This document shows, piece after piece, positions 1 through 64,000 of a DNA stretch of 64,000 bases. Position 1 is the stretch's first letter. Each line of letters begins with the position of its first letter. Under the pieces are notes generated by a model, which was not told where the DNA came from, made no database searches, and worked only from the letters and a program-made list of their open reading frames with translations. Source of the DNA: Cryoendolithus antarcticus (Eukaryota > Ascomycota > Dothideomycetes > Cladosporiales > Cladosporiaceae); assembly GCA_002077065.1 (NCBI GenBank), contig NAJO01000011.1:519001-583000 (forward strand), given 5' to 3'. A program made the position numbers and the translations under genes.

Positions 1-406
1 TGCTATGCAAGGCTATCGAACCGCACAATGCCATTCGATGCATGATTGCGAGTGGTGGAGGCGGTGTTTCGCTTATCAGATTGCCATGCAGCCGCGACTG
101 AAGCACTTTGGCTGTGGCGTTTGTTTTGGCGTCCGAGCTTGGGGGCGAAGCTTGGTGCCTTTGTCACCTTACTCCTCCCTGCTCTTCTCTCATACCTCAG
201 TGCCTCAAAGCTATATGTCCCGCGCTAGATATTGCTTCGTCTCTTGGGTTCATCGTCTCTTGTAGCCTGACGTACGCCCTCACGATGATACGACGTGCTA
301 TCCAATGCGATGAGATCAGGATGGCGAGATGAAACCGCAGAACCGCAATGATTATTATTGTAGCATCGTGATGTGGCACGACACCGCATTTTGCATCTGA
401 ATACCA
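1..406. other. non-coding window edge
   Basis: I see no supportable gene here. The open frames are short, overlap one another on both strands and lack recognisable motifs. The stretch lies immediately upstream of the HET pseudogene and may hold its former promoter. Confidence 0.5.
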
Positions 407-2506
407 ATGAGTACTGCAAAGATGTTATGCTCGTACTGCCAACAGATAGCTATTCACGCGACATCTGTACCCGATGCGGATCTGGAGCGGTCCTATGGAC
501 ATGTCTACCATTATGGCAGAGACGACCATTTCCCAGACCTGCCCAGCTTGGCAGCAGCAGCAGCAGCCGCGGGATGTGAGATGTGCAGCCTTCTACGCAG
601 TCGAATGCTGGCGCTGCTCCCTAGGTGGACAAATGCAATCGACTCAAGCCTCCCTCCGATCGACCACAACTCACCGTGTAGAATCGGAAGGTATTCCTTC
701 AGCTACGAGAATAGCCAACTGGGCAGAGGTCGTGAATTGGACTTAGATGGACCGTATCAGCTGGCGTTCCTTGTGGAATGCCCCGCTATCCCGACTGGGC
801 GGTACCTACACGTATACTCCAACGTATGGGCAGTGGAGGGTAGATCATCGCTGACATTCTGTGGCTTGATGGCTACTCACAGGGCTTATATCAGGGACAC
901 CGGCCGCAAAATACGGTGGGTTACGAAGATGCCTGCCATCACGCGATCCGCTTTCTTGTAGCAATATCGAGACCTTGCAACGACTGCTTCGACAATGCCA
1001 TGGTCAACATAACACGTGCTGCACGGGCGTGACGGACTTCGTGCCTACGCGTCTGCTCGATCTCGATTGCGGCCTTGGTTCTGACGTACGCCTTGTCAAG
1101 ACCATAAATGTCACAGCCCCACTGAGTTACGTTGCCTTGACGTATACATGAGGATCTTCCGAGTCCATGGTCACAACTACAGTGCAGTCGCTTGACGAGA
1201 GATGCACGAGGATGAAACTAGAGGCATTGCCTGCCACGATCAGATACGCTGTGAGGGTATGCCGTGCACTCGCGATTCGGTATCTATGGATCGATGCCCT
1301 GTGCATCATACAGGACAGCGTCGTCGACTGGGCGACGGAGTCTGCGAGTATGCACGACGTCTACACCAGTGCATACTTCACACTAGCTGCAACGCGATCA
1401 CTATCTTCGGACGATGGATTCTTGCAGGAGCGTAAGCACAACTCTGTGTTCTTCGACTATCGGAACCCAGATAGCGCAAAGTCCGGTGGGAATTTTTCTT
1501 GACCCCACAGCAGATGGAATCGCGCTACAGTGACCTCTTCCACTACATCGAGGAGAGTGCCTGGAAGCAGCGAGGCTGGACATTCCAGGGGCGTAGCCTT
1601 TCCCGTCGGGTGCTCCACTTTACCGACATTTTGCTGTACTTCGAGTGCCGCACAGTCAAATGGTCGGAGGATGAGAGGCCGCCAACATCCTCGGATAGCC
1701 GGCTTGGCTGGCTTGGCCCTAAGCGAGGCGCAACGCAGGCCACGCAACGACAACTTCTTTCCTCGCGATATTCTCTGCTCTTCATCTATTGTTGACGATA
1801 TATGACCAACCAGCATGATAAACTGCCAGCACTATCTGGGTTCGCGCACGAGATGGCTGGGTTCGCGCACGAGATGGCACGCTTTTCGCCCGATAAATAC
1901 ATTGCAGGTCTAAGGGTTGCCGATCTTGCCAATGGCCCTCTGTGGTATCCGGACGTGGAAGCATCACGCTCTTCGTGTTACAGAGCTCCTACTTGGTCAT
2001 GGGCACAATTCGATGGGAAAATCGCAACAGACGGCGGACTTGGCGACATCTCGTGGGAGTTCGACCTGGTCTCCTACGATGTTGACTTGCAGACGATAGA
2101 CGATTTGGGTCGCTTGTCATCTGCCAGCTTGACTTTATTTGGGAACCGCTGTTCTCGCACCATGGTCACGCACGAAGCTCGAGGTACTCACGGCTCCCAC
2201 CGGTTTTACAGCGATGGAGTGTTCTTTGGCGAGGGTCGGCTGGACGACTGGAGTCGATCACTTGATGACACTACCGTCCACATGTTTCTTATCGCTTACA
2301 ACAAGCTTTGACATCGGAGACCGGATGCTCTGCTATTGGAAGCTCTTGATGGTCAAATAGGAAGCTATTGCCGCATAGGCACAATCTCGATGTATGATTA
2401 TGGCGCAGCAGAATGCGATGACTATGGAGATTTCATTGCAGAGAATCCGGATTGGCGGCACGACTTCTGGAGTGGCGTTGAGCGCGAAGTGGTGCAGCTC
2501 GTATGA
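407..2506 (+). pseudogene. HET-domain protein, degraded
   Basis: Intact members of this family act in the cytoplasm in heterokaryon (non-self) incompatibility. The N-terminal part reads LCSYCQQI...DLERSYGHVYHYG and a CEMCSLL motif, as usual upstream of a HET domain. A plausible 46-nt intron (916-961) joins it to the core, which shows RLLDLDC, PLSYVAL, the LWIDALCIIQD motif and WKQRGWTFQ. The gene is broken. TGA at 1149-1151 falls exactly where the Trp of the conserved Y-x-W-G motif is expected. A one-base frameshift lies at the T-run near 1496-1500, and another frame change near 1795-1803. A second in-frame TGA lies at 2309-2311, before a C-terminal tail that still reads DGQIGSYCRIGTISMYDYG and ends at 2506. 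A 21-nt direct duplication at about 1849-1890 repeats FAHEMAG. The family assignment is firm; sequencing error could explain single indels but not the whole set. Confidence 0.85.
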
Positions 2507-3264
2507 GGCTTGTCGCTTCTTCGTATGGATGCGTGCGACGCACTGTAAGCATTCGAAATTATGACGATGATCAGCTGTACTGCATCTGCTCCTGCGATAT
2601 ATCTGGTTGCCTGTATTGCAGATAAGCATGGCGCTCCTCGGCTCGATCACGGGCAGGTGCGCACGATGCGCGGTCAGCACATTGGCAGGTTGGAGAGACC
2701 AAGTTCAAGTTTGTGAAGAACCTGGTCTGCCTCACCCGTGTCGACGGTGCTCGTAACCACGGTCGATAGGAGCCCTGCTGTCTACACCTACTTCTACTAT
2801 TCAGAGGTGAGCACTCATTGCATTTGTTTCCTCGAGTCGTGCCACACGATATGACGAGTGTCTTTAAGTCAACCGAATGACTTCTCTCACGTTGACTTCA
2901 TAGCACTATCGTGCTTTCCCCATCAACATGACCTTCTCGCTTGAACTTCACTAGGTAAAAGCAGTGACATGAGCTTTATTGCCTGGCACGTGCAAGAGTC
3001 GAGAAAATTGTATTGTTGGGGCAGTGGCTCGTTCGCTCATTGACACAACTTCACTCGACCACCTGCCAGTCGGTCAGAAACTTAGCGGTTTAGACGCCTG
3101 ACTCATTGTGCGCACTTCTTGACGACATTGTAAACACACTACAACATTGGCTCTCGACAGCAGTAAGATCATCGTCGTTGTCACCACAACCTGCCACTCT
3201 GACAGTTTACCAGCATACACACATATTTTCAAACAGCGCCCGATACACGCATACCACATCCATC
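2507..3264. other. intergenic, nothing recognised
   Basis: About 0.75 kb between the HET relic and the next gene. No open frame with recognisable features was found. The last 150 bases are the likely promoter and leader of the gene starting at 3265. Confidence 0.4.
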
Positions 3265-4487
3265 ATGGCATCCAATGAGCACAAGCGTGCCGCATCCGAT
3301 ATTACATCGGACGACGAAGCGCCTGACACGAAGAAGCAATGCCGTCCGGCTCCCTCGGAGACCTCCAATGCTGAAGTAGGTGAGGGCGATGTGCCAATGG
3401 CGGGCTCCAGTACGATTGTGCAGAACTCGATCATGCCCACTGTCAGTGCTCCGCAGCCCGACAGCAACACAGCTAGCGCGCCTTCCGTGGCAACGACATC
3501 GACACACGGCTTCTTCGGGCCGCTCCCACAGGAGCTCGAGGACTTAATCGTCCAGTTTGCATACCACCGGGATCCGGCCATGAAGTTCACGACTTCCTCG
3601 AGCTGGGCAAGGCAAGAAGAGCAGAAGCGTAGAGGTACTCGTACCTACGTTGCGCTACCGTTTCCCGGCTACTTTGTGAGCCAGTGGCTCGTGTCGAAGC
3701 GCTACCTCATCGCAGCTGCTTCGGTTTGGTTCGGATCTGAACCGTTCGACTTCGCGCCGGGGCAGCACCCTCGCCGACCCGGCGCTCAGTCCATCAGTAG
3801 CTACGACTTCTCCGATTTGGGACTATTTCACGACTTTGTTATCGTCGTGAAAGACGATTTCTCAAGCGTCATGAGGTACCCATCGAAATGCAAGAGACTG
3901 ACGGAGCTGACCTTGCTGATGTATGAAGAGTGGGATTCAGGGGCGCGCCGTGGCAACAGGAAGTATGCCTGGCAGGAGCCTTTCAATGCCGCAGATTTCG
4001 ATGATATGCTCAAACGTTCAGATATGCTCTAGTTGCGTGGCTTCAAGAGCCTCAAGGTCGAATATATCCCTCCGAGGCCTGATTCGCTCCATGGCATACT
4101 GGTAAGACGGATGAAGAGCAGGCAATACTAGAGGCCAATACTCGGGATCTGGAGAAGCTACTCGGAAAGTTTGCTCTGCGACCAAAGTTTCCTACGCCAG
4201 TCGAGACCGAGACCGCGCCTCGTCCACTCTACTCCGGTTTTAAGGTCTTCTGGATGCAGCCTATGGAAGACGAGAAAACTGCGAAGGCCAAGGAGGACGT
4301 CAAGAGACTGGAGCGTCTTCAAAATGCGCTCGAAAGCGGAAGGTTGGCCCTCTCTAAAGAGATGCGGAAAGACATCGGATGGGAGGCGTCTATGCTGTAC
4401 ACTGTAGTCAGTGACCAGGGAGATGCGCTGCAAGAAGCAGAGTTCCCGTTGGAGGCGATGTTGAAGCTTGCGAAGTGGTACGTGTAA
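3265..4487 (+). pseudogene. unrecognised family, copy 1 (interrupted)
   Basis: I do not recognise a named family. The first 255 codons are open from ATG 3265 (context CATCATGG). They encode a polar N-terminal tail rich in acidic and basic residues, then a segment with LPQELEDLIVQFAYH, SSSWARQEE and FVSQWLVSKRYLIAAASVWF. TAG at 4030-4032 interrupts the frame directly before LRGFKSLKVEYIPP. The frame then shifts near 4105 into a coding-like stretch (KTDEEQAILEANTRDLEKLL...) that runs to the stop at 4485-4487. The copy at about 5.0-6.6 kb has the same order of motifs, so the two are tandem paralogs. The pattern, a short LPxEL segment followed by QWLxSKxY, resembles many lineage-specific fungal proteins of unknown role. 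An undetected intron could rescue part of the break, but no splice pair I tried restores the downstream frame. Confidence 0.6.
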
Positions 4488-4971
4488 TGACCATTCGCTA
4501 CCGTAGGCCATGACTGACCGAGACCCCTGGAGGCGCCAGACTATCTGCGCAAGTGAGAAGTACGTCGATCCGTATGAGGCAATGCGCGAGGAGATGAATT
4601 GGGATTGAGCAGCATGAGAGGTCGGTGATGTGCTTCGGGACAGTTCATGCGCCGGACTAATATGACAGAAGTCCCGTTGTGCTGCTGTCGGTATGAAGTC
4701 CTTGACCTGTGGAGGGTGCTGTTGCAGTGTCGTGGTCCCAGTGTCCTGAGTGCAGCAACGTAGCCGTTGCACAGCAGGTCAGCTGCTACCTTGCATATTT
4801 TGCTCATTGAGAATGGAGTCTATACTAGGTAGGCTTAATTGGATACTCATCTCACTGTCTCCCCATATCCAGTATGTGGTTCTGTAGTTCGGGCCGTGAT
4901 GTGTCGCGCCTTCCTCATCTCGCAAGCTGCTGCCTTCACCGCCAAGCGACTTCAGTGCCTGGACGCCCATA
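4488..4971. other. intergenic between tandem paralogs
   Basis: About 0.5 kb between the two related relics. No convincing coding sequence or repeat was seen. Confidence 0.4.
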
Positions 4972-6610
4972 ATGATCCCTTTACATGCCTCATTGGATAC
5001 GCTCACTTCTTCGAGCTCGTCTGCTCGAGCCATAGCAGTTTGTCAGCATCGATCAATATCCCACGGCTTTCGCAACTCGCTACAAGCTCACTGCAATGGC
5101 CGACATCGCCTGAAGAAACCCAAACGTGAACGATCTAACGTGAAAGATCGTGATTGCCCCTCCAGCGCCGAGATCGACGCTGTTTCGAGTCCGCGACGTA
5201 CACTCAAAAGGACGAAGATATCTAAAGGTGGCGAGCCGGGCCAAAGCCAGGCAGAGCATGTGGGTGCTCAGTTTCCCGAGCGCCACATTCAGCGAACTAC
5301 AACCGCGCTCTTCCAAGGACACTCCATATCGTTCAGTACTGGGCGCAAAGTAGGTACCAATGGCGTCGGATATCCCCACAGTGCCTTTGCATTGCAGCCA
5401 AATATATGTCATCTGCTGGAGCTCCCGGTCGAACTCCAGATCTTCGACATCCTATTTCCTGTGCAACCAGATTTCCGCATCATCAGCAAATCGAGCTGGG
5501 ATAGTAAGGAGAACGAAGAGTATTTGACGATGAAGAAGTGTGTGCCAAGACCGTTCACACACCACAAAGTGAACGAGTGGCTTCTGTCCAAGCAATACTT
5601 CGCCCAAGCCTCGTCAGCGTGGTCCAAAGCCAATGCAGACCATCTTTCATAATCCGACCGCTTGATAATGCTGTACTTGAACAGTGTTTTGTTCTGCGGT
5701 CATGTCGTAACGTTGAGCATCGACTTCAGCTGGTGCCGAGTAGGCACTGTGGTCAGCGTTAGCAGGGGCATTCCACTGCTGCTGGGTTGTGCCGGGCTGA
5801 AACACCTCACCCTCGCAATAAGTTATGAATGGAGCTGTGGGTCAGAGCGTCCGCAGAGACCGATGTGGCATTACCAGATCAGCGACAACGAGATCGAGTA
5901 TGTTTGACGAATCGCCGTGGTGCGATTGCGCGGGCTTGAGATGTTCAGCATAACGCCACCGTCGATCCGCCATGCGAAGACAGACCAGGCGAAGGAGATG
6001 CTGAATACGAATACTGAATGCGTTGAGCAGTATCTCAAGCAGATTTTACTCTTGCCCAAGGACTCCAGATACATTGATGAGTTCTCCAACGCGGCATACT
6101 TGTACGCGGGCTCACGAGTTCGCTGGATCCGGGCGCCGGTGATAGAGAAATCGATTGATCTGCCATCAAGCTCGGATGAGCGTCCAACGAAGCTGTCCGA
6201 GAAGCCCAGCAGCCATGCCGTTTCTTCCACAACATCGGCAGAGGATTGGCAAGTTTCAACCGTTGACAAATCTCGCCAATGCATCGCGAAGACAACGCAG
6301 CCCCCGGTAACTCGCATGCGTCCCAAGTACGTCTCGCGACCGCCGCAGACCGAGCCCATCTCAAAGCAAAGCGCTATGTCCGAACAGTGGACATTGGCCG
6401 AGGCTGTCGCGGATCTCGAGCTGCTCCGAGACATGATGGCCAGGGAAGGTCGCAAACATGTAGACAATGCGATCGCCGAAGACTTTCCTCCGATAGAGGA
6501 TCATGTGCAATGGTAAGCCACATGCGATCTTCTCCGCGTCCAGCAATGCATCGCTGACCTTTATTTTTTACAGGCTGCTGAAGCGTAACGAGGGCACGTC
6601 GACTGACTGA
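4972..6610 (+). pseudogene. unrecognised family, copy 2 (interrupted)
   Basis: Tandem paralog of the gene at 3265. It shares LPVELQIFDILF, SSWDSKENEE, VNEWLLSKQYFAQASSAW, and later LRGLEMFSITPPS followed by AKTDQAKEMLNTNTECVEQYL. All of this lies in one reading frame from 4972 to 6512 but is cut by TAA at 5650-5652 and TGA at 5905-5907. A clean terminal intron is still recognisable at 6513-6573: donor GTAAGC, branch GCTGAC, acceptor TTTACAG. It leads to a short last exon ending with TGA at 6608-6610. The true start is uncertain: ATG 4972 is open, but an ATG at 5096 is closed after five codons. A preserved intron next to two nonsense codons suggests fairly recent loss of function. Function unknown. 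Confidence 0.55.
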
Positions 6611-7153
6611 CACTAGCTGGGCTGTTGTGGAAGTAGGCAAGTTAGTGGCAGGTGCTAGCTGGGACGTCAGAGTCAGCGTTTGCTCTCACTGCGCTGGGAG
6701 AAGGAGGGCAACATTTGTGATGCTCACCGAACGAACTACCCAGGAAACCACCAGGTCTCATATACTTACATTTGCTTCGCATATGCACGAGTAGCTAGTA
6801 TGGTCAATGAAGCTGAGCAGCGGGAACTTCACCCTCGTTTTGATCATTCATTTCACTATCTTACCCGCTTGCTCGTGCGAGCTGTGCCTCTCCTGAAGGC
6901 TCCACGCGGCGCAGCCAGCACAGCGATGCGGTCGTCCCAGTCCGCTGCCATTCCGCCTCTGTGTCTCTGCCAATCCTTCGCTGCTCGCCGCTACGTGTGC
7001 TCCGATGGTACTTGTCCAGCTTTCATAACCTGATGGGTCGTGGTTCGAGTATTCGGATTGCTGCTGCTGCCGCTGCCGCTGCCCTTTCTTCACGCACGAC
7101 ATAGACGAGTTCAACATACCTTCTGCTTCTGTATCCAATCCTCCCTCACCCCA
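6611..7153. other. intergenic, 3' flank of SmB
   Basis: No gene seen. It contains a short CTG/CCG-type low-complexity stretch near 7060-7085 and is presumably the shared downstream region of the paralog relic and SmB. Confidence 0.4.
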
Positions 7154-7939
7154 CTACCGTGGCGGAAATCCCTGCCCTGACGGCGCAAACCCTCTCCCGA
7201 ACCCAGGCGGCGCACCACCAGGCGCTCCTCCAAAACCAGGCGGCCCTCCAAACCCTCCCGGCGGCGCTCCGAAACCCGGCGGTCCACCTCTCCCCATGCC
7301 CGGAAACCCCGGCCCGCCAACTCCCACCGCTGGCCCGGCCAGCCCAATCCCCGCTCCTCGTCCAGCAGGCTTGCTAATCCCCACACCAGCTTGCATCGCA
7401 GCCGGAACACCTCCGCCTGGTGCTGATGTGCCGAGACGCGCGGAGGGATCTGCGGGAGGAGGCCCGTCTACCGAGCAGGAGACTACTGTTGCGCCGCGGA
7501 CTATGGCTAGACCGAGGGCGCGCTTCTCTTCAGTTTCGATTGTGGTTGCTGTTGAGGGGGTTGTGCCGGCTGCGGCGGGGGCGGGTTTGGATTTGCGTTT
7601 GACGCGGCGGAATTCTTCGCAGTCGGCTAGGACGAGGTTCATGTGCTGGAGCCTGCTGTTAGGAAATGATAGTGGGGAGAGGAAGGGAACGCGGTACTTT
7701 GTCGAATGCTAGCATCTGGCCGACTAGTTGGCGGCCGTCTTTCAGGGTGGCTCGCATGCGGTAGTTGATCTGTACATTGGGTGAGCAGAGGTCCTGAGGC
7801 AGGTGCATGCGATGGGAGACTTACGAAGCCAGTCTGGAAGGTTTGCGTGTCAGCTATGTCCGTCAACATGTGGGAGCGGATGCGCCTTGCGATCTGGTGA
7901 TTGACTTACCATCTTCCCTTGCTTGTTGGTGGCCGCCAT
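7154..7939 (-). CDS. SMB1: small nuclear ribonucleoprotein SmB/B'
   Basis: Core Sm protein of the spliceosomal U1, U2, U4 and U5 snRNPs, acting in the nucleus. Predicted model: complement of 7154-7645, 7698-7769, 7825-7833 and 7910-7939, giving 200 aa. Exon 1 encodes [11 protein letters not shown] 9-nt exon supplies T-G-F, the third encodes the Sm1 motif [18 protein letters not shown], and the last begins [18 protein letters not shown] (Sm2). The C-terminal half is a Gly/Pro-rich tail with PPGFG repeats, as in other SmB proteins. All junctions have GT-AG ends, and the joined protein matches the Sm fold register exactly. It is divergently arranged with RPL11, starts 295 bp apart. Identification is confident; the microexon is the least certain part but is needed to fill the three residues between GKM and INYR. 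Confidence 0.9.
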
Positions 7940-8234
7940 GATGGCGACGTGGCGTAGGAAGGCGCCTAGATCAAATTATCTGGGTGCGAGTAGGATGTCT
8001 CGAAGCGATGAGTACAGTGCTTGCGCGTATCTAAAGCTGTTCGGTGCTGCGACATCGCCGAGTGAGTGACTGGAGAAAGTGAAGTGCCTTGCGCCATGTT
8101 GCCTCAGGCACCATCCCAGTCGAGTCTTGGCACACGAGCTCCACATCAAATTCGAGAAGCACCACCTCACGACACCGACGTCTACCGGCGACTTCGAATA
8201 CACCCACGACCCACCCCGGCACAGATCATTCGAA
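7940..8234. promoter_or_regulatory. shared divergent promoter SmB / RPL11
   Basis: The 295 bp between the start codons of two divergent, highly expressed RNA/translation genes must hold both promoters. I could not identify a specific ribosomal-protein-gene element in it. Inference from gene arrangement only. Confidence 0.5.
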
Positions 8235-8926
8235 ATGGCCACCGATGGTGCATCCAGTGGCGGCAAGGACAAGTCGACCAACCCCATGCGCGAGCTCAAA
8301 ATCCAAAAACTTGTCCTCAACATTTCCGTCGGCGAGTCTGGTGACAGGCTTACAAGAGCCGCAAAGGTGCTCGAGCAGCTGAGCGGTCAGACGCCAGTCT
8401 ACAGTACGTGACATCGCCATTCCATCGACTAGCAAACCGCCGCGAAAGGCCCCGGACTGGCATTCAAATTACTAACACATACGCTCAGGCAAGGCCCGCT
8501 ACACCGTCCGCACATTCGGCATTCGCCGCAACGAGAAAATCGCCGTCCACGTCACAGTCCGCGGTCCCAAGGCAGAGGAGATTCTCGAGCGTGGCCTCAA
8601 GGTCAAGGAGTACGAGCTGCGCAAGCGCAACTTCTCCGCTACCGGCAACTTCGGCTTCGGTATCTCTGAGCACATCGATCTCGGTATCAAGTACGACCCG
8701 GGAATCGGTATCTACGGCATGGACTTCTACTGCTGCATGTATGTGTTGAATGAGAGTGAGAGGGACTGGGGTTGAGATGGAGACTGACAGATATAATAGG
8801 ACCCGACCTGGAGAGCGTATCGCCAAGCGCCGGCGCGCGAAGGCGAGGATTGGTGCTTCGCACCGCATCAAGCAGCAAGAGGTTGTCAAGTGGTACAAGA
8901 ACAGGTTCGAGGGAATCGTGCGATAG
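8235..8926 (+). CDS. RPL11: 60S ribosomal protein uL5 (L11)
   Basis: Large-subunit cytoplasmic ribosomal protein that binds 5S rRNA. Predicted model: join 8235-8403, 8489-8738, 8800-8926, giving 181 aa. Exon 1 carries [20 protein letters not shown] and exon 2 starts within [21 protein letters not shown]. The last exon reads [18 protein letters not shown] and ends FEGIVR. The introns have GTACGT...CAG and GTATGT...TAG ends, and a CTAAC branch site is visible in the first. The joined protein is co-linear with uL5 over its whole length, slightly longer at the N-terminus than the yeast protein (about 174 aa). Confidence 0.95.
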
Positions 8927-9389
8927 ATGGTTGTTGGACTCGGATGGAAACTTCATGGCGACACTCAGTCACGCCCCGCGGAATAGCATGAAGCAAAGAG
9001 CAGGACATGATCGATAGCATGAACATCGGATACCTGGCCTATCGAAGCTTCACTGCTTGAGCAAGATCACGAAAATGGAGGCTTCACCACGAGTGAACTT
9101 GCCGCTTAACCATTGATCGCTGTCTCAACGCACCATCTCAGTCTCAAGCATGACATGCTCGCAGGGCCGTGAGAGTGACACCAGAGGTAAGTTCTGTACT
9201 TGCATTGCTGTCGCCATGCAATAATCTACTCGCTATGCTAGTCCTCTTCGCACTGTGGATATTACCAGAATCAAATGCATCTCTCATCGCTCATGTCTCA
9301 TCCTACCTTGCTCTGCTCTCACTCTGTACGGTCGCCTCGACTCTCCCTTACCTCCGTCATGCACAAGCTTCCTCCACTATTTCACTGTT
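8927..9389. other. intergenic, nothing recognised
   Basis: Convergent 3' flanks of RPL11 and the GPI-anchored protein gene. No coding signal seen. Confidence 0.4.
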
Positions 9390-10146
9390 TCACCCAAGCA
9401 AACACAACAACCCCGCGATCCCGCCCAACGCCGCAATCGGACTCTTCGCCATTCCCGTCGCAGCAGCACCCGCACTCGAACTACTCCCCACCGCCGTCGC
9501 ACTCGCACTCCCCGCCGCCGCAGAGCTCCCCGTACTAGCCGCGACCGCCACTGTCGAACTCCCCGTCACAGTCGCCCCCGCACTCCCTCCAGAACTGGCC
9601 TGCGTGCTCGTCACAGCCACCGTACTACTCCCAGTCACCAACTCGAACGGCTGCGTAATCCCATTCACCACCACGCCGTTCGTCGCGATCTGCACTTCTT
9701 GCCCGCCTACCAGTGCGGATTGGCCGGGGGCGAGATTCGCGTAGCCTGCTATGTTCGCAAGGGAGGCTATGAGGGACGCGGTGTAGACGCCGGCGTTGGG
9801 GATTGTGAAGACGGCTATGCTTGTGCCTGCTGCGGGAGCTGAGGTTCGTGATGGAGAGGACGTGGAGGGCGAGGGGGTGGGCGTGGAGGTTTGGACTGTG
9901 AAGCCGCCGGCTGTGTCTGTGGCGGTGTCTGTGGGTACGAGGCTGCTGGTTAGGGTGCGGTCGGTGAGGGTTATTTGCGTGAAGGAGTTGTGGATTGAGA
10001 GGGCGGTTAGGGTTGAGGGGTCGTTGGTTTCGGATTGGGCGGCTATGAGGGGCGTGTCAGTTGGCGCAATTGCTGGAAGTGAGTGGGGTGGAAATACCTG
10101 CTAGACTTGCGCCGAATAGGGCGAGGGTGAGGGTGGTGTAGCGCAT
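9390..10146 (-). CDS. GPI-anchored Ser/Thr/Ala-rich cell-wall protein
   Basis: Predicted model: complement of 9390-10042 and 10098-10146 (55-nt intron, GTATTT...TAG), 233 aa. Residues 1-17 form a signal peptide (MRYTTLTLALFGASLAA). The middle has a compact region containing IAVFTIPNAGVYTASLIASL and a GQSALVGGQEVQ segment. A Ser/Thr/Ala-rich stalk follows, and the C-terminus ends in a hydrophobic tail (SPIAALGGIAGLLCLLG) preceded by small residues, as expected for GPI addition. It is probably exported and attached to the membrane or wall. I do not recognise an enzyme domain; the exact function is unknown. Confidence 0.75.
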
Positions 10147-10817
10147 GTTGGGTGTCTTATGCTGTGTTTCGTAAGGATGTTGTTGAGTGATAGATAGCTA
10201 TGCGCTTTATGCTGAATGACTTAACACTCTGTGCTGTTGTGCTGCTTGCTGTATCCGAAGCGTGAAGTCACAAGCTGCAGCTGATCTGATACAACAAACA
10301 ACGCCTAGCTGTGTCGCTCCTTCCTCCTCGTGCAAGTCGCAAGCCACTTGCAGTACAAGATTGAAAGTGAAGTCGTACCCACCTTCCCTGCCGGCAGCTT
10401 ACCTCTTATCGCATAGCTTCAATCACCCGTACTATCACAGGCCGCGGCAACTTGCATGGAGCAATAGCATTGGCGTGCATTGGCGAGCGTCCGGCTTGCG
10501 TCAGCCATAGCTTCGTGATACGATTTGGGGAAGGTGGTGGAGGTGGCTGGGCGAGGTGACACCACTTTCCCCGCTTCATGGAGTTTCACGAACGCCATGT
10601 GCACTATGTGAGATTGGGTTGTGGCGAAGGTGATGGTGAAGCGAGGTTGGAGGCAAGGCACATGTTCGTTGATGCAGGGTGGACGGGCCGTGGTGCAGAT
10701 GGATGTGAAGACGTGGGATGGCGGGGAGGAGGGGACATGAGCCGTGAGCCACCTTGTTACATCCTCCTGGTTCAAATGCGACATGCGATTCGGTCCGCGA
10801 GACACTCACATGCAAGA
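10147..10817. other. intergenic, nothing recognised
   Basis: About 0.67 kb between the GPI protein start and the 3' end of the HET relic. No supported gene or repeat. Confidence 0.4.
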
Positions 10818-12877
10818 TCAGTAGAGGATGATCTCTTGCACATGATGCTGCCCACTGCGTACTAGTCCCTCGACTGCGCCCTCCATGCAGCCTTGAAGAT
10901 ATGCTTCGCCAACGACTTGGTAGCTTACGGAATCTTCCATTGGTCTCAGCAATTTCGGCGTTGGGCAACCTGGGAAAACAGCAAAGACATCTCCACGACG
11001 TGCCCCAGCTGCTTGGTTGACGGCAGTATCAGCTCTAGCACAATCTGCCCAGCCTATGCGGCCGGCAGAGGTGATTACCAACCGCCGACGGCCGGCGAGT
11101 GCGGTCCTTATCCATGCGCGAAATGCGTAGTAGCAGTCACCGACCTCGAACCTTTCGACTTCATGTCCTGGAAACCAGGCTCGCAGCTCCCGCCCTCCCG
11201 CCATGAAAATTGCATTACTGTCGAACCAGGACAGCCAGCGGGCGTAGTCAAACATGTCTCGCACGAAAGCTTCCCAGCCTGGCTTGCTAAACTGCGTCTC
11301 CGCGTCCTGCAAGGTCAGAGATAGGTGCAGGATTGATCGCGAATCTCGATGATAGCGTCTACGACCAGCGTAGAGAGCGATGGCGAGCTGCTCCATCGTA
11401 GCTTCAGCACTACCGTAGTAAGAGACGGTATTACAGGGCTGTACTATGACTGAGCTCTTCGCTTCGGGATTGCAGCCGAGGCCGTCGACTGTATCTAGCA
11501 GTACCGCTTGGCAAGCCAAATGGTTCCCCTGCCTTTGAGGCAAATCAAAGGGCAGTCCGCTGTCCGCGCAGTATGGCCGCACTCCAATCCTTCGATGTCC
11601 TCTGCCTCGTGTACGTCCTCGTCGGAACGGTGATCACGACAGCGCCGCTTCTGTTTCCAGTCCGGCACCCACCGTGGCGATCCTGAAGCGTCGACGAGGT
11701 TGGCATCTCGCAAGAACTCAACGCTTTGATGAGCCGCAATGTACGCTTCTGCAGTATCGGTGTATACCGAAGCCGCACTCTTGCCATAGTCCGGAATAAT
11801 CCTCTGGGCAATGGATGGATTCATAAGTCCAAGGAGACCGTACACTTTATCTCTGTCATCGCTACAGCCAGTCTCACTTGCGAGTAGAATCAAAGTGGCA
11901 AGTTTTATAGACCCCTTTGGCGATTCGCGTAACAGAATCAGCACGCCGAGATCCTTCCACACATGCATGGAAGCGTTGCTCTCAGCCATTACCTCCACTT
12001 TCACTGACAAGCCTGCTGTCTCGCAACCCCGAGTAAAGGCTTCGTCGTGAGCGTTCCACAGGTATTCATGGATCACGCTCAGGCTACGGCACAGCGTCAT
12101 CCATTCGATACGCCTTGACCCACACATGAGAATCGCTCTAGCGCCACCAAGCACAAGCTCTTGGACGATCCACAGTCGACTCCAGTACGGTCGATTCAGC
12201 AGGCGAGCCAACGCCAGCCAACTCCCGCAAGCATGTGGTATTTCATGCTGTACCATATCGTCTCTGAGTTGCTTACAAGTTCGCACAGAATGAGATGTAT
12301 CTGCGAGACTCTCGATCAGATCCACAGCGAGATCACTTGCATCCCTCTCGGGGCCCAAACCTCCCAGCACCAACCACGCCTCAGCATAAAACATCCGCAT
12401 AAGCCCGACTTGATGCCCACGCTCCCAAGGATCTTGCCGATTGATGCAAAGTGCATCGATCCACAACTTCATTTGACTACCAAACCACTCACTCTCCCTA
12501 ACAGCGTTCAACGCCTCAAACAGATTCCGCCCGACTTTCGTTTCTTCTCCATTCACCAAAATGCTGACGCTGTTCTCAGGATCGCCCCAAACATAGCTCA
12601 GAGCAGCGTAATCGCCCCATCGAAACCTTGGCCGGTTGGCGCTGGGGTTCAAGTCCCCAATCTGAGCGTCTGACCACTCATGCGCACTCGAAGTGAGCGT
12701 GCGGGAGTAGCGGTGGCGCTGTGGGAGGAGGTCGTTGTGGGCTTGTGTAGTGTCGAGCAAGGAGTAGGTGCTCAGTTCGCAGCTAAGCAGATCGTGAGAG
12801 GAGCAAGGGGTTGATGCTGATGAGTCGTAGCTGTTTGCGCTCGGGTCTAAGGGCTGGGACTAGTAGATAGCTTCCAT
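10818..12877 (-). pseudogene. HET-domain protein, interrupted
   Basis: Related in class to the relic at 407 but not a close copy. The frame runs from an ATG at 12875-12877 that encodes MEAIY and then hits TAG at 12860-12862. After that it is open and reads SQPLDPSANS. It continues through HET motifs: YAALSYVWGDPE, LWIDALCINRQDPWER and RPYWSRLWIVQELVLG. Later come the KVYGLLGL and PDYGKSAASVYTDTA motifs typical of HET proteins. At 11495-11582 the reading frame changes by one base, and the C-terminal 250 residues (VLLDTVDGLG ... YQVVGEAYLQGCMEGAV) sit in a second frame ending at 10818. Joined, the length would be about 680 residues, normal for this subfamily. No intron I tried repairs the frame change. 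Such proteins trigger non-self recognition when intact; this copy looks inactive unless translation starts downstream and the frameshift is an error. Confidence 0.8.
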
Positions 12878-13422
12878 ACTGTGCCAGCAACGTCACACAA
12901 ATGGCAGATATCTACAGGTAGAGACATTTCAATCTTGGAACATGCGGCCAGCAGACACACGATAGATATCTCAATCTAACTTCAGCATGGGCAGCGCAGC
13001 GACGCTGACATGCGGATGAAGGCAAGAAATGCTTGCCCTCTTGGATGCCTTTGAGGCCGCCGTGTCCGCATTGCGTTGTTTCATGCACAAACTATTGGAG
13101 CTCAGCATAAGAAGGGGTCGCCTGGGAAAAAGCAATCGTTCCGACTCGATTGCAACGGTGCTGCAGCTTCTCGAAGCGTACTCGTATACAGCGCAGATAC
13201 CTAGTGTGCACGACAGTCTGCGAAACTGAAAACAGTAGGCACGACACTACATCCGGCAGCTGAATCACTGGGTCCGGAGGATAAATACTCGCAGTTGTCT
13301 GCTGCGCGATGTCTATCAAAAGAATCATATGCCTCGTCTTGCTCAACGATCCAAGAGACGAAGTGCGTGGTCCGGATGCCGCCTGACCGAACCAAAACGC
13401 CTTGCATAAGCCATGCATCGCC
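12878..13422. other. intergenic, nothing recognised
   Basis: About 0.55 kb between the HET relic promoter side and the 3' end of MCM7. No coding signal I trust. Confidence 0.4.
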
Positions 13423-15908
13423 CTAGAGATCATCAAGCCCCATGTCATCATCCCCAGCTTCGATGAACACTAATCTCGTGCCCTCTGAAGCAGTCTGCCA
13501 AATCTGCGATGGTATTTAGCGAACAAGCTCAACTCCACACAGGAGGGTACAAAACTTACGTCCAGATCAGCATACTCGTCTAAGCAAGCCTCCAGCTGTT
13601 GCACTGTGAAGCCCTTCGCCAGCACTCTCTCTCTGACCTTCCTCATATCCATCTCACCTGCACCCTCGCCAGTGGCCGCCGCACCACTCTCGCGCATACC
13701 GCGAATGAGATTGAAGATCTTGGTGCTCGGCGATTGGTCGCCACGACGATCACGGTTGTCATCGTACAAGCTGGCTTTGCTGACTTCCACCAGTCGTAGC
13801 GCTTCGTCGATATCCTCGTTGATGACTTGACCGGCGAAACGAAGACGTGCCAAAGCCTGTGCAAGACGCAGAATACCCAGTAGTGTACGAGGCGAAGTGT
13901 AAGTGAACGTCTTGTTCGCCGCCTCATCCCGCTTCTGGCCTTGTCGGAGCCGCACGTAGGCGCCAACGAGATAGTCTGAGACGCCCTTTGGCACGACAGG
14001 ACGGTATGTGCGTGCGCGAGCGACCCATTGCCGGACTTCGTTGGGCGAGAAAATGATCCCGCCGCCTTGAGGCTCGGGGTGGGCGTTGTGTATGTGCACG
14101 TAGGTGACGTGGCGGGCGAGCTCTTCGTCTGCGTCTCGCGAGGGGGTGTCGAGGATGAGGAAGATGACGTCGAACCTGCTGAGCAGAGCGGCGGGAAGGT
14201 TGATGTTCTCCACGGGCGAAATGCGAGGGTTGTAGCGACCGTAGAGAGGATTGGCAGCGGCAAGGATGGCTGTCCGGGCGTTCAGGGTTGTGGTGATGCC
14301 GGCTTTGGCGATGGAGATGGTCTGCTGTTCCATGACCTCGTGGATGGCCGTTCGATCGCTGTCGTCCATCTTGTCGAACTCATCGATGCAGCAGATCCCA
14401 TTATCAGCGAGGACCAGAGCACCACCTTCGAGGATCATCTCATCAGTTACGGGATCCCGCATGACTGCTGCTGTCAGACCAACACCACTGCTTCCGCGGC
14501 CAGTAGTGTACACGCCTCGAGGTGCGATCTTCGTGATGTACTTGAGCAGCTGAGATTTGGCAACACCTGGATCACCCATCAAGCAGACGTTGATGTCGCC
14601 ACGAATACGCATGCCATCACCCATCTCCTTCGTCACACCACCAATGAGCTGCAATAGAAGAGCCTTCTTGACATCCTGATGACCGAAGATCTCAGGTGCG
14701 ATGGATCTGCTCAGGTACTCGTACAACTGCCCGGACTGCTCAAGCTCAGTCATACGTTGTATCGTGGCGGGTGCCAGGATCATGTCGTCGTACGCCTTCT
14801 TGTGCTGGTGCACGAACTGCGCCTCGAGGTACGTGTCTGTCAGCAACCCAGCTTTGATCGCCTTGAAGCCAGTGTAGGGCGTAGGCAGGAAGATACCTGC
14901 AATGTCTACGACATCGCCCGGGTTGACTTGCCGACAAAGCGCACCATGACAGTGTATCGTCAGCTGGCGAGGAATATGACCGACGGGCACTTGATCTGCC
15001 ATTTCCTGGATCTTGATCTCCTGGAAAGGCAAGAACTTCGATGCACGAGTGGACAGGAAGAGCTGGCCCTTTGCGTTATTCTCCTGGCAGTCCTTCGATG
15101 TGCACTCGACTAGCGGGGTGTACTGTTTCGTTGTGACAGGCTGGAAGATCTCGTGCCCACATCGATCGCAAGAGTATGCATTTACCAGTACGGATGGCTT
15201 GACATCTGATACCCGCGTAGTGATGCCTCGCACAGTGATAAGATGCCCAAGATGATCGCCGCGCACATTACGCACAGCAAGAGCTTTGCTGCTCTTTTCA
15301 CTGCTTGATCCTGAAGGCGTGAGAGGCTTGAAGTTGAGCGTGTATCGCCGCGTCAATGCACTCGGGAAGATTGAGCTCAAGGCTGCCGCCTCATTGCCGT
15401 TCGCCTCCAGCTGCTGCTGTATCATCTCGTTATGTTTTGAGCGTTGTGTCATGATCATATCCAGTACATCATCCTTGAAGGTCTCGTTCCGCGTCGCAGC
15501 TGGAAGCTGAGCGTCCACCGCTCTCGACACGATCTCCAGGTAGTGATGTGCGTTCTTCTCGATCGACGCCACCAACAGCAGCCCGCTATCGTCCTCTAGG
15601 CTTTGCTCGTACGTCTTCAGGTCGTCCAGCTCTACCAGTACATGCGATCGTTTCCGGTCTGCGACGTCCTGAAGCATGTTGGCGTACTTTGCTTTCGACT
15701 TCGTCCGTGGTGCGCGCGTTCGTGTCGCGCCATCCTCGGCATCATCCATGAAGTCATATTCGTCGCTTGAGCCGTCACCGTCCAGTCGTAGGTCTTCCAA
15801 TGCATCTTCCGTCTCCGTCGAGGAGGATTTGAAGTTCTTGAGAAAGTCCTCAAACGCTGCTTGTTGCTCTTCGTAATTGACCAGGAACTTGGCTTGGAGG
15901 AGCGCCAT
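13423..15908 (-). CDS. MCM7: DNA replication licensing factor MCM7
   Basis: Subunit of the MCM2-7 replicative helicase, loaded at origins in G1. Predicted model: complement of 13423-13503 and 13560-15908, 809 aa. The N-terminal half has the Cys4 zinc motif ([10 protein letters not shown] ... VECTSKDC). The AAA+ core shows Walker [13 protein letters not shown], Walker [10 protein letters not shown], sensor-type [13 protein letters not shown] and the [10 protein letters not shown] arginine finger. The 56-nt intron (GTAAGT...CGCAG) is inferred because it replaces an unrelated tail with [20 protein letters not shown], which matches the conserved end of the family. ATG at 15908 lies in a good context. 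Three ACGCG sites lie about 90-130 bp upstream, consistent with G1/S control. Confidence 0.96.
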
Positions 15909-15999
15909 GGCGGCGGATGGTGTTGTATGTGTTTAGAAAGTTCTGGTCATTAGAAGATGTGCCAACGTCCTGTGTAGCAAACCCCTCTGAAGTTCCCAA

Positions 16000-16035
16000 A
16001 CGCGACTCTACGCGCTTCACCCAGCCTCAACGCGT
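16000..16035. promoter_or_regulatory. MCB-like ACGCG cluster upstream of MCM7
   Basis: ACGCG occurs at 16000-16004 and 16010-16014, and the full ACGCGT at 16030-16035, all 92-127 bp upstream of the MCM7 start. ACGCGT is the MluI cell-cycle box bound by the MBF complex, which drives G1/S expression of replication genes in yeasts. The sites are seen directly; binding is inference. Confidence 0.6.
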
Positions 16036-16582
16036 TCCCTGGCAACGGCTCTTCCGCTCCCGTCCCGCTCCTTCCACTCCATCAAAGAATTTCCTCGGAC
16101 CTCACGCATCCTTCTTCTCTCTCAATAATGAACAACGCAAATTCATAACACTGCCTTTAAAAGCATTTTCGACTCGAGAGCTGCGGCGCTTCCTTCGGGG
16201 GCGTGGCCTCCATGACGACGAAAACCGTCTGTGCTAGTGGAGAGTGACAAAACTGCAGAGGATTATGGGTGCCGTTTGCTCCTGTGCGGTGGAGTGGAGG
16301 GCAATGATCAGCTGTACATGCCTTGCGCGGAGGCTTGGATAGGTGACTGAAGGTCGCACGTCGATGGCGGCGTTGCCGCGCTATATGCCATGGCCTGACG
16401 CTATATCAATGGCCAAAGCGACGCCGCTAATATTGGAACTGCAAGCACTGGGTCTTGCAGAGCCGGGTCATTTCGATACAAATGTAGCTTGACAGGTGGT
16501 ACACATCTCAAATCTTCTTGTACTGGTCCACATCACTCTCGTCCAGTTCCATCTGTGACAATGACACACCATACAAGCCTGA
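16036..16582. other. intergenic, MCM7 promoter side
   Basis: Remaining part of the gap between MCM7 and the 3' end of the PIF1-like gene. Only short overlapping frames; nothing recognised. Confidence 0.4.
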
Positions 16583-19356
16583 TCAAGTCTTCCCAAACTT
16601 GGCTTCCAACCAAACCCTCACCTCCTCATTCCCTGGCATATCCAAACTCCTCGGCAAACTCACAACCTTCAGCCCCTCCAAATTCTTCGCCCTACTCAAC
16701 GCAACATACGCCATACCCCTCTCAAAACTTTTCTGCAAATACACAATGCACCTACTCAACGTCATGCCCTGACTCTTGTGGCACGTTATCGCCCAGCTCG
16801 CCAGCAACGGCATCTGCGTGCGTGCTAAGATGGAGAACGGCTCGTGGGCACCGAGCTCGGAGATCTGGCATTGCGCGTAAATCGTGCGGGTGACGTCGTT
16901 GGTGAAGTGGACGATGGGGGATTGCGCGACAGACTGGGTTTGCATGAACTTATGGTATTCACGTTCGCGCATCAGGTCTGCAGGATCGGGGCCATTTGTT
17001 CGGGCTAGAGCCTTGGCCGGTATCATCACTTGGGCCGGACTGTATTCCTCAAAGCCGATGATGCGCCCTTGGGAGCCTGATATAGTTCGTTAGTGTCTCG
17101 TGATCTCAAGGCGAGATTCGGGCAGAAGCTGGCATACCGTTGACAAGCCCAGCTTCGAAGTCAAGGTTGCATAGTAAGATCACCAGCATGTCCTTCTTCA
17201 GCTCGATCTGCTCTTCGAAGCGATGATCGTTGAGCGCCTTTAGTGGGCCATGAGGCTGACCGTCGTACTTTGGTGTGCCCTTGACCTGCAGATCGGGTTC
17301 GTCTGGACTATGGAACTCGAAGATGTCGCGGCACCTGAAGTTGAGAGTCTGCCCTGGTAGCTTACGAAATTGCTGGAGGTTTTCCCTCTCAACTTCAGCC
17401 CGAGTTGGCATAAGCTTGACCGCGCCCTGTCACTGTGTCAGTATAGAGCCATAGTCGCTGGTGAGGAGCACTGCGTACCTCTGGATCCGGCTTTTCGGTC
17501 AACAACAGGCTACGCTGCGCATCCGAGAGGGGTCTCTGCTTGCGGCAGGTCTGTAGTATCTCTATGAAACGCTTGTCGCTCTGGCGGTGGATCTCCTTAA
17601 GCTCGATGTAGGTGAAGTTGCACTCGTCCCAAACCCCCTTCGTGGCGAACGCCCACTTCTCCTCATCCTTGTACTCTTCACTACAGACGGGACAGACGAG
17701 GACTCTCCCGTCCTGCCTGTCCCAGCCTGGAAGCGGATCCCCACCGCACGTCACGCAGTATTGGAACGGTCGGACCGGAGGCAGCTGGCAGAAGTCGCCA
17801 GTGGCCACTATCTGCACCCCACCGAAAGGCTTTTGTTCAAAGGCACCAGCGTAGTGCCCCTCTCGATATTTGCCACGTACTTCACGCATGATCCTATCAA
17901 GTCGCATCAGCACGTCACTTGATACCATCGAGATCTCATCAATGATCAAGCAGTCGGTGGCACAGAGCCTCGCTCGAACTCGCTTCGCATTCGCTCTCTC
18001 CCGCAGCTTGTGCAACGGTTGCTTGAAGTGATCCGGCGTCCAGCCTGCGTAGCTGTAGATCGTGGTGCCATTGACAGCAAGCGCAGCGATGCCGGACGGT
18101 GCCACGATATCGACACGTTTGCCTTGATTCTTGAGCCCTCGCACCAAGGCCCGAAGAACTGTGGACTTGCCAGTGCCAGCAGAGCCAGTGTAGAAGACGT
18201 TGCCGCCTACTTCGATGGTACGCACGACCCGGCGCTGTTCCACGGTAAGATCTGGCTCCACTTCCTTTTGTTGAGCAATTGGTGTCTGTGGCGGCGGCAG
18301 TACACTCGCCGATGCTGACAGCATCTGGCTGGCGCTCGGTATGAATGCAGCTTGCCCTGGTTTTGGACGACAGCCTCTGCATAACCACAGCGGCGGAGGT
18401 GCTCTACTGGAGAGGCCCACGCATTGCCTGTGATACGCGCGAATGGGGCATGTCAAGCTACTGCAGATGACTGATTTCGGCTCGTCTTGTCTTGCGCCCA
18501 CCCCGCATGTGCAAGTACCCAAGCAAGGGATTGAAGCATACCACGACCTGTTGGCTTCATGTCCGGTCATAGCTTGCGGTGGCGTATCGGTCGCGTACAC
18601 GGTCTCATGATGTTGCGGAGGAGGCGCCGGGTGCTGATGAGATGTGATTTGACCATTGCGTCCGTCGAAGGTGTGCCTTGAAGTCCCCTGGGAGCTTGGT
18701 ACAGGCCAAGCCTGACTAGCCAGCTGAATGTAGTCCTGTTCTCCAGCAAATGCGTCCGGTCGAATGCCATTGATCTCAGCATTCCAGGGAGGTTCGCGGA
18801 CGTTTGCTTGCACTAGAGGCGGCCGCTCCGACTGGCGATTCGCATTGGCAGCTTGAAAGGAGAGTGGTGCTACGGACTGAGCCAGCGACGATGGTACAGC
18901 ACTGCGCACCGTCCGTCTCGGGCTCTGATCGCCGTCTGTCAGTGAATGATCGGTCTTCAGAGCTTGGACGGGAAGTTGCAATTCGTTCGGTGGACCGTTA
19001 AGGTGTCTATCACGTCGAGGCGAGAGTTTGCGCTTCTTCGCAGCTGGCCTTGACTGCGCGAGCGGATCGACGTTTTCATCATCGTCGGAGATCGTGATGA
19101 CTTCGTGCACTGGCTTCGACTTCTTTCTGCGCTGCGCTCCTTGCTCGGATGTCGTGTGGCTACTGGACGCGACTTTACGAAATAGCGCATCACCAGAATC
19201 GGTATGAAAGGTTTCCTCCGTGGTATCAGAGGCTACCAGCGCACTGAGCCGATCTACTTGCGTTGCCATGCATGTGAAGGTTTGCGTGATTGGTGACGTG
19301 AGGTTCAAGTCGCGTCGTTCACGCGTTGTGAAGTTGACTTTTGGCCCCTGTTGCAT
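16583..19356 (-). CDS. PIF1-family DNA helicase with N-terminal PHD-like finger
   Basis: Superfamily 1B 5'-3' DNA helicase, presumably nuclear. Predicted model: complement of 16583-17076, 17138-17426 and 17479-19356, 886 aa; the introns are 61 and 52 nt with GT-AG ends. Residues 1-270 are low complexity with basic KKRK-type stretches. About residues 277-328 hold a Cys4-His-Cys3 array (CTCG ... CSSLTC ... YHRQC ... WLCRGC), the spacing of an ING-type PHD finger. The helicase has Walker A GSAGTGKS (about 392), LIIDEISM, GDFCQLPPV, and near the end CHKSQGMTLSR and AYVALSRAKNLEGL. A second Cys pair-pair (YCVTCGG ... CPVC, about 535-560) is inserted after GDFCQLPPV. The start could instead be ATG 19269; an ACGCGT lies between the two candidates. 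Conventional PIF1 proteins lack a PHD finger, so the fusion is noteworthy. Confidence 0.85.
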
Positions 19357-19994
19357 AGGCACGATGTTTCAAACAGATCACTTTTGCAACACCTCACGCC
19401 ATTTACGAGAGGACACGACGATCATGTTCTCAGGCTTTCGAGGTTCTGCAAAGCCAAGGGTACTGCTACCACGCTACCTTACAAGACGTTGTACTTTTCG
19501 TAGCTCCTTTTCATACAACTATATCCGTCCGACCCACCTCCGCCATGAGCCGACGACATACTACTTGAAGTCGACTATATGGAGGTCCCCTTACAATCCG
19601 AGCTTTTTGCGCAACCGCGTTGGTGCCGAGAGCCTGCTCGTACTCGTCTTATCGCCATGTCACTTGTCTCGTTGCTCAGAGAACGCAGCCTCCTGGCCCG
19701 ACGATCTGCAGGCGGAGCAAGGGGTCTTGCGAGATCGGAAGCGCAGAGGCTATTCAGCATGGCTGCTCCAAAGGCGTCGAAGTCGTAGTCGGCGAAACTT
19801 TACAGGCGGCGCGGAGTGAACCACCCCTAGCTCGCCCGCCGACCATCATCCCCAGCAAGCCCATCAGCATTCTTGAGGATTACGACTCCGTTCGACCAAG
19901 TACCCCGAGTCTTGCGAGGTATTCGAGGGCACCGCGCGCGATGCTTCTCTGGGAGCGGCGTCGCAGTATTGGCTTTCATGGCGCATTATAGTTC
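19357..19994. other. intergenic with small Arg-rich ORF
   Basis: A 43-codon frame on the plus strand from ATG 19657 to TAG at 19786-19788 resembles a mitochondrial presequence (MSLVSLLRERSLLARRSAG, then Arg/Ala-rich). The coding-like signal then appears to move to another frame up to about 19990. I could not join the two by a credible intron, so this may be a gene remnant or chance. Confidence 0.3.
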
Positions 19995-20986
19995 TCACCC
20001 CATCATGATCACAGTGATATGCAGGAATCCGTCCGCATAGCTAGCAACTCTGCTCAGGTCCAGCAGATCAGCTAGCAGCGGTAATACAGCACCATGTAGC
20101 ATAGGCTGCGCGAGGATTGGATTCCTCGAGCTTGGAAAGATGGTAGGCAGCATAGTCTTCAGTGCAGAGCCTAGCGTCTGAGGTTTGCGCTGAGGCCCGA
20201 GCAGAGGTATCAGGGACTGTAACACCCGAACGTGCCCAGCTTTCGCCGTGGCCGCTGGCGCAGCTTCTTCGTCTGCTGTCGCCTCTGGAATTGGCTGCGT
20301 TATTGCTTCGTCAGCCATGGCTGGCAGGTAGATTCTGGTGGGTATGTGGCGAAGCGTGACGCCAGGCGGGTATAGCAGCTTATTGTTGATCTTGTTGAAG
20401 AGGTCAAGGTCATCTGCAGCGTGTCAGCGCGGACTTGCGCACACTCGCAGTCACCATACGTACGTCTCGTGACACTTCGCCAAAGGTCCTCCTGGTCCGC
20501 CTTCGACATGCCCATCATCGTCCTCGCGCTCCCGTTTCTCAGAAAGTCTGCCTCTTTGACCGCGTTGTTGAAGCCATCCTTCGCGGTATTGCCCTCTAGA
20601 TCCTGCCGCCATAGCCGGCTGTCTGGAAAATCTGAATAATGCACTGTGACCCTCCAGGGCAGTCGCCCTTCCTTCTTTCCTTCCTCTCCTCCCTGATCAG
20701 CGCCAGCGTAAAGATCATACAGCAGTCCTACTGGATAATGCCACTTCAGCGGCACGCCCTCGAACTCCAGCCATCCCTCGGTCGCGACTACTGTAGGATC
20801 TATGAGGCTCGACAAGAAGAAGGCGTGAAGAGGTAGGATCAGGAAGGGCAGGTAAGAGAGTCGAGGAGTCTGGACAAGGTAGGGGAAGGAATCGCCATAG
20901 GTGCGACAGTCTTGAGGTGCAAGACGTATTTCGAAAGGGAGGCTTCCGGACCAGATTTGGCGCTGGAGGGAGGAGAGGGTGTGCAT
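19995..20986 (-). CDS. ATG5: autophagy protein ATG5
   Basis: ATG5 is conjugated to ATG12 and, with ATG16, promotes ATG8 lipidation at the forming autophagosome. Predicted model: complement of 19995-20413 and 20464-20986 (50-nt intron GTACGT...GCAG), 313 aa, normal for fungi. The N-terminus reads IWSGSLPFEIRLAP, a standard ATG5 start, followed by YPVGLLYDLY, RVTVHYSDFP and the acceptor-lysine region KEADFLRNGSA. Downstream of the intron come DLDLFNKINNKLLYPPG and HIPTRIYLP. The C-terminus keeps the HGAVLPLLADLLDLSRVASY block. The joined protein is co-linear with the family. Confidence 0.93.
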
Positions 20987-21326
20987 CAGGGCCAGTAGAA
21001 AGGCGTAGAGCGGATCGGCGTTGCTGCTATCATCGTGGATGCAGCATGTGCGATATCGACATCACCCGTTGCCGGCGAGGTGTCCAGCTTTATCGGGTCG
21101 CGACAGATGAGGTGAAGTAAAGGAAGATCAATAGGCTGTGCTCGGCATTGCAGAGATGAATATGGCTTCGCCAATAGACGTCATATAAATACGTGGGCAT
21201 CTAGAGGAGGCTTTTGAAGCTGTGCAAGAGTGATCGTACGGTCTTTTCGATCGATGCTGTGGTATCTGTCGCTCGCTGTACTCCACCCATAACGCCCTTC
21301 CACACCTTCCAACTCCGAAAGTTCTC
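20987..21326. other. intergenic, nothing recognised
   Basis: Gap between ATG5 and the J-protein gene, both on the minus strand. It probably holds the ATG5 promoter; no coding signal. Confidence 0.4.
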
Positions 21327-22089
21327 TCAGCTAATCGCGTGCGCAAATACCTTGCTAGCCAGCTCGCTCAGTAACCTCATCCTCTCCCCCGCCCCCAAGT
21401 CCTGATACACAGAGTACACGCTCTTGCCCCTCTTATCCCTCACAGCACCTACGCGATTCCCTGCCACAGCTCCTGCAACAGCACCCGGCAAGTTCGCCAC
21501 AATGAATCCCATAGCCCCTCCGCTAGCAGCCCCAACTATGCTCCAGAATACTTTCGTCGGCTGATTGTCATCCTCAGCCATACCCTGATCCCGCATCATC
21601 TCCTCGAATACACTGCCAAACTGCTCATTTGACTTATGGTTTGCATCCTCCTCTGTCTTCGCCGATCCTCCGAACCCGAAAGCAGACCACGGGAAGCCAC
21701 CTGGCATGCCGCCGAATCCTGCGCCGGGTTGTGCACCTGCGCTGGGATCTGTGCCTGGACTCGCGTCATTCGCGTTGCCGAAGCCGCCTCCGAAGCCGTG
21801 GAACTGGTTGCGGGCTTGGTCGTAATCGCGTCTTCGGCTTGCATCTGAAAGTGTGTAGTATGCGTCGTTGATCTGCTGGAACTTCTTCGTTCGGGCGGGT
21901 CGTTCTGGGGAGTCGGTAGGTACACGGTCGGGGTGGTGTCGTAGGGCTTGCTTTTTGTAGGCGTCGCGGACTTGTTGTTGGGTTGCTTTTGAGTCGACTT
22001 CGAGCGCCGCGTAGTAGTCGACTGGTGGAGCTGGAGGCTCTGGTTAGTGGTGCGACTGGAACGCGTTGTGAATGCAGCTTACCAGACAT
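21327..22089 (-). CDS. J-domain (DnaJ-like) protein with C-terminal glycine-rich hydrophobic region
   Basis: Hsp40 co-chaperone. Predicted model: complement of 21327-22030 and 22083-22089, so the first coding exon is only seven bases (ATGTCTG), followed by a 52-nt intron; 236 aa. Residues 4-72 are a J domain: VDYYAALEVDSKAT, YKKQALRHHPDR with the diagnostic HPD, then INDAYYTLSDASRRRDYD. A Gly/Phe-rich linker (FHGFGGGFGNAN) follows. The rest contains SIVGAASGGAMGFIVANLPG and AVAGAVAGNRVGAVRDKRGK, which may be a membrane hairpin. Fungal J-proteins of this layout are common but poorly characterised; the client and location are unknown. Confidence 0.85.
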
Positions 22090-24168
22090 GGTCGCTTGCC
22101 CTGGTGCCTTGCTCGTTTCGATCGATAGGAACACGTCGAGTGTGGTAGCTTCCCGATGATACGAGGCTTGTCGGTAAAGCTAGACTGATTAGTGGTATGG
22201 TTGGCGGAAATATTATGGTTTGACAACACCTGGTCACTGCCTACGAACACTCAACGATCTACGGATCTAAACACGATACGTCATGCTGGAGAACCCCTCG
22301 GTGACTGATGCGCTGTGATTGGGTACGCTTCTCGGGACGCTAACGTAGGTCGTTTGGAGGAAAGTGAGGTGGCTTTTGAGAGACTCAAGTGGACGCAGAA
22401 GCGTGACGGGGAGATCTATCGAATGCGCCATGCCTAGGGAGCTTCGCCGCTACTGGTTTCACGGTGGTTTGTAGGTGTCTAGAAGATGCAGCCAGAGATG
22501 CTGCTTCAACACAATCTCTTGAACTCGCGCATTGAATGTCGCATTGAAGCCCAGACGCGTCTATTACTGCCTCGGGTGCGGTGAATCGACCATGATGGGC
22601 TCGACGGCCGAGCACGTAGGAACGATAGCGGGAACATAACCACAGTCCTTACTCCTATCAGTCATTCCATGCTTCAACTCATCAATTGCTACTGCGGAGT
22701 CGTGTGTCGATCTCGGCTCGCAAAGCATTGCCAGGTTCGATCTGTCTTACGATCTGTCCAGCTGCAGGTCACCAGATCTCATCTGTGAACCCTCGTGGAC
22801 ATGCCTAGCGCATGCATCCATCGCTGCTCGAAGCGGCTTGCCGGGCCTTCGCTGCAGAACGAGCGTAGGTATCTGACTCGTCTCACAGCGCTCCACCAAT
22901 TGCGAGCTGTACCAGGCCCGGTATAATGACTTGTGGTGTCTGCGGAAAAGCACTCTCAAAGCTACCGACACTGCGTTAAGCAAGCGCCGGTCGCGCCGAT
23001 ACCATGGGTTTCGGGGAGCGGGGCGCTCGGAGAAGGCTGGCGCTGATCGTACTGTGGATGTTCAGTCGACAAGTCGCGATCCTTGCACGATGCTGCCAGA
23101 TGCCGTTCTCATGGCATTGTTTCAAGCACCATAGATTGCCACCGCATACTGCTCGTGGCACGGCCGTCGGAGCAACTTCCTCTCTATGTGATTGCGATCG
23201 AGCAAGGAGGAGACGTCGAGGCTAGCGCTATGTGCTATCGGATCGGGGCGGCGCTTGGGCCGGCGAGATTGTGCCGGCGAGATTCCCACGGCGGCGCCCT
23301 GAACGCTGGAAGGCGCGTGTGTGATAGAGTAGGGTGGCTGTATTAGGTTGCGCTGCAACGTCGTGACTCGTCGTGTGGTCAAGAAGAAGTCGCTCGGGTC
23401 CCGTTGTCGCATGTTGACCACCGCCACTGTATCGTCCAAGTCTGGTGATCGAAAGACACGTTCAGCGTTAGATCTCTGAGCAGCTCGCTACCACCAACAG
23501 GTACCGGTGGCGGGCGGCTAAGGTGGGTGAAAGGGTCCAGGCTGTCGGGTCAAGGACTACATGCAGGCCAGCGAGAGCAGATCCGCATTCTTGCATGACA
23601 GCAAACAACCACCTCTTTTCCACAGGCGCATCGATCGCAGGCGTGACGTGCGTCAGTTGGGGAGGATTTCCCCCTCATAACACCAACAGTGGTTCGGAAG
23701 CACTGTTGCGACGTGCTTTGCTGCTGTACGACTTGCCTTGCCGCCACCCACCCCAGCGTGCATACCCGCCTAGTAGCCTCGCATTGCAGACTGCTTTCCC
23801 AGCAGCTTTCCCCAATGCCATCGACGCATCACAACTCCCATGCCCACACGCGACTGTAGCACAATGGCCCACCATGCCGCGTGAGCCCTCGTGTGCTGTC
23901 ATCTCGACGCTTTGCCGGGTTGTGCAACAGTGAGAACGCCATTGGACAGGAACTTCATGCTGGCTTTACTCCAAGCACCTGGTTGAGTCCTCTGGTGCTC
24001 TGTCGATATCCGCTTACCAGTTCGACGCTCTGGTATCGTCTGACTCGGCAGGAGCTCCCACAACCACGGACTTGGTTGTCGATATTCGAGTGCCCTTGCC
24101 ACACCGTCTACACTGGACTGGAGGAAACTACTATCTGGGCCATCTAACATCACCAAACCACAGCCAAC
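22090..24168. other. long intergenic region upstream of velB
   Basis: About 2.1 kb without a supportable gene. Open frames are short and mutually overlapping. The last 60 bases contain a CTAAC-like branch and CCACAG acceptor just before the velB ATG, so the velB leader may be spliced. Long upstream regions are common for developmental regulators. Confidence 0.5.
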
Positions 24169-25536
24169 ATGCAAGCAGCCTCTCAATCCGAATCGGCTGG
24201 CTATCACGCTCATCCACAATCTGGCGGATACTCACAACAGAACGGACAGTCTTACGGGAGTGGTTTACACTCAAATACATACGAATCGCCATCTAGCCAA
24301 GCGATGCAGCCATACCCATATCAGCAACCTCAGTATGGGTACCAGCAACAGCCACCGACACAGAGCCAACACCCGCAGCCACAGTATATGCAGCATCCGT
24401 CACAGCAACCACCTATGCAATCCCAGTACCAGCATGGACCTCCGCTGGGGTACCCGCCGCCACCAGGCGCACGGCCGATGTACAGCATGCCTCCCACTAT
24501 GCTACCACCCCTCATACAACATCCAAGCATGGTACCGCCCTCCCACCTGCCTCCAGGTCCCGGCCCGCCATCAAGTCTCATCCCATCCCAGCCAAACGCT
24601 TATCACCACGCTTTAAATCCCGTCGCTGCCTTGACCCGTCCCGATCGACCCCTAGTAGTCTCCAACGTGTCAGGGAAGTACCGCTACGCGCTCGAAGTCG
24701 TCCAAGAACCCCAACGCGCCCGCATGTGCGGCTTTGGGGACAAAGACCGCCGACCCATAACGCCCCCACCCTGCGTCCGCCTCAGAGTAACACTCGCCGA
24801 TACAGGCGAAGAAGTCCCTCACAAGGACCTCGACGGCTCATTCTTCATACTGCAAGTCGATCTCTGGGACAAGGATGCCGGTCAGGAAGTGAACATTGTT
24901 AAAGCCTCGAGTACCAGTCCTGCAGCCAGTATAAGTACGGCGCAGACGACGAGTTTTCCGCCGGTGGAGGGTAATGCGCATTTGATCATGCAGCATCAGC
25001 AGCAGCATGGCCCGTTGCAGTATATGGGCAATGACCCGCATGGGCAGCCAATCTATGGCGCGCCTGATCCACAGCAAATGCCAATGCCGCAGACGCACAG
25101 CGCCAGCACAGCGATGTACACGCGCAACTTGATTGGCAGTCTCACGGTGAATGCAAGCTCGTTGAACGACACGAAGAAACAGCCAGGCTTCTGGTTCGTG
25201 CTGCAGGATCTCTCCGTGCGAATGGAAGGCCACTTCCGCCTCAAGATGAACTTCATCGACGTGGGCTCGACTCTATCGAATCCTCCCGAGCCGCCAAGTC
25301 TGGCTTCTCTTGGTGCAGCGCCGCCGCCGAATGGTCTGCATAAGGGGCGGTGTCCAGTGCTTGCAAGCGTTTTCAGCGAGCCTTTCCAAGTCTTCTCCGC
25401 CAAGAAATTCCCCGGCGTGATCGAAAGCACGAGTCTCAGCAAAGTCTTCGCCGCGCAGGGGATCAAGATCCCGATCCGCAAAGAGGGCAGGGCAGTGGAA
25501 GTTGGAAAGGAAGAGGACGAGGAGGGCGATGACTAG
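24169..25536 (+). CDS. velB: velvet-family regulator VelB
   Basis: Nuclear/cytoplasmic velvet protein that partners VeA and VosA to control development, spore maturation and secondary metabolism. A single exon of 455 aa. The first 140 residues are a Gln/Pro/Tyr-rich disordered tail. The velvet domain is in two parts, as in VelB: the first has LEVVQEPQRARMCGFGDKDRR and PPPCVRLRV, with FFILQVDLWDKDAGQEVNIV. After an insertion of about 80 residues rich in Gln/Pro come TRNLIGSLTVNASSL, FWFVLQDLSVRMEGHFRLKMNF, PVLASVFSEPFQVFSAKKFPG and LSKVFAAQGIKIPIRKEG. The split by a long linker distinguishes VelB from VosA and VeA. The acidic tail (EEDEEGDD) seems to be lineage specific. A degraded copy of the 3' end lies about 100 bp downstream. 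Confidence 0.95.
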   Translation: MQAASQSESAGYHAHPQSGGYSQQNGQSYGSGLHSNTYESPSSQAMQPYPYQQPQYGYQQQPPTQSQHPQPQYMQHPSQQPPMQSQYQHGPPLGYPPPPGARPMYSMPPTMLPPLIQHPSMVPPSHLPPGPGPPSSLIPSQPNAYHHALNPVAALTRPDRPLVVSNVSGKYRYALEVVQEPQRARMCGFGDKDRRPITPPPCVRLRVTLADTGEEVPHKDLDGSFFILQVDLWDKDAGQEVNIVKASSTSPAASISTAQTTSFPPVEGNAHLIMQHQQQHGPLQYMGNDPHGQPIYGAPDPQQMPMPQTHSASTAMYTRNLIGSLTVNASSLNDTKKQPGFWFVLQDLSVRMEGHFRLKMNFIDVGSTLSNPPEPPSLASLGAAPPPNGLHKGRCPVLASVFSEPFQVFSAKKFPGVIESTSLSKVFAAQGIKIPIRKEGRAVEVGKEEDEEGDD

Positions 25537-25559
25537 GCGTCTGGGTCAGCGAGTCAGGT

Positions 25560-25926
25560 CACGCAGCGGAACGAGGCTGAGGAGGCGCGACCAAAGCAGC
25601 GGAGGTATCTGCGCATCTTGGGCGAATGGCGTCGTCTGCACGACTCTGAGCAACAGCTTCACGGCGCAGAAAATCAAAATTCAGTTCCTCAGCAAGGGCG
25701 AACGGTGGAACCCAGCAAGGAAGCAGATGAGGAGCATGAGGGTGTGGTATCCATGTCTGCACGCTGTGATCGCACGACGGCAGCAGGCGAACGACAGCAC
25801 GAATTAAGCGAAACGACACAGCGCAAGCGTGACCAGCTCGTATCCCTCCAACGTGCGCGCGAGATGAGGCAACGGACGCAGCGGAGGCGCGAAGAGCAGA
25901 AGTCCGGGCAAGACCGCGCGAACTAG
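25560..25926 (+). pseudogene. degraded tract with velB 3'-end similarity
   Basis: In one frame this reads NGVVCTTLSNSFTAQKIKIQ, which lines up without gaps against VelB GVIESTSLSKVFAAQGIKIP. The DNA at about 25628-25742 is visibly similar to 25420-25534. The neighbouring frame continues TVEPSKEADEEHEG (compare AVEVGKEEDEEGDD) into an Arg/Gln-rich helical stretch that ends at a stop at 25924-25926. Probably an old partial tandem duplication; no functional product is claimed. Confidence 0.4.
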
Positions 25927-25962
25927 GAGGATGCGGTAAGCGAGGCCTAGGGATCTGCATCA

Positions 25963-26448
25963 TTGCGCGGTGAGAGTACGCGAGATGCCACCGGACCGAA
26001 GAAGAACCAGTACCCTTGCCCAATGGCGCAGGCATACAACTGCATCTACACTTTCGCTACATCTTTCGGCGCTACACGGCACGCGAGGATGCACACTGGC
26101 AAGAAGGAAGTCGTCTGTCCGGAGTGCGGTCAGGCTTTCGCTAGCAAAGACAACATGAAGACGCATCGACGAAGACCGGGTTGCAATCGCAGACTGCCCT
26201 TGTCCAAGGAATTCTGTGGGGACGACCAGCTGGGAGGGGTCTCGAATGGGGTTTCTCGTGTGCGAACGAGGACTGCTTCCACGGCCGCGTTACAGCGAGA
26301 GAGGATGGGCAGGCTTGGACGCGAGATGTCGGGTCGCTCGACATTCGGGAGCGAACATAGGAAACATCGTCAATTATTAGATGTAGTGATCTCTTCGGAT
26401 AGGAAAAGATACACATTTCAGAACGTTGGCAACTCTTGCCGGTGGTGA
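25963..26448 (+). CDS. C2H2 zinc-finger ORF, probably incomplete
   Basis: The frame shows [20 protein letters not shown], then [21 protein letters not shown], and [14 protein letters not shown]. The second unit is a clear C2H2-type finger (C-x2-C ... H-x5-C or H), joined to the first by the TGKK linker typical of tandem fingers. This is probably a transcription-factor fragment, because there is no good ATG at 25963 and the upstream in-frame sequence has stops at 25924 and about 25948. The C-terminal part is Arg/Ser-rich without motifs. It may share a promoter or transcript with the degraded tract before it. Partner and target are unknown. Confidence 0.45.
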
Positions 26449-26887
26449 AACACACAAAACGATTGGGAGTCAAGGCGTCCAGCTTGTCAACCAGGTGCTA
26501 GTTTGCCGATTTGGGAGGCAAGGGAAACGTGGTTAATGCAGATGATAGGAGCATTGGTAGCCAACAACTACATGAGTAGACCACAGCGCTTTCATGCATC
26601 ATTCAAGCCTCCGGGTCGGCATATTGATCTATACTAGTTGTGCGCGTTGGGAAGTCTTGTTGCGCTTACGCTGCGTGAGACACGTTCGAGTCGCCGCGTA
26701 CTCTCTGGCCCCATCATCATCATCTCCGTGTCGCTGACTTCGCCACCTCGACGGGGTCCCTTCCACGCACTTTGCTGCCAATAGACACTGGTCTGCTCAC
26801 TGCCGCCGCCGCCGCCGCACGCGCAACGCACGGGATAGGGGTTCCGTCACTTACCTTCGCTCCATGCTCGCTCCATATTCGCCCTTC
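26449..26887. other. intergenic with short trinucleotide runs
   Basis: Contains a CAT run near 26714-26725 and a GCC run near 26804-26818. Otherwise nothing is recognised; the right end is the eIF2-gamma 3' flank. Confidence 0.4.
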
Positions 26888-28488
26888 TCAGGAATTCTGC
26901 GGCTCCAGCGTCGTGCCAGCCTGGATCGTAGCCCACCCAATCAACCGCCAATGCTTCTCGATTCTCCGCGACAGCGCGACCTTCTCCCCAATCTCCGTGC
27001 AAGCCGGACTAGTCAGCTGCAGTTTCGCAGCATCGGCCCTGACAGCCACAACCTTCGCGCCTGTAGCCGTGCTTCCGATGTTCACCATCAGCACCTCGTT
27101 CTTCGCAAGCTTCGCGACCTTGGCTTGCTTGCCGTCGGCGGTCTTGACACCAAGCAGCCGGCGGAGCAAGAAGTAGTTGACCTCGAGCTCAGTGTAGATT
27201 TTCGGGAGCTGGCCCTTGAGGCCGAGCACAAAGCCTACCAGCCGATCGGCGCGGCACAGGGTAGGATCGATGCGGGTTCCGACACCGATGAGACCACCAG
27301 GAACGGCGAATTTGAGCGTATTGTTCTCGGTGTGCAGGGACATGACGCGGGAGAAGATAGGCTTGCATTGGATTTGGCCCTTGTCGTCTTTGCTCACAAT
27401 ACCCGGGCGGATCTCGATCTCATCGCCGAGTTTCAGGATACCAGTCAGGATTGAGCCACCTGCTACACCGCCTTGCAGCTCATCGATCTCGGAACCAGGC
27501 TTGTTGACGTCGAAACTGCGGATGACGATCATGTGCGGGTCGTCCTGGAAGTTCCGCAGCGGTACAGGGATCTTCGTGCAGAGCATCTCGTTGATCGCAT
27601 CAATGTTGAACTTCAGCTGGGCGGAGATTGGGATTATGGGGCTGTTGTCTGCTACTGTGCCGCGGATGAACTTTTTGATCGACTCATAATGCGCGGACGC
27701 GGCCTCTTCTCGCATGAGGTCGACTTTGTTTTGCAGGATGATGATGTGGGAGAGTTTCATGATTTCGATTGCGGCGAGATGCTCGGAGGTTTGCGGTTGG
27801 GGGCAGGTTTCGTTGCCTGCTATGAGGAGGAGGGCGGCGTCCATTACGGCGGCGCCTGAAAGCATGGTGCTCATGAGGATGTCGTGGCCGGGGCAGTCGA
27901 CGAATCTAGGGGTTGTTAGTGTTATGCTGGAGCGTGTGCTGGTGTGGTAAGAACTCACGAGACATGTCGTAGTAATCTGTAGATGCCATCACAGCCGTCT
28001 CTCTCGCACGGCGGATCTACCTCCTTCTCGCTCTTGTAACTCCGATAGCACGTCGGTCGCGGGCACTCCTCGTTGTCGCACTTGTACACCTTGGCGTTCG
28101 CATACCCCAGCTTGATGGTAATATTTCGCTCCAGCTCATTCTTGAACCGCACCGTCTGCACACCGGAAATGGCCTTCACCACTGTACTCTTCCCGTGCGC
28201 CACGTGACCAATCGTGCCGATGTTGATGGTGGCTTGCCGTGCAATGATCTCCGGTGAGAGGGGAGTGAGTTTTGATACATCCAGATCTTTTGGGTCTGGC
28301 TGTTCGGGGAGCTTCGGTCGGAGGTCGTGTGCTGCTTGTATCGCGTTGGACTTCTTCAGTGCTGATTTGGGCATGGGCGCTGGCCCTTTCTCGCGCGCCT
28401 CATCGTCTTCTTGCGCATCGAGTTCCTCGATATCTTGGGTAGGTGGGAGGTCTTCCTCCTCAGACTCGAAGCCGCCGTTGGTCGCCAT
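26888..28488 (-). CDS. GCD11: translation initiation factor eIF2 subunit gamma
   Basis: GTP-binding subunit of eIF2, which delivers initiator Met-tRNA to the 40S subunit. Predicted model: complement of 26888-27905 and 27959-28488 (53-nt intron GTGAGT...CTAG), 515 aa. The acidic N-terminal tail is followed by G1 GHVAHGKST and a Cys-rich knuckle ([12 protein letters not shown] ... CERDGC). Then come G3 FVDCPGHD, split by the intron, and G4 NKVDL. Domain II/III signatures include [21 protein letters not shown] and PGGLIGVGT. It ends shortly after [13 protein letters not shown]. The frame across the intron is exact. Confidence 0.96.
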
Positions 28489-29888
28489 GATTGCGGTGTT
28501 GGTGTGTTGTCAATCCGGTCTCTGGTAGTGAGTATGCCGGGTAGTGTGTCGTTGATGCTGCTGTGGTTTTGTGAGTCGTTGCTCATATATTGACTGCACA
28601 CATGTTGGAGAGTCATATTGGCGGGGCGGCAACTTTTCCCACCGCCAAGACTTTGACGTCCGCCACGCGACTTCACTGCGACATGGCCATATAAAAGCAG
28701 CATTGACTTGATATCAGCACAATTCTAAGCCTTGGTGTATGAACATACTCGCCTTGTGTAGACTGCGGAGAGTACTCGGGAAGCCATTCGTGTTGCAACG
28801 GACTCGAAGCCATCACGACTGATGGCGCGCAGGATTAACACATTCGAATTCTCTCCTACAGCAAACTCCTGAGGATTGAACGAGCAACGCCAGCACTCAA
28901 GACATCACATGTCACTGACCAATGGCAAGCACGATGCGTACCGTCCACCGTCACTCGCGCGAAACACGGCCGAGCGCAGTAAATGGCAGCATGCGGCATG
29001 AAGCATTGGCCGCACGCGTGCAGTCAACATCATCTGGGTCTGGCATGCAAACCTGACTGGACCGCTTCCCGTGGCTGGACTGCCCTAATCCGGGCGGAGC
29101 CTGTCAAGGACTCGAAGGCCGTGTCAGCAACCCAGATGGCCGGGCTCCATCATGGAGCATTCACCACGCCGGAGCGTTTGTGCATGACCATGTCTCGAAT
29201 ATGCGCGACCGTTAGTATTTGCTAAGGCAGTACTCGAGGCCTCATCGAAGCTGAGTGACTATGGTAGAGCAGGTAGTCTGGAAATCAAGCATGGGACGCC
29301 TTCGAGGGGGCCATACGAAATGCCCTCTCCGCATCACGCCACGACGAGAGCGTACGCTGTCACTCGAACTTGTCGAGTCAAGCGTGCAACACGGCATGTT
29401 CGAGTACCCTTCTACATGATCTGTCTGGAAACGTGCGCAGACGTCCGAGGTAAATGTAGGATCCGAAACATGCGACTGACTTCATGAACAGTTCCACGAT
29501 CAGGCCCACACGCCTCACCGCGATTGTCTGCCAGTGATCTCGCACTCTCGCAGGTAAGTCCCCGCTCTCATTTCGCAAGTCATCTCGGGCAATTGTAGCT
29601 TATCTGCTTTCGGTTATTTGTTGCGTTGCTGCGGAATGCCCCTCGCTAAGTACCCAATCTACCACTGGAATGCATCTGCATCACAACATACACGATGCGA
29701 GCAGATCTCCGTATAAGGCGGCATAGCCTTCTGGAACTGGTAACAACAACTACACTCTCTTAGTACTTGCACTTCTTGGATCTCCACTCGTTCGGTCCTC
29801 GAAGATAGTTGCACCGCATTCTCCTTGATTCTCTCAAACAGCATAATATCATCAACACGCCTCACACGGCTTTCACAGCATCGTAATT
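28489..29888. other. intergenic, nothing recognised
   Basis: A 1.4-kb divergent gap between eIF2-gamma and the Ser/Thr-rich protein gene. I found no gene, tRNA or repeat that I can support. Confidence 0.45.
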
Positions 29889-30830
29889 ATGAAGGGCTTC
29901 CGCGCGGCTGTCGTAGCCGTCGTTATCAATGGCGCATCGGCGCAACTTGGAGGGTACAACGGTGTCACCACGACCACGACCACCACCCCAGTCGCAGTAT
30001 ACTCCACACCTGCCTTGTCGACTTCTCTCGCAACCTCGACACCAAGCTCGAGTGCTGCGCCCATCAGCCCTATCACATCCTCCAGCACCCAGTCATACGT
30101 GACTGTCACATATGACGACTGCCCAAGCTCATCAGTCCCGACGCTGATCACCGTCACGAACGGTGTGACGGTCACATACTGCCCTGAGTGCGAGATGAAG
30201 CCTACCAGCTCGCCAGTCATTCCTCACACCACTGTGTACACGACTGTCTACTCGTCACTCTGCTCGACTGGTCTCGTGCCAGCTACCTACACCATCACGG
30301 AAAGCTGCACGGCAGCGACACCGTCATGGGCTACGCACAGCACGGCGATCCCGCCAGGCTTCACCACTACTGTCAAGACATGCACTGTGTGCGAGAGCAC
30401 GCCGATCCCGGTCACGATCACCGAGCCCTGCGACTGTGAAGCCACCTCGGGTGTGCCCATGACTCAGACTGCGGCGAGCACAACAGCCAGCATGCCATCT
30501 GCCACGGGCTCCATCATCAGCCAGATCAGCGATGGTAAGTCATCGATCTTATTTGCCCCAAGTCACAACACATATCTAACATCCCTCCCAGGCCAAGTCC
30601 AAGCACCAGCAGGCACACCCACCGGCTCGTCCCCACCATACCCAACCACAGCTGGCAGCAACTGCCCAGGTCCCCAGTGCCGCGCCGTCGCAAGCGCCTC
30701 GCCAGGTGTGACCTATGGCAACACCTCCGGCATCACGCCCTACACTGGTGGTGCCTCAGGCGTCAGCGCTGGCTTGATGAGCTCGCTGGTGTTCGCACTG
30801 TTGACGGGTGTTTTTGCTTTCGCACTATAG
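29889..30830 (+). CDS. GPI-type Ser/Thr-rich secreted protein
   Basis: An N-terminal signal peptide (MKGFRAAVVAVVINGASAQ) leads into a Thr-rich region. Then come repeated short motifs of the YVTVTYDDCPSSS, TVTYCPEC and TVYTTVYSSLC kind, common in fungal wall proteins. The C-terminus (SGVSAGLMSSLVFALLTGVFA) is a hydrophobic GPI-addition tail. A 57-nt segment 30535-30591 has a perfect GTAAGT donor, a CTAAC branch and a CCCAG acceptor. It preserves the frame either way, so the product is 294 aa if spliced and 313 aa if not; I favour splicing. Probably a cell-surface protein; no enzyme domain seen. Confidence 0.75.
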   Translation: MKGFRAAVVAVVINGASAQLGGYNGVTTTTTTTPVAVYSTPALSTSLATSTPSSSAAPISPITSSSTQSYVTVTYDDCPSSSVPTLITVTNGVTVTYCPECEMKPTSSPVIPHTTVYTTVYSSLCSTGLVPATYTITESCTAATPSWATHSTAIPPGFTTTVKTCTVCESTPIPVTITEPCDCEATSGVPMTQTAASTTASMPSATGSIISQISDGKSSILFAPSHNTYLTSLPGQVQAPAGTPTGSSPPYPTTAGSNCPGPQCRAVASASPGVTYGNTSGITPYTGGASGVSAGLMSSLVFALLTGVFAFAL

Positions 30831-31326
30831 AGTAATGGTATGTGGGTGGTAATGGTATTGGTACGCGACCTCACGTCACACTTGACTGTCATAGTGCACG
30901 AGCTTACATGTCACAGGCGTTTACGGATCTCACTTTGTAGCTTCTACATCCTCAGCGGCCGCACTTCCATGTGGTGGCAGAGACGCGGACAATGCTTTCC
31001 GTACTCTCGATATAGCATTGTTAAGACTGTTACAACAAAGCCGCTTTCGAGTGTGCGTCCTTCACGTCCAGGTAGGCACTCTCGATTTCCCTGGCCTTTG
31101 TCCTCCTGGACAGATTGTCGAAGTCCTTGTCTTCCTCGAGCAGTCGGTCTAGACAAAGGGCATCTCGCCCCCATCACTGCTTCCGGCCAAGTCCTCTCTC
31201 TTACACTTCTGCCATTGTCCTCTGCTCTTCATTCCTTTCCTCAAGAGCACGGTGAAGCAGGTCTCTCACCATTGCAGTCCCAGCCACACGGATAATCATC
31301 ATAAACCCACCACGAGAACGCCCAAT
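30831..31326. other. intergenic, leader of the next gene
   Basis: About 0.5 kb, pyrimidine-rich toward its right end as is usual for fungal promoters and leaders. No gene seen. Confidence 0.4.
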
Positions 31327-32566
31327 ATGTCCAACTTCGTGCGAGGTTACAATAGCAGCGCAACCGAGAACGACATTGAATGGGACGCTTTTCAAGCAGG
31401 CGGCAAATCTCATGAACGCTGCACCACCCCCGAGTACGAGGCCGACAAAGCTGCCCGCAAGGCCGCCAAAGATGCTCGCAAAGAGGCCCGCAAGTCAGGC
31501 AGCTCGCGTGTGGACTCACCTTACGCAGGCACCAAGGCCTTGCACGCAGGCTCCTTTGACGCCGTAGACGAGTCGCCCAGCCGCCGCCCCGCCGGCATCA
31601 CTCCTGGTCGCTTCGACAGAAGTAACAAAGCCGAGAACTCTGCTACTTCGGACAAGTCCTTCGCGGAGTCCTTCGCTGCTTCAGCCAAGAGCACCGCGAG
31701 TATTGGCTCGCAGATCTCGGAGAAAGCGAAAGCCGTGGGTGGTTTCGTCCGCCGCGCTTCCTTGTCCTTGACGCGCCGTTTCTCAAGCTCGTCCGTTAAC
31801 GTGGCCGCCGATGGCGATGCGAAGGTGTACAAGACACCCGCCGAAGTGGCAGCCCACGCCGAGGAGCAGGAGAAGTACCGCCAGACGGCTCCCAAGCACC
31901 GCCCGCAGAACCAGAAGCGCTGGCTCTGCCATCGCTACAGCAAGGACTTCAACACCCTACTCGAGAATACAGAGCGTGAGCCAACTGATGCTGCCGTCGA
32001 ACGGTACTTCGGCGCCCTAGCGCAGCACCGCATGTGGGCCACCGACGCAGTCGACCGCGAGCCCCTGGCCATGACAGCCGCGGAGCGCAAGCAAGCCGAG
32101 CGCTCATTCTGGCCCCCGCTCGTGGCGGACGTGGACGGCAACGCCACGCCGCCGCCTCGCACGCCGTCGCCTCCTCCCGCACCACAAGGCGTGATAACGT
32201 CGATGTCCATCGGCGCAGCCAGAATCATGGCCAAGGCTGGAAAGGCCAAGATACGTGAGTCTCCCATGCTTTCTACAATCCGGACGAGTATGCAGCCGAA
32301 GAAAGGCGCGCTGCATCCTGTTACTAGTTTGAGTCCAGATTTTACGGATATGAATGTGCCCGCTGACATGATGACAGCTTGTGGATGGGAGGAGGGTCCG
32401 AATAAGGGTAAGGGGTGCAGTAAGCTACCGGAGAGGGCGCTGACGAATGGGCTTTGTGAGAATTGCAGACGTAAGTGACCTTCCGTTTCCTATACTGCGT
32501 TGGCACTAGTCTAATGGTGCGGTATCTGACTTGGGCATAGGTCGTCTGAGTCGCCACTTGGATTAG
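31327..32566 (+). CDS. hypothetical protein with C-terminal Cys motif
   Basis: Not recognised. It starts at ATG 31327 (MSNFVRGYNSSATENDIEWD). There is a Lys/Ala/Arg-rich helical stretch (DKAARKAAKDARKEARKSGS), a Ser/Ala-rich middle, an Arg-rich SLTRRFSSSSV segment and a Pro-rich TPPPRTPSPPPAP segment. The C-terminus holds CGW...GKGCSK...GLCENCRR, four Cys that could bind zinc. The last intron is predicted at 32471-32540 (GTAAGT...CATAG), leading to RRLSRHLD and TAG at 32566. A 123-nt piece at 32255-32377 also has GTGAGT, a GCTGAC branch and ACAG and keeps the frame, so the product is 389 or 348 aa. Function unknown, probably intracellular. Confidence 0.65.
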
Positions 32567-32755
32567 AGGTGGCGGTTCTTTCGTGTCGTGTGCTTTCTGT
32601 CAATCTATACATCTACATACATAATATCATATATTGGGCGCTGATCCTTCTTTTGTCTCTCAGAACTTCCTGCGTTGCCTCATGCTCAGGTGTATCATGT
32701 CACTGGCACAGCGCCAAGACCCCCTTCCGCTGATGTCGCTAAAGGTGCGCTGTAC

Positions 32756-33311
32756 ATGAAGATCGCTGGTCGTAAGAAGCTGCGGAAGGTCCGTGACGCT
32801 GTATGGAGGGTTCTCTGGCGACCCGTTTGGTGACGAGAGCTCGGAGACTGAGTTCTCGTCGCCAAGACATGACAGTAATGGCACATCAAGTGGTAATGGG
32901 CAATGCACAAGGCGAAACTCGTTCTGGAACGCACCGAGCAAGAGAGTTTCACGGAGTCCACGCCAGCAAAGCTTCGCTGGGACTACCAGTACAGTGCTCC
33001 TGAGTGACGCTGACGGTCGCATTGCTGGTATTTCACGCTACTCACCTATGAGTTGGACCTTAACACAGAGATTTGATCAGACCCGCCCCGACCGCCGATC
33101 GATGTCTGTCGACATCGCCTACAAGCTGCCAAAGTCTGGCCTTCAAGATTCCGCCTGCAGGATGTCGCGCAGCGGTAGTCTGCCTGCAATACGTGGTCAG
33201 CTCCCAAGCGGTGAGCCGTTCTGGTACGATGGCGAGCGAGATTCGGCTTTCTATGATTTCTACGAAGAGCTATTGGCGCTCTATGGGATCGAGCTTGGGG
33301 AGTGCGACTGA
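32756..33311 (+). CDS. small basic/Ser-rich hypothetical protein
   Basis: Tentative model: join 32756-32829 and 32876-33311, 169 aa. Exon 1 reads MKIAGRKKLRKVRDAVWRVL. A 46-nt GTGACG...ACAG intron would join it to CNGTSSGNGQCTRRNSFWN. The middle is Ser/Arg-rich and the end acidic-aromatic (FWYDGERDSAFYDFYEELL). Without the intron there is no ATG for the long downstream frame. No family recognised; moderate to low certainty on the gene model. Confidence 0.4.
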
Positions 33312-33692
33312 GTCCAGCTCAGGCTAAGATTCTCATCAGCAAATCACCTGTCACAGTCCACTGTTTGGCACTTCGCAGGCTCGACGATATCAAACACGAT
33401 CGCGTGTGGTGTCTAGCTACTCCTTGCGAGTTTCCTTTGAGCCAGCAGATCTGAACAATGTGCATTGTGTCCTCACCAGCGAGACAAAGCTGTACAGCAC
33501 GGGATCAAAGCATTCACAGACAATGGCGAACATGAGCCCAGGATTACTTCCAAAGCATATAACGATGTCCGGTAGCGCCAGGTCCTTTCATTTCGTCAGT
33601 CAGAGACGGCCAACGCTCAGAGAGACGCGGTCATCTTTCACTCACCTCCGAACCAGCCACCAGAACACCCACGGACCCACCTCGGACGCACC
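33312..33692. other. intergenic, nothing recognised
   Basis: Short gap between two small hypothetical genes; no coding evidence. Confidence 0.35.
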
Positions 33693-34025
33693 ATGAAGTC
33701 CTGCTGCCCTCTCTTCAGCCTCTTCCCCGCCGTCCTCTCCAAGGCAACGGAGGCAGGTAAGTCCACCACCTGCGCCACATCCTACGAACCCCTACCCTCG
33801 CCAGTGGCAGCGGCAGTGCTCGAGAGCTACGATCGCTACGACTTCGGTGTCTCAGCGGAGGCACTGACGAGCTGGCTCAACGCTCGTTGGGCCAAGACGG
33901 GCTACAGCGTAAGCGCACAGGCTGTATGCTTTACGCTGCGGCTGAACGGACGGATGGCGAGACTGGGATTGGGGGATGCGCTGGAGGGCGCTATGGCGAG
34001 GCCGCTGAGGAGACAGACGCTGTAG
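33693..34025 (+). CDS. small hypothetical protein, possibly secreted
   Basis: The 110-aa frame begins MKSCCPLFSLFPAVLSKATE, a weak signal-peptide candidate, and continues without recognisable motifs to an Arg-rich end. A 48-nt in-frame stretch at about 33755-33802 has a GTAAGT donor and GCCAG acceptor and may be an intron. Only three Cys in total. No family known; it could be spurious. Confidence 0.3.
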   Translation: MKSCCPLFSLFPAVLSKATEAGKSTTCATSYEPLPSPVAAAVLESYDRYDFGVSAEALTSWLNARWAKTGYSVSAQAVCFTLRLNGRMARLGLGDALEGAMARPLRRQTL

Positions 34026-34397
34026 CCACAGATTGGCGGAGCGGATGGTCTGGGCGTGTTTTGATAGATCCCGATGGCAAGTAGCCACAGTGTGACTAAT
34101 ACAATGTGAGTTACTGGGCTTGTTCTCCGTTCCATGCTGTCGTCTGTTCCCTTTGTCTCAACTCCATTCGCTGTACTTTTCTTTGTGCACCGACAGAAAG
34201 AAGTTGCGATTACGAGATTGGCCGAGCTATGATTGTCCAGTACTCGACATCTCTTTGTTGCAGTGCGGCAGTGACTATCCGTGAACGTCTCTTTCTTCGA
34301 TCCTCGTCGTCGCACCGCTCCACCACAGTCCTTACCACACGTCAGAAGTAAGCCAACAACACCATTCGGGATCCACAAAGACCCCTCAACCACCAAA
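34026..34397. other. intergenic, promoter of secreted protein gene
   Basis: No gene seen; probably the promoter and leader of the gene at 34398. Confidence 0.35.
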
Positions 34398-34796
34398 ATG
34401 AAGCCCTCTACTATCCTCCCAATCCTCATCCTGCTCTTCCCACAAGCCCTCGCGGCAACCGACTACCAGAACGCCATGACCTGCGGCCAACGCTTCCCGC
34501 GCATAAATGGCGCGATCGAAAAGTTCTGCTACAAGAAGAACACCTCCGGCGTCGTCACGAACGACCTCGTCATCCCTTCAGCATACGCAAGTATCGGCAG
34601 CATGTTTTACGGTTTGAGGGGAAACAAACTTGTAGTGCAGATCACTGGTCAATGCAGCCCGGCGCAGTGGGTGCCAGCGCAGTGGTGTCTGAGTCAGTTC
34701 CACGAAATGTGTGCGCAGGCTAGTCATCCGCTCGGGTGGACTTGGCGGAATTATGGGAATTATGGGTGTCAGAGGTTTGAAATCAAGGGAGGGTAG
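34398..34796 (+). CDS. small secreted Cys-rich protein
   Basis: 132 aa from ATG 34398 (context CAAAATGAAG). Residues 1-19 are a strong signal peptide (MKPSTILPILILLFPQALA). The mature part of about 112 residues has six Cys (MTCGQ, KFCYK, GQCSP, WCLSQ, EMCAQ, YGCQR), an even number suited to three disulphides, plus many aromatic residues. The size and Cys content match fungal secreted effector-like or antimicrobial proteins, but I recognise no specific family. This is a description of features, not a claim of toxicity. Confidence 0.6.
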   Translation: MKPSTILPILILLFPQALAATDYQNAMTCGQRFPRINGAIEKFCYKKNTSGVVTNDLVIPSAYASIGSMFYGLRGNKLVVQITGQCSPAQWVPAQWCLSQFHEMCAQASHPLGWTWRNYGNYGCQRFEIKGG

Positions 34797-34891
34797 AGGG
34801 AAAGCAAAAAGATAGTGTACAGGGAAGGTAGTAAAGGACTGTACGGTGTGAATTTCATGTAGCGTTTCGATGAAATATTTCTGCTTCAAGG

Positions 34892-35776
34892 TTATCCTTG
34901 CACATAATGCTTCAGCAGAGCAAATGCTTCCACCATCGCTTGCCACTTCGGTCCAAGATCGGAGGTCCCGACCATAGGCGGTAAATCGAACATGTGGGTC
35001 GCTTCAGGTACAACATAGAGTCGCACATCCGTCCCTCTCGCTTTCAGATCCTGCGCTGCTCGCTCGGCAAGAGCCAGACTGCTACCAGGAGCATTGTCGG
35101 CGTCACCCTGTACGATGATCGTGGGCGGGAAGATGTTCTCTTGCCGTGCGACAGGGTCTAAAGCCATGTATTGACCGTCGGGGCAAGCGATCTTCGCCCA
35201 TTGTCCGTTCTTGAGAATGCTCATCTGCCACTTTGTCCGTGGTGAGGGTGGTAGCCCAGGTAGTCCAAGTGGAGCCTCTGTTAGTTGCTTATCCGCAGGT
35301 TTGATGATCGCCCAATCGTCTTGTGTAGGTTCGAAGTCGGGCATCAGTCCGAATGGCGGCACACTTGTAGGCTTATGACTCGTGGTCGAAGTATCGCTGA
35401 GGTAGAGTGACGGATAGAAAGCGGCAACAGCCTTGACATCCTTGATGGCCGCGACATGCAGGGCAATGGAGCCACCAACGCTGTGCCCCATGGTGACTAC
35501 CCGGCGCGAGTCAATCATGACGCCATGCGTGGCGTTCATAATCTCGAGCAGCGTACTGACCGCCCAGTCATACGCTTCCTCGCAGTCAGCGTAGCTGACT
35601 CGACCAGTCACTTGCGGCACCAGGCGATAGTTCGGAATGACGACGAGGAAGCCATTGTTGACGAGCCATTCGACCTGGGGTTTCGGAATGATACCTGCAC
35701 TGCCGACAATGAGACCGCCGCCGTGGAAGACGAGGACTTGGAACGCATCAGTCTCAGCCGGACTTCGAGTGCACAT
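34892..35776 (-). CDS. alpha/beta-hydrolase (esterase/lipase, HSL-like), 5' end unclear
   Basis: Predicted carboxylester hydrolase. HGGGLIVGS is the oxyanion-hole motif. GHSVGG carries the nucleophile Ser, QGDADNAPG probably supplies the acid, and PEATHMFDLPP the His. The open frame has its first ATG at 35776, only about 20 residues before HGGG, which is short for the family. A second ATG at 35891 begins a coding-like 5' segment (MHDVRVRYKQDDFGNDIFAR) in another frame, and I found no intron that joins them. The gene may therefore be frameshifted near 35790-35830, or have a non-obvious intron. No signal peptide is visible. Substrate unknown. Confidence 0.7.
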   Translation of the reverse strand: MCTRSPAETDAFQVLVFHGGGLIVGSAGIIPKPQVEWLVNNGFLVVIPNYRLVPQVTGRVSYADCEEAYDWAVSTLLEIMNATHGVMIDSRRVVTMGHSVGGSIALHVAAIKDVKAVAAFYPSLYLSDTSTTSHKPTSVPPFGLMPDFEPTQDDWAIIKPADKQLTEAPLGLPGLPPSPRTKWQMSILKNGQWAKIACPDGQYMALDPVARQENIFPPTIIVQGDADNAPGSSLALAERAAQDLKARGTDVRLYVVPEATHMFDLPPMVGTSDLGPKWQAMVEAFALLKHYVQG

Positions 35777-35891
35777 TGAGCTCACGTATAGGTTTACTGT
35801 CCGACGGCGGCGTTCCTTGAGACCACGCTAATCTCGCAAAGATGTCGTTGCCGAAATCGTCCTGCTTGTAACGTACTCGGACGTCGTGCAT

Positions 35892-36296
35892 GGCGTCGTG
35901 TTCAATGTGAGTCCGGGAAGATCACAGTTGTTGTCTTTACAGTCGCGTGTTGGTGGTGACTTCTGCTGGTTTATGTACATCTCACTGCGTGCCTCGCGAA
36001 ATGACTCATCGTAGAGATGCAAGGCCTCCGGCTCGACAGCCACCGACCTACCGTGCTATAGCGAGGGAAGCTCCAGCTTCCATCGCCTAAGTTGTAGTCG
36101 GCGAAGCCGAAGCGAAGCACCGATGGCTCGGTTGTGCCCAATGAAGGTAAGCTCGCCAAGCTTCGGGCAATAGCTTTTCCTCGGGTCCGCCAATGCCGAC
36201 TGTCAACGGCCGAGGTGGCGTGAGTGTACCATACAAGAATGTGTGGTCGTCGGTCTGTCTAGGAGGACTGGCATTTGCGTCGTATTGTGTGGGCGT
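35892..36296. other. intergenic, nothing recognised
   Basis: Gap between the hydrolase 5' side and the AP-3 delta 3' end. No gene; plus-strand frames further right are antisense shadows of AP-3 delta. Confidence 0.4.
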
Positions 36297-39200
36297 TCAG
36301 TCCTCGAAAGTGACCTGCCTTTTCTTCTTCTTCTTGACCTTGGCCTGTGTCTCGCCCTCCTCGACCAACGGCTCGTCCTCGACCGCTGGCTCTAATACAG
36401 GCTCGTCACCATTGCCTTCTTTCGGCTTCTTTTTCTTCTTTCTCTTCTTGGTCACCTCTCCATTCTCAGCCTCTCCGTTCTGGTCGGGATTAAGACCAAC
36501 ACGCACCTTTTTCTTCCTTCTGCTCTTCACAACAGTGCCCTCTGCTTCAGGCTCCTCGATTTGCTCAGCCTGCCGCTGCATCTGCAGTCTCAGGCGCTCG
36601 ACTTCCTTGACTGCGCGTATCATCTCCTCTTCCTCTTGCTGGCGTCGCTCAAAATCAAGCTTACTTGTGCCCTGGCTTGTCTCGTCCATAGACAGAGAAG
36701 CGAGAGCAGAGCTGTCCATCTGTAGTAGACTTTTCGTGGGGCGAAAGGCCGTGCTTGCTGTGTACAGCTTGTTCACAGCAGGAGCAGCAGTCTCGTCATC
36801 ACCACCAAGCGTCTCGTCCGAGGTGATTTCGAAGTGCCGCTTTGCTCTCTTAGCTGGTTTGTGTTTGTTAGTGCGTGATTGATCAGTATCAGACTGCGTG
36901 CCTCTAGCATCGCGAAGCTGGCCAAGATCGAGCTCCATGACAGGTATAGCGTCTACGTCCAGCTCATCCCCGTTCTGACTCCGCAGTATACTGTGTATAG
37001 GTGTCGATGTGCCCGAGGCTCGTTCGGAGTCGATGTAGTAGGGGTCATCCCTGTACCGCTCTCGTCTCTCGAGCCTCTTCCGCTCGAGCGCCTGTGGATC
37101 GAGGAGCGACTCGGTGTCCTGGGACTTGCTGGCCTTGTGTCCGTTGCTGGTGCTCTCGAGGCGCTCCGAAGCTGACTTGTTGTACTCGGTTTTCACGGCT
37201 GAGGGCTTCTCGTGATAGAAGCGTCGTACTTCGTTGTCATCGCCCTCGTAATCTGTTTCGTAGTCGACTGAAGCTAGTATTATGTGAAGGCTACTGTTGA
37301 TCGGCAAGTCAAGGTCAAAGTCTCCCGGTTGAGGCACATTTCGTATTGCTGCGGGAGCCACAGGTTTGAGCTCTATGCCTGTAAAGAGAGACGGTATCGC
37401 TTGCGTCAAGAGAAGTGGCGGGTCAGCAACACTGCCGTCGATAGGCTCGACGGAGTGATTCGATGACGCCTCAGAAACAAGTCGCATGAGGTCAAGGTAC
37501 TCAACTGCGCGCTCCTGCACCTCAAGACTCGGATGCAGTGTCAGTGGTTCCAAGAAATGTACCACACGGGCCACAAGCAGCACGACGTGCGATCTCCTAG
37601 CTTCTGTCCATGGGCTTTGTTGGTCGCTTGTGAGTACAGTGAAGATCTTTGGAATAGCATGTAGAAGGAGCGACAGTGCTTCTGCGGGCAATCGAGCATT
37701 GGCGGCGTGAAGCATCGACGTAAGCACAGCCTCGGGATCGGGAAGCATTTGGGCGTACTCGCCAGCGATGAAAGCAGCTGGACCCAGCACGCCAGCTGAT
37801 CCTGTGCTCTCTCGTTGCTCGATAAGTAATAGACTTTGCGCAGCCGTCGCTGCGTCAGCTCGTACTCCCTTCACGCGCACAGCGACATTGAGCAGCTCAG
37901 CACCGATAGCATCCGACACGCTCGTCTTCCCTGATCGCGCCGAGCCAAAGCTACCAGAAGCTATGCCTGGTGGACATTGATCCACGAGATCCACCAATAC
38001 ACTGATGTACCAATCAAAGTCGTCCATGTTGGCATAGCTATCCTTGGAACACAGCTCAATGATCCGTTCGATCACTAGAATGCGATAGTCCTCTGGTAGT
38101 GGAGGTGGCTGATCCGATCTTCGCTCGTTCTTGGGCACGGACATGGCCGTGCCTTCATCGTCGTCCGCCATTGGGATGATACCATCTTGTGCTACGCGCT
38201 CAGTTTCGGCTTCGCTCTGAGGTAGCGATTTGCATGCAGTCTTCAGCTGCTTCAGCAATCTCTGTACGACCGCTTGTAAATTGTTTGAGTTGACCATGCC
38301 GATCACCAGATCCAGCGCTCGGGTGCGTATAGAGATGTCCGCATCATCAATGCATTCTAGGATCACATCCTGATGGTCCGCAACAAGGTCTGCGTGTGAT
38401 GCGGTGATCTTTGCAATAGCTAGCAATGCTACGTATCGCAGATTAGGATCGCCTTGGACCACGAGCATAGCTCGCAGTTTGCTCACACATAGCCGAGCGA
38501 TCTCATCACCCTCCGTAGTCCCTCCAGCGGCTTCCATAATGCCACCTTGGATGATGCCATTGATGCACTCGTAGAGCAGACTCATCGCAGGGGTTGTCTT
38601 GATCAGACTTGTGAGAGGTGGCAACAGCTTCTTGACTAATCGGGGCTCCAGAGGAGTAAGCTGCGAGAACAGCTTGATGATCTTGATAGCCATCCAGTTG
38701 TTGCCACCTTGGGTGAGAAGCTCGAACAGTCGTGGAGCCAGTGGGAGAAAGTCCTGCGGTCGCCTCCACCCCAATTCGCACACCACGTTGACGATGGCTG
38801 CCGTGACGGATGGATCTTCGCTATCGTCAAGCAGTCGTTCTTTGATCTTCGGCCAAGCTGGACGTAAGGTTTCCGGATATACAACAGCAAGTCTGTACAG
38901 AGTGACAATCGCCTTCTTCCTGATTGCCGGACTCGAATGTGAAACTCTAGACAACAGATCTGAAAGCAACGAGTTGGCCATGCTCGGGTTCACAACATGG
39001 GGTATAGCTCCCAGAGGTAGACTGATCAAATTCTTGTCCGGACTGGTCAGATCCTTCTTCAGCAGATTCTCGGCCAACATGAGGACTTCAGTATCAGGCC
39101 TGAAGCTCTGAACTGCGGCCAAATAGCCCACTCTCTTATGCAGGTACTTCGCAGAGGACATGACCTCGAGTACGTTGAACGAAGCCCAGCCCATGTCATG

Positions 39201-39371
39201 CCCGAACATCTCCAGATAGACCAGCTTCATCAAGGCAGTCGCCTTCGCATCCATGTCGTTCGTCTTGATCTCCTTCCTGCATTCTCGCAGGGCGGTTTGG
39301 ACGTACTCTCTTTCATGGCCTTTGTGGGCACGCAGGCCACGAATGAGCTGGAGCACATCCTTCTCGAACAT
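36297..39371 (-). CDS. APL5: AP-3 adaptor complex subunit delta
   Basis: Large subunit of the AP-3 coat, which moves cargo from Golgi/endosome to vacuole. Single exon of 1024 aa from ATG 39371; the start MFEKDVLQLIRGLRAHKG is the canonical delta-adaptin N-terminus. The adaptin trunk (about residues 1-600) shows HEAT-like helices with MKLVYLEMFGHDMGWASFNV, NWMAIKIIKLFSQLTPLEPR and DFDWYISVLVDLV. The C-terminal third is charged and disordered, with several Lys-rich runs (KKRKKKKKPKEG, KKKKKRQVTFED), as in other fungal delta subunits. Divergent from EMC2. Confidence 0.95.
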   Translation of the reverse strand: MFEKDVLQLIRGLRAHKGHEREYVQTALRECRKEIKTNDMDAKATALMKLVYLEMFGHDMGWASFNVLEVMSSAKYLHKRVGYLAAVQSFRPDTEVLMLAENLLKKDLTSPDKNLISLPLGAIPHVVNPSMANSLLSDLLSRVSHSSPAIRKKAIVTLYRLAVVYPETLRPAWPKIKERLLDDSEDPSVTAAIVNVVCELGWRRPQDFLPLAPRLFELLTQGGNNWMAIKIIKLFSQLTPLEPRLVKKLLPPLTSLIKTTPAMSLLYECINGIIQGGIMEAAGGTTEGDEIARLCVSKLRAMLVVQGDPNLRYVALLAIAKITASHADLVADHQDVILECIDDADISIRTRALDLVIGMVNSNNLQAVVQRLLKQLKTACKSLPQSEAETERVAQDGIIPMADDDEGTAMSVPKNERRSDQPPPLPEDYRILVIERIIELCSKDSYANMDDFDWYISVLVDLVDQCPPGIASGSFGSARSGKTSVSDAIGAELLNVAVRVKGVRADAATAAQSLLLIEQRESTGSAGVLGPAAFIAGEYAQMLPDPEAVLTSMLHAANARLPAEALSLLLHAIPKIFTVLTSDQQSPWTEARRSHVVLLVARVVHFLEPLTLHPSLEVQERAVEYLDLMRLVSEASSNHSVEPIDGSVADPPLLLTQAIPSLFTGIELKPVAPAAIRNVPQPGDFDLDLPINSSLHIILASVDYETDYEGDDNEVRRFYHEKPSAVKTEYNKSASERLESTSNGHKASKSQDTESLLDPQALERKRLERRERYRDDPYYIDSERASGTSTPIHSILRSQNGDELDVDAIPVMELDLGQLRDARGTQSDTDQSRTNKHKPAKRAKRHFEITSDETLGGDDETAAPAVNKLYTASTAFRPTKSLLQMDSSALASLSMDETSQGTSKLDFERRQQEEEEMIRAVKEVERLRLQMQRQAEQIEEPEAEGTVVKSRRKKKVRVGLNPDQNGEAENGEVTKKRKKKKKPKEGNGDEPVLEPAVEDEPLVEEGETQAKVKKKKKRQVTFED

Positions 39372-39813
39372 CGTGCCGTCCCTCGTCCAGTCCTGTTGAT
39401 CGTGCTGCAATATCCAAGATCAAGAGCTGCTTCGCTGCAGTCAATTCAGAGGATACGGCCAGTCCACTCTCTTCGGCTCTTCACTGGGGTCCAGCAAAGA
39501 TCGCATCATGTCATTGGATGCGCATCCGACTCAGTACAGCATACCTGAATCGCTGAGATCCGAGAAGGAGCAAGGTTGAATTTCGTGGTTGAGGCGGGTG
39601 GACACAAAGACATTGCCTGGAGTATGATGCACTGTAGAGTGAAGTCGATATTGGTGGAAGGCCCCACTACGTCGGAGTAGAATTGATTAAGATTGAACGC
39701 CACATCAATCAATACTGACATCGACACTAGCCCTAATCAAGTACATCTCTCGTGCACTTCCAACCCTGATCTACGCTTTGCCCATCTCTACACTGACTAT
39801 AAAGCTCGCCAAT
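39372..39813. promoter_or_regulatory. divergent promoter region AP-3 delta / EMC2
   Basis: 442 bp between two opposite start codons; both promoters must lie here. No specific site recognised. Confidence 0.45.
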
Positions 39814-40842
39814 ATGTCTCTCATCCTTCTCCAACCCGCGACCAATACCTCCCCGCACTCCGCCATCTCCCTCTCCCGCGCTGGCACCACCTTCATCAAA
39901 TCTCAGTCCACCTACACCCTCCCCTGGCCCCTCAGCCTCCTCGCGAATGAATCGCAAGAGAAATGGCAAATCTACGAGAACGTCTTCCTCGCCTGTCTCC
40001 GCACAGGAGACAATCAACGCGCTTCCCAGTGCCTCGAAAAGCTGGTAGACCGCTTTGGCAAGTCGAATGAACGGGTCATTGCACTACGTGGACTCTTCCA
40101 GGAAGCTACCGCGGCCGATGCTGCGGCGCTAGGAGAGGTGCTGAGGCAGTATGATCAATTCATAGTGGATGATCCGACGGTATTCCCCATCAGGAAGCGG
40201 AGAGCAGCGTTGCTGAGGAGCATGGGGAAGCTGAATGAGGCTGTCATTGCTTTGACGGAGCTTGTGGATGTCTCGCCTACGGATGCTGAGTCTTGGGCGG
40301 AGCTGGCGGATTGCTATCTCACGAAGGGCTCATTTGAGCAGGCGGTGTTCTGTCTGGAGGAGGTACTTCTGGTCACGCCTAATGCGTGGAACATGCATGC
40401 AAGACTGGGAGAGGTACTGTTCCTGCGCGCGAACGATGCGGAAGGGGCGGAGAAGGCACAGGGTCTTGCTGAGGCAATGCGGAGGTTCTGCCGGAGCGTG
40501 GAGCTTTGCGATGACTATTTGAGAGGCTACTACGGTCTGAAGCTGGTACGTCTGACATGTACCGAGTCGTGGTGCCCATTGCTGACAGGTCTCCAGTCCA
40601 CGAACCGACTCATTCCCTTGCTGACAAGTTCAAATTCGAAATCTGGCAAGTCGACCGATACCGCTGCGGCCCTTCCATCGCAGGTAACAGTACAGAAGCT
40701 CAATCAACTCGCGACTCTGAAGCTGGGCGACATTCTGCGACGCAGCAAAGACAACCAGAAATCCTGGGACGGCTACAGCGAAGCAGAGCTAATCGCTGCC
40801 AAGGAGCTTCTTGACCGCGACTCGGACAACACTGTCCGATGA
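39814..40842 (+). CDS. EMC2: ER membrane protein complex subunit 2
   Basis: Cytosolic TPR subunit of the EMC insertase in the ER membrane. Predicted model: join 39814-40545 and 40597-40842, 325 aa. The 51-nt intron (GTACGT...CTCCAG) keeps the frame but would otherwise insert VRLTCTESWC between conserved GYYGLKL and STNRLIP. The start is ATG 39814 (MSLILLQPAT). TPR motifs are visible: RRAALLRSMGKLNEAVIALTE, WAELADCYLTKGSFEQAVFC and ARLGEVLFLRANDAEGAEKA. The C-terminal LATLKLGDILR matches the family. Confidence 0.9.
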   Translation: MSLILLQPATNTSPHSAISLSRAGTTFIKSQSTYTLPWPLSLLANESQEKWQIYENVFLACLRTGDNQRASQCLEKLVDRFGKSNERVIALRGLFQEATAADAAALGEVLRQYDQFIVDDPTVFPIRKRRAALLRSMGKLNEAVIALTELVDVSPTDAESWAELADCYLTKGSFEQAVFCLEEVLLVTPNAWNMHARLGEVLFLRANDAEGAEKAQGLAEAMRRFCRSVELCDDYLRGYYGLKLVRLTCTESWCPLLTGLQSTNRLIPLLTSSNSKSGKSTDTAAALPSQVTVQKLNQLATLKLGDILRRSKDNQKSWDGYSEAELIAAKELLDRDSDNTVR

Positions 40843-41977
40843 AGTGTGTCCAGCTCCGTCTTGTAATCATGCATGGCCAGAGCTTTCTCTGGCCAGGGTC
40901 TGCAGTGTGCAATGAGCATTTCCCGAAGGACACGGAGGCAAGTGCGACACTCGCCGTACAGCAGATCGACCACAGTCACCGGGACCACGTGCGGAAGACG
41001 CCTATGATACCACGGATGCCCTCTAAGTGGATCTATACCTAGCAGTAGAGACTGTGGGTGTCGTTTGTCTGGCGACGCTATGTTCTACGCTAAGAAACGG
41101 TCGTCTTGGCAGGGCATCTCCCCCCGGAGACATACTCCTAGGAACAAGCGGACCGCGGCGTCGCGCCCAGCCATTTCCAGTCGGTGGGCTTGTTGGAATC
41201 TTTGATAGAGGAAGCGGTGAAGGTGCCGGTATCTGGGCCGGGGTCGGAGAGGTGGCCCACGATGTGGGAGGGGGGAAGGGTGTATGATGGGATTTGAGAT
41301 GAGTGAACGAACACAGAGTAGAGCTTATTGTTGTGATTGGCAAATTTTCGAGGTTCGGGTGGGGTCTCACGTTCACAACCCAAAGCAGCCGCTCGATCGA
41401 AGCAGCTTAACGTCGCTATGTCATGAACACATTGGATATGCACGATTTGTATGCTGCCGACTGATGCAATTTGAAGGCACGTGAGATTGTCACATGAAAT
41501 CGTGGAGCTCTCTCTCATAGAGCGAGCGAAGGTGTGACAATCTTGGTTGGCTGCCCTCGACTTATCAAGAAAGTACATGTACCTGTATGGACTGCTCTAA
41601 CAACATCCATAAAGATACCTGCGCTATCATGCACATGCAACTTCGAAGTCTAGTCCGGCACGACGAGGGAAGGAACTACATACGATTTCCATTTCGAGCG
41701 ACGTGTCGAGGGAAGGTACACGTCCCGGCGTTCCTGCTCCAGAGCACCTCGCTATGCTGCCTACCATACCGTACACCCAATGCTTCAGTCCTGTTCGTGT
41801 CTTGTAGTCTCTCACCGGTACTGTGTTCTCGTGCTATGATCTCGCCTGTTGTTGCATTGTCGCTGCTGTCTCGCCGCTATCTCCTCGAAATTGCCACTCT
41901 GCCGTCGGTCTCGCAAGGTTCGTAATAGTATTTCTCAAGCTTTCATAACTTCAGAAAAAGCTGTGCCGAATGCCGAA
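40843..41977. other. intergenic, nothing recognised
   Basis: About 1.1 kb downstream of EMC2, leading into the minisatellite. Frames here are short and overlapping; no gene supported. Confidence 0.45.
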
Positions 41978-42345
41978 GCCAGTCTCGGGGTCCTTAGGGG
42001 AACTCAGGCAGCGCGATGTAGCGTCGTCCAAAGTCACTATCACCGTCGTCGAGTGCCAGTCTAGGGGTCCTTAGGGGAACTCAAGCAGTGCGTCGTCCGA
42101 AGTCACCTACCACAGTCGTTGAGTGCCAGTCTCGGGGTCCTCAGGGGAACTCAAGCAGTGTCAGCGTCCGAAGTCACCTACCACAGTCGTTGAGTGCCAG
42201 TCTCGAGGTCCTCAGGGGAACTCAAGCAGTGCCTGTACCAGTCTCGGGGTCCTTAGGGGAACTCAAGCAGTGCGTCGTCCGAAGTCACCTACCACAGTCG
42301 TTGAGTGCCAGTCTCGGGGTCCTCAGGGGAACTCAGGCCGTACGA
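41978..42345. repeat. tandem minisatellite, about 70-bp unit
   Basis: The start of the unit (AGTCTCGGGGTCCT) recurs at 41981, 42058, 42128, 42199, 42240 and 42310, giving spacings of 77, 70, 71, 41 and 70. There are therefore six units, the fourth lacking about 30 bp from its right part. Each unit contains GGGGAACTCAAGCAGTG and usually a GTCACCTACCACAGTCG block. Units are nearly identical in the centre and more diverged at the left edge, as expected for slippage or unequal exchange. The unit length is not a multiple of three, although all forward frames happen to be fairly open. Confidence 0.95.
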
Positions 42346-42419
42346 CTCGATGCACTTTGCACTTCCTCCGCTCTTCCTACGGAGATTACGGCCAGTGATC
42401 ATGATCCTGCTAATGCGAG

Positions 42420-43487
42420 AGTAGATGACTAAGCACAAGAAGTCGAAAGGTAGCCAAGCGAAGCACGATGAGAAGACGGGAAAGGAAAGGAAAGGAAGAG
42501 AGCTGCAAGTGTAGAAAGAAAACTTGCACTAGAGGAGACTATCTCTCCTAGAGAGTATGGCGAGGCTGTCCGAGACGACAGCATAGCGGTTCGGGAAGAT
42601 GAGAGAGGAATAGCAGTTGGAGAGGTGCCACCATTGTGGAAGCCGCATGCCCGTCCGATCGATTGCCCGGGATCTCCGACTGCACCAGATGTTGAGCCAT
42701 TGAGCTCACCGCTGGCGAAACGCCGGCGTACTGATGATATAGCAAGGCCGGATCCGCGACTGGCTCTGCTCGATAGCAGGCCTGGCACCGCGACTCTCGG
42801 CGCACGACAAGTGCGCTTTAATGCAAGTATTGACCAGCAGCTGACGCTGAGAGGGTATCCCCCAGCGTCGCAGATGACGAATGCGTACCTTCGCCAGAAA
42901 TTCGGGGCCTGTAGCTATATTGGTCACTACCTTAGCGCATGGGAAGAGAAGCGACGTACAGGAGGCTTCGACCATCTGAGAGACGTAGTACCTGGCGATG
43001 AGTGCCGCAACGCGCAAGGCTTGACATCCTCCTCAAAGACGCTTGACTTCGACTGCGGCCTTTGCAAAGTAGAATTCCAGGTCTCTATCTCCATGGCACG
43101 CATTGTTGCGATACTGTGATTCCTGTAGAACCAGTGTTAACGGCAGGCAAAGTAGCACAGCCGCTGTTCGAGTGCAGCGCGACGTGCAACGAGCTCAACG
43201 GTGGTGTGAAACTTCACTGCATCAACAGGAAGCACTTGAATCTCGAGACTACCATGCACAACGGGATCCGCAAACGCCATCACGCTGGCCAGGACCCGTG
43301 CTGGTGCCCAGTACCGTGTATCAAAGGACCTACCGGTAATACAGCGAAATGGTTGCACTACGAAGACGTTGCACCAAGGTCCGTGCAGCTTTGATGAAGC
43401 CAAGGTGCTGGCTCGCGTGTTCCAGCTTCGCGCTTTCGAGACGAGTGGTCGATTTGCATTGGCGATGCTCGACCTTGACCACAAAAG
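42420..43487 (+). other. Cys-rich coding-like locus, gene model unresolved
   Basis: Coding-like stretches occur in more than one frame. One reads PLAKRRRTDDIARPDPR ... CSYIGHYLSAWEEKRR ... DFDCGLCKVEFQ, up to about 43080. A possible GT...CGGCAG intron then leads to KVAQPLFECSATC ... LHCINR ... GQDPCWCPVPC in a second frame. A third frame near 43370-43490 reads GPCSFDEAKVLARVFQLRAF ... LAMLDLDHKRW. The FEC-x2-TC ... CINR spacing faintly recalls a pre-SET/SET border of histone methyltransferases, but no SET core follows. I call it a decayed or unmodelled gene and assign no function. Confidence 0.3.
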
Positions 43488-44771
43488 ATGGAGGCGGACG
43501 TCGAGACTACTTCTTCTTTCCCAGAGCAGTGGCTGAACCAGATTCTGCCATTGCCCTATCGCGTTGCGACATTACTGGTAGCAGGTAAGCAGCAAGCCTC
43601 CTGCATCTCACTCCTCAACATGACAGGCTGATACGCTCCACCACAGGCGTCTGGCTGTGGGCAATCAACCTCCAATACCTCCACTACAAAGGCGTAGACA
43701 CCTCCTCCCTCCTCCGCTACCCGAGCTCCCCCGGCGCGCACCAATCAACCTACCGCCTGGCTCTCTTCCTCACCGTCCCGCTCCTCGCTTCCCTCCCCCT
43801 CTTCGCCGTCCTCCCCTACCAGATCCTCCCGCTTCTGTACCTACTCTACCTCGCCGTAGCGCTCATTATCCCCACAGCATACCTCTCACGTCGAGGCCGG
43901 AGCCGCTTCCTAGCGACGCTGAGGAGGGTGAGTGTGGGCGGTCTGGCGCAGGATCAGGATGGACGGTTCGCGGATATACTACTGGCGGATGTGTTGACGA
44001 GCTATGCGAAGCCGGTGGCGGATTTGTATGTGGTTGTTTGTCTGATGGTGCAGGACAAGGGGGTGCAGGGACGGCCGGATAGGAGCTGTGGGGGAAGTTA
44101 CATGGTACCGTTGTTGATCGGGCTACCGTTCCTGTGGGTATTGCTGCTATCTACACGGCAGCGGCGAATGCTGACTATCTAATGCCAGAATACGATTCCG
44201 GCAATGCATCATTGAAGCAATGCGAGCTCGAGCGCACGGCAAGACAGGATTCCAGCACCTTGCCAATGCGATGAAGTACTCGACTGCTTTTCCTGTGCTC
44301 GTCTGCTCAGCTATGAAGCGCGAGCTCAACCCTGAGCGCATGTGGGCCAGTGAGAAAGGCCTCTCGCGCCTCTGGCTGCTCGCCATCTTCGCCAACTCCC
44401 TTTACTCGTTCTACTGGGACGTAGCGAAAGATTGGGACCTGACACTCTTCTCGCCTGCCGAAGAGCGTAACAATCCGGAGCATCCTTGGGGTTTGCGGAA
44501 GCAGAGAATCTTCCAGCCAGAGAGCATTTACTACGCGGCAATGGCGGTGGACTTGCTACTGAGATGCACGTGGAGTCTGAAGCTCAGCGTGCATCTGTAT
44601 CATTTGAATGATCTGGAAGGCGGGATCTTCATGATCGAGCTGTTCGAGATCCTGCGGCGTTGGATGTGGGTCTTCCTGCGGGTGGAGACCGAATGGCTCC
44701 GGCAGAAGGGCGCGATCACACTAGTTAGCGTGCCGTTGGTAGATCAGCACGCCAAAATCGACGACGACTGA
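43488..44771 (+). CDS. ERD1: EXS-domain protein, ERD1-like
   Basis: Multi-pass Golgi/ER membrane protein of the EXS (ERD1/XPR1/SYG1) family. In yeast, Erd1 is needed for retention of luminal ER proteins and glycosyltransferase recycling. Predicted model: join 43488-43584, 43647-44133, 44189-44771, 388 aa; introns of 62 nt (GTAAGC...CACAG) and 55 nt (GTGGGT...GCCAG, branch CTGAC). Membrane segments include LALFLTVPLLASLPLFAVLP and ILPLLYLLYLAVALIIPTAY. EXS signatures are RFRQCIIEAMRARAHG, HLANAMKYSTAFPVL, NSLYSFYWDVAKDWDL and RRWMWVFLRVETEW. Convergent with THOC5, 61 bp apart. Confidence 0.88.
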
Positions 44772-44832
44772 GTCGCGCAGCGTCAAGCAACCCCTTTTAC
44801 TCTCATGACCTGTTCGAATGCGCTCATTCGCT

Positions 44833-45477
44833 TCAACCCACAACCCCCTCCATCTTCTTCTCCCTCGCCTCAAACACCTTCCTCACATTCCCCTCCCCAG
44901 CAACCCACTTCTCAACCTCGCCATCTAGCCGTCCCAACTCCTCCCTCTTCCCCGCAACCTCTTTCGCTAACCCCTCCTTCCTCCTCTCCAGCTCAACCCT
45001 AACCCCTTCAAGTCTCTGCCTCTCCCTCATCTCATCCTCGATCCGCGCCACCGTCACCTCATGCTCCCCCTTTCCCACATAATCTTCATGACTCTGCAGA
45101 AACTCCTCCACGCTCACCATCGGCAACTTCAAGAACGCGTGATCGTACGTCTCGCAGCCCTCGATCTCGCCTCTCAGATGGCGTTGCTCGTAGTATAGAT
45201 TTTGAAGGGAGAGGTGCAGGGCGTCGATTTCTTGGCGGAGGAGGGTTGTTTGGGCTTTTGTGGCGCGGGTGGAGAGCAGGGCTTTGCGGTTTTGGGCGCG
45301 GAGGGTTGCGAGGTGGGATTTTAGAGTCTTTTGTTGGGCTGAGAGGGCTAGAGGGGAGGGTGGGGTCGAAGAGGAGAGGAGGGACAGGGTTTCGAGAGCG
45401 GATTGGCGGGCTAGGCTGGCGGCGGAGAGGACGGAGAGGAGGAGGGGGTCGGTTATGTGAGGTGTGGTGGGGGACAT
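44833..45477 (-). CDS. THO complex subunit 5 (THOC5/FMIP-like)
   Basis: Component of the THO/TREX mRNA export complex, nuclear. 214 aa from ATG 45477 (MSPTTPHITDPLLLSVLSAA), no introns. The core is coiled coil with the family hallmark LYYEQRHLRGEIEGCETYDH, followed by LPMVSVEEFLQSHEDYVG and EHEVTVARIEDEMRERQRLE. The remainder is a Glu/Arg-rich helix. Fungal THOC5 proteins are about this length and lack the extended C-terminal part of the animal protein. Confidence 0.85.
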   Translation of the reverse strand: MSPTTPHITDPLLLSVLSAASLARQSALETLSLLSSSTPPSPLALSAQQKTLKSHLATLRAQNRKALLSTRATKAQTTLLRQEIDALHLSLQNLYYEQRHLRGEIEGCETYDHAFLKLPMVSVEEFLQSHEDYVGKGEHEVTVARIEDEMRERQRLEGVRVELERRKEGLAKEVAGKREELGRLDGEVEKWVAGEGNVRKVFEAREKKMEGVVG

Positions 45478-45987
45478 GGTAAGGGTTGAGGGATGTTGGG
45501 TTCGTGGTGTAGAGATGGGCGGAGGATGTGTTGAAGTGCGTTGACGGCGCAGTCTGGCGCACGTGCTGTGGATATGCAAGATGTGAGGTGAACCCAAATG
45601 CGATTGTTCTTGGCTTCAGGGCACTTTTGGTCAGCCTTGTGGAGTGATGTGAAGTGCGAGCGGCGAATCTGCCCTTTGTGTGGGAAACGGCTGGAGATTG
45701 GCAGTCACTTGAGAGGACATTCACATGTCCCTCCCTCGGCACGATCGTTCCTTCCGATGACGATCCTCCCGCCTCCCAAGAACCTTCGACATCGAGTATT
45801 TCAAGACGTGTGTCGCGTACCCTTTCATATGTGAATACTTCTGGCTTTCCAGCACGGCATTTTTTCATACTTCTTGCCGGTTCAACGCACTCTCATTACA
45901 TTGCCGCACCCCGTATCGATCCGGCTACAGAGAATTGAGCTGAATGTAATTCAACGCGCGCGAGCGATCTCTTGAATCGTACTACAG
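45478..45987. other. divergent promoter THOC5 / IZH3
   Basis: About 0.5 kb between two divergent starts. No further gene; a small antisense frame is not supported. Confidence 0.4.
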
Positions 45988-47553
45988 ATGGTACAGCCTA
46001 CTCGGCCGCAGGCCGCCGTGCGCTCCTACACGACGACGGCATACAGTACAGGCTCCTCTTCAGCTACACTCACGGAGACGCGCAAGGAGCCCGCGTTCGG
46101 CTCGAGTCCCATGCAATGGCACCACGACATGCCCCGAGCACGGCAACGACGGAGACACTCATCTTATCAGCAGCGATCATGGAGCGCAGACCGGGAGAAC
46201 ATGGCATTACTTCTCGACCGATTTCTGGCAGACCTTGGTAGACGGCTGGAGATGATAGAGACGTACGGGCATTTGAAGATTGATGAGGGCGTGACGTGCG
46301 CTCTAAATTTACTTCATTCGGTTCACGAGAGCTGCGCGCACGTTGGAGATGAGGTACTCGACACCGGACGACGGAGAGCGAAAGTGCTGGTCGAGACAAT
46401 GGAAGAGCAGTACCAGAGCGCTCTTGCGACGAAGGAGACACTTGAGCAGAAAGTCCACGAGGGCATTCGCCTAGCTGAGAACCTGCTCTCAGACTTCGAG
46501 AAACGCGCTTACGACGTTCATCAAGCAGGCTTGAAAGCTACAGCAATAGACATGCTCGACTCCGGCAAGGCCCTTGGTCTAGCAGCCATAGACGACGCCT
46601 CCCACATAGCCTCCGAACTCATGCTCGAGTCCGCCGAGGCTGCGCGAAGAGCGAAGCTAAAAGTGCAGACCGCGATCGAAGAAGCCGTCACCCTAGCCCG
46701 CCGCCATGGTACGATACACTACCACCATCTACCCGAACCCTGGCGCGTAAACCCGCACATACTGAAAGGCTACCGCTTCAGCGAGAACAAACTCGAATGT
46801 ATACGCAGCACCTTCACGACATTTTCGAATGAGACCGTGAACATCTGGTCGCACTTTCTCGGCCTCCTGATCGTGCTATCAATAGCGTTCTATTTCTACC
46901 CCATCTCGCCTGCATTCAAGGAAGCCACGAATCTAGATATCTTCATCGCTGGCTGCTTCTTCTTCGCAGCCTGCAAGTGTCTGGTATGCAGCTGTATGTG
47001 GCATACCATGTCATCTATCTCTGATCAGACGCTGATGGAGCGCTTCGCGTGCGTGGACTACACCGGCATCTCACTACTCGTGGGTGCCAGTATAGTCTCG
47101 GTGGAGTACACGGCTTTCTACTGCGAGCCCTGGAGTCGCTGGATGTGGATCACGATGACCGGCATCTTAGGCATCACAGGCTCAGTCCTGCCATGGCATC
47201 CCCTCTTCAACCGTGCGGATCTAGCCTGGATGCGCGTCGCCTTCTATGTCACGCTCGCTACCACCGGGCTCTTGCCTATTGTACAGCTGACGATCGAGCG
47301 TGGCTATGATGAGATGGCAAGAGCGTATTCACCAATCGTGCAGTCCCTTCTGGTGTATCTCTCTGGTGCGATATTGTACGCTGCCAAGGTGCCAGAGCGG
47401 TGGCTACCTGGAAAGTTCGATTATGCGGGTGGAAGTCATAATATCTGGCATTTGGCAGTGCTGGGTGGGATATTATTCCACTACTCTGCCATGCAAGCCT
47501 TCTTCCGCGAAGCTTTCCGACGAGCTGAAGTCGAGGGATGCTCGGTTTACTAG
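45988..47553 (+). CDS. IZH3: PAQR/haemolysin-III family membrane protein, IZH3-type
   Basis: Seven-transmembrane PAQR protein related to yeast Izh3 (zinc/sterol homeostasis) and adiponectin receptors. Single exon, 521 aa. A long cytosolic N-terminus of about 250 residues, helical and charged (LLDRFLADLGRRLEMIETYG, KVLVETMEEQYQSALATKE), marks the IZH3 subtype. The PAQR core has FSNETVNIWSHFLG, the CSCMWHTMSSIS segment with the first metal-site His, DYTGISLLVGASIVSVEYTA, and the terminal GGSHNIWHLAVLGGILFHYS with the paired metal-site His. The name IZH3 rests on the long N-terminus; the substrate is unknown. Confidence 0.88.
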   Translation: MVQPTRPQAAVRSYTTTAYSTGSSSATLTETRKEPAFGSSPMQWHHDMPRARQRRRHSSYQQRSWSADRENMALLLDRFLADLGRRLEMIETYGHLKIDEGVTCALNLLHSVHESCAHVGDEVLDTGRRRAKVLVETMEEQYQSALATKETLEQKVHEGIRLAENLLSDFEKRAYDVHQAGLKATAIDMLDSGKALGLAAIDDASHIASELMLESAEAARRAKLKVQTAIEEAVTLARRHGTIHYHHLPEPWRVNPHILKGYRFSENKLECIRSTFTTFSNETVNIWSHFLGLLIVLSIAFYFYPISPAFKEATNLDIFIAGCFFFAACKCLVCSCMWHTMSSISDQTLMERFACVDYTGISLLVGASIVSVEYTAFYCEPWSRWMWITMTGILGITGSVLPWHPLFNRADLAWMRVAFYVTLATTGLLPIVQLTIERGYDEMARAYSPIVQSLLVYLSGAILYAAKVPERWLPGKFDYAGGSHNIWHLAVLGGILFHYSAMQAFFREAFRRAEVEGCSVY

Positions 47554-47567
47554 CTTATGCCGGAGTC

Positions 47568-47790
47568 GCAAAAACGCTGGACAATGCGAGAATTGAACTC
47601 GCGATCTCACCCTTCAGGCGAACGCACGCTTTGGGGGACACGCCACCCCGTGAAGGGCGACGGGCGCTGTCCTGTTAAGGACAGCGGGTTGATGCAGTGA
47701 ACCACTCAGATCCCCCGAACAACTGTCTGTAACACTCTGCGCTGTTCGCTGCCTCTGCGGGTACGCGCTACCACTGCGCTAAACGCCCGG
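47568..47790 (-). tRNA. tRNA-like Pol III locus, structure unresolved
   Basis: The minus strand shows a perfect T arm (GCGAG-TTCAATT-CTCGC), B box GTTCAATTC at 47590-47598, a 3' acceptor-like ATTGTCC and a T5 terminator at 47570-47574. Upstream, GGGGGAT at 47710-47716 can pair with that acceptor only with wobbles and one mismatch. It is followed by a Ser/Leu-like D arm (TGAGTGGTTCACTGC) and a 9-bp palindromic hairpin whose loop contains TTAAC (a UAA anticodon is possible). A second, cleaner A box (TTAGCGCAGTGGTAGCGCG) with acceptor CCGGGCG lies at 47764-47790 without a matching 3' half. This is either one Leu-type tRNA with an odd intron plus a truncated tRNA, or a tRNA-derived repeat. Confidence 0.4.
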
Positions 47791-49033
47791 TATGAGGATG
47801 TAGTTGGCGAGGCTCCATATAAGGGCGTGCTGCGACGCCCAAGATTCCACAGGTGGAATGAGTCGTTCCGCCGAGAAACGGCCAGAATTGGATGAGACTG
47901 CAAAGTGTCGAGACTTTGAGGAGAGCAGGTGCCGAGGAGTGCTCGGTCTACTAGACTATGCGCGGCTGTGTAGCTGGGGTTCAAATATGTACATATCTTA
48001 ATGAAGCATGCCTCTTACGTCCCTGCGGTGGTCGACGACGAAAGTGTCTCTCGCAACGCCTCTCCCTTCCTTGTGGCACAAAGCACTGAGCAGCATATGC
48101 AGCCATTAGGATACTCTGTCGGTAGGCTCTACCTCTCCCTGGGGAGTGTTTCCCTCGATTTTGAAGTGACCCCGAGCTTTGAACCTCGGAATACATGATA
48201 TTCGTCAACTTCCACTACGAAAGATCCCAAAAACTGCGAGTTGCTCCGAAACGGCAATATGCAGGTGATAGATGCCCGTGAGTAGCACGGCAATATTCAC
48301 AGGGCTTATCGGTCACGAACCCGTGCATTGTATACTCTCATACGGTCCAGTGTTGTCGTTATACTCGACTACGACATCGGTTGGGGTTAGCAAATATGTG
48401 GTTAATCATCCCTAACCCTCGTAGCTCCACACCACTTCTGCAGCAGTAAGACTCGGCAGGAATGGGTACCTGCATCTGAAGGCACCACAAAATGCGCGGG
48501 CCGCTTGTGAAAGCGGCCGGCCAATAGCACCGTCCGATATGAATGGATGATAATGCCTCGTGTCAGGCCATCAAAGCCGGATAAGTCTTGCTTTTCTCTC
48601 CATATAAGCATAGTGGGGGGGCTGGCGAGCGGTGTGGTGTGAAAGTCTATGTCAGACGTTGGAGTCGGTGACTGCGGCGGGACAACGTGAAGATGAGCGG
48701 TATGGCAAGTCAGCAGAGAGCTCACAAGTGTAAAGTAACGTGAAGGTCAGGCAATCCAGGCAACATGTGGAAGTTGTGACCCGCAAGTGAAGAAATGGCC
48801 TTATCACCGAGTATGATTGGCGGGTGCGGGGCAAAGGCAAGTGCATTGGCCGTTGGAGCTCCAGCCCGTGAGCCGAGCTCTGCCACCAGCTGCACGAGCT
48901 TTTTGTTGACGCAGCTTGCATGATATGACCGCACACCCGAGCTGCTTTTGAGCCTCGAGAGATCTCGTGTCAATCTTCCTCCTCTAATCTTGTAGAATAC
49001 ACCCATACAATCACTCGTCTGCGCACCGCCACC
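47791..49033. other. intergenic, upstream of pyruvate carboxylase
   Basis: About 1.2 kb with no supported gene. It contains the PYC promoter; frames are short and lack motifs. Confidence 0.45.
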
Positions 49034-52000
49034 ATGGCAGACACAGCGGCAAGCAACGAGGTTGCCGTCCCAGAGAAGGACCACGACTACGGCACGCCGC
49101 ACCACGATGGCGACACCCACAGCACCGCCAACACGGTGCACCAGCGGCTGCGTGCTAATAGTACTATCATGCAGCTGAAGAAGATTTTGGTGGCCAACCG
49201 GGGCGAGATCCCGATCCGTATTTTCAGGACGGCACATGAGCTGTCGCTGCAGACCGTGGCTGTCTTCTCATATGAGGATCGGTTGAGCATGCACCGGCAG
49301 AAGGCTGATGAGGCGTATGTGATTGGGAAGCGGGGACAGTATACACCTGTGGCGGCGTATCTGGCTGGAGATGAGATCATCAAGATTGCGCTTGAGCATG
49401 GTAAGTCAGATGATTCGTATCGTGACTTCTGCGTGCTATCACAAGCTGCGCCTGCACATCACTCACCACTCAGGGCGCGCTTACTCCGGACTTCTTGGAC
49501 CTGCCTTCAACAATGCTGCAGATCTCTGGCATCTGCCTCTCAACCCTTTCGAGGCTTTCGACTGTTACCTTTCACACCCTCTCCACGCTGCTCTACCCAT
49601 CGGACATTGGCCAATACTGTCTCACGCTCACGCTCACTTCCCTGACCATACTCCATCACTTCGAGGCACTGAGTGAGCTCTTACAAGCTTCGCTGGTTTT
49701 GCACACTGCCGATCACCCTGCCGATCACGCTGTAAACAACGCATAGCCGCCTACCCTCACAGAGACGCTCAATTTGACCAGGTCAAATCATGGAGTCCAC
49801 CGAGACCGACATCTACCAGTACATCCTCTGGCTGTGTTGAAGTCTCCTCATCAGTACACCCGCCAATGTCAAGCATCCGGCCATGTCCATACTCATGGGT
49901 ACCGAAGCTGCTCTGGAGGCCCTCTTCACAGCGTCCTCTCTGTCTTTTGCTCCTGGTATTTTAGACGTTCTCCAGTCTGCTACTCCTCCCACGATTGCCT
50001 GGTTCAAGAGCTTGCCGACTGATGTCAGGAGGAAGTTTGGCATCTACCTGCTTGTGCTTGAGAAGCCTGGAGCACAACCACGCATCTACGTTAGCAGTGG
50101 GACGTCTGTGGTCGGTGTTTCTGGACGATGGCAACAATACGACGACGGGAAATGGACCCCTGCATACGTGCAGAAAGCTCTGGACAGCGGCTACACCATC
50201 GTGCACAAAGGCCCTCTCTGCTGGGCTCCCATGCCTTCATTGGGTAAACTCTACCCAGCACGCTGCCTTTTCCTTTTGCTGGAGACCATCTTCACCTTCA
50301 TCTTCTGGGCAATGGTGTCGCGCGAGAAAAGCTACGGAATGCCTACGATATGCCCCTGGACCCTGTCCGACCTTCCGTACGATGGCTGCTGTAACCATAG
50401 TCCACTCGTCGAGTGCATCCATGGCGAGGCGGAAGGTCTCTCAGCAGAGCAGATTAAGGTCAAAGAACTCGAGATTCAGGCACGGCGGAATGCGGCACAT
50501 AACGTAAAGTCCCACATCTTGAAGGCTACCGACTACGCTACCTGGAAGAGCAACCAGATAAAGTCCGCAGCTGTATCTGACCGGGTCAAAAAGGCCAACA
50601 GGCAAAACGGAACCTATCGCTGTACCACCTGCAATCTCAACTTCCCGGCACCGTCGAACCGCGACCGCCACTACCGGTCCGAGACACACAAGCAGAAGGT
50701 CGCCGGGACGTGGAAGCCTGAGGTTGTCAAGGATCCACAGCATCAGCGCTGGGTCGCTTCGAACAAGGCCAGCAAGCGCTACAACTGCACTACCTGCGAC
50801 AAGCCCTTCGTCAGTCAGCAGCACTTGGATCGTCACTGCGGCCAGGAGACGCACAAGAAGAAGGTCCTTGCCATGAAGTCGGCTGCGCAGTCGGCGGGCC
50901 CAAGGTCTTAGCTTGGTCCCAACTCTGCATACCAACGGCTTAGCAGAGTATCAATATCACGGCATCTCAGCAACCGCAGCACCTACGGCATGATCTTCTG
51001 TCACATTCCAACTTACTGCACCGCACCTCGCATCATCTACGACCACGTCACACCACAGGCCAACACGCCATACCATCTATGATGCACCACTCTGCAGTTT
51101 TGACCAGGTCGATACACGACCATAATGCTGGATTTACTCCGCTCATCGCATCTCCCCTCACAGCTTTCGTCATGTCATCTCAAACAAAACGACGGCATCT
51201 ACTGGCACGCACGACCTACTGTCGCAGCTCGATCACACTGTGTCAATCCTGGACCGTCATCTTTTCCTTTTCCTTACTTACAATCAACACACTGTTTACA
51301 CATATACTGACTTCTTCTTTCGGCGTCCAACTCGTACACCCTGGCTATGGCTTTTTGAGCGAAAACTATGAGTTCGCGAAGAAAGTGGAAGAGGCCGGAC
51401 TCATCTGGGTTGGCCCCTCCCCTGAGACGATCAACAGCCTCGGTGATAAGGTCTCAGCTCGTAAGCTAGCGCAGAAGTGCGATGTACCTTGCGTGCCTGG
51501 TACGCCAGGTCCAGTCGCCAAGTTCGAGGAGGTCAAGAGCTTCACGGACGAGCATGGCTTTCCGATCATCATCAAGGCAGCATTCGGTGGTGGTGGACGC
51601 GGCATGCGTGTGGTTTGGAAGCAAGAGGAGCTTCAAGACGCATTTGAGCGAGCCACATCCGAGGCAAAGTCGGCATTCGGCAACGGCACAGTGTTCGTCG
51701 AGCGCTTCCTCTACCGACCGAAGCATATTGAGGTGCAGCTGCTGGGGGACAACTATGGCAACGTCAGCCATCTCTATGAGCGTGACTGCTCCGTCCAGCG
51801 TAGACATCAAAAAGTCGTCGAGCTTGCACCAGCCAAGGATCTGCCGAAGGCCACTCGGGACGCCATCCTCAACGATGCAGTGAAGCTCGCCAAATCTGTC
51901 AACTATCGCAATGCCGGTACTGCAGAGTTCCTGGTGGATCAAGAGAACCGACACTACTTCATCGAGATCAATCCACGTATTCAGGTCGAGCACACGATCA

Positions 52001-54614
52001 CGGAAGAGATCACGGGCATCGACATCGTAGCCGCGCAGATCCAGATCGCAGCTGGTGCATCGCTGGAGCAGCTTGGCCTCACTCAGGATAGAATCTCGAT
52101 CCGTGGCTTTGCCTTCCAATGCCGTATAACAACGGAGGACCCCTCGCAAGGCTTCAAGCCGGATACAGGCAAGATTGAGGTCTACCGATCTGCAGGTGGT
52201 AACGGTGTCCGTCTCGACGGTGGCAATGGCTTCGCAGGCGCCATCATCACACCGCACTACGACAGCATGTTGGTCAAGTGTTCATGCCATGGCTCGACAT
52301 ACGAGATCGTCCGTAGGAAGATGCTCCGTGCGTTGGTCGAGTTCCGCATTCGTGGTGTCAAGACGAACATCCCCTTCCTCGCGTCTCTGCTCACGCACCC
52401 CACATTCATCGATGGCAACTGCTGGACGACCTTCATCGACGACACGCCCGAGCTCTTCAAGCTCATCGGCAGTCAGAATCGCGCACAGAAGCTGCTCACC
52501 TACCTTGGTGATTTGGCCGTGAACGGCAGCCAGATCAAGGGCCAGATCGGCGAGTCCAAGTTCAAGGGCGACATTATCATGCCTACCTTGACTGACGAGT
52601 CCGGCAAGACCATCGATGTCACCAAGCCGTGCACCGAAGGCTGGCGTAACATCATAGTTAAAGAGGGCCCGGAGGCATTCGCCAAGGCTGTCCGAGCGAA
52701 CAAGGGCACCTTGATCATGGACACCACCTGGCGTGATGCTCATCAGTCGCTGCTCGCTACTCGTGTCCGTACTGTCGATCTCCTAAACATTGCTAAGGAG
52801 ACCTCATACGGTCTCAAGAACGCGTGGGCACTGGAGTGCTGGGGTGGCGCAACATTCGATGTTGCTATGCGCTTCCTTTATGAGGACCCATGGGATCGTC
52901 TGCGCAAGATGAGGAAGGTCGTGCCCAACATCCCCTTCCAGATGTTACTGAGAGGTGCCAATGGCGTTGCGTACTCGTCTTTGCCCGATAACGCGATCTA
53001 CCACTTCTGTGAACAAGCGAAGAAGGCCGGCATGGACATCTTCCGCGTCTTCGATGCGCTGAACGATACTGATCAGCTCGAGGTTGGAGTGAAGGCAGTG
53101 CTGAAGGCTGGTGGTGTGGCTGAGGGTACCGTGTGCTACTCTGGAGACATGCTGAACCCCGAGAAGAAGTACAATCTCGAGTACTACCTCGCAGTGGTGG
53201 ATAAGATCGTCAAAATGGGCGCGCACATTCTCGGTATCAAGGATATGGCCGGTGTGCTAAAGCCAAGGGCCGCAACACTCCTCGTCGGTGCCATCCGCAA
53301 GAAGTACCCCGATCTGCCCATCCACGTACACACTCACGACTCGGCCGGCACTGGTGTGGCTTCGATGGTCGCTTGTGCCCAGGCTGGTGCTGATGCCGTC
53401 GACGCTGCGACTGATAGCTTGTCTGGCATGACCTCCCAGCCCTCAATCGGCGCCATCGTCGCCTCTCTCGAAGGCAGCGACCACGAGTCCGGCCTCAACT
53501 CCCACCACCTCCGCGCCCTTGACTCCTACTGGGCGCAAGTCCGTCTCGTCTACTCACCCTTCGAAGCCGGCCTTACCGGACCGGACCCCGAAGTCTACGA
53601 GCACGAGATCCCCGGCGGTCAGCTCACGAACCTGATCTTCCAAGCCTCCCAGCAAGGCCTCGGCGCGCAGTGGGCGCAGACAAAGAAAGCCTATGAGCAA
53701 GCCAATGATCTCCTTGGCGACATCGTCAAAGTCACGCCAACTTCTAAAGTCGTCGGTGACCTGGCGCAATTCATGGTCTCCAACAACCTTACCTACGACG
53801 AGCTCCTCAAGAAGGCACCGGAGCTGGACTTTCCCTCCTCTGTACTCGAGTTCTTCGAAGGTCTCATGGGTCAGCCGTACGGCGGCTTCCCTGAGCCTCT
53901 CCGCTCGCAAGCCCTACGTGATCGCAGGAAGATGACCAAGCGACCAGGTCTGTACCTCGACCCGCTGGACTTCGATAAGATCCGCACGAAGCTTCGCGAA
54001 CAGTACGGTGGCTGCTCTGAGACTGATGTAGCGAGCTACGCTATGTACCCGAAGGTCTTCGAGGACTACAAGAAATTCACGACCAAGTACGGCGACCTCT
54101 CTGTGCTGCCCACGAAGTATTTCCTGAACCGCCCGCAAATCAACGAGGAGTTCAGTGTTGAGCTGGAGAAGGGCAAAGTCCTCATCCTCAAGCTCCTCGC
54201 CGTTGGCCCGCTCTCGGAGCAGACTGGGCAGAGGGAGGTATTCTACGAGATGAATGGCGAGGTCCGACAGGTCACTGTGGATGATCAGCACGCTGCTGTC
54301 GAGAACACGAGCCGACCGAAGGCGGACACTGGCGATAGCTCGCAGGTTGGGGCGCCGATGAGCGGTGTGGTTGTCGAGATCCGGGTTAAGGATGGGAGTG
54401 AGGTGCAGAAGGGCGATCCGATTGCTGTGTTGAGTGCGATGAAGATGGTAAGTTTCTCGATCCTCTTTGCTGGGCAGGCGAGGAATGCTTTACTGACTTT
54501 GGCTCGCAGGAAATGGTCATCTCGGCGCCGCATTCTGGTAAGATCGGCTCGCTTGGCGTGAAGGAGGGCGACTCGGTGGATAGCCAGGATTTGGTGTGCA
54601 AGATTGTGAAGTAG
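49034..54614 (+). CDS. PYC1: pyruvate carboxylase
   Basis: Biotin enzyme making oxaloacetate from pyruvate and bicarbonate. Predicted model: join 49034-49400, 51323-54447, 54510-54614, 1198 aa, the normal length. Exon 1 ends in IIKIALEHG at a clean GTAAGT donor. Exon 2 resumes [20 protein letters not shown] in the correct phase, followed by the ATP-grasp loop [12 protein letters not shown]. The carboxyltransferase part starts [17 protein letters not shown], with metal-site [15 protein letters not shown]. The biotinyl motif SAMKM is split by the 62-nt last intron and continues [16 protein letters not shown]. The first intron is 1922 nt and holds a complete second ORF. Its 3' end reads TACTGAC, TTCTTCTTTC, then G|GC: branch site and pyrimidine tract are present but the AG is missing. 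Confidence 0.93.
49773..49784. repeat. 12-bp direct repeat, left copy
   Basis: TTTGACCAGGTC; extended by flanking bases it becomes a perfect 17-bp palindrome ATTTGACC-A-GGTCAAAT at 49772-49788. The right copy is at 51099-51110. Confidence 0.7.
49883..50911 (+). CDS. GIY-YIG-nuclease-like protein with two U1-type zinc fingers, nested in PYC intron
   Basis: 342 aa from ATG 49883, no internal stop, same strand as PYC. Residues 52-86 read [10 protein letters not shown] ... RIYVSSGTS ... GRWQQY: a GIY motif at 53-55, a Y-V-S variant of YIG at 69-71, and an Arg at 82 where the catalytic Arg is expected. E134 lies in a helix ([15 protein letters not shown]) as the metal-binding Glu does in the family. 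A Cys/His patch (CPW ... [13 protein letters not shown]) follows, then a charged helix. Two U1-type fingers are C247-C250-H263-H269 and C302-C305-H318-H324 (C-x2-C-x12-H-x5-H). Zinc fingers beside a GIY-YIG fold would suit a sequence-directed nuclease. I know of no experimentally named protein with this layout. The GIY-YIG call rests on motif spacing, so the fold needs testing; the fingers are firm. Confidence 0.7.
   Translation: MSILMGTEAALEALFTASSLSFAPGILDVLQSATPPTIAWFKSLPTDVRRKFGIYLLVLEKPGAQPRIYVSSGTSVVGVSGRWQQYDDGKWTPAYVQKALDSGYTIVHKGPLCWAPMPSLGKLYPARCLFLLLETIFTFIFWAMVSREKSYGMPTICPWTLSDLPYDGCCNHSPLVECIHGEAEGLSAEQIKVKELEIQARRNAAHNVKSHILKATDYATWKSNQIKSAAVSDRVKKANRQNGTYRCTTCNLNFPAPSNRDRHYRSETHKQKVAGTWKPEVVKDPQHQRWVASNKASKRYNCTTCDKPFVSQQHLDRHCGQETHKKKVLAMKSAAQSAGPRS
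51099..51110. repeat. 12-bp direct repeat, right copy
   Basis: TTTGACCAGGTC again, 188 bp after the stop of the nested ORF; the GACC-A-GGTC core is palindromic but the outer bases differ from the left copy. Confidence 0.7.
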
Positions 54615-54758
54615 AGCTGATGGCTTTGAGAGGACTAATTGGGGATCTGGAATAGTATCGCAATAGTGGGGGATGATGTATTGAAGTGATGATAGATGAG
54701 CGCAAGGTTTCATGCTGCACATTGCGATGTCTACTCACGCTGTCACTAATCCGCTGGC

Positions 54759-57700
54759 TCACAGCATCTCCAGCCCGCCAACAAACCTTTCGAGCGCGCG
54801 CTCCGGGTTCTCATCACGCATCAGCTTGCCCGCTGCGTCTCCCAGAAACGCAAGCCGCCTCCTCCCCTCAGCGACTTCCATACTCTCACTCCTTTCCCCA
54901 GCCTCATCAATCAGACCCTTCGGCAGACCTGCCAGCTTCGCGACATTCAGACCATAGCTTCTATGTGCCACGCCCTCGCCGACCTCGTACAAAAACGTGA
55001 TATCCCTCTGCCCACTCTCATCCTCCTCCTGCTCCGTGAAGCGCATGTGTACATTCCTCAGCTCACCGCAGGGGTATCGCAAGGCGAGGCGGGCAAGGGA
55101 CTGGTAATGAGTGATGAAGAGAGTGAGGGGTTTGAGATCCGAGACGATGTGCGAGAGCACTGCTTGAGCGATAGCAACGCCGTCGTGTGTGCTTGTGCCT
55201 CGACCCAACTCGTCGAGGATTACCAAGCTACGAGGTGTGGCTTGCTTGAGGATATCTGAGGTTTCGCTGAGCTCGACCATGAATGTCGATTCGCCCTTCA
55301 TCATGTTATCGAAGGCGCCCATGCGCGTGAAGACTGCGTCTAGCAGGCCCAACTCGCAGGCGTCGGCGGGGACGTACGAGCCGATCTGCGCCATTATTGC
55401 TATTAATGCGACAGAGCGGACGTAGCTGGATTTGCCGCCCATGTTTGGGCCTGTGATGAGCAGGGCGCGCGTAGCAGACGAGGAGAGGGCGATGGAGTTT
55501 GGCACGAAGGCGTCTAGCAGGAGTTGCTCGACCATGGGGTGGCGGCCGTTGATGATCGAGATGCCTGTCTCGGGCATGAATGTGGGTTTGCAGTAGCCTG
55601 GCTGGGATGCGACGTCTGCTAAGCTAAGGAGACAGTCTAAAGTGGCGAGGGATTGCACGCAGTCCCGAAAAGCCTGGTAGCGGGCACCTATCTCACCCAA
55701 AAGGTCTGAGAACGCGGCATCGCAGGCATTTGCTAGGGCTTCTTTATGCTGATCGCGTTCTCGCAGCAGGCGGACGACTTCAGGAGCATGGTAGCGGGAG
55801 ACTTTCTTCGTGCCGCTGATCTTGGCCCAGGAGGCGGGCACGTGCTTGAGATTGGTGTTGTCGAGTTCGATGAGGAAGTCTATGCCACTCGAGGTAACGT
55901 ATTCAGGGATCTTCTGTTTGCATTTCTCGGCTGCAACTTTGCGGAAGTCTTCGAGATCTTGCTCTACGGCGACGATGCCGACTTTGTGGTCTTTGATGTC
56001 TTCTGTTTCGCTGGCTTCGGTGAAGAAGCCGTATTTGTCGTTCTCTTTTGCGTGGATCAGGCTGATACGCTCGAGATACTGCACTACGTCGTCGCCGATG
56101 CGTGGGAGAGATGCGACTGCTTCGGCGAGCAGCGGTGAGTTGAAATGAGTGTCCGTGGGTGAGGTGATATGAGCAAACTCCTGCGCGATCATCTGAAGAG
56201 ATTGCAGTACAGTCAGCAGCTCCGGCCGACCGCACTTCTTGTAGTAGATGCGGATCAGTGACTTCTCAAGATCGCCTCGTGTCTTGCCCAACAGGCGCTT
56301 GATGAGATCGACTGTCACCGTCTGCTCGCCATCCCTGAGCTCTCCCACTGCAGCAACTCGCTCATCGAGTCGTGTACGATCTAGCAACGGTCGACCAACC
56401 CACTTTCGTAGCAGGCGTTGGCCGAAGCGAGTATGTGTGCGGTCAAGAGTCCAGAACAGACTACCGCGCTCGGTGTGATCAGTCTGATTGAGGTAGATCT
56501 CGAGACTGGTCAACGTGTTGCCATTCAATAGCATGTGTGACCGCGCACTGAATGACTGAAAGTACTTGGTCAAGTCGAACACATGCTGGAGGCCGTACTC
56601 GGTCAAGTGAGTGATCATGGCAGACAAGCAAATAGTAGCGTTCTCAGACAGCTTATGGACCTTATCCAGTAGCGTGCCCGTCTCCTGCGAAGACTCTACT
56701 TGCGATGAAGTCGGCTGACCGGTCATCATCTTGTCGGCATAGAACTTCGTAATGTGACCATAAGACTGGGCTGCCATTGTCTTCGGCTTCTCTACTCGCT
56801 CCACTCGAGCGTTATCACCGAAGATGTTGGTCTTCGATGCCGACAAGTGCTTGACTAGCTTTTCGGTCGCCTTCGACACCTCGCCGACAATGAGCATCTC
56901 GCACGGTGCGATGTGCAGTAGCCGCGTCTCCAGCTCGCTGCGCATCCAGCCGTCTTCGAAGTCATCGTAGATGATGTCGCCCGTCGCCGGCTGGACTGCC
57001 ACAAGTCCGATCTGCACCTTCTCATCAGTACCCCAGCCTCGAGGGTATGTCTCTGTCAGGCACAGCAGATGTCCGGTGGCCGGAGAGCCGCCATCTGGCG
57101 CCGTGACAGGCGCTTCAAGGGCTTCTTGATCTTCGATATATGTGCCTTTCGTGTATAGATTTGTCAGACCACGCTCAAATGCCTTATTGCGAGTGTCACC
57201 TGCGGCCTTCAGTGCCGCCGTTTCCAGCTGCCGTACCACGCCAACCTTGTGACCGGCAGATACGAGACGCTTGACATGCACATGCAGTCGGTGTACTGGG
57301 ACACTTGCTGAAGCGAAGCGATCGATGTGTGCCTCTGAGGGATGCGGTGGGTCATCAAATCGATACCTGCCAGGTATGCACACAATGCTCAGCTCCTTTG
57401 CGGCTGCTTGAGCATCTGTGCCGAAGAACTTGAACTTGTATCCAACTTCCACAACGAGCAAAGTATCAGGATGTTTGTGCTTGATAGCCAGTACTTGCTT
57501 CTCGAGTGGAGTAAGCTTGTCGCGGCCCTTCGGTGCAGCAGCACCTTTCCGCCCTTTACTCTTTGGTGCTGGTTCTGGATCGTCCTCCTCAGCTTCCTCC
57601 CCCGCTTCCCCACCACCCTGTGTGTCCTCGCTGATGAAGTGATTCCGCCGCTTGATCTCTGCTATACTGTCGGGCCTGCCCAGTTTCTTCCTAAACTTCT

Positions 57701-58208
57701 GATGCAGTCTCTCCTTCAGTAGTCGAGTCTCCTCGTCATCATCAGGGTGCTCCTCGCCTGGCTGCGTCGCTAGACCAGAATTCGAGAAGAGGTACTTGGA
57801 CGTCCTTGCCGTCACTTTTGCTTTCCCTCCTGCTGAGCCATTGGTCGCCGCGAAAGTGCTGGCTGGTCGACTGTGTATCACGACATCATCGTCCTCCTGA
57901 TCTGATGCCGAGTCGTGTCTTACAGAGTTTGGTTGTGATCGCTTAGGATCTCGGTCCTCGTCGTCTACGTCCAGAGATCGCTTCTTTCCGTTCGACATCG
58001 GTGCACCACCATTCTGCTGAGTACTTGGCTCGTCGGTGTGCTCATGACTGGCAATGACCTGCTCTGGCTGAGATCGGACAGATGCCGTCGATATCTCCTT
58101 TCTCAAGGCCGGTGGCGCAGGAGGTCTCGAGAAGAAGTTGGAGATAGATTGTTGCTTCTTCGCCTGCGATGAGGGCGGCTGACTGCTGGCGACCTTTGGC
58201 AGTCCCAT
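54759..58208 (-). CDS. MSH3: DNA mismatch repair protein MSH3
   Basis: MutS homologue that with MSH2 forms MutS-beta, recognising insertion/deletion loops. Single exon, 1149 aa. The N-terminal tail carries a PCNA-binding box QQSISNFF (about residues 19-26). The mismatch-binding domain starts with [20 protein letters not shown] and [14 protein letters not shown], as in MSH3. The ATPase domain has Walker [29 protein letters not shown] and Walker [15 protein letters not shown], then FITHYQSL. Convergent with PYC (144 bp). An ACGCGT lies 81 bp upstream of the start. Confidence 0.96.
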
Positions 58209-58617
58209 AGCGGCGATAATACTGCCAGTAACAAGAAATCAGCATCCCCGTCAATGCACTCCAAAGTGGCCATGAAGTCGCGTCCTATACGCGTCGGACT
58301 TAGCCGGAGTTACGGCTAGCAGCTTGTCGCAGACATCATTGAGGATCGATTTCCTCTCTGCCCCACTACATCATCGAATTGATGAATGGATAAGTCACGA
58401 GAAGCGTAGGAGCTTGTTGGACCACGTTGAGACGCACGTCATGATGACGGTAGCTTCACTGAGGTAAGTCACAGGTGCCACTTGCACTATTCCTTTCCTC
58501 ACTCACATCCAACTCCACAACCTCTCCATCACTATCTCAGTCGACCTGTTTCCTATTCCTGGAACACTCGAAATCATCACTTCCTCGATCCAGACTCCCC
58601 ATCAACGAGTCGCGAGA
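58209..58617. promoter_or_regulatory. divergent promoter region MSH3 / dienelactone hydrolase
   Basis: About 0.4 kb between opposite start codons. Apart from the MCB-like site, no element recognised; the right half is pyrimidine-rich. Confidence 0.45.
58289..58294. promoter_or_regulatory. MCB-like ACGCGT upstream of MSH3
   Basis: Single perfect ACGCGT 81 bp before the MSH3 ATG, with a GTCGCGTCC just beside it. Same motif as upstream of MCM7; G1/S control by MBF is inference. Confidence 0.45.
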
Positions 58618-59754
58618 ATGTCCACCGGCGTCGGCATGTCCCCATGCTGCCTCAGCGGCGTAATCAACAATGCAAAACCGAAAGGAATGGAACGCACAGT
58701 CGGCGGTTTACCTTGCTACGTCGCAGAACCCGAGGACAACGCGACCACGAAGACGGTGATCTTCCTTGTTGATAGTGAGTGTTCTGACGAATCTCTGCAT
58801 TCCCCTAAATGGTCTTGAGCGCATATAGACCCGGTCACGGCAGCAAATGGCACTATGCTGTGCTAGGGAGAGACAGCTCTACGCCTTCCGAGGTCATCTT
58901 GGGGCTCGATCTCGTGTCTCTCGTTGCTGTGGCACAGCACTCCGGTGTCGCATCTGAGCCTGTAGACGCGCCAGAATCCGCACACCCAACGAGAGAGCCA
59001 CGGTGTCGTCACAGCTCTTCCGTCAACTAACAATTCCCCCTCCACAGTCTTCGGCTGGAAACTCCCCAACACTCGCCTCCTAGCCGACTCCTACGCCCGC
59101 GCGGGCTTCACAGCCTACATCCCCGACGTCCACGACGGCGACTCGCTCCCAGCCTCCTTTCTCCAAACCGTCGAACCACAATTGCCCGAACGCGAGAAAC
59201 AAACAGTGCTCGAGAAGACTGCCGCCACGGCGCAAGTAGGCGCGACGCTTGGTCCCTGGCTGATCAAGCACCGTGAGGGAGTCTCGCGGCCGATAATCGA
59301 GAATTTCATTGCTCAGGTACGGTTGATCCCGGGGACTGATAAGGTGGGTGTAATCGGCTTCTGCTGGGGCGGTCGCTACGCCATCCTAGCAGGGCAACAC
59401 CCATTGTCCGGGCCAGGGAGCGAAAACAAAGGCGTCGACGCGGTGTTCGCCGCCCACCCCTCCCTCGTCTCCATTCCAGCCGACTTCGACGCCGTCAATG
59501 TCCCCCTAGCATTGGCGTTAGGGGACAAGGACTCTTTGTTGGGCGAGGCCGATGTGGCGAAGATTCGGGAAGTGATGGAGAAGAAGCGAAGTGGTAATGA
59601 GGGAGCGAGGAAGTGCGAGAGTGAGGTGAAGGTTTATGAGGGGCAGGTTCATGGGTTTGCGCTGAGGGGTGACTTTAGTGATGAGGGGGGCAAGAAGGCG
59701 ATGGATGAGGCGGAGAAGCAGGGGATTGAGTGGTTCAAGAAGTACTTGTCGTAG
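58618..59754 (+). CDS. dienelactone hydrolase family protein
   Basis: Alpha/beta-hydrolase of the DLH type (carboxymethylenebutenolidase-like), probably cytosolic. Predicted model: join 58618-58774 and 59048-59754, 287 aa. The N-terminus CCLSGVINNAKPKGMERTVG with a paired Cys is typical of fungal DLH proteins. The intron (GTGAGT...CCACAG) joins VIFLVD to IFGWKLPNTRLLADSYARAG. The nucleophile is Cys in GFCWGGRYA. The acid lies in LALGDKDSLLG and the His in GQVHGFALRGD. At 273 nt the intron is unusually long here and contains an open but motif-free stretch. Physiological substrate unknown. Confidence 0.88.
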
Positions 59755-60046
59755 ATACAGAGGACGTCTCCAGAGGAATGTGAAGCTCGTCTGTGCCAAT
59801 AACATGGCGGCCACGGTAGTGGACATGAGCGCTCAATGCGACAGAGAGGCAGCTGTCGGAGTCACTCTGTGTCCAGTGTGCAGGGGACCGAGCTTCTCAC
59901 TGACCTGGTAGTCCGGCGATCGACTCTCGTGGATGTGCATACCGTAGCTTTACATAACAACCATTCATTTGGAGCAATGAGGGTAGCGAACATCTAGATT
60001 CGAGCATGATCCTGCCGCAATGGGTTTGTTGGGTATATGTCCGAGT

Positions 60047-61071
60047 CTATTCATCCTGCGCATACAAGTGATCTCGTAGCAGCTTGTTCATCGTGAACAT
60101 ATGCACCTTGTCCTGCTTGAACACGTTATGCATTTTCTCATCGCATCGGATCTGTCGTTTGTCGCTCGGATCTTGCAGATCGCGCTCCTTCACGTACGCC
60201 CATATTCGTTTCACTGTTTGGGGCCGAGAAAGTGAGCTTTCACCTAGTAGCTCTGCTAGCGGTTCGGAGAGGGTCAGGGGTTTCTGACAGGTTGTCAGCT
60301 TCCCGTTCAACAGGGCCATAATGGGATAAACGAGAGACGTACGTGAAATGCTCCAGTCTTTGGTCGCTCGGGCTTCGCAGTCCCACTTTCAAGCTCACTA
60401 TCATCATCCGCGCCTAGCTTCGCGACACTCTTCTTCTTGGGCTTCTTCTCCTTCTTGACAGCAGCTTTCCGCTTTGCGCCTCCGCCTCGCGTCGATCGGC
60501 TGTTAACCGCATTGAGCTCGGCTTGCAATCGCGCAGCATACTCGGCGTCAGTCTCGGCTTCTGCCTTGCTGATCTTCTTCTTCGGCTTCTTCTTTGGGGG
60601 CGTGTCGATCACCGAGCTCAGATCATCGTCGTCGTCCGTGTCGGCTTTCCGCTTCTTTCGAGGAGGCGTGTCGCCGCCGTGCGTGTGTCCATTCGTTGTC
60701 GGCGCTGGCTCTGCGGGTTCTGGAGAGGCTGCGTTCGTATGCACTTTGTCGAAGCGCTCCATGATGAGCTTGGTGATCGCATCCTTCCCAACGTGAGTGA
60801 TGGCCTCGTCGTACTCTGACCAATGTCAAGAGCCTACCTTGTGAGGCGTCAGATCGACACCAACTTTCTCCTGCAATGCCTTTCGGATGCGCTTTGCAGA
60901 GACGGTCGTCAAGTCGGCCGTGGCTAAGATGTCGTCGATGATGGCGGCATACGCAGCTTGCGTCTCTGGTGGTACTGTGTCGCATATGTCAGTCCGACTC
61001 TTGGGAGAGCCATCGTCCACAGCGCAACCTATCGCACGTTCGCAGCACATGTACTCACACGTTTCGGCCAT
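60047..61071 (-). CDS. DEK_C and SWIB/MDM2 domain protein (TRI1/UAF30-like)
   Basis: Predicted model: complement of 60047-60283, 60343-60783, 60838-60974 and 61059-61071, 275 aa. Exon 1 is 13 nt (MAET). The DEK_C domain (about residues 10-66) reads YAAIIDDILATADLTTVSAK, then LQEKVGVDLTPHK and, after a 54-nt intron ending GGGAAG, DAITKLIMERFDKV. The middle is Lys-rich and acidic (PPKKKPKKKISKAEAET). The SWIB domain starts at the last intron: FH-KPLTLSEPLAELLGESS, RPQTVKRIWAYVKERDLQDP and the closing MFTMNKLLRDHL. Yeast relatives are Uaf30 (RNA polymerase I upstream factor) and Tri1. A nuclear, chromatin or rDNA role is likely. Convergent with the DLH gene. Confidence 0.88.
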
Positions 61072-61438
61072 GGTGTACGACCCTATGCGCCTCAGATCCA
61101 ATGGCTGGGCTCCTTCCGCAACCAACTCGTCGCACTCTTATGGTATCAGATGATCTCAAAACCGCCACCGTGAGGCGATTGCATGAGACCACTCAGGCAC
61201 ACGCCACGTGCGAGAAGGAGCGAAGTGAAGCCTCAACTATATCCTGGAGGAAATGAATGAATGCAGCAAGTGAACGCTCGCGCAGTGATGATCATCCGAG
61301 CTCGTGGTTAGAGTTGCTGGCGCGGCCCGATGATCCGATGAGCTTGGCACGACTCACAAGATTCCGCCACGAGGGACCACTAGAATTTGTGAGAGAGACA
61401 GTGAGATCGCAGTGATCTTCGCACACACAACCGCAATC
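61072..61438. promoter_or_regulatory. divergent promoter region SWIB protein / eIF3b
   Basis: 367 bp between opposite start codons; no specific element recognised. Confidence 0.4.
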
Positions 61439-63718
61439 ATGGCGCCTTCATTCGATCAGCTGGACCCCGAGACCGGCGACTACGATGCCGAGGATGACAT
61501 TGATTTCTCCGACCTCAAGGAGCAATACGAGGTGCGCATGGAAGAGGGCCTGGACACATTCGTCGTGATAGACGGCCTACCAAAAGTGCCCGAGGACAGC
61601 AAGCCAAAACTCGTCAAGTTCTTGCTGCGAAAATTGACGACTGCGGGAAAGACTAAGGAGGATGATGTGTACATGCCACTGGATGAATTGACAGGACAGA
61701 CGGGAGGATACGCATTTGTCGAGTACGAGACGTCTGCACAGGCTGCTGCGGCGGTGAAACTGCTGCATGGCACACCTCTCGACAAGAAGCACACAATCGC
61801 CGTGAACAAGCTCACAGACATTGAGCGTTATGGACGTGAGGGCAAGATCGACGAGACGTACCACGAGCCAGAGATTGCCTCGTTCGAGGAGAAGGAGCAC
61901 TTGCGATGGTGGCTAGGCGATCCCGAGGGTCGTGACCAGTTCATCATGTTCAAAGCAGACGACGTCGGAGTGTACTGGAATGAAAGGGACGACGTGCCAG
62001 ACCAGATCGTGAACAGGACCGGCTGGACAGAGACCTTTGTGCAATGGTCCCCAAAAGGCACATATCTCATATCCATGCATGCTCAGGGTGTGCAACTTTG
62101 GGGAGGGCCAAATTGGTCAAGACAGAAACGGTTCATGCACCCAGGCGCGAACCTCGTGGATGTCTCACCGGACGAGCGGTATATCACGACGTGGTCCCAC
62201 AAGGCGATGGAGGTGCAAGAAGGAAACCCAGTGCTCTCGCTCGAGGAGGATGGCAAGAACTACATCATCTGGGATGTCGCAACGGCCAAGCCAATCCGCT
62301 CATTCGTCACACTCGATCTCGCTGGACCTACAAACGACGCGGAAGGCAACCCCATCAAGCAGAAGATCCAGTGGCCAGCGTTCAAGTGGTCTTCAGACGC
62401 CAAGTATGTGGCGCGAATGACGCAAGGCCAGAGCATCAGCGTGTACGAGCTGCCCAAGATGAACCTGATGGATCGGCAAAGCATCAAGATCGAGGGTGTG
62501 ATGGACTTCGAGTGGGCACCAGCAAGCCCGCAACGTGACAACGTCAAGACCTACGAGCAACTCTTCTGCTACTGGACACCCGAACTTGGCAGCAACCCGG
62601 CAAAGGTCGGACTCATGAGCATTCCCAGTAAAGATATTGTCCGCACCCGCAACCTGTTCAACGTGTCTGACGCGAAGTTACACTGGCAATCCGAAGCGTC
62701 ATTCGTATGTGTCAAAGTCGACAGGCACAGCAAGAGCGGGAAGAGCAAGGCGACTAACCTCGAGATCTTCCGAGTACGAGAGAAGGGCGTACCCGTCGAA
62801 GTCGTCGACAGCATCAAGGATACCGTCATCAACTTCGCGTGGGAGCCCAAGGGCGACCGTTTTGTACTCATCACCGCAGGCGAAGTTCCTGACGGCGCGC
62901 CCGTACCACCCAAGACTTCGGTCTCATTCTTCTGCCCGGAGAAATCGAAGGGCAACACCATCGGAAACTTCAAGCTCATCCGCACAATCGACAAGAAGAA
63001 CAACAACGCCATTCACTGGTCGCCCAACGGCCGTTTCGTCGTTGTCGCCACAGTCATGAACCAGCAATATTTCGATCTCGATTTCTGGGACCTTGACTTC
63101 GAGGGCGAGAAAGACGAGAAGGACAAGGACTTGACTGCGAACTTGCAATTGATGACAACGGCAGACCACTACGGCGTGACGGACATCGAGTGGGATCCTT
63201 CGGGACGCTACGTGGCTACCACGGCCAGCTTCTGGAAACATAGGGTACGTCACCTTGATGGACTTGCACCTCATGAACACACGCACTGACAATCCTCACA
63301 GATGGAAAACGGCTACCACCTCTACACCTTCTCCGGCACCACACTCCGCGAAGAGCCCACAGAGCAATTCAAGCAGTTCTCCTGGCGCCCGCGCCCCGAA
63401 CGCCTCCTTTCAAAGGATGAAATGAAGAACGTGCGCAAGAACTTGCGCGAGTACAGCAAGACGTTCGATGAGCTCGACGTAGCCAAGAAGTCCTCGGCGA
63501 ACAAGGCTGTTGTTGAGGCACGCAGGAGGCTATTGCAGGAGTGGCTTGCGTATCGCTCGCGGGTGCAGGAGGATCTAGAGGAGGAGAGGGAGGCGCTTGG
63601 GTTGGCTGCTGTGAGCGAGGAGAGAGCTGCGTTGGAGGTGGAGGATGATGGGGAAACGAGGGTTGTGGAGGAGGTTTATGAGGAGATTTTGGCGGAGGAG
63701 GAGGAGATTGTTGACTGA
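61439..63718 (+). CDS. PRT1: translation initiation factor eIF3 subunit b
   Basis: Scaffold subunit of eIF3 on the 40S ribosome. Predicted model: join 61439-63244 and 63302-63718, 740 aa. The acidic N-terminus ([18 protein letters not shown]) precedes an RRM at about residues 40-125, with [20 protein letters not shown] and [19 protein letters not shown]. The WD-type propeller contains [35 protein letters not shown] and [18 protein letters not shown]. The 57-nt intron (GTACGT...CACAG) joins KHR to [17 protein letters not shown]. The C-terminus is Glu-rich and helical. It starts at ATG 61439 in context AATCATGGC. Confidence 0.95.
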
Positions 63719-64000
63719 GCGAAGCAGGTGCATGAGTGATTGTGGGCGAGGGAGTGAAGGAGTGAGTGTGGTAAGCTCGGACGTGAAGCGGTCTATTCGG
63801 AGCGTGGATCCTTTCGAAGATCGTGCTGAGCTCTCTCGCAAGTATGCAGCTCGAGCACGCCATCGCGTTGTGGTAAGGCAGAGCTCACAGATCAGCGACT
63901 CCGAGGATGAGCCGATAATGCTTTTTCAGACCACTCAACAATCAACACAGCGTTGCACTCCGTCTCTCACTTCTCTTCTCTTTTGTTCCCGCGGCTATGT
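63719..64000. other. 3' flank of eIF3b, window edge
   Basis: No gene seen; the last 60 bases are CT-rich and could be a leader of a gene beyond the window. Confidence 0.35.

Follow-up and report, generated by a model that had tools for sequence, protein, structure and literature searches.

The pyruvate carboxylase (PYC) gene of Cryoendolithus antarcticus raises the question of what a long, uninterrupted open reading frame (ORF) with the look of a nuclease gene is doing inside the first intron of a housekeeping gene. The window, a stretch of 64,000 nucleotides, was taken from an assembly of 47 Mb in 149 contigs, and the features of the locus are presented in Table 1. As had been read from the sequence at the outset, exon 1 ends at GTAAGT (..GAGCATG/GTAAGT, donor at 49401) and the PYC coding sequence picks up in phase at 51323, 1922 nt on. 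The 3' end of the intron reads ..TTCTTTCG/GC, with CG and not AG as the terminal dinucleotide; of the intron limits first proposed, the donor and the phase hold, and the acceptor is non-canonical. The biotin carboxylase N-terminal domain is interrupted by the intron, with profile positions 2-72 of 110 lying upstream and 76-110 downstream. In the NCBI record of the window ORF, a 456-aa C. antarcticus protein, PYC exon 1 is fused to the ORF. The genes adjoining PYC encode a haemolysin-III-type membrane protein (45988-47553) and a MutS-family mismatch repair protein (54759-58208).

Table 1. Features of the PYC gene and of its ORF-bearing intron (positions in the window)
Feature	Position	Strand	Detail
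PYC exon 1	49034..49400	+	Biotin_carb_N profile positions 2-72 of 110
ORF-bearing PYC intron	49401..51322	+	1,922 nt; donor GTAAGT, end ..TTCTTTCG, no AG
Leader segment common to PYC and ATP2 introns	49704..49735	+	32 nt; 31/32 columns (97%)
Palindrome TTTGACCAGGTCAAA	49773..49787	.	2 nt before ATG 49790
N-terminus remnant of nuclease family	49790..49840	+	16 codons, then TGA; relatives have Trp there
342-codon ORF	49883..50911	+	GIY-YIG domain, helical linker, two C2H2 fingers
GIY-YIG domain	50030..50419	+	residues 50-179
Palindrome copy	50576..50590	.	one mismatch; within ORF, between nuclease and fingers
C2H2 finger 1	50621..50689	+	
C2H2 finger 2	50786..50854	+	
Palindrome copy	51099..51113	.	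two mismatches; after ORF
Branch-site-like CTGAC	51307..51311	+	starts 16 nt before PYC intron end
PYC exon 2	51323..54447	+	Pfam carboxylase domains

The anatomy of the encoded protein was found largely as the original prediction described it: the same-strand ORF is open over its 342 codons, both zinc fingers have the form C-x2-C-x12-H-x5-H, and Tyr55, Tyr69, Arg82 and Glu134 are all present. A tyrosine pair, an arginine and a glutamate have catalytic roles in GIY-YIG nucleases, and the corresponding columns are conserved in the family alignment (Y55 in 158/161 rows, Y69 in 159/161, R82 in 157/161 and E134 in 160/161). The glycine of the YIG motif is kept in 157/161 rows and is replaced by Ser in the window copy. 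The ORF starts at an internal ATG because the longer N-terminal frame of its relatives, which begins in the window with the ATG at 49790, runs into a TGA at 49838. The ORF is no product of chance: with its own NCBI record counted in, the window protein matches 89 proteins at E≤1e-3, and a profile search identified 298 proteins at E≤1e-5, the best 120 of which were listed. The statement that nothing else in the window resembles the ORF holds for the window itself, which yielded no second match, but there is a relative some 20 kb downstream, a short way beyond the window's end.

The AlphaFold model of the protein has a mean pLDDT of 93.5, and its predicted fold came out as GIY-YIG. When the GIY-YIG domain alone was compared by VIA-align, the top five rows of 933 re-examined chains were GIY-YIG enzymes, with scores of 9.6 and 9.5 for I-TevI, 5.7 for UvrC, and 3.6 and 2.8 for Slx1. 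VIA-align of the whole-protein model returned mostly zinc-finger rows, with no GIY-YIG chain among the matches listed, and plain Foldseek against the PDB, run with the whole protein and with the domain, had no hit at E≤0.001. In a viral structure library the top four rows were named as phage homing or intron-like endonucleases, a match that gives weak support because of its E values (0.008-0.024) and TM of about 0.2. In viral contigs the search pattern was found in 71 stretches, none of them a relative. The profile match to PF01541 that the original prediction had looked to did not appear: the window protein has none up to E 10, the profile is absent from the 25 listed of 85 families found with 43 relatives, and a search of the genome identified two other PF01541 loci only, with no member of the nuclease family. 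The fold and the catalytic residues nevertheless support a GIY-YIG nuclease domain in the window ORF, and on the same two grounds the ORF of these introns is predicted to encode a homing-type endonuclease. A Penelope-like retroelement with a GIY-YIG domain was considered and rejected; the longest intron ORF in the set of at least 100 aa is the 342-codon one, without a reverse transcriptase Pfam domain. Rfam gave no match in the PYC intron at E≤1 and none in 8 loci at the gathering threshold, so the ORF-bearing introns appear to carry no group I or II signature.

A genome search with the window protein, which the original prediction had put forward as a check, returned 12 matches: one weak, finger-only match and 11 in nine places. 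The eight other places are 29-46% identical to the window protein. Seven of the nine are introns between exons of conserved genes, identified from Pfam matches together with a reading of the splice sites, and the ORF is in sense with its host in 7/7. The introns measure 1,922 nt in PYC, 1,374 nt in the clathrin heavy chain, 1,481 nt in HSP70, 1,638 nt in EF-1alpha, 1,820 nt in PEPCK, 1,764 nt in ATP synthase beta (ATP2) and 1,327 nt in URA2, a name assigned here from CPSase and ATCase domains. A CT[AG]A[CT] branch-like site begins 14-22 nt before the 3' end in all seven. Plain GT-AG ends were observed in four (clathrin, HSP70, PEPCK and ATP2); the PYC intron ends in CG, that of URA2 ends in GG, and that of EF-1alpha starts with GG. 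In the EF-1alpha element (L017 positions 3829-3890), a short internal GT-AG intron splits the donor G/T, which in sequence looks like a split-donor twin intron, a type reportedly known in fungi. The remaining two places, C84:1070422 (L014) and C24:498917 (L018), resemble each other and share a TAG just before an internal ATG; no host exons were found in the 9.9 kb read around each.

The state of these copies varies. Several genomic ORFs carry stops or frameshifts, and the domesticated descendant offered as an option in the original prediction finds no support; the EF-1alpha copy is open. The catalytic Tyr is changed in three intronic copies, at 55 in HSP70 and ATP2 and at 69 in clathrin. The leader segment of the PYC intron has its counterpart at intron positions 418-448 of ATP2 (L015), with 0 matches in each of 5 shuffled controls; this identity, despite the far-apart nucleases, hints at exchange between elements. 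In the HSP70 intron (L016, positions 153-185 and 858-890), a short stretch upstream of the ORF resembles part of the nuclease gene. Mapping host gene onto the nuclease tree required 8 changes against a shuffled mean of 7.3, with 11 of 20 inner branches unresolved. Site-specific nuclease lineages accordingly found no support, as host gene does not cluster on the tree.

A second copy of each of the seven hosts was identified in the genome, and the site is without the ORF in 7/7, the exon being continuous in four (clathrin, HSP70, EF-1alpha and PEPCK) and a short intron being present in three. The second PYC copy, on contig C46, has 99% protein identity over 1,033 residues, and a GT-AG intron of 79 nt occupies the position there, which speaks against the ORF being an ancient exon of all PYC genes. 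The second URA2 copy has a 56-nt intron within 1 nt of the site, and the second ATP2 copy a 53-nt intron 4 nt downstream of it that is missing from the occupied copy. The seven hosts, aconitase and a PF01541 locus are each present in two copies, and the PYC flanks are 85-89% identical in nucleotides. Such paired gene copies suggest that the assembly is that of a hybrid or of a diploid. In Cryomyces antarcticus, also an Antarctic fungus, partial duplication of the genome is discussed (PMC11412873).

Genomic context was read in C. antarcticus, and other fungi are known here from annotated protein models. A host-enzyme domain was found, from precomputed lists, in 8 of 153 retrieved proteins, including the window's own record, and the hosts fused in these eight models are PYC (2), aconitase (4), CPSase (1) and clathrin (1). 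Five further proteins are named cpa2 and have no host-enzyme domain. A search admitting long proteins identified a PYC fusion in Oculimacula yallundae (junction after RLDGGNGF), aconitase fusions in Zymoseptoria tritici (after IIEYH) and Elasticomyces elasticus (after ANACG), and a CPSase fusion in Glarea lozoyensis (before TTYNAST). The profile search added clathrin and aconitase fusions in Meristemomyces frigidus and an aconitase fusion in Vermiconidia calcicola, the aconitase models of these two species joining before QWDRRD. Since ANACGPCIGQWDRRD runs unbroken in the C. antarcticus aconitase protein, the aconitase junctions of three species fall within four codons of each other. The classes looked up were Dothideomycetes (C. 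antarcticus, M. frigidus), Leotiomycetes (O. yallundae) and Eurotiomycetes (Neophaeococcomyces mojaviensis, whose relative is one of the cpa2-named proteins). The fused models are annotation joins and not proven splices.

A palindrome recurs in the ORF-bearing introns. The exact form TTTGACCNGGTCAAA occurs at 6 sites in 47 Mb, 2 of them in these introns, and with ≤1 mismatch at 19 sites, 9 of them in these introns; the reversed-pattern control gave 0 exact sites and 1 with ≤1 mismatch. When seven palindrome regions outside the introns were compared as protein with the nuclease family, one 18-residue match was obtained (E 0.009). Outside the seven introns, an intron was seen by eye only at aconitase, inseparable from chance, and the palindrome was rejected as a general intron mark. 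This short aconitase intron (C74:223781; L025, L036) lacks an ORF and has an exact TTTGACCGGGTCAAA immediately behind its GTGAGT donor, and it is possibly the remnant of a lost element; the second aconitase copy (C35, L056) has a degenerate, partly kept palindrome. The palindrome might serve as an operator, loop out the ORF through RNA pairing, or mark a cassette boundary.

The last of these roles leads to an alternative in which the moving unit is not the intron but a palindrome-bounded nuclease cassette that enters pre-existing short introns as a transposon-like passenger. The EF-1alpha copy fits it, with one palindrome directly before the ATG and another overlapping the last base of the stop, as do the window palindrome 2 nt before the ATG at 49790 and the aconitase palindrome without an ORF. 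The second PYC and URA2 copies fit likewise, with a short intron that coincides with the site or lies 1 nt away, and the two PYC introns share GTAAGTCA at their beginning and TACTGACTT close to their end. The other copy is, however, intronless at the site in four of the seven hosts, so that the whole intron differs between the copies, and the second aconitase copy retains only part of the palindrome. We regard the cassette as unlikely.

The exon flanks bear on a further alternative. In clathrin, 42/60 nt are identical on each side of the site (84/120), against 848/939 beyond 240 nt (binomial P 4e-10). In PYC, exon 2 opens with 240 nt that match the second copy at 190/240 positions, and no other 240-nt window in the 3,060 nt compared is as low (mean 90.6%). 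No identity dip was observed on the exon 1 side (88-97% identity per 60-nt bin to the second copy, L051, over 531 nt aligned), and the clathrin test (60 nt each side) gave P 0.03 for PYC. The same test showed no dip in HSP70, EF-1alpha, PEPCK, ATP2 or URA2 (P 0.09-0.95), the alignable flank being short in EF-1alpha (138 nt upstream), PEPCK (1 nt downstream) and ATP2 (38 nt downstream). The dip was looked for after the fact; in clathrin and PYC it is the pattern that co-conversion would leave, and co-conversion at every site found no support, with a dip at only 2/7. It is very improbable that these are old introns, lost in the second gene copies (for example by a cDNA-mediated route) and holding passengers that no longer move. 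The 29-46% identity of the genome copies to the window protein, the several broken ORFs and a nuclease tree not tracked by host genes would agree with such an origin, but ORF-free copies stand at 7/7 sites, exon divergence concentrates at the insertion points in clathrin and PYC, and catalytic residues almost invariant over 161 rows need continued selection somewhere in the family. That the ORF was wrongly joined into PYC during assembly, where small errors are possible and the 3' splice site is not AG, can practically be dismissed: the arrangement recurs in seven host genes, other species' gene models join the same kinds of module, and PYC is syntenic with contig C46 to either side of the intron.

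The nuclear, intron-borne nuclease-type element of the original prediction is thus supported by seven intronic places, ORF-free host copies and fused models in other fungi. Nuclear genes of fungi probably harbour a family of spliceosomal homing introns, of which the window contains a single worn member. The anatomy of the element is well supported, being established by the sequence, the predicted fold, the catalytic residues, the intron positions, the hosts, the ORF-free copies and relatives in three fungal classes. We infer that the nucleases cleave DNA with target specificity, that the long introns are spliced out and home, and that the elements spread horizontally; mobility could proceed as follows. 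The element would be a 1.3-1.9 kb intron that the spliceosome removes, and it would carry a nuclease gene whose product joins a GIY-YIG domain like that of I-TevI to C2H2 fingers through a helical linker. The nuclease would be produced from the intronic or unspliced transcript, its zinc fingers would bind a site in a highly conserved exon, and the GIY-YIG domain would cut the empty allele. Repair off the occupied copy would then insert the intron, sometimes together with exon flank, and an essential gene would tolerate the element because splicing removes it; after fixation, the nuclease would decay. Several essential genes carry long introns, each with a gene for a likely nuclease, and so the introns have the appearance of genetic parasites able to spread themselves, as known to date from certain viruses. 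We lean, less firmly, towards the broader view that they are autonomous mobile spliceosomal introns of cellular eukaryotes, which home into conserved exons of essential nuclear genes, cross fungal species and classes, and leave new introns once the nuclease dies.

Several known systems resemble these introns in part. I-TevI, the nuclease of the phage T4 td group I intron, is the closest solved fold found and is likewise intron-encoded, with a nuclease domain and a separate DNA-binding part, but its intron is a self-splicing phage intron and the sequence identity is 15-16%. Fungal mitochondrial introns reportedly encode GIY-YIG nucleases as well; these are also fungal and intron-encoded, and differ in being organellar and self-splicing. 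Introner-like elements are spliceosomal introns said to multiply in fungi, Dothideomycetes among others. They are short and non-coding and occur in many near-identical copies, whereas the present elements are few and diverged (nine places, 29-46% identity), each with a nuclease gene, and an introner-like element was rejected. To our knowledge, homing endonuclease genes in cells' nuclear protein-coding genes are known only as inteins.

A close parallel is found in the mirusvirus "shintrons" (PMC12768974, November 2025), described as spliceosomal introns with GIY-YIG or other homing-type endonucleases in virion genes, an association stated there as unobserved until then. Like these, the fungal elements, as probable spliceosomal introns with a gene for a homing-type endonuclease, prefer certain conserved genes and have no group I or II signature. 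The fungal introns differ in lying in nuclear housekeeping genes and not in viral virion genes, and in having C2H2 fingers, a recurring palindrome and ORF-free host copies for comparison. Among the papers listed in the literature searched, mostly outside subscription journals, mirusvirus shintrons were the only case found of endonuclease genes in spliceosomal introns, and no report of such introns in cellular genomes was found; the term shintron was met in PMC12768974 and in one unrelated paper.

With the present finding, spliceosomal homing introns would have a version in cells, namely in fungi. In some current gene models the elements are concealed through fusion to housekeeping proteins. 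A single assembly of the duplicated C. antarcticus genome offers each host gene both with and without the ORF. If the introns home, a spliceosomal intron can, also outside viruses, be selfish and mobile DNA that brings its own enzyme, and a cellular counterpart or source of the mirusvirus elements would be suggested. Homing would also provide a testable route to spliceosomal intron gain, a long-standing question.
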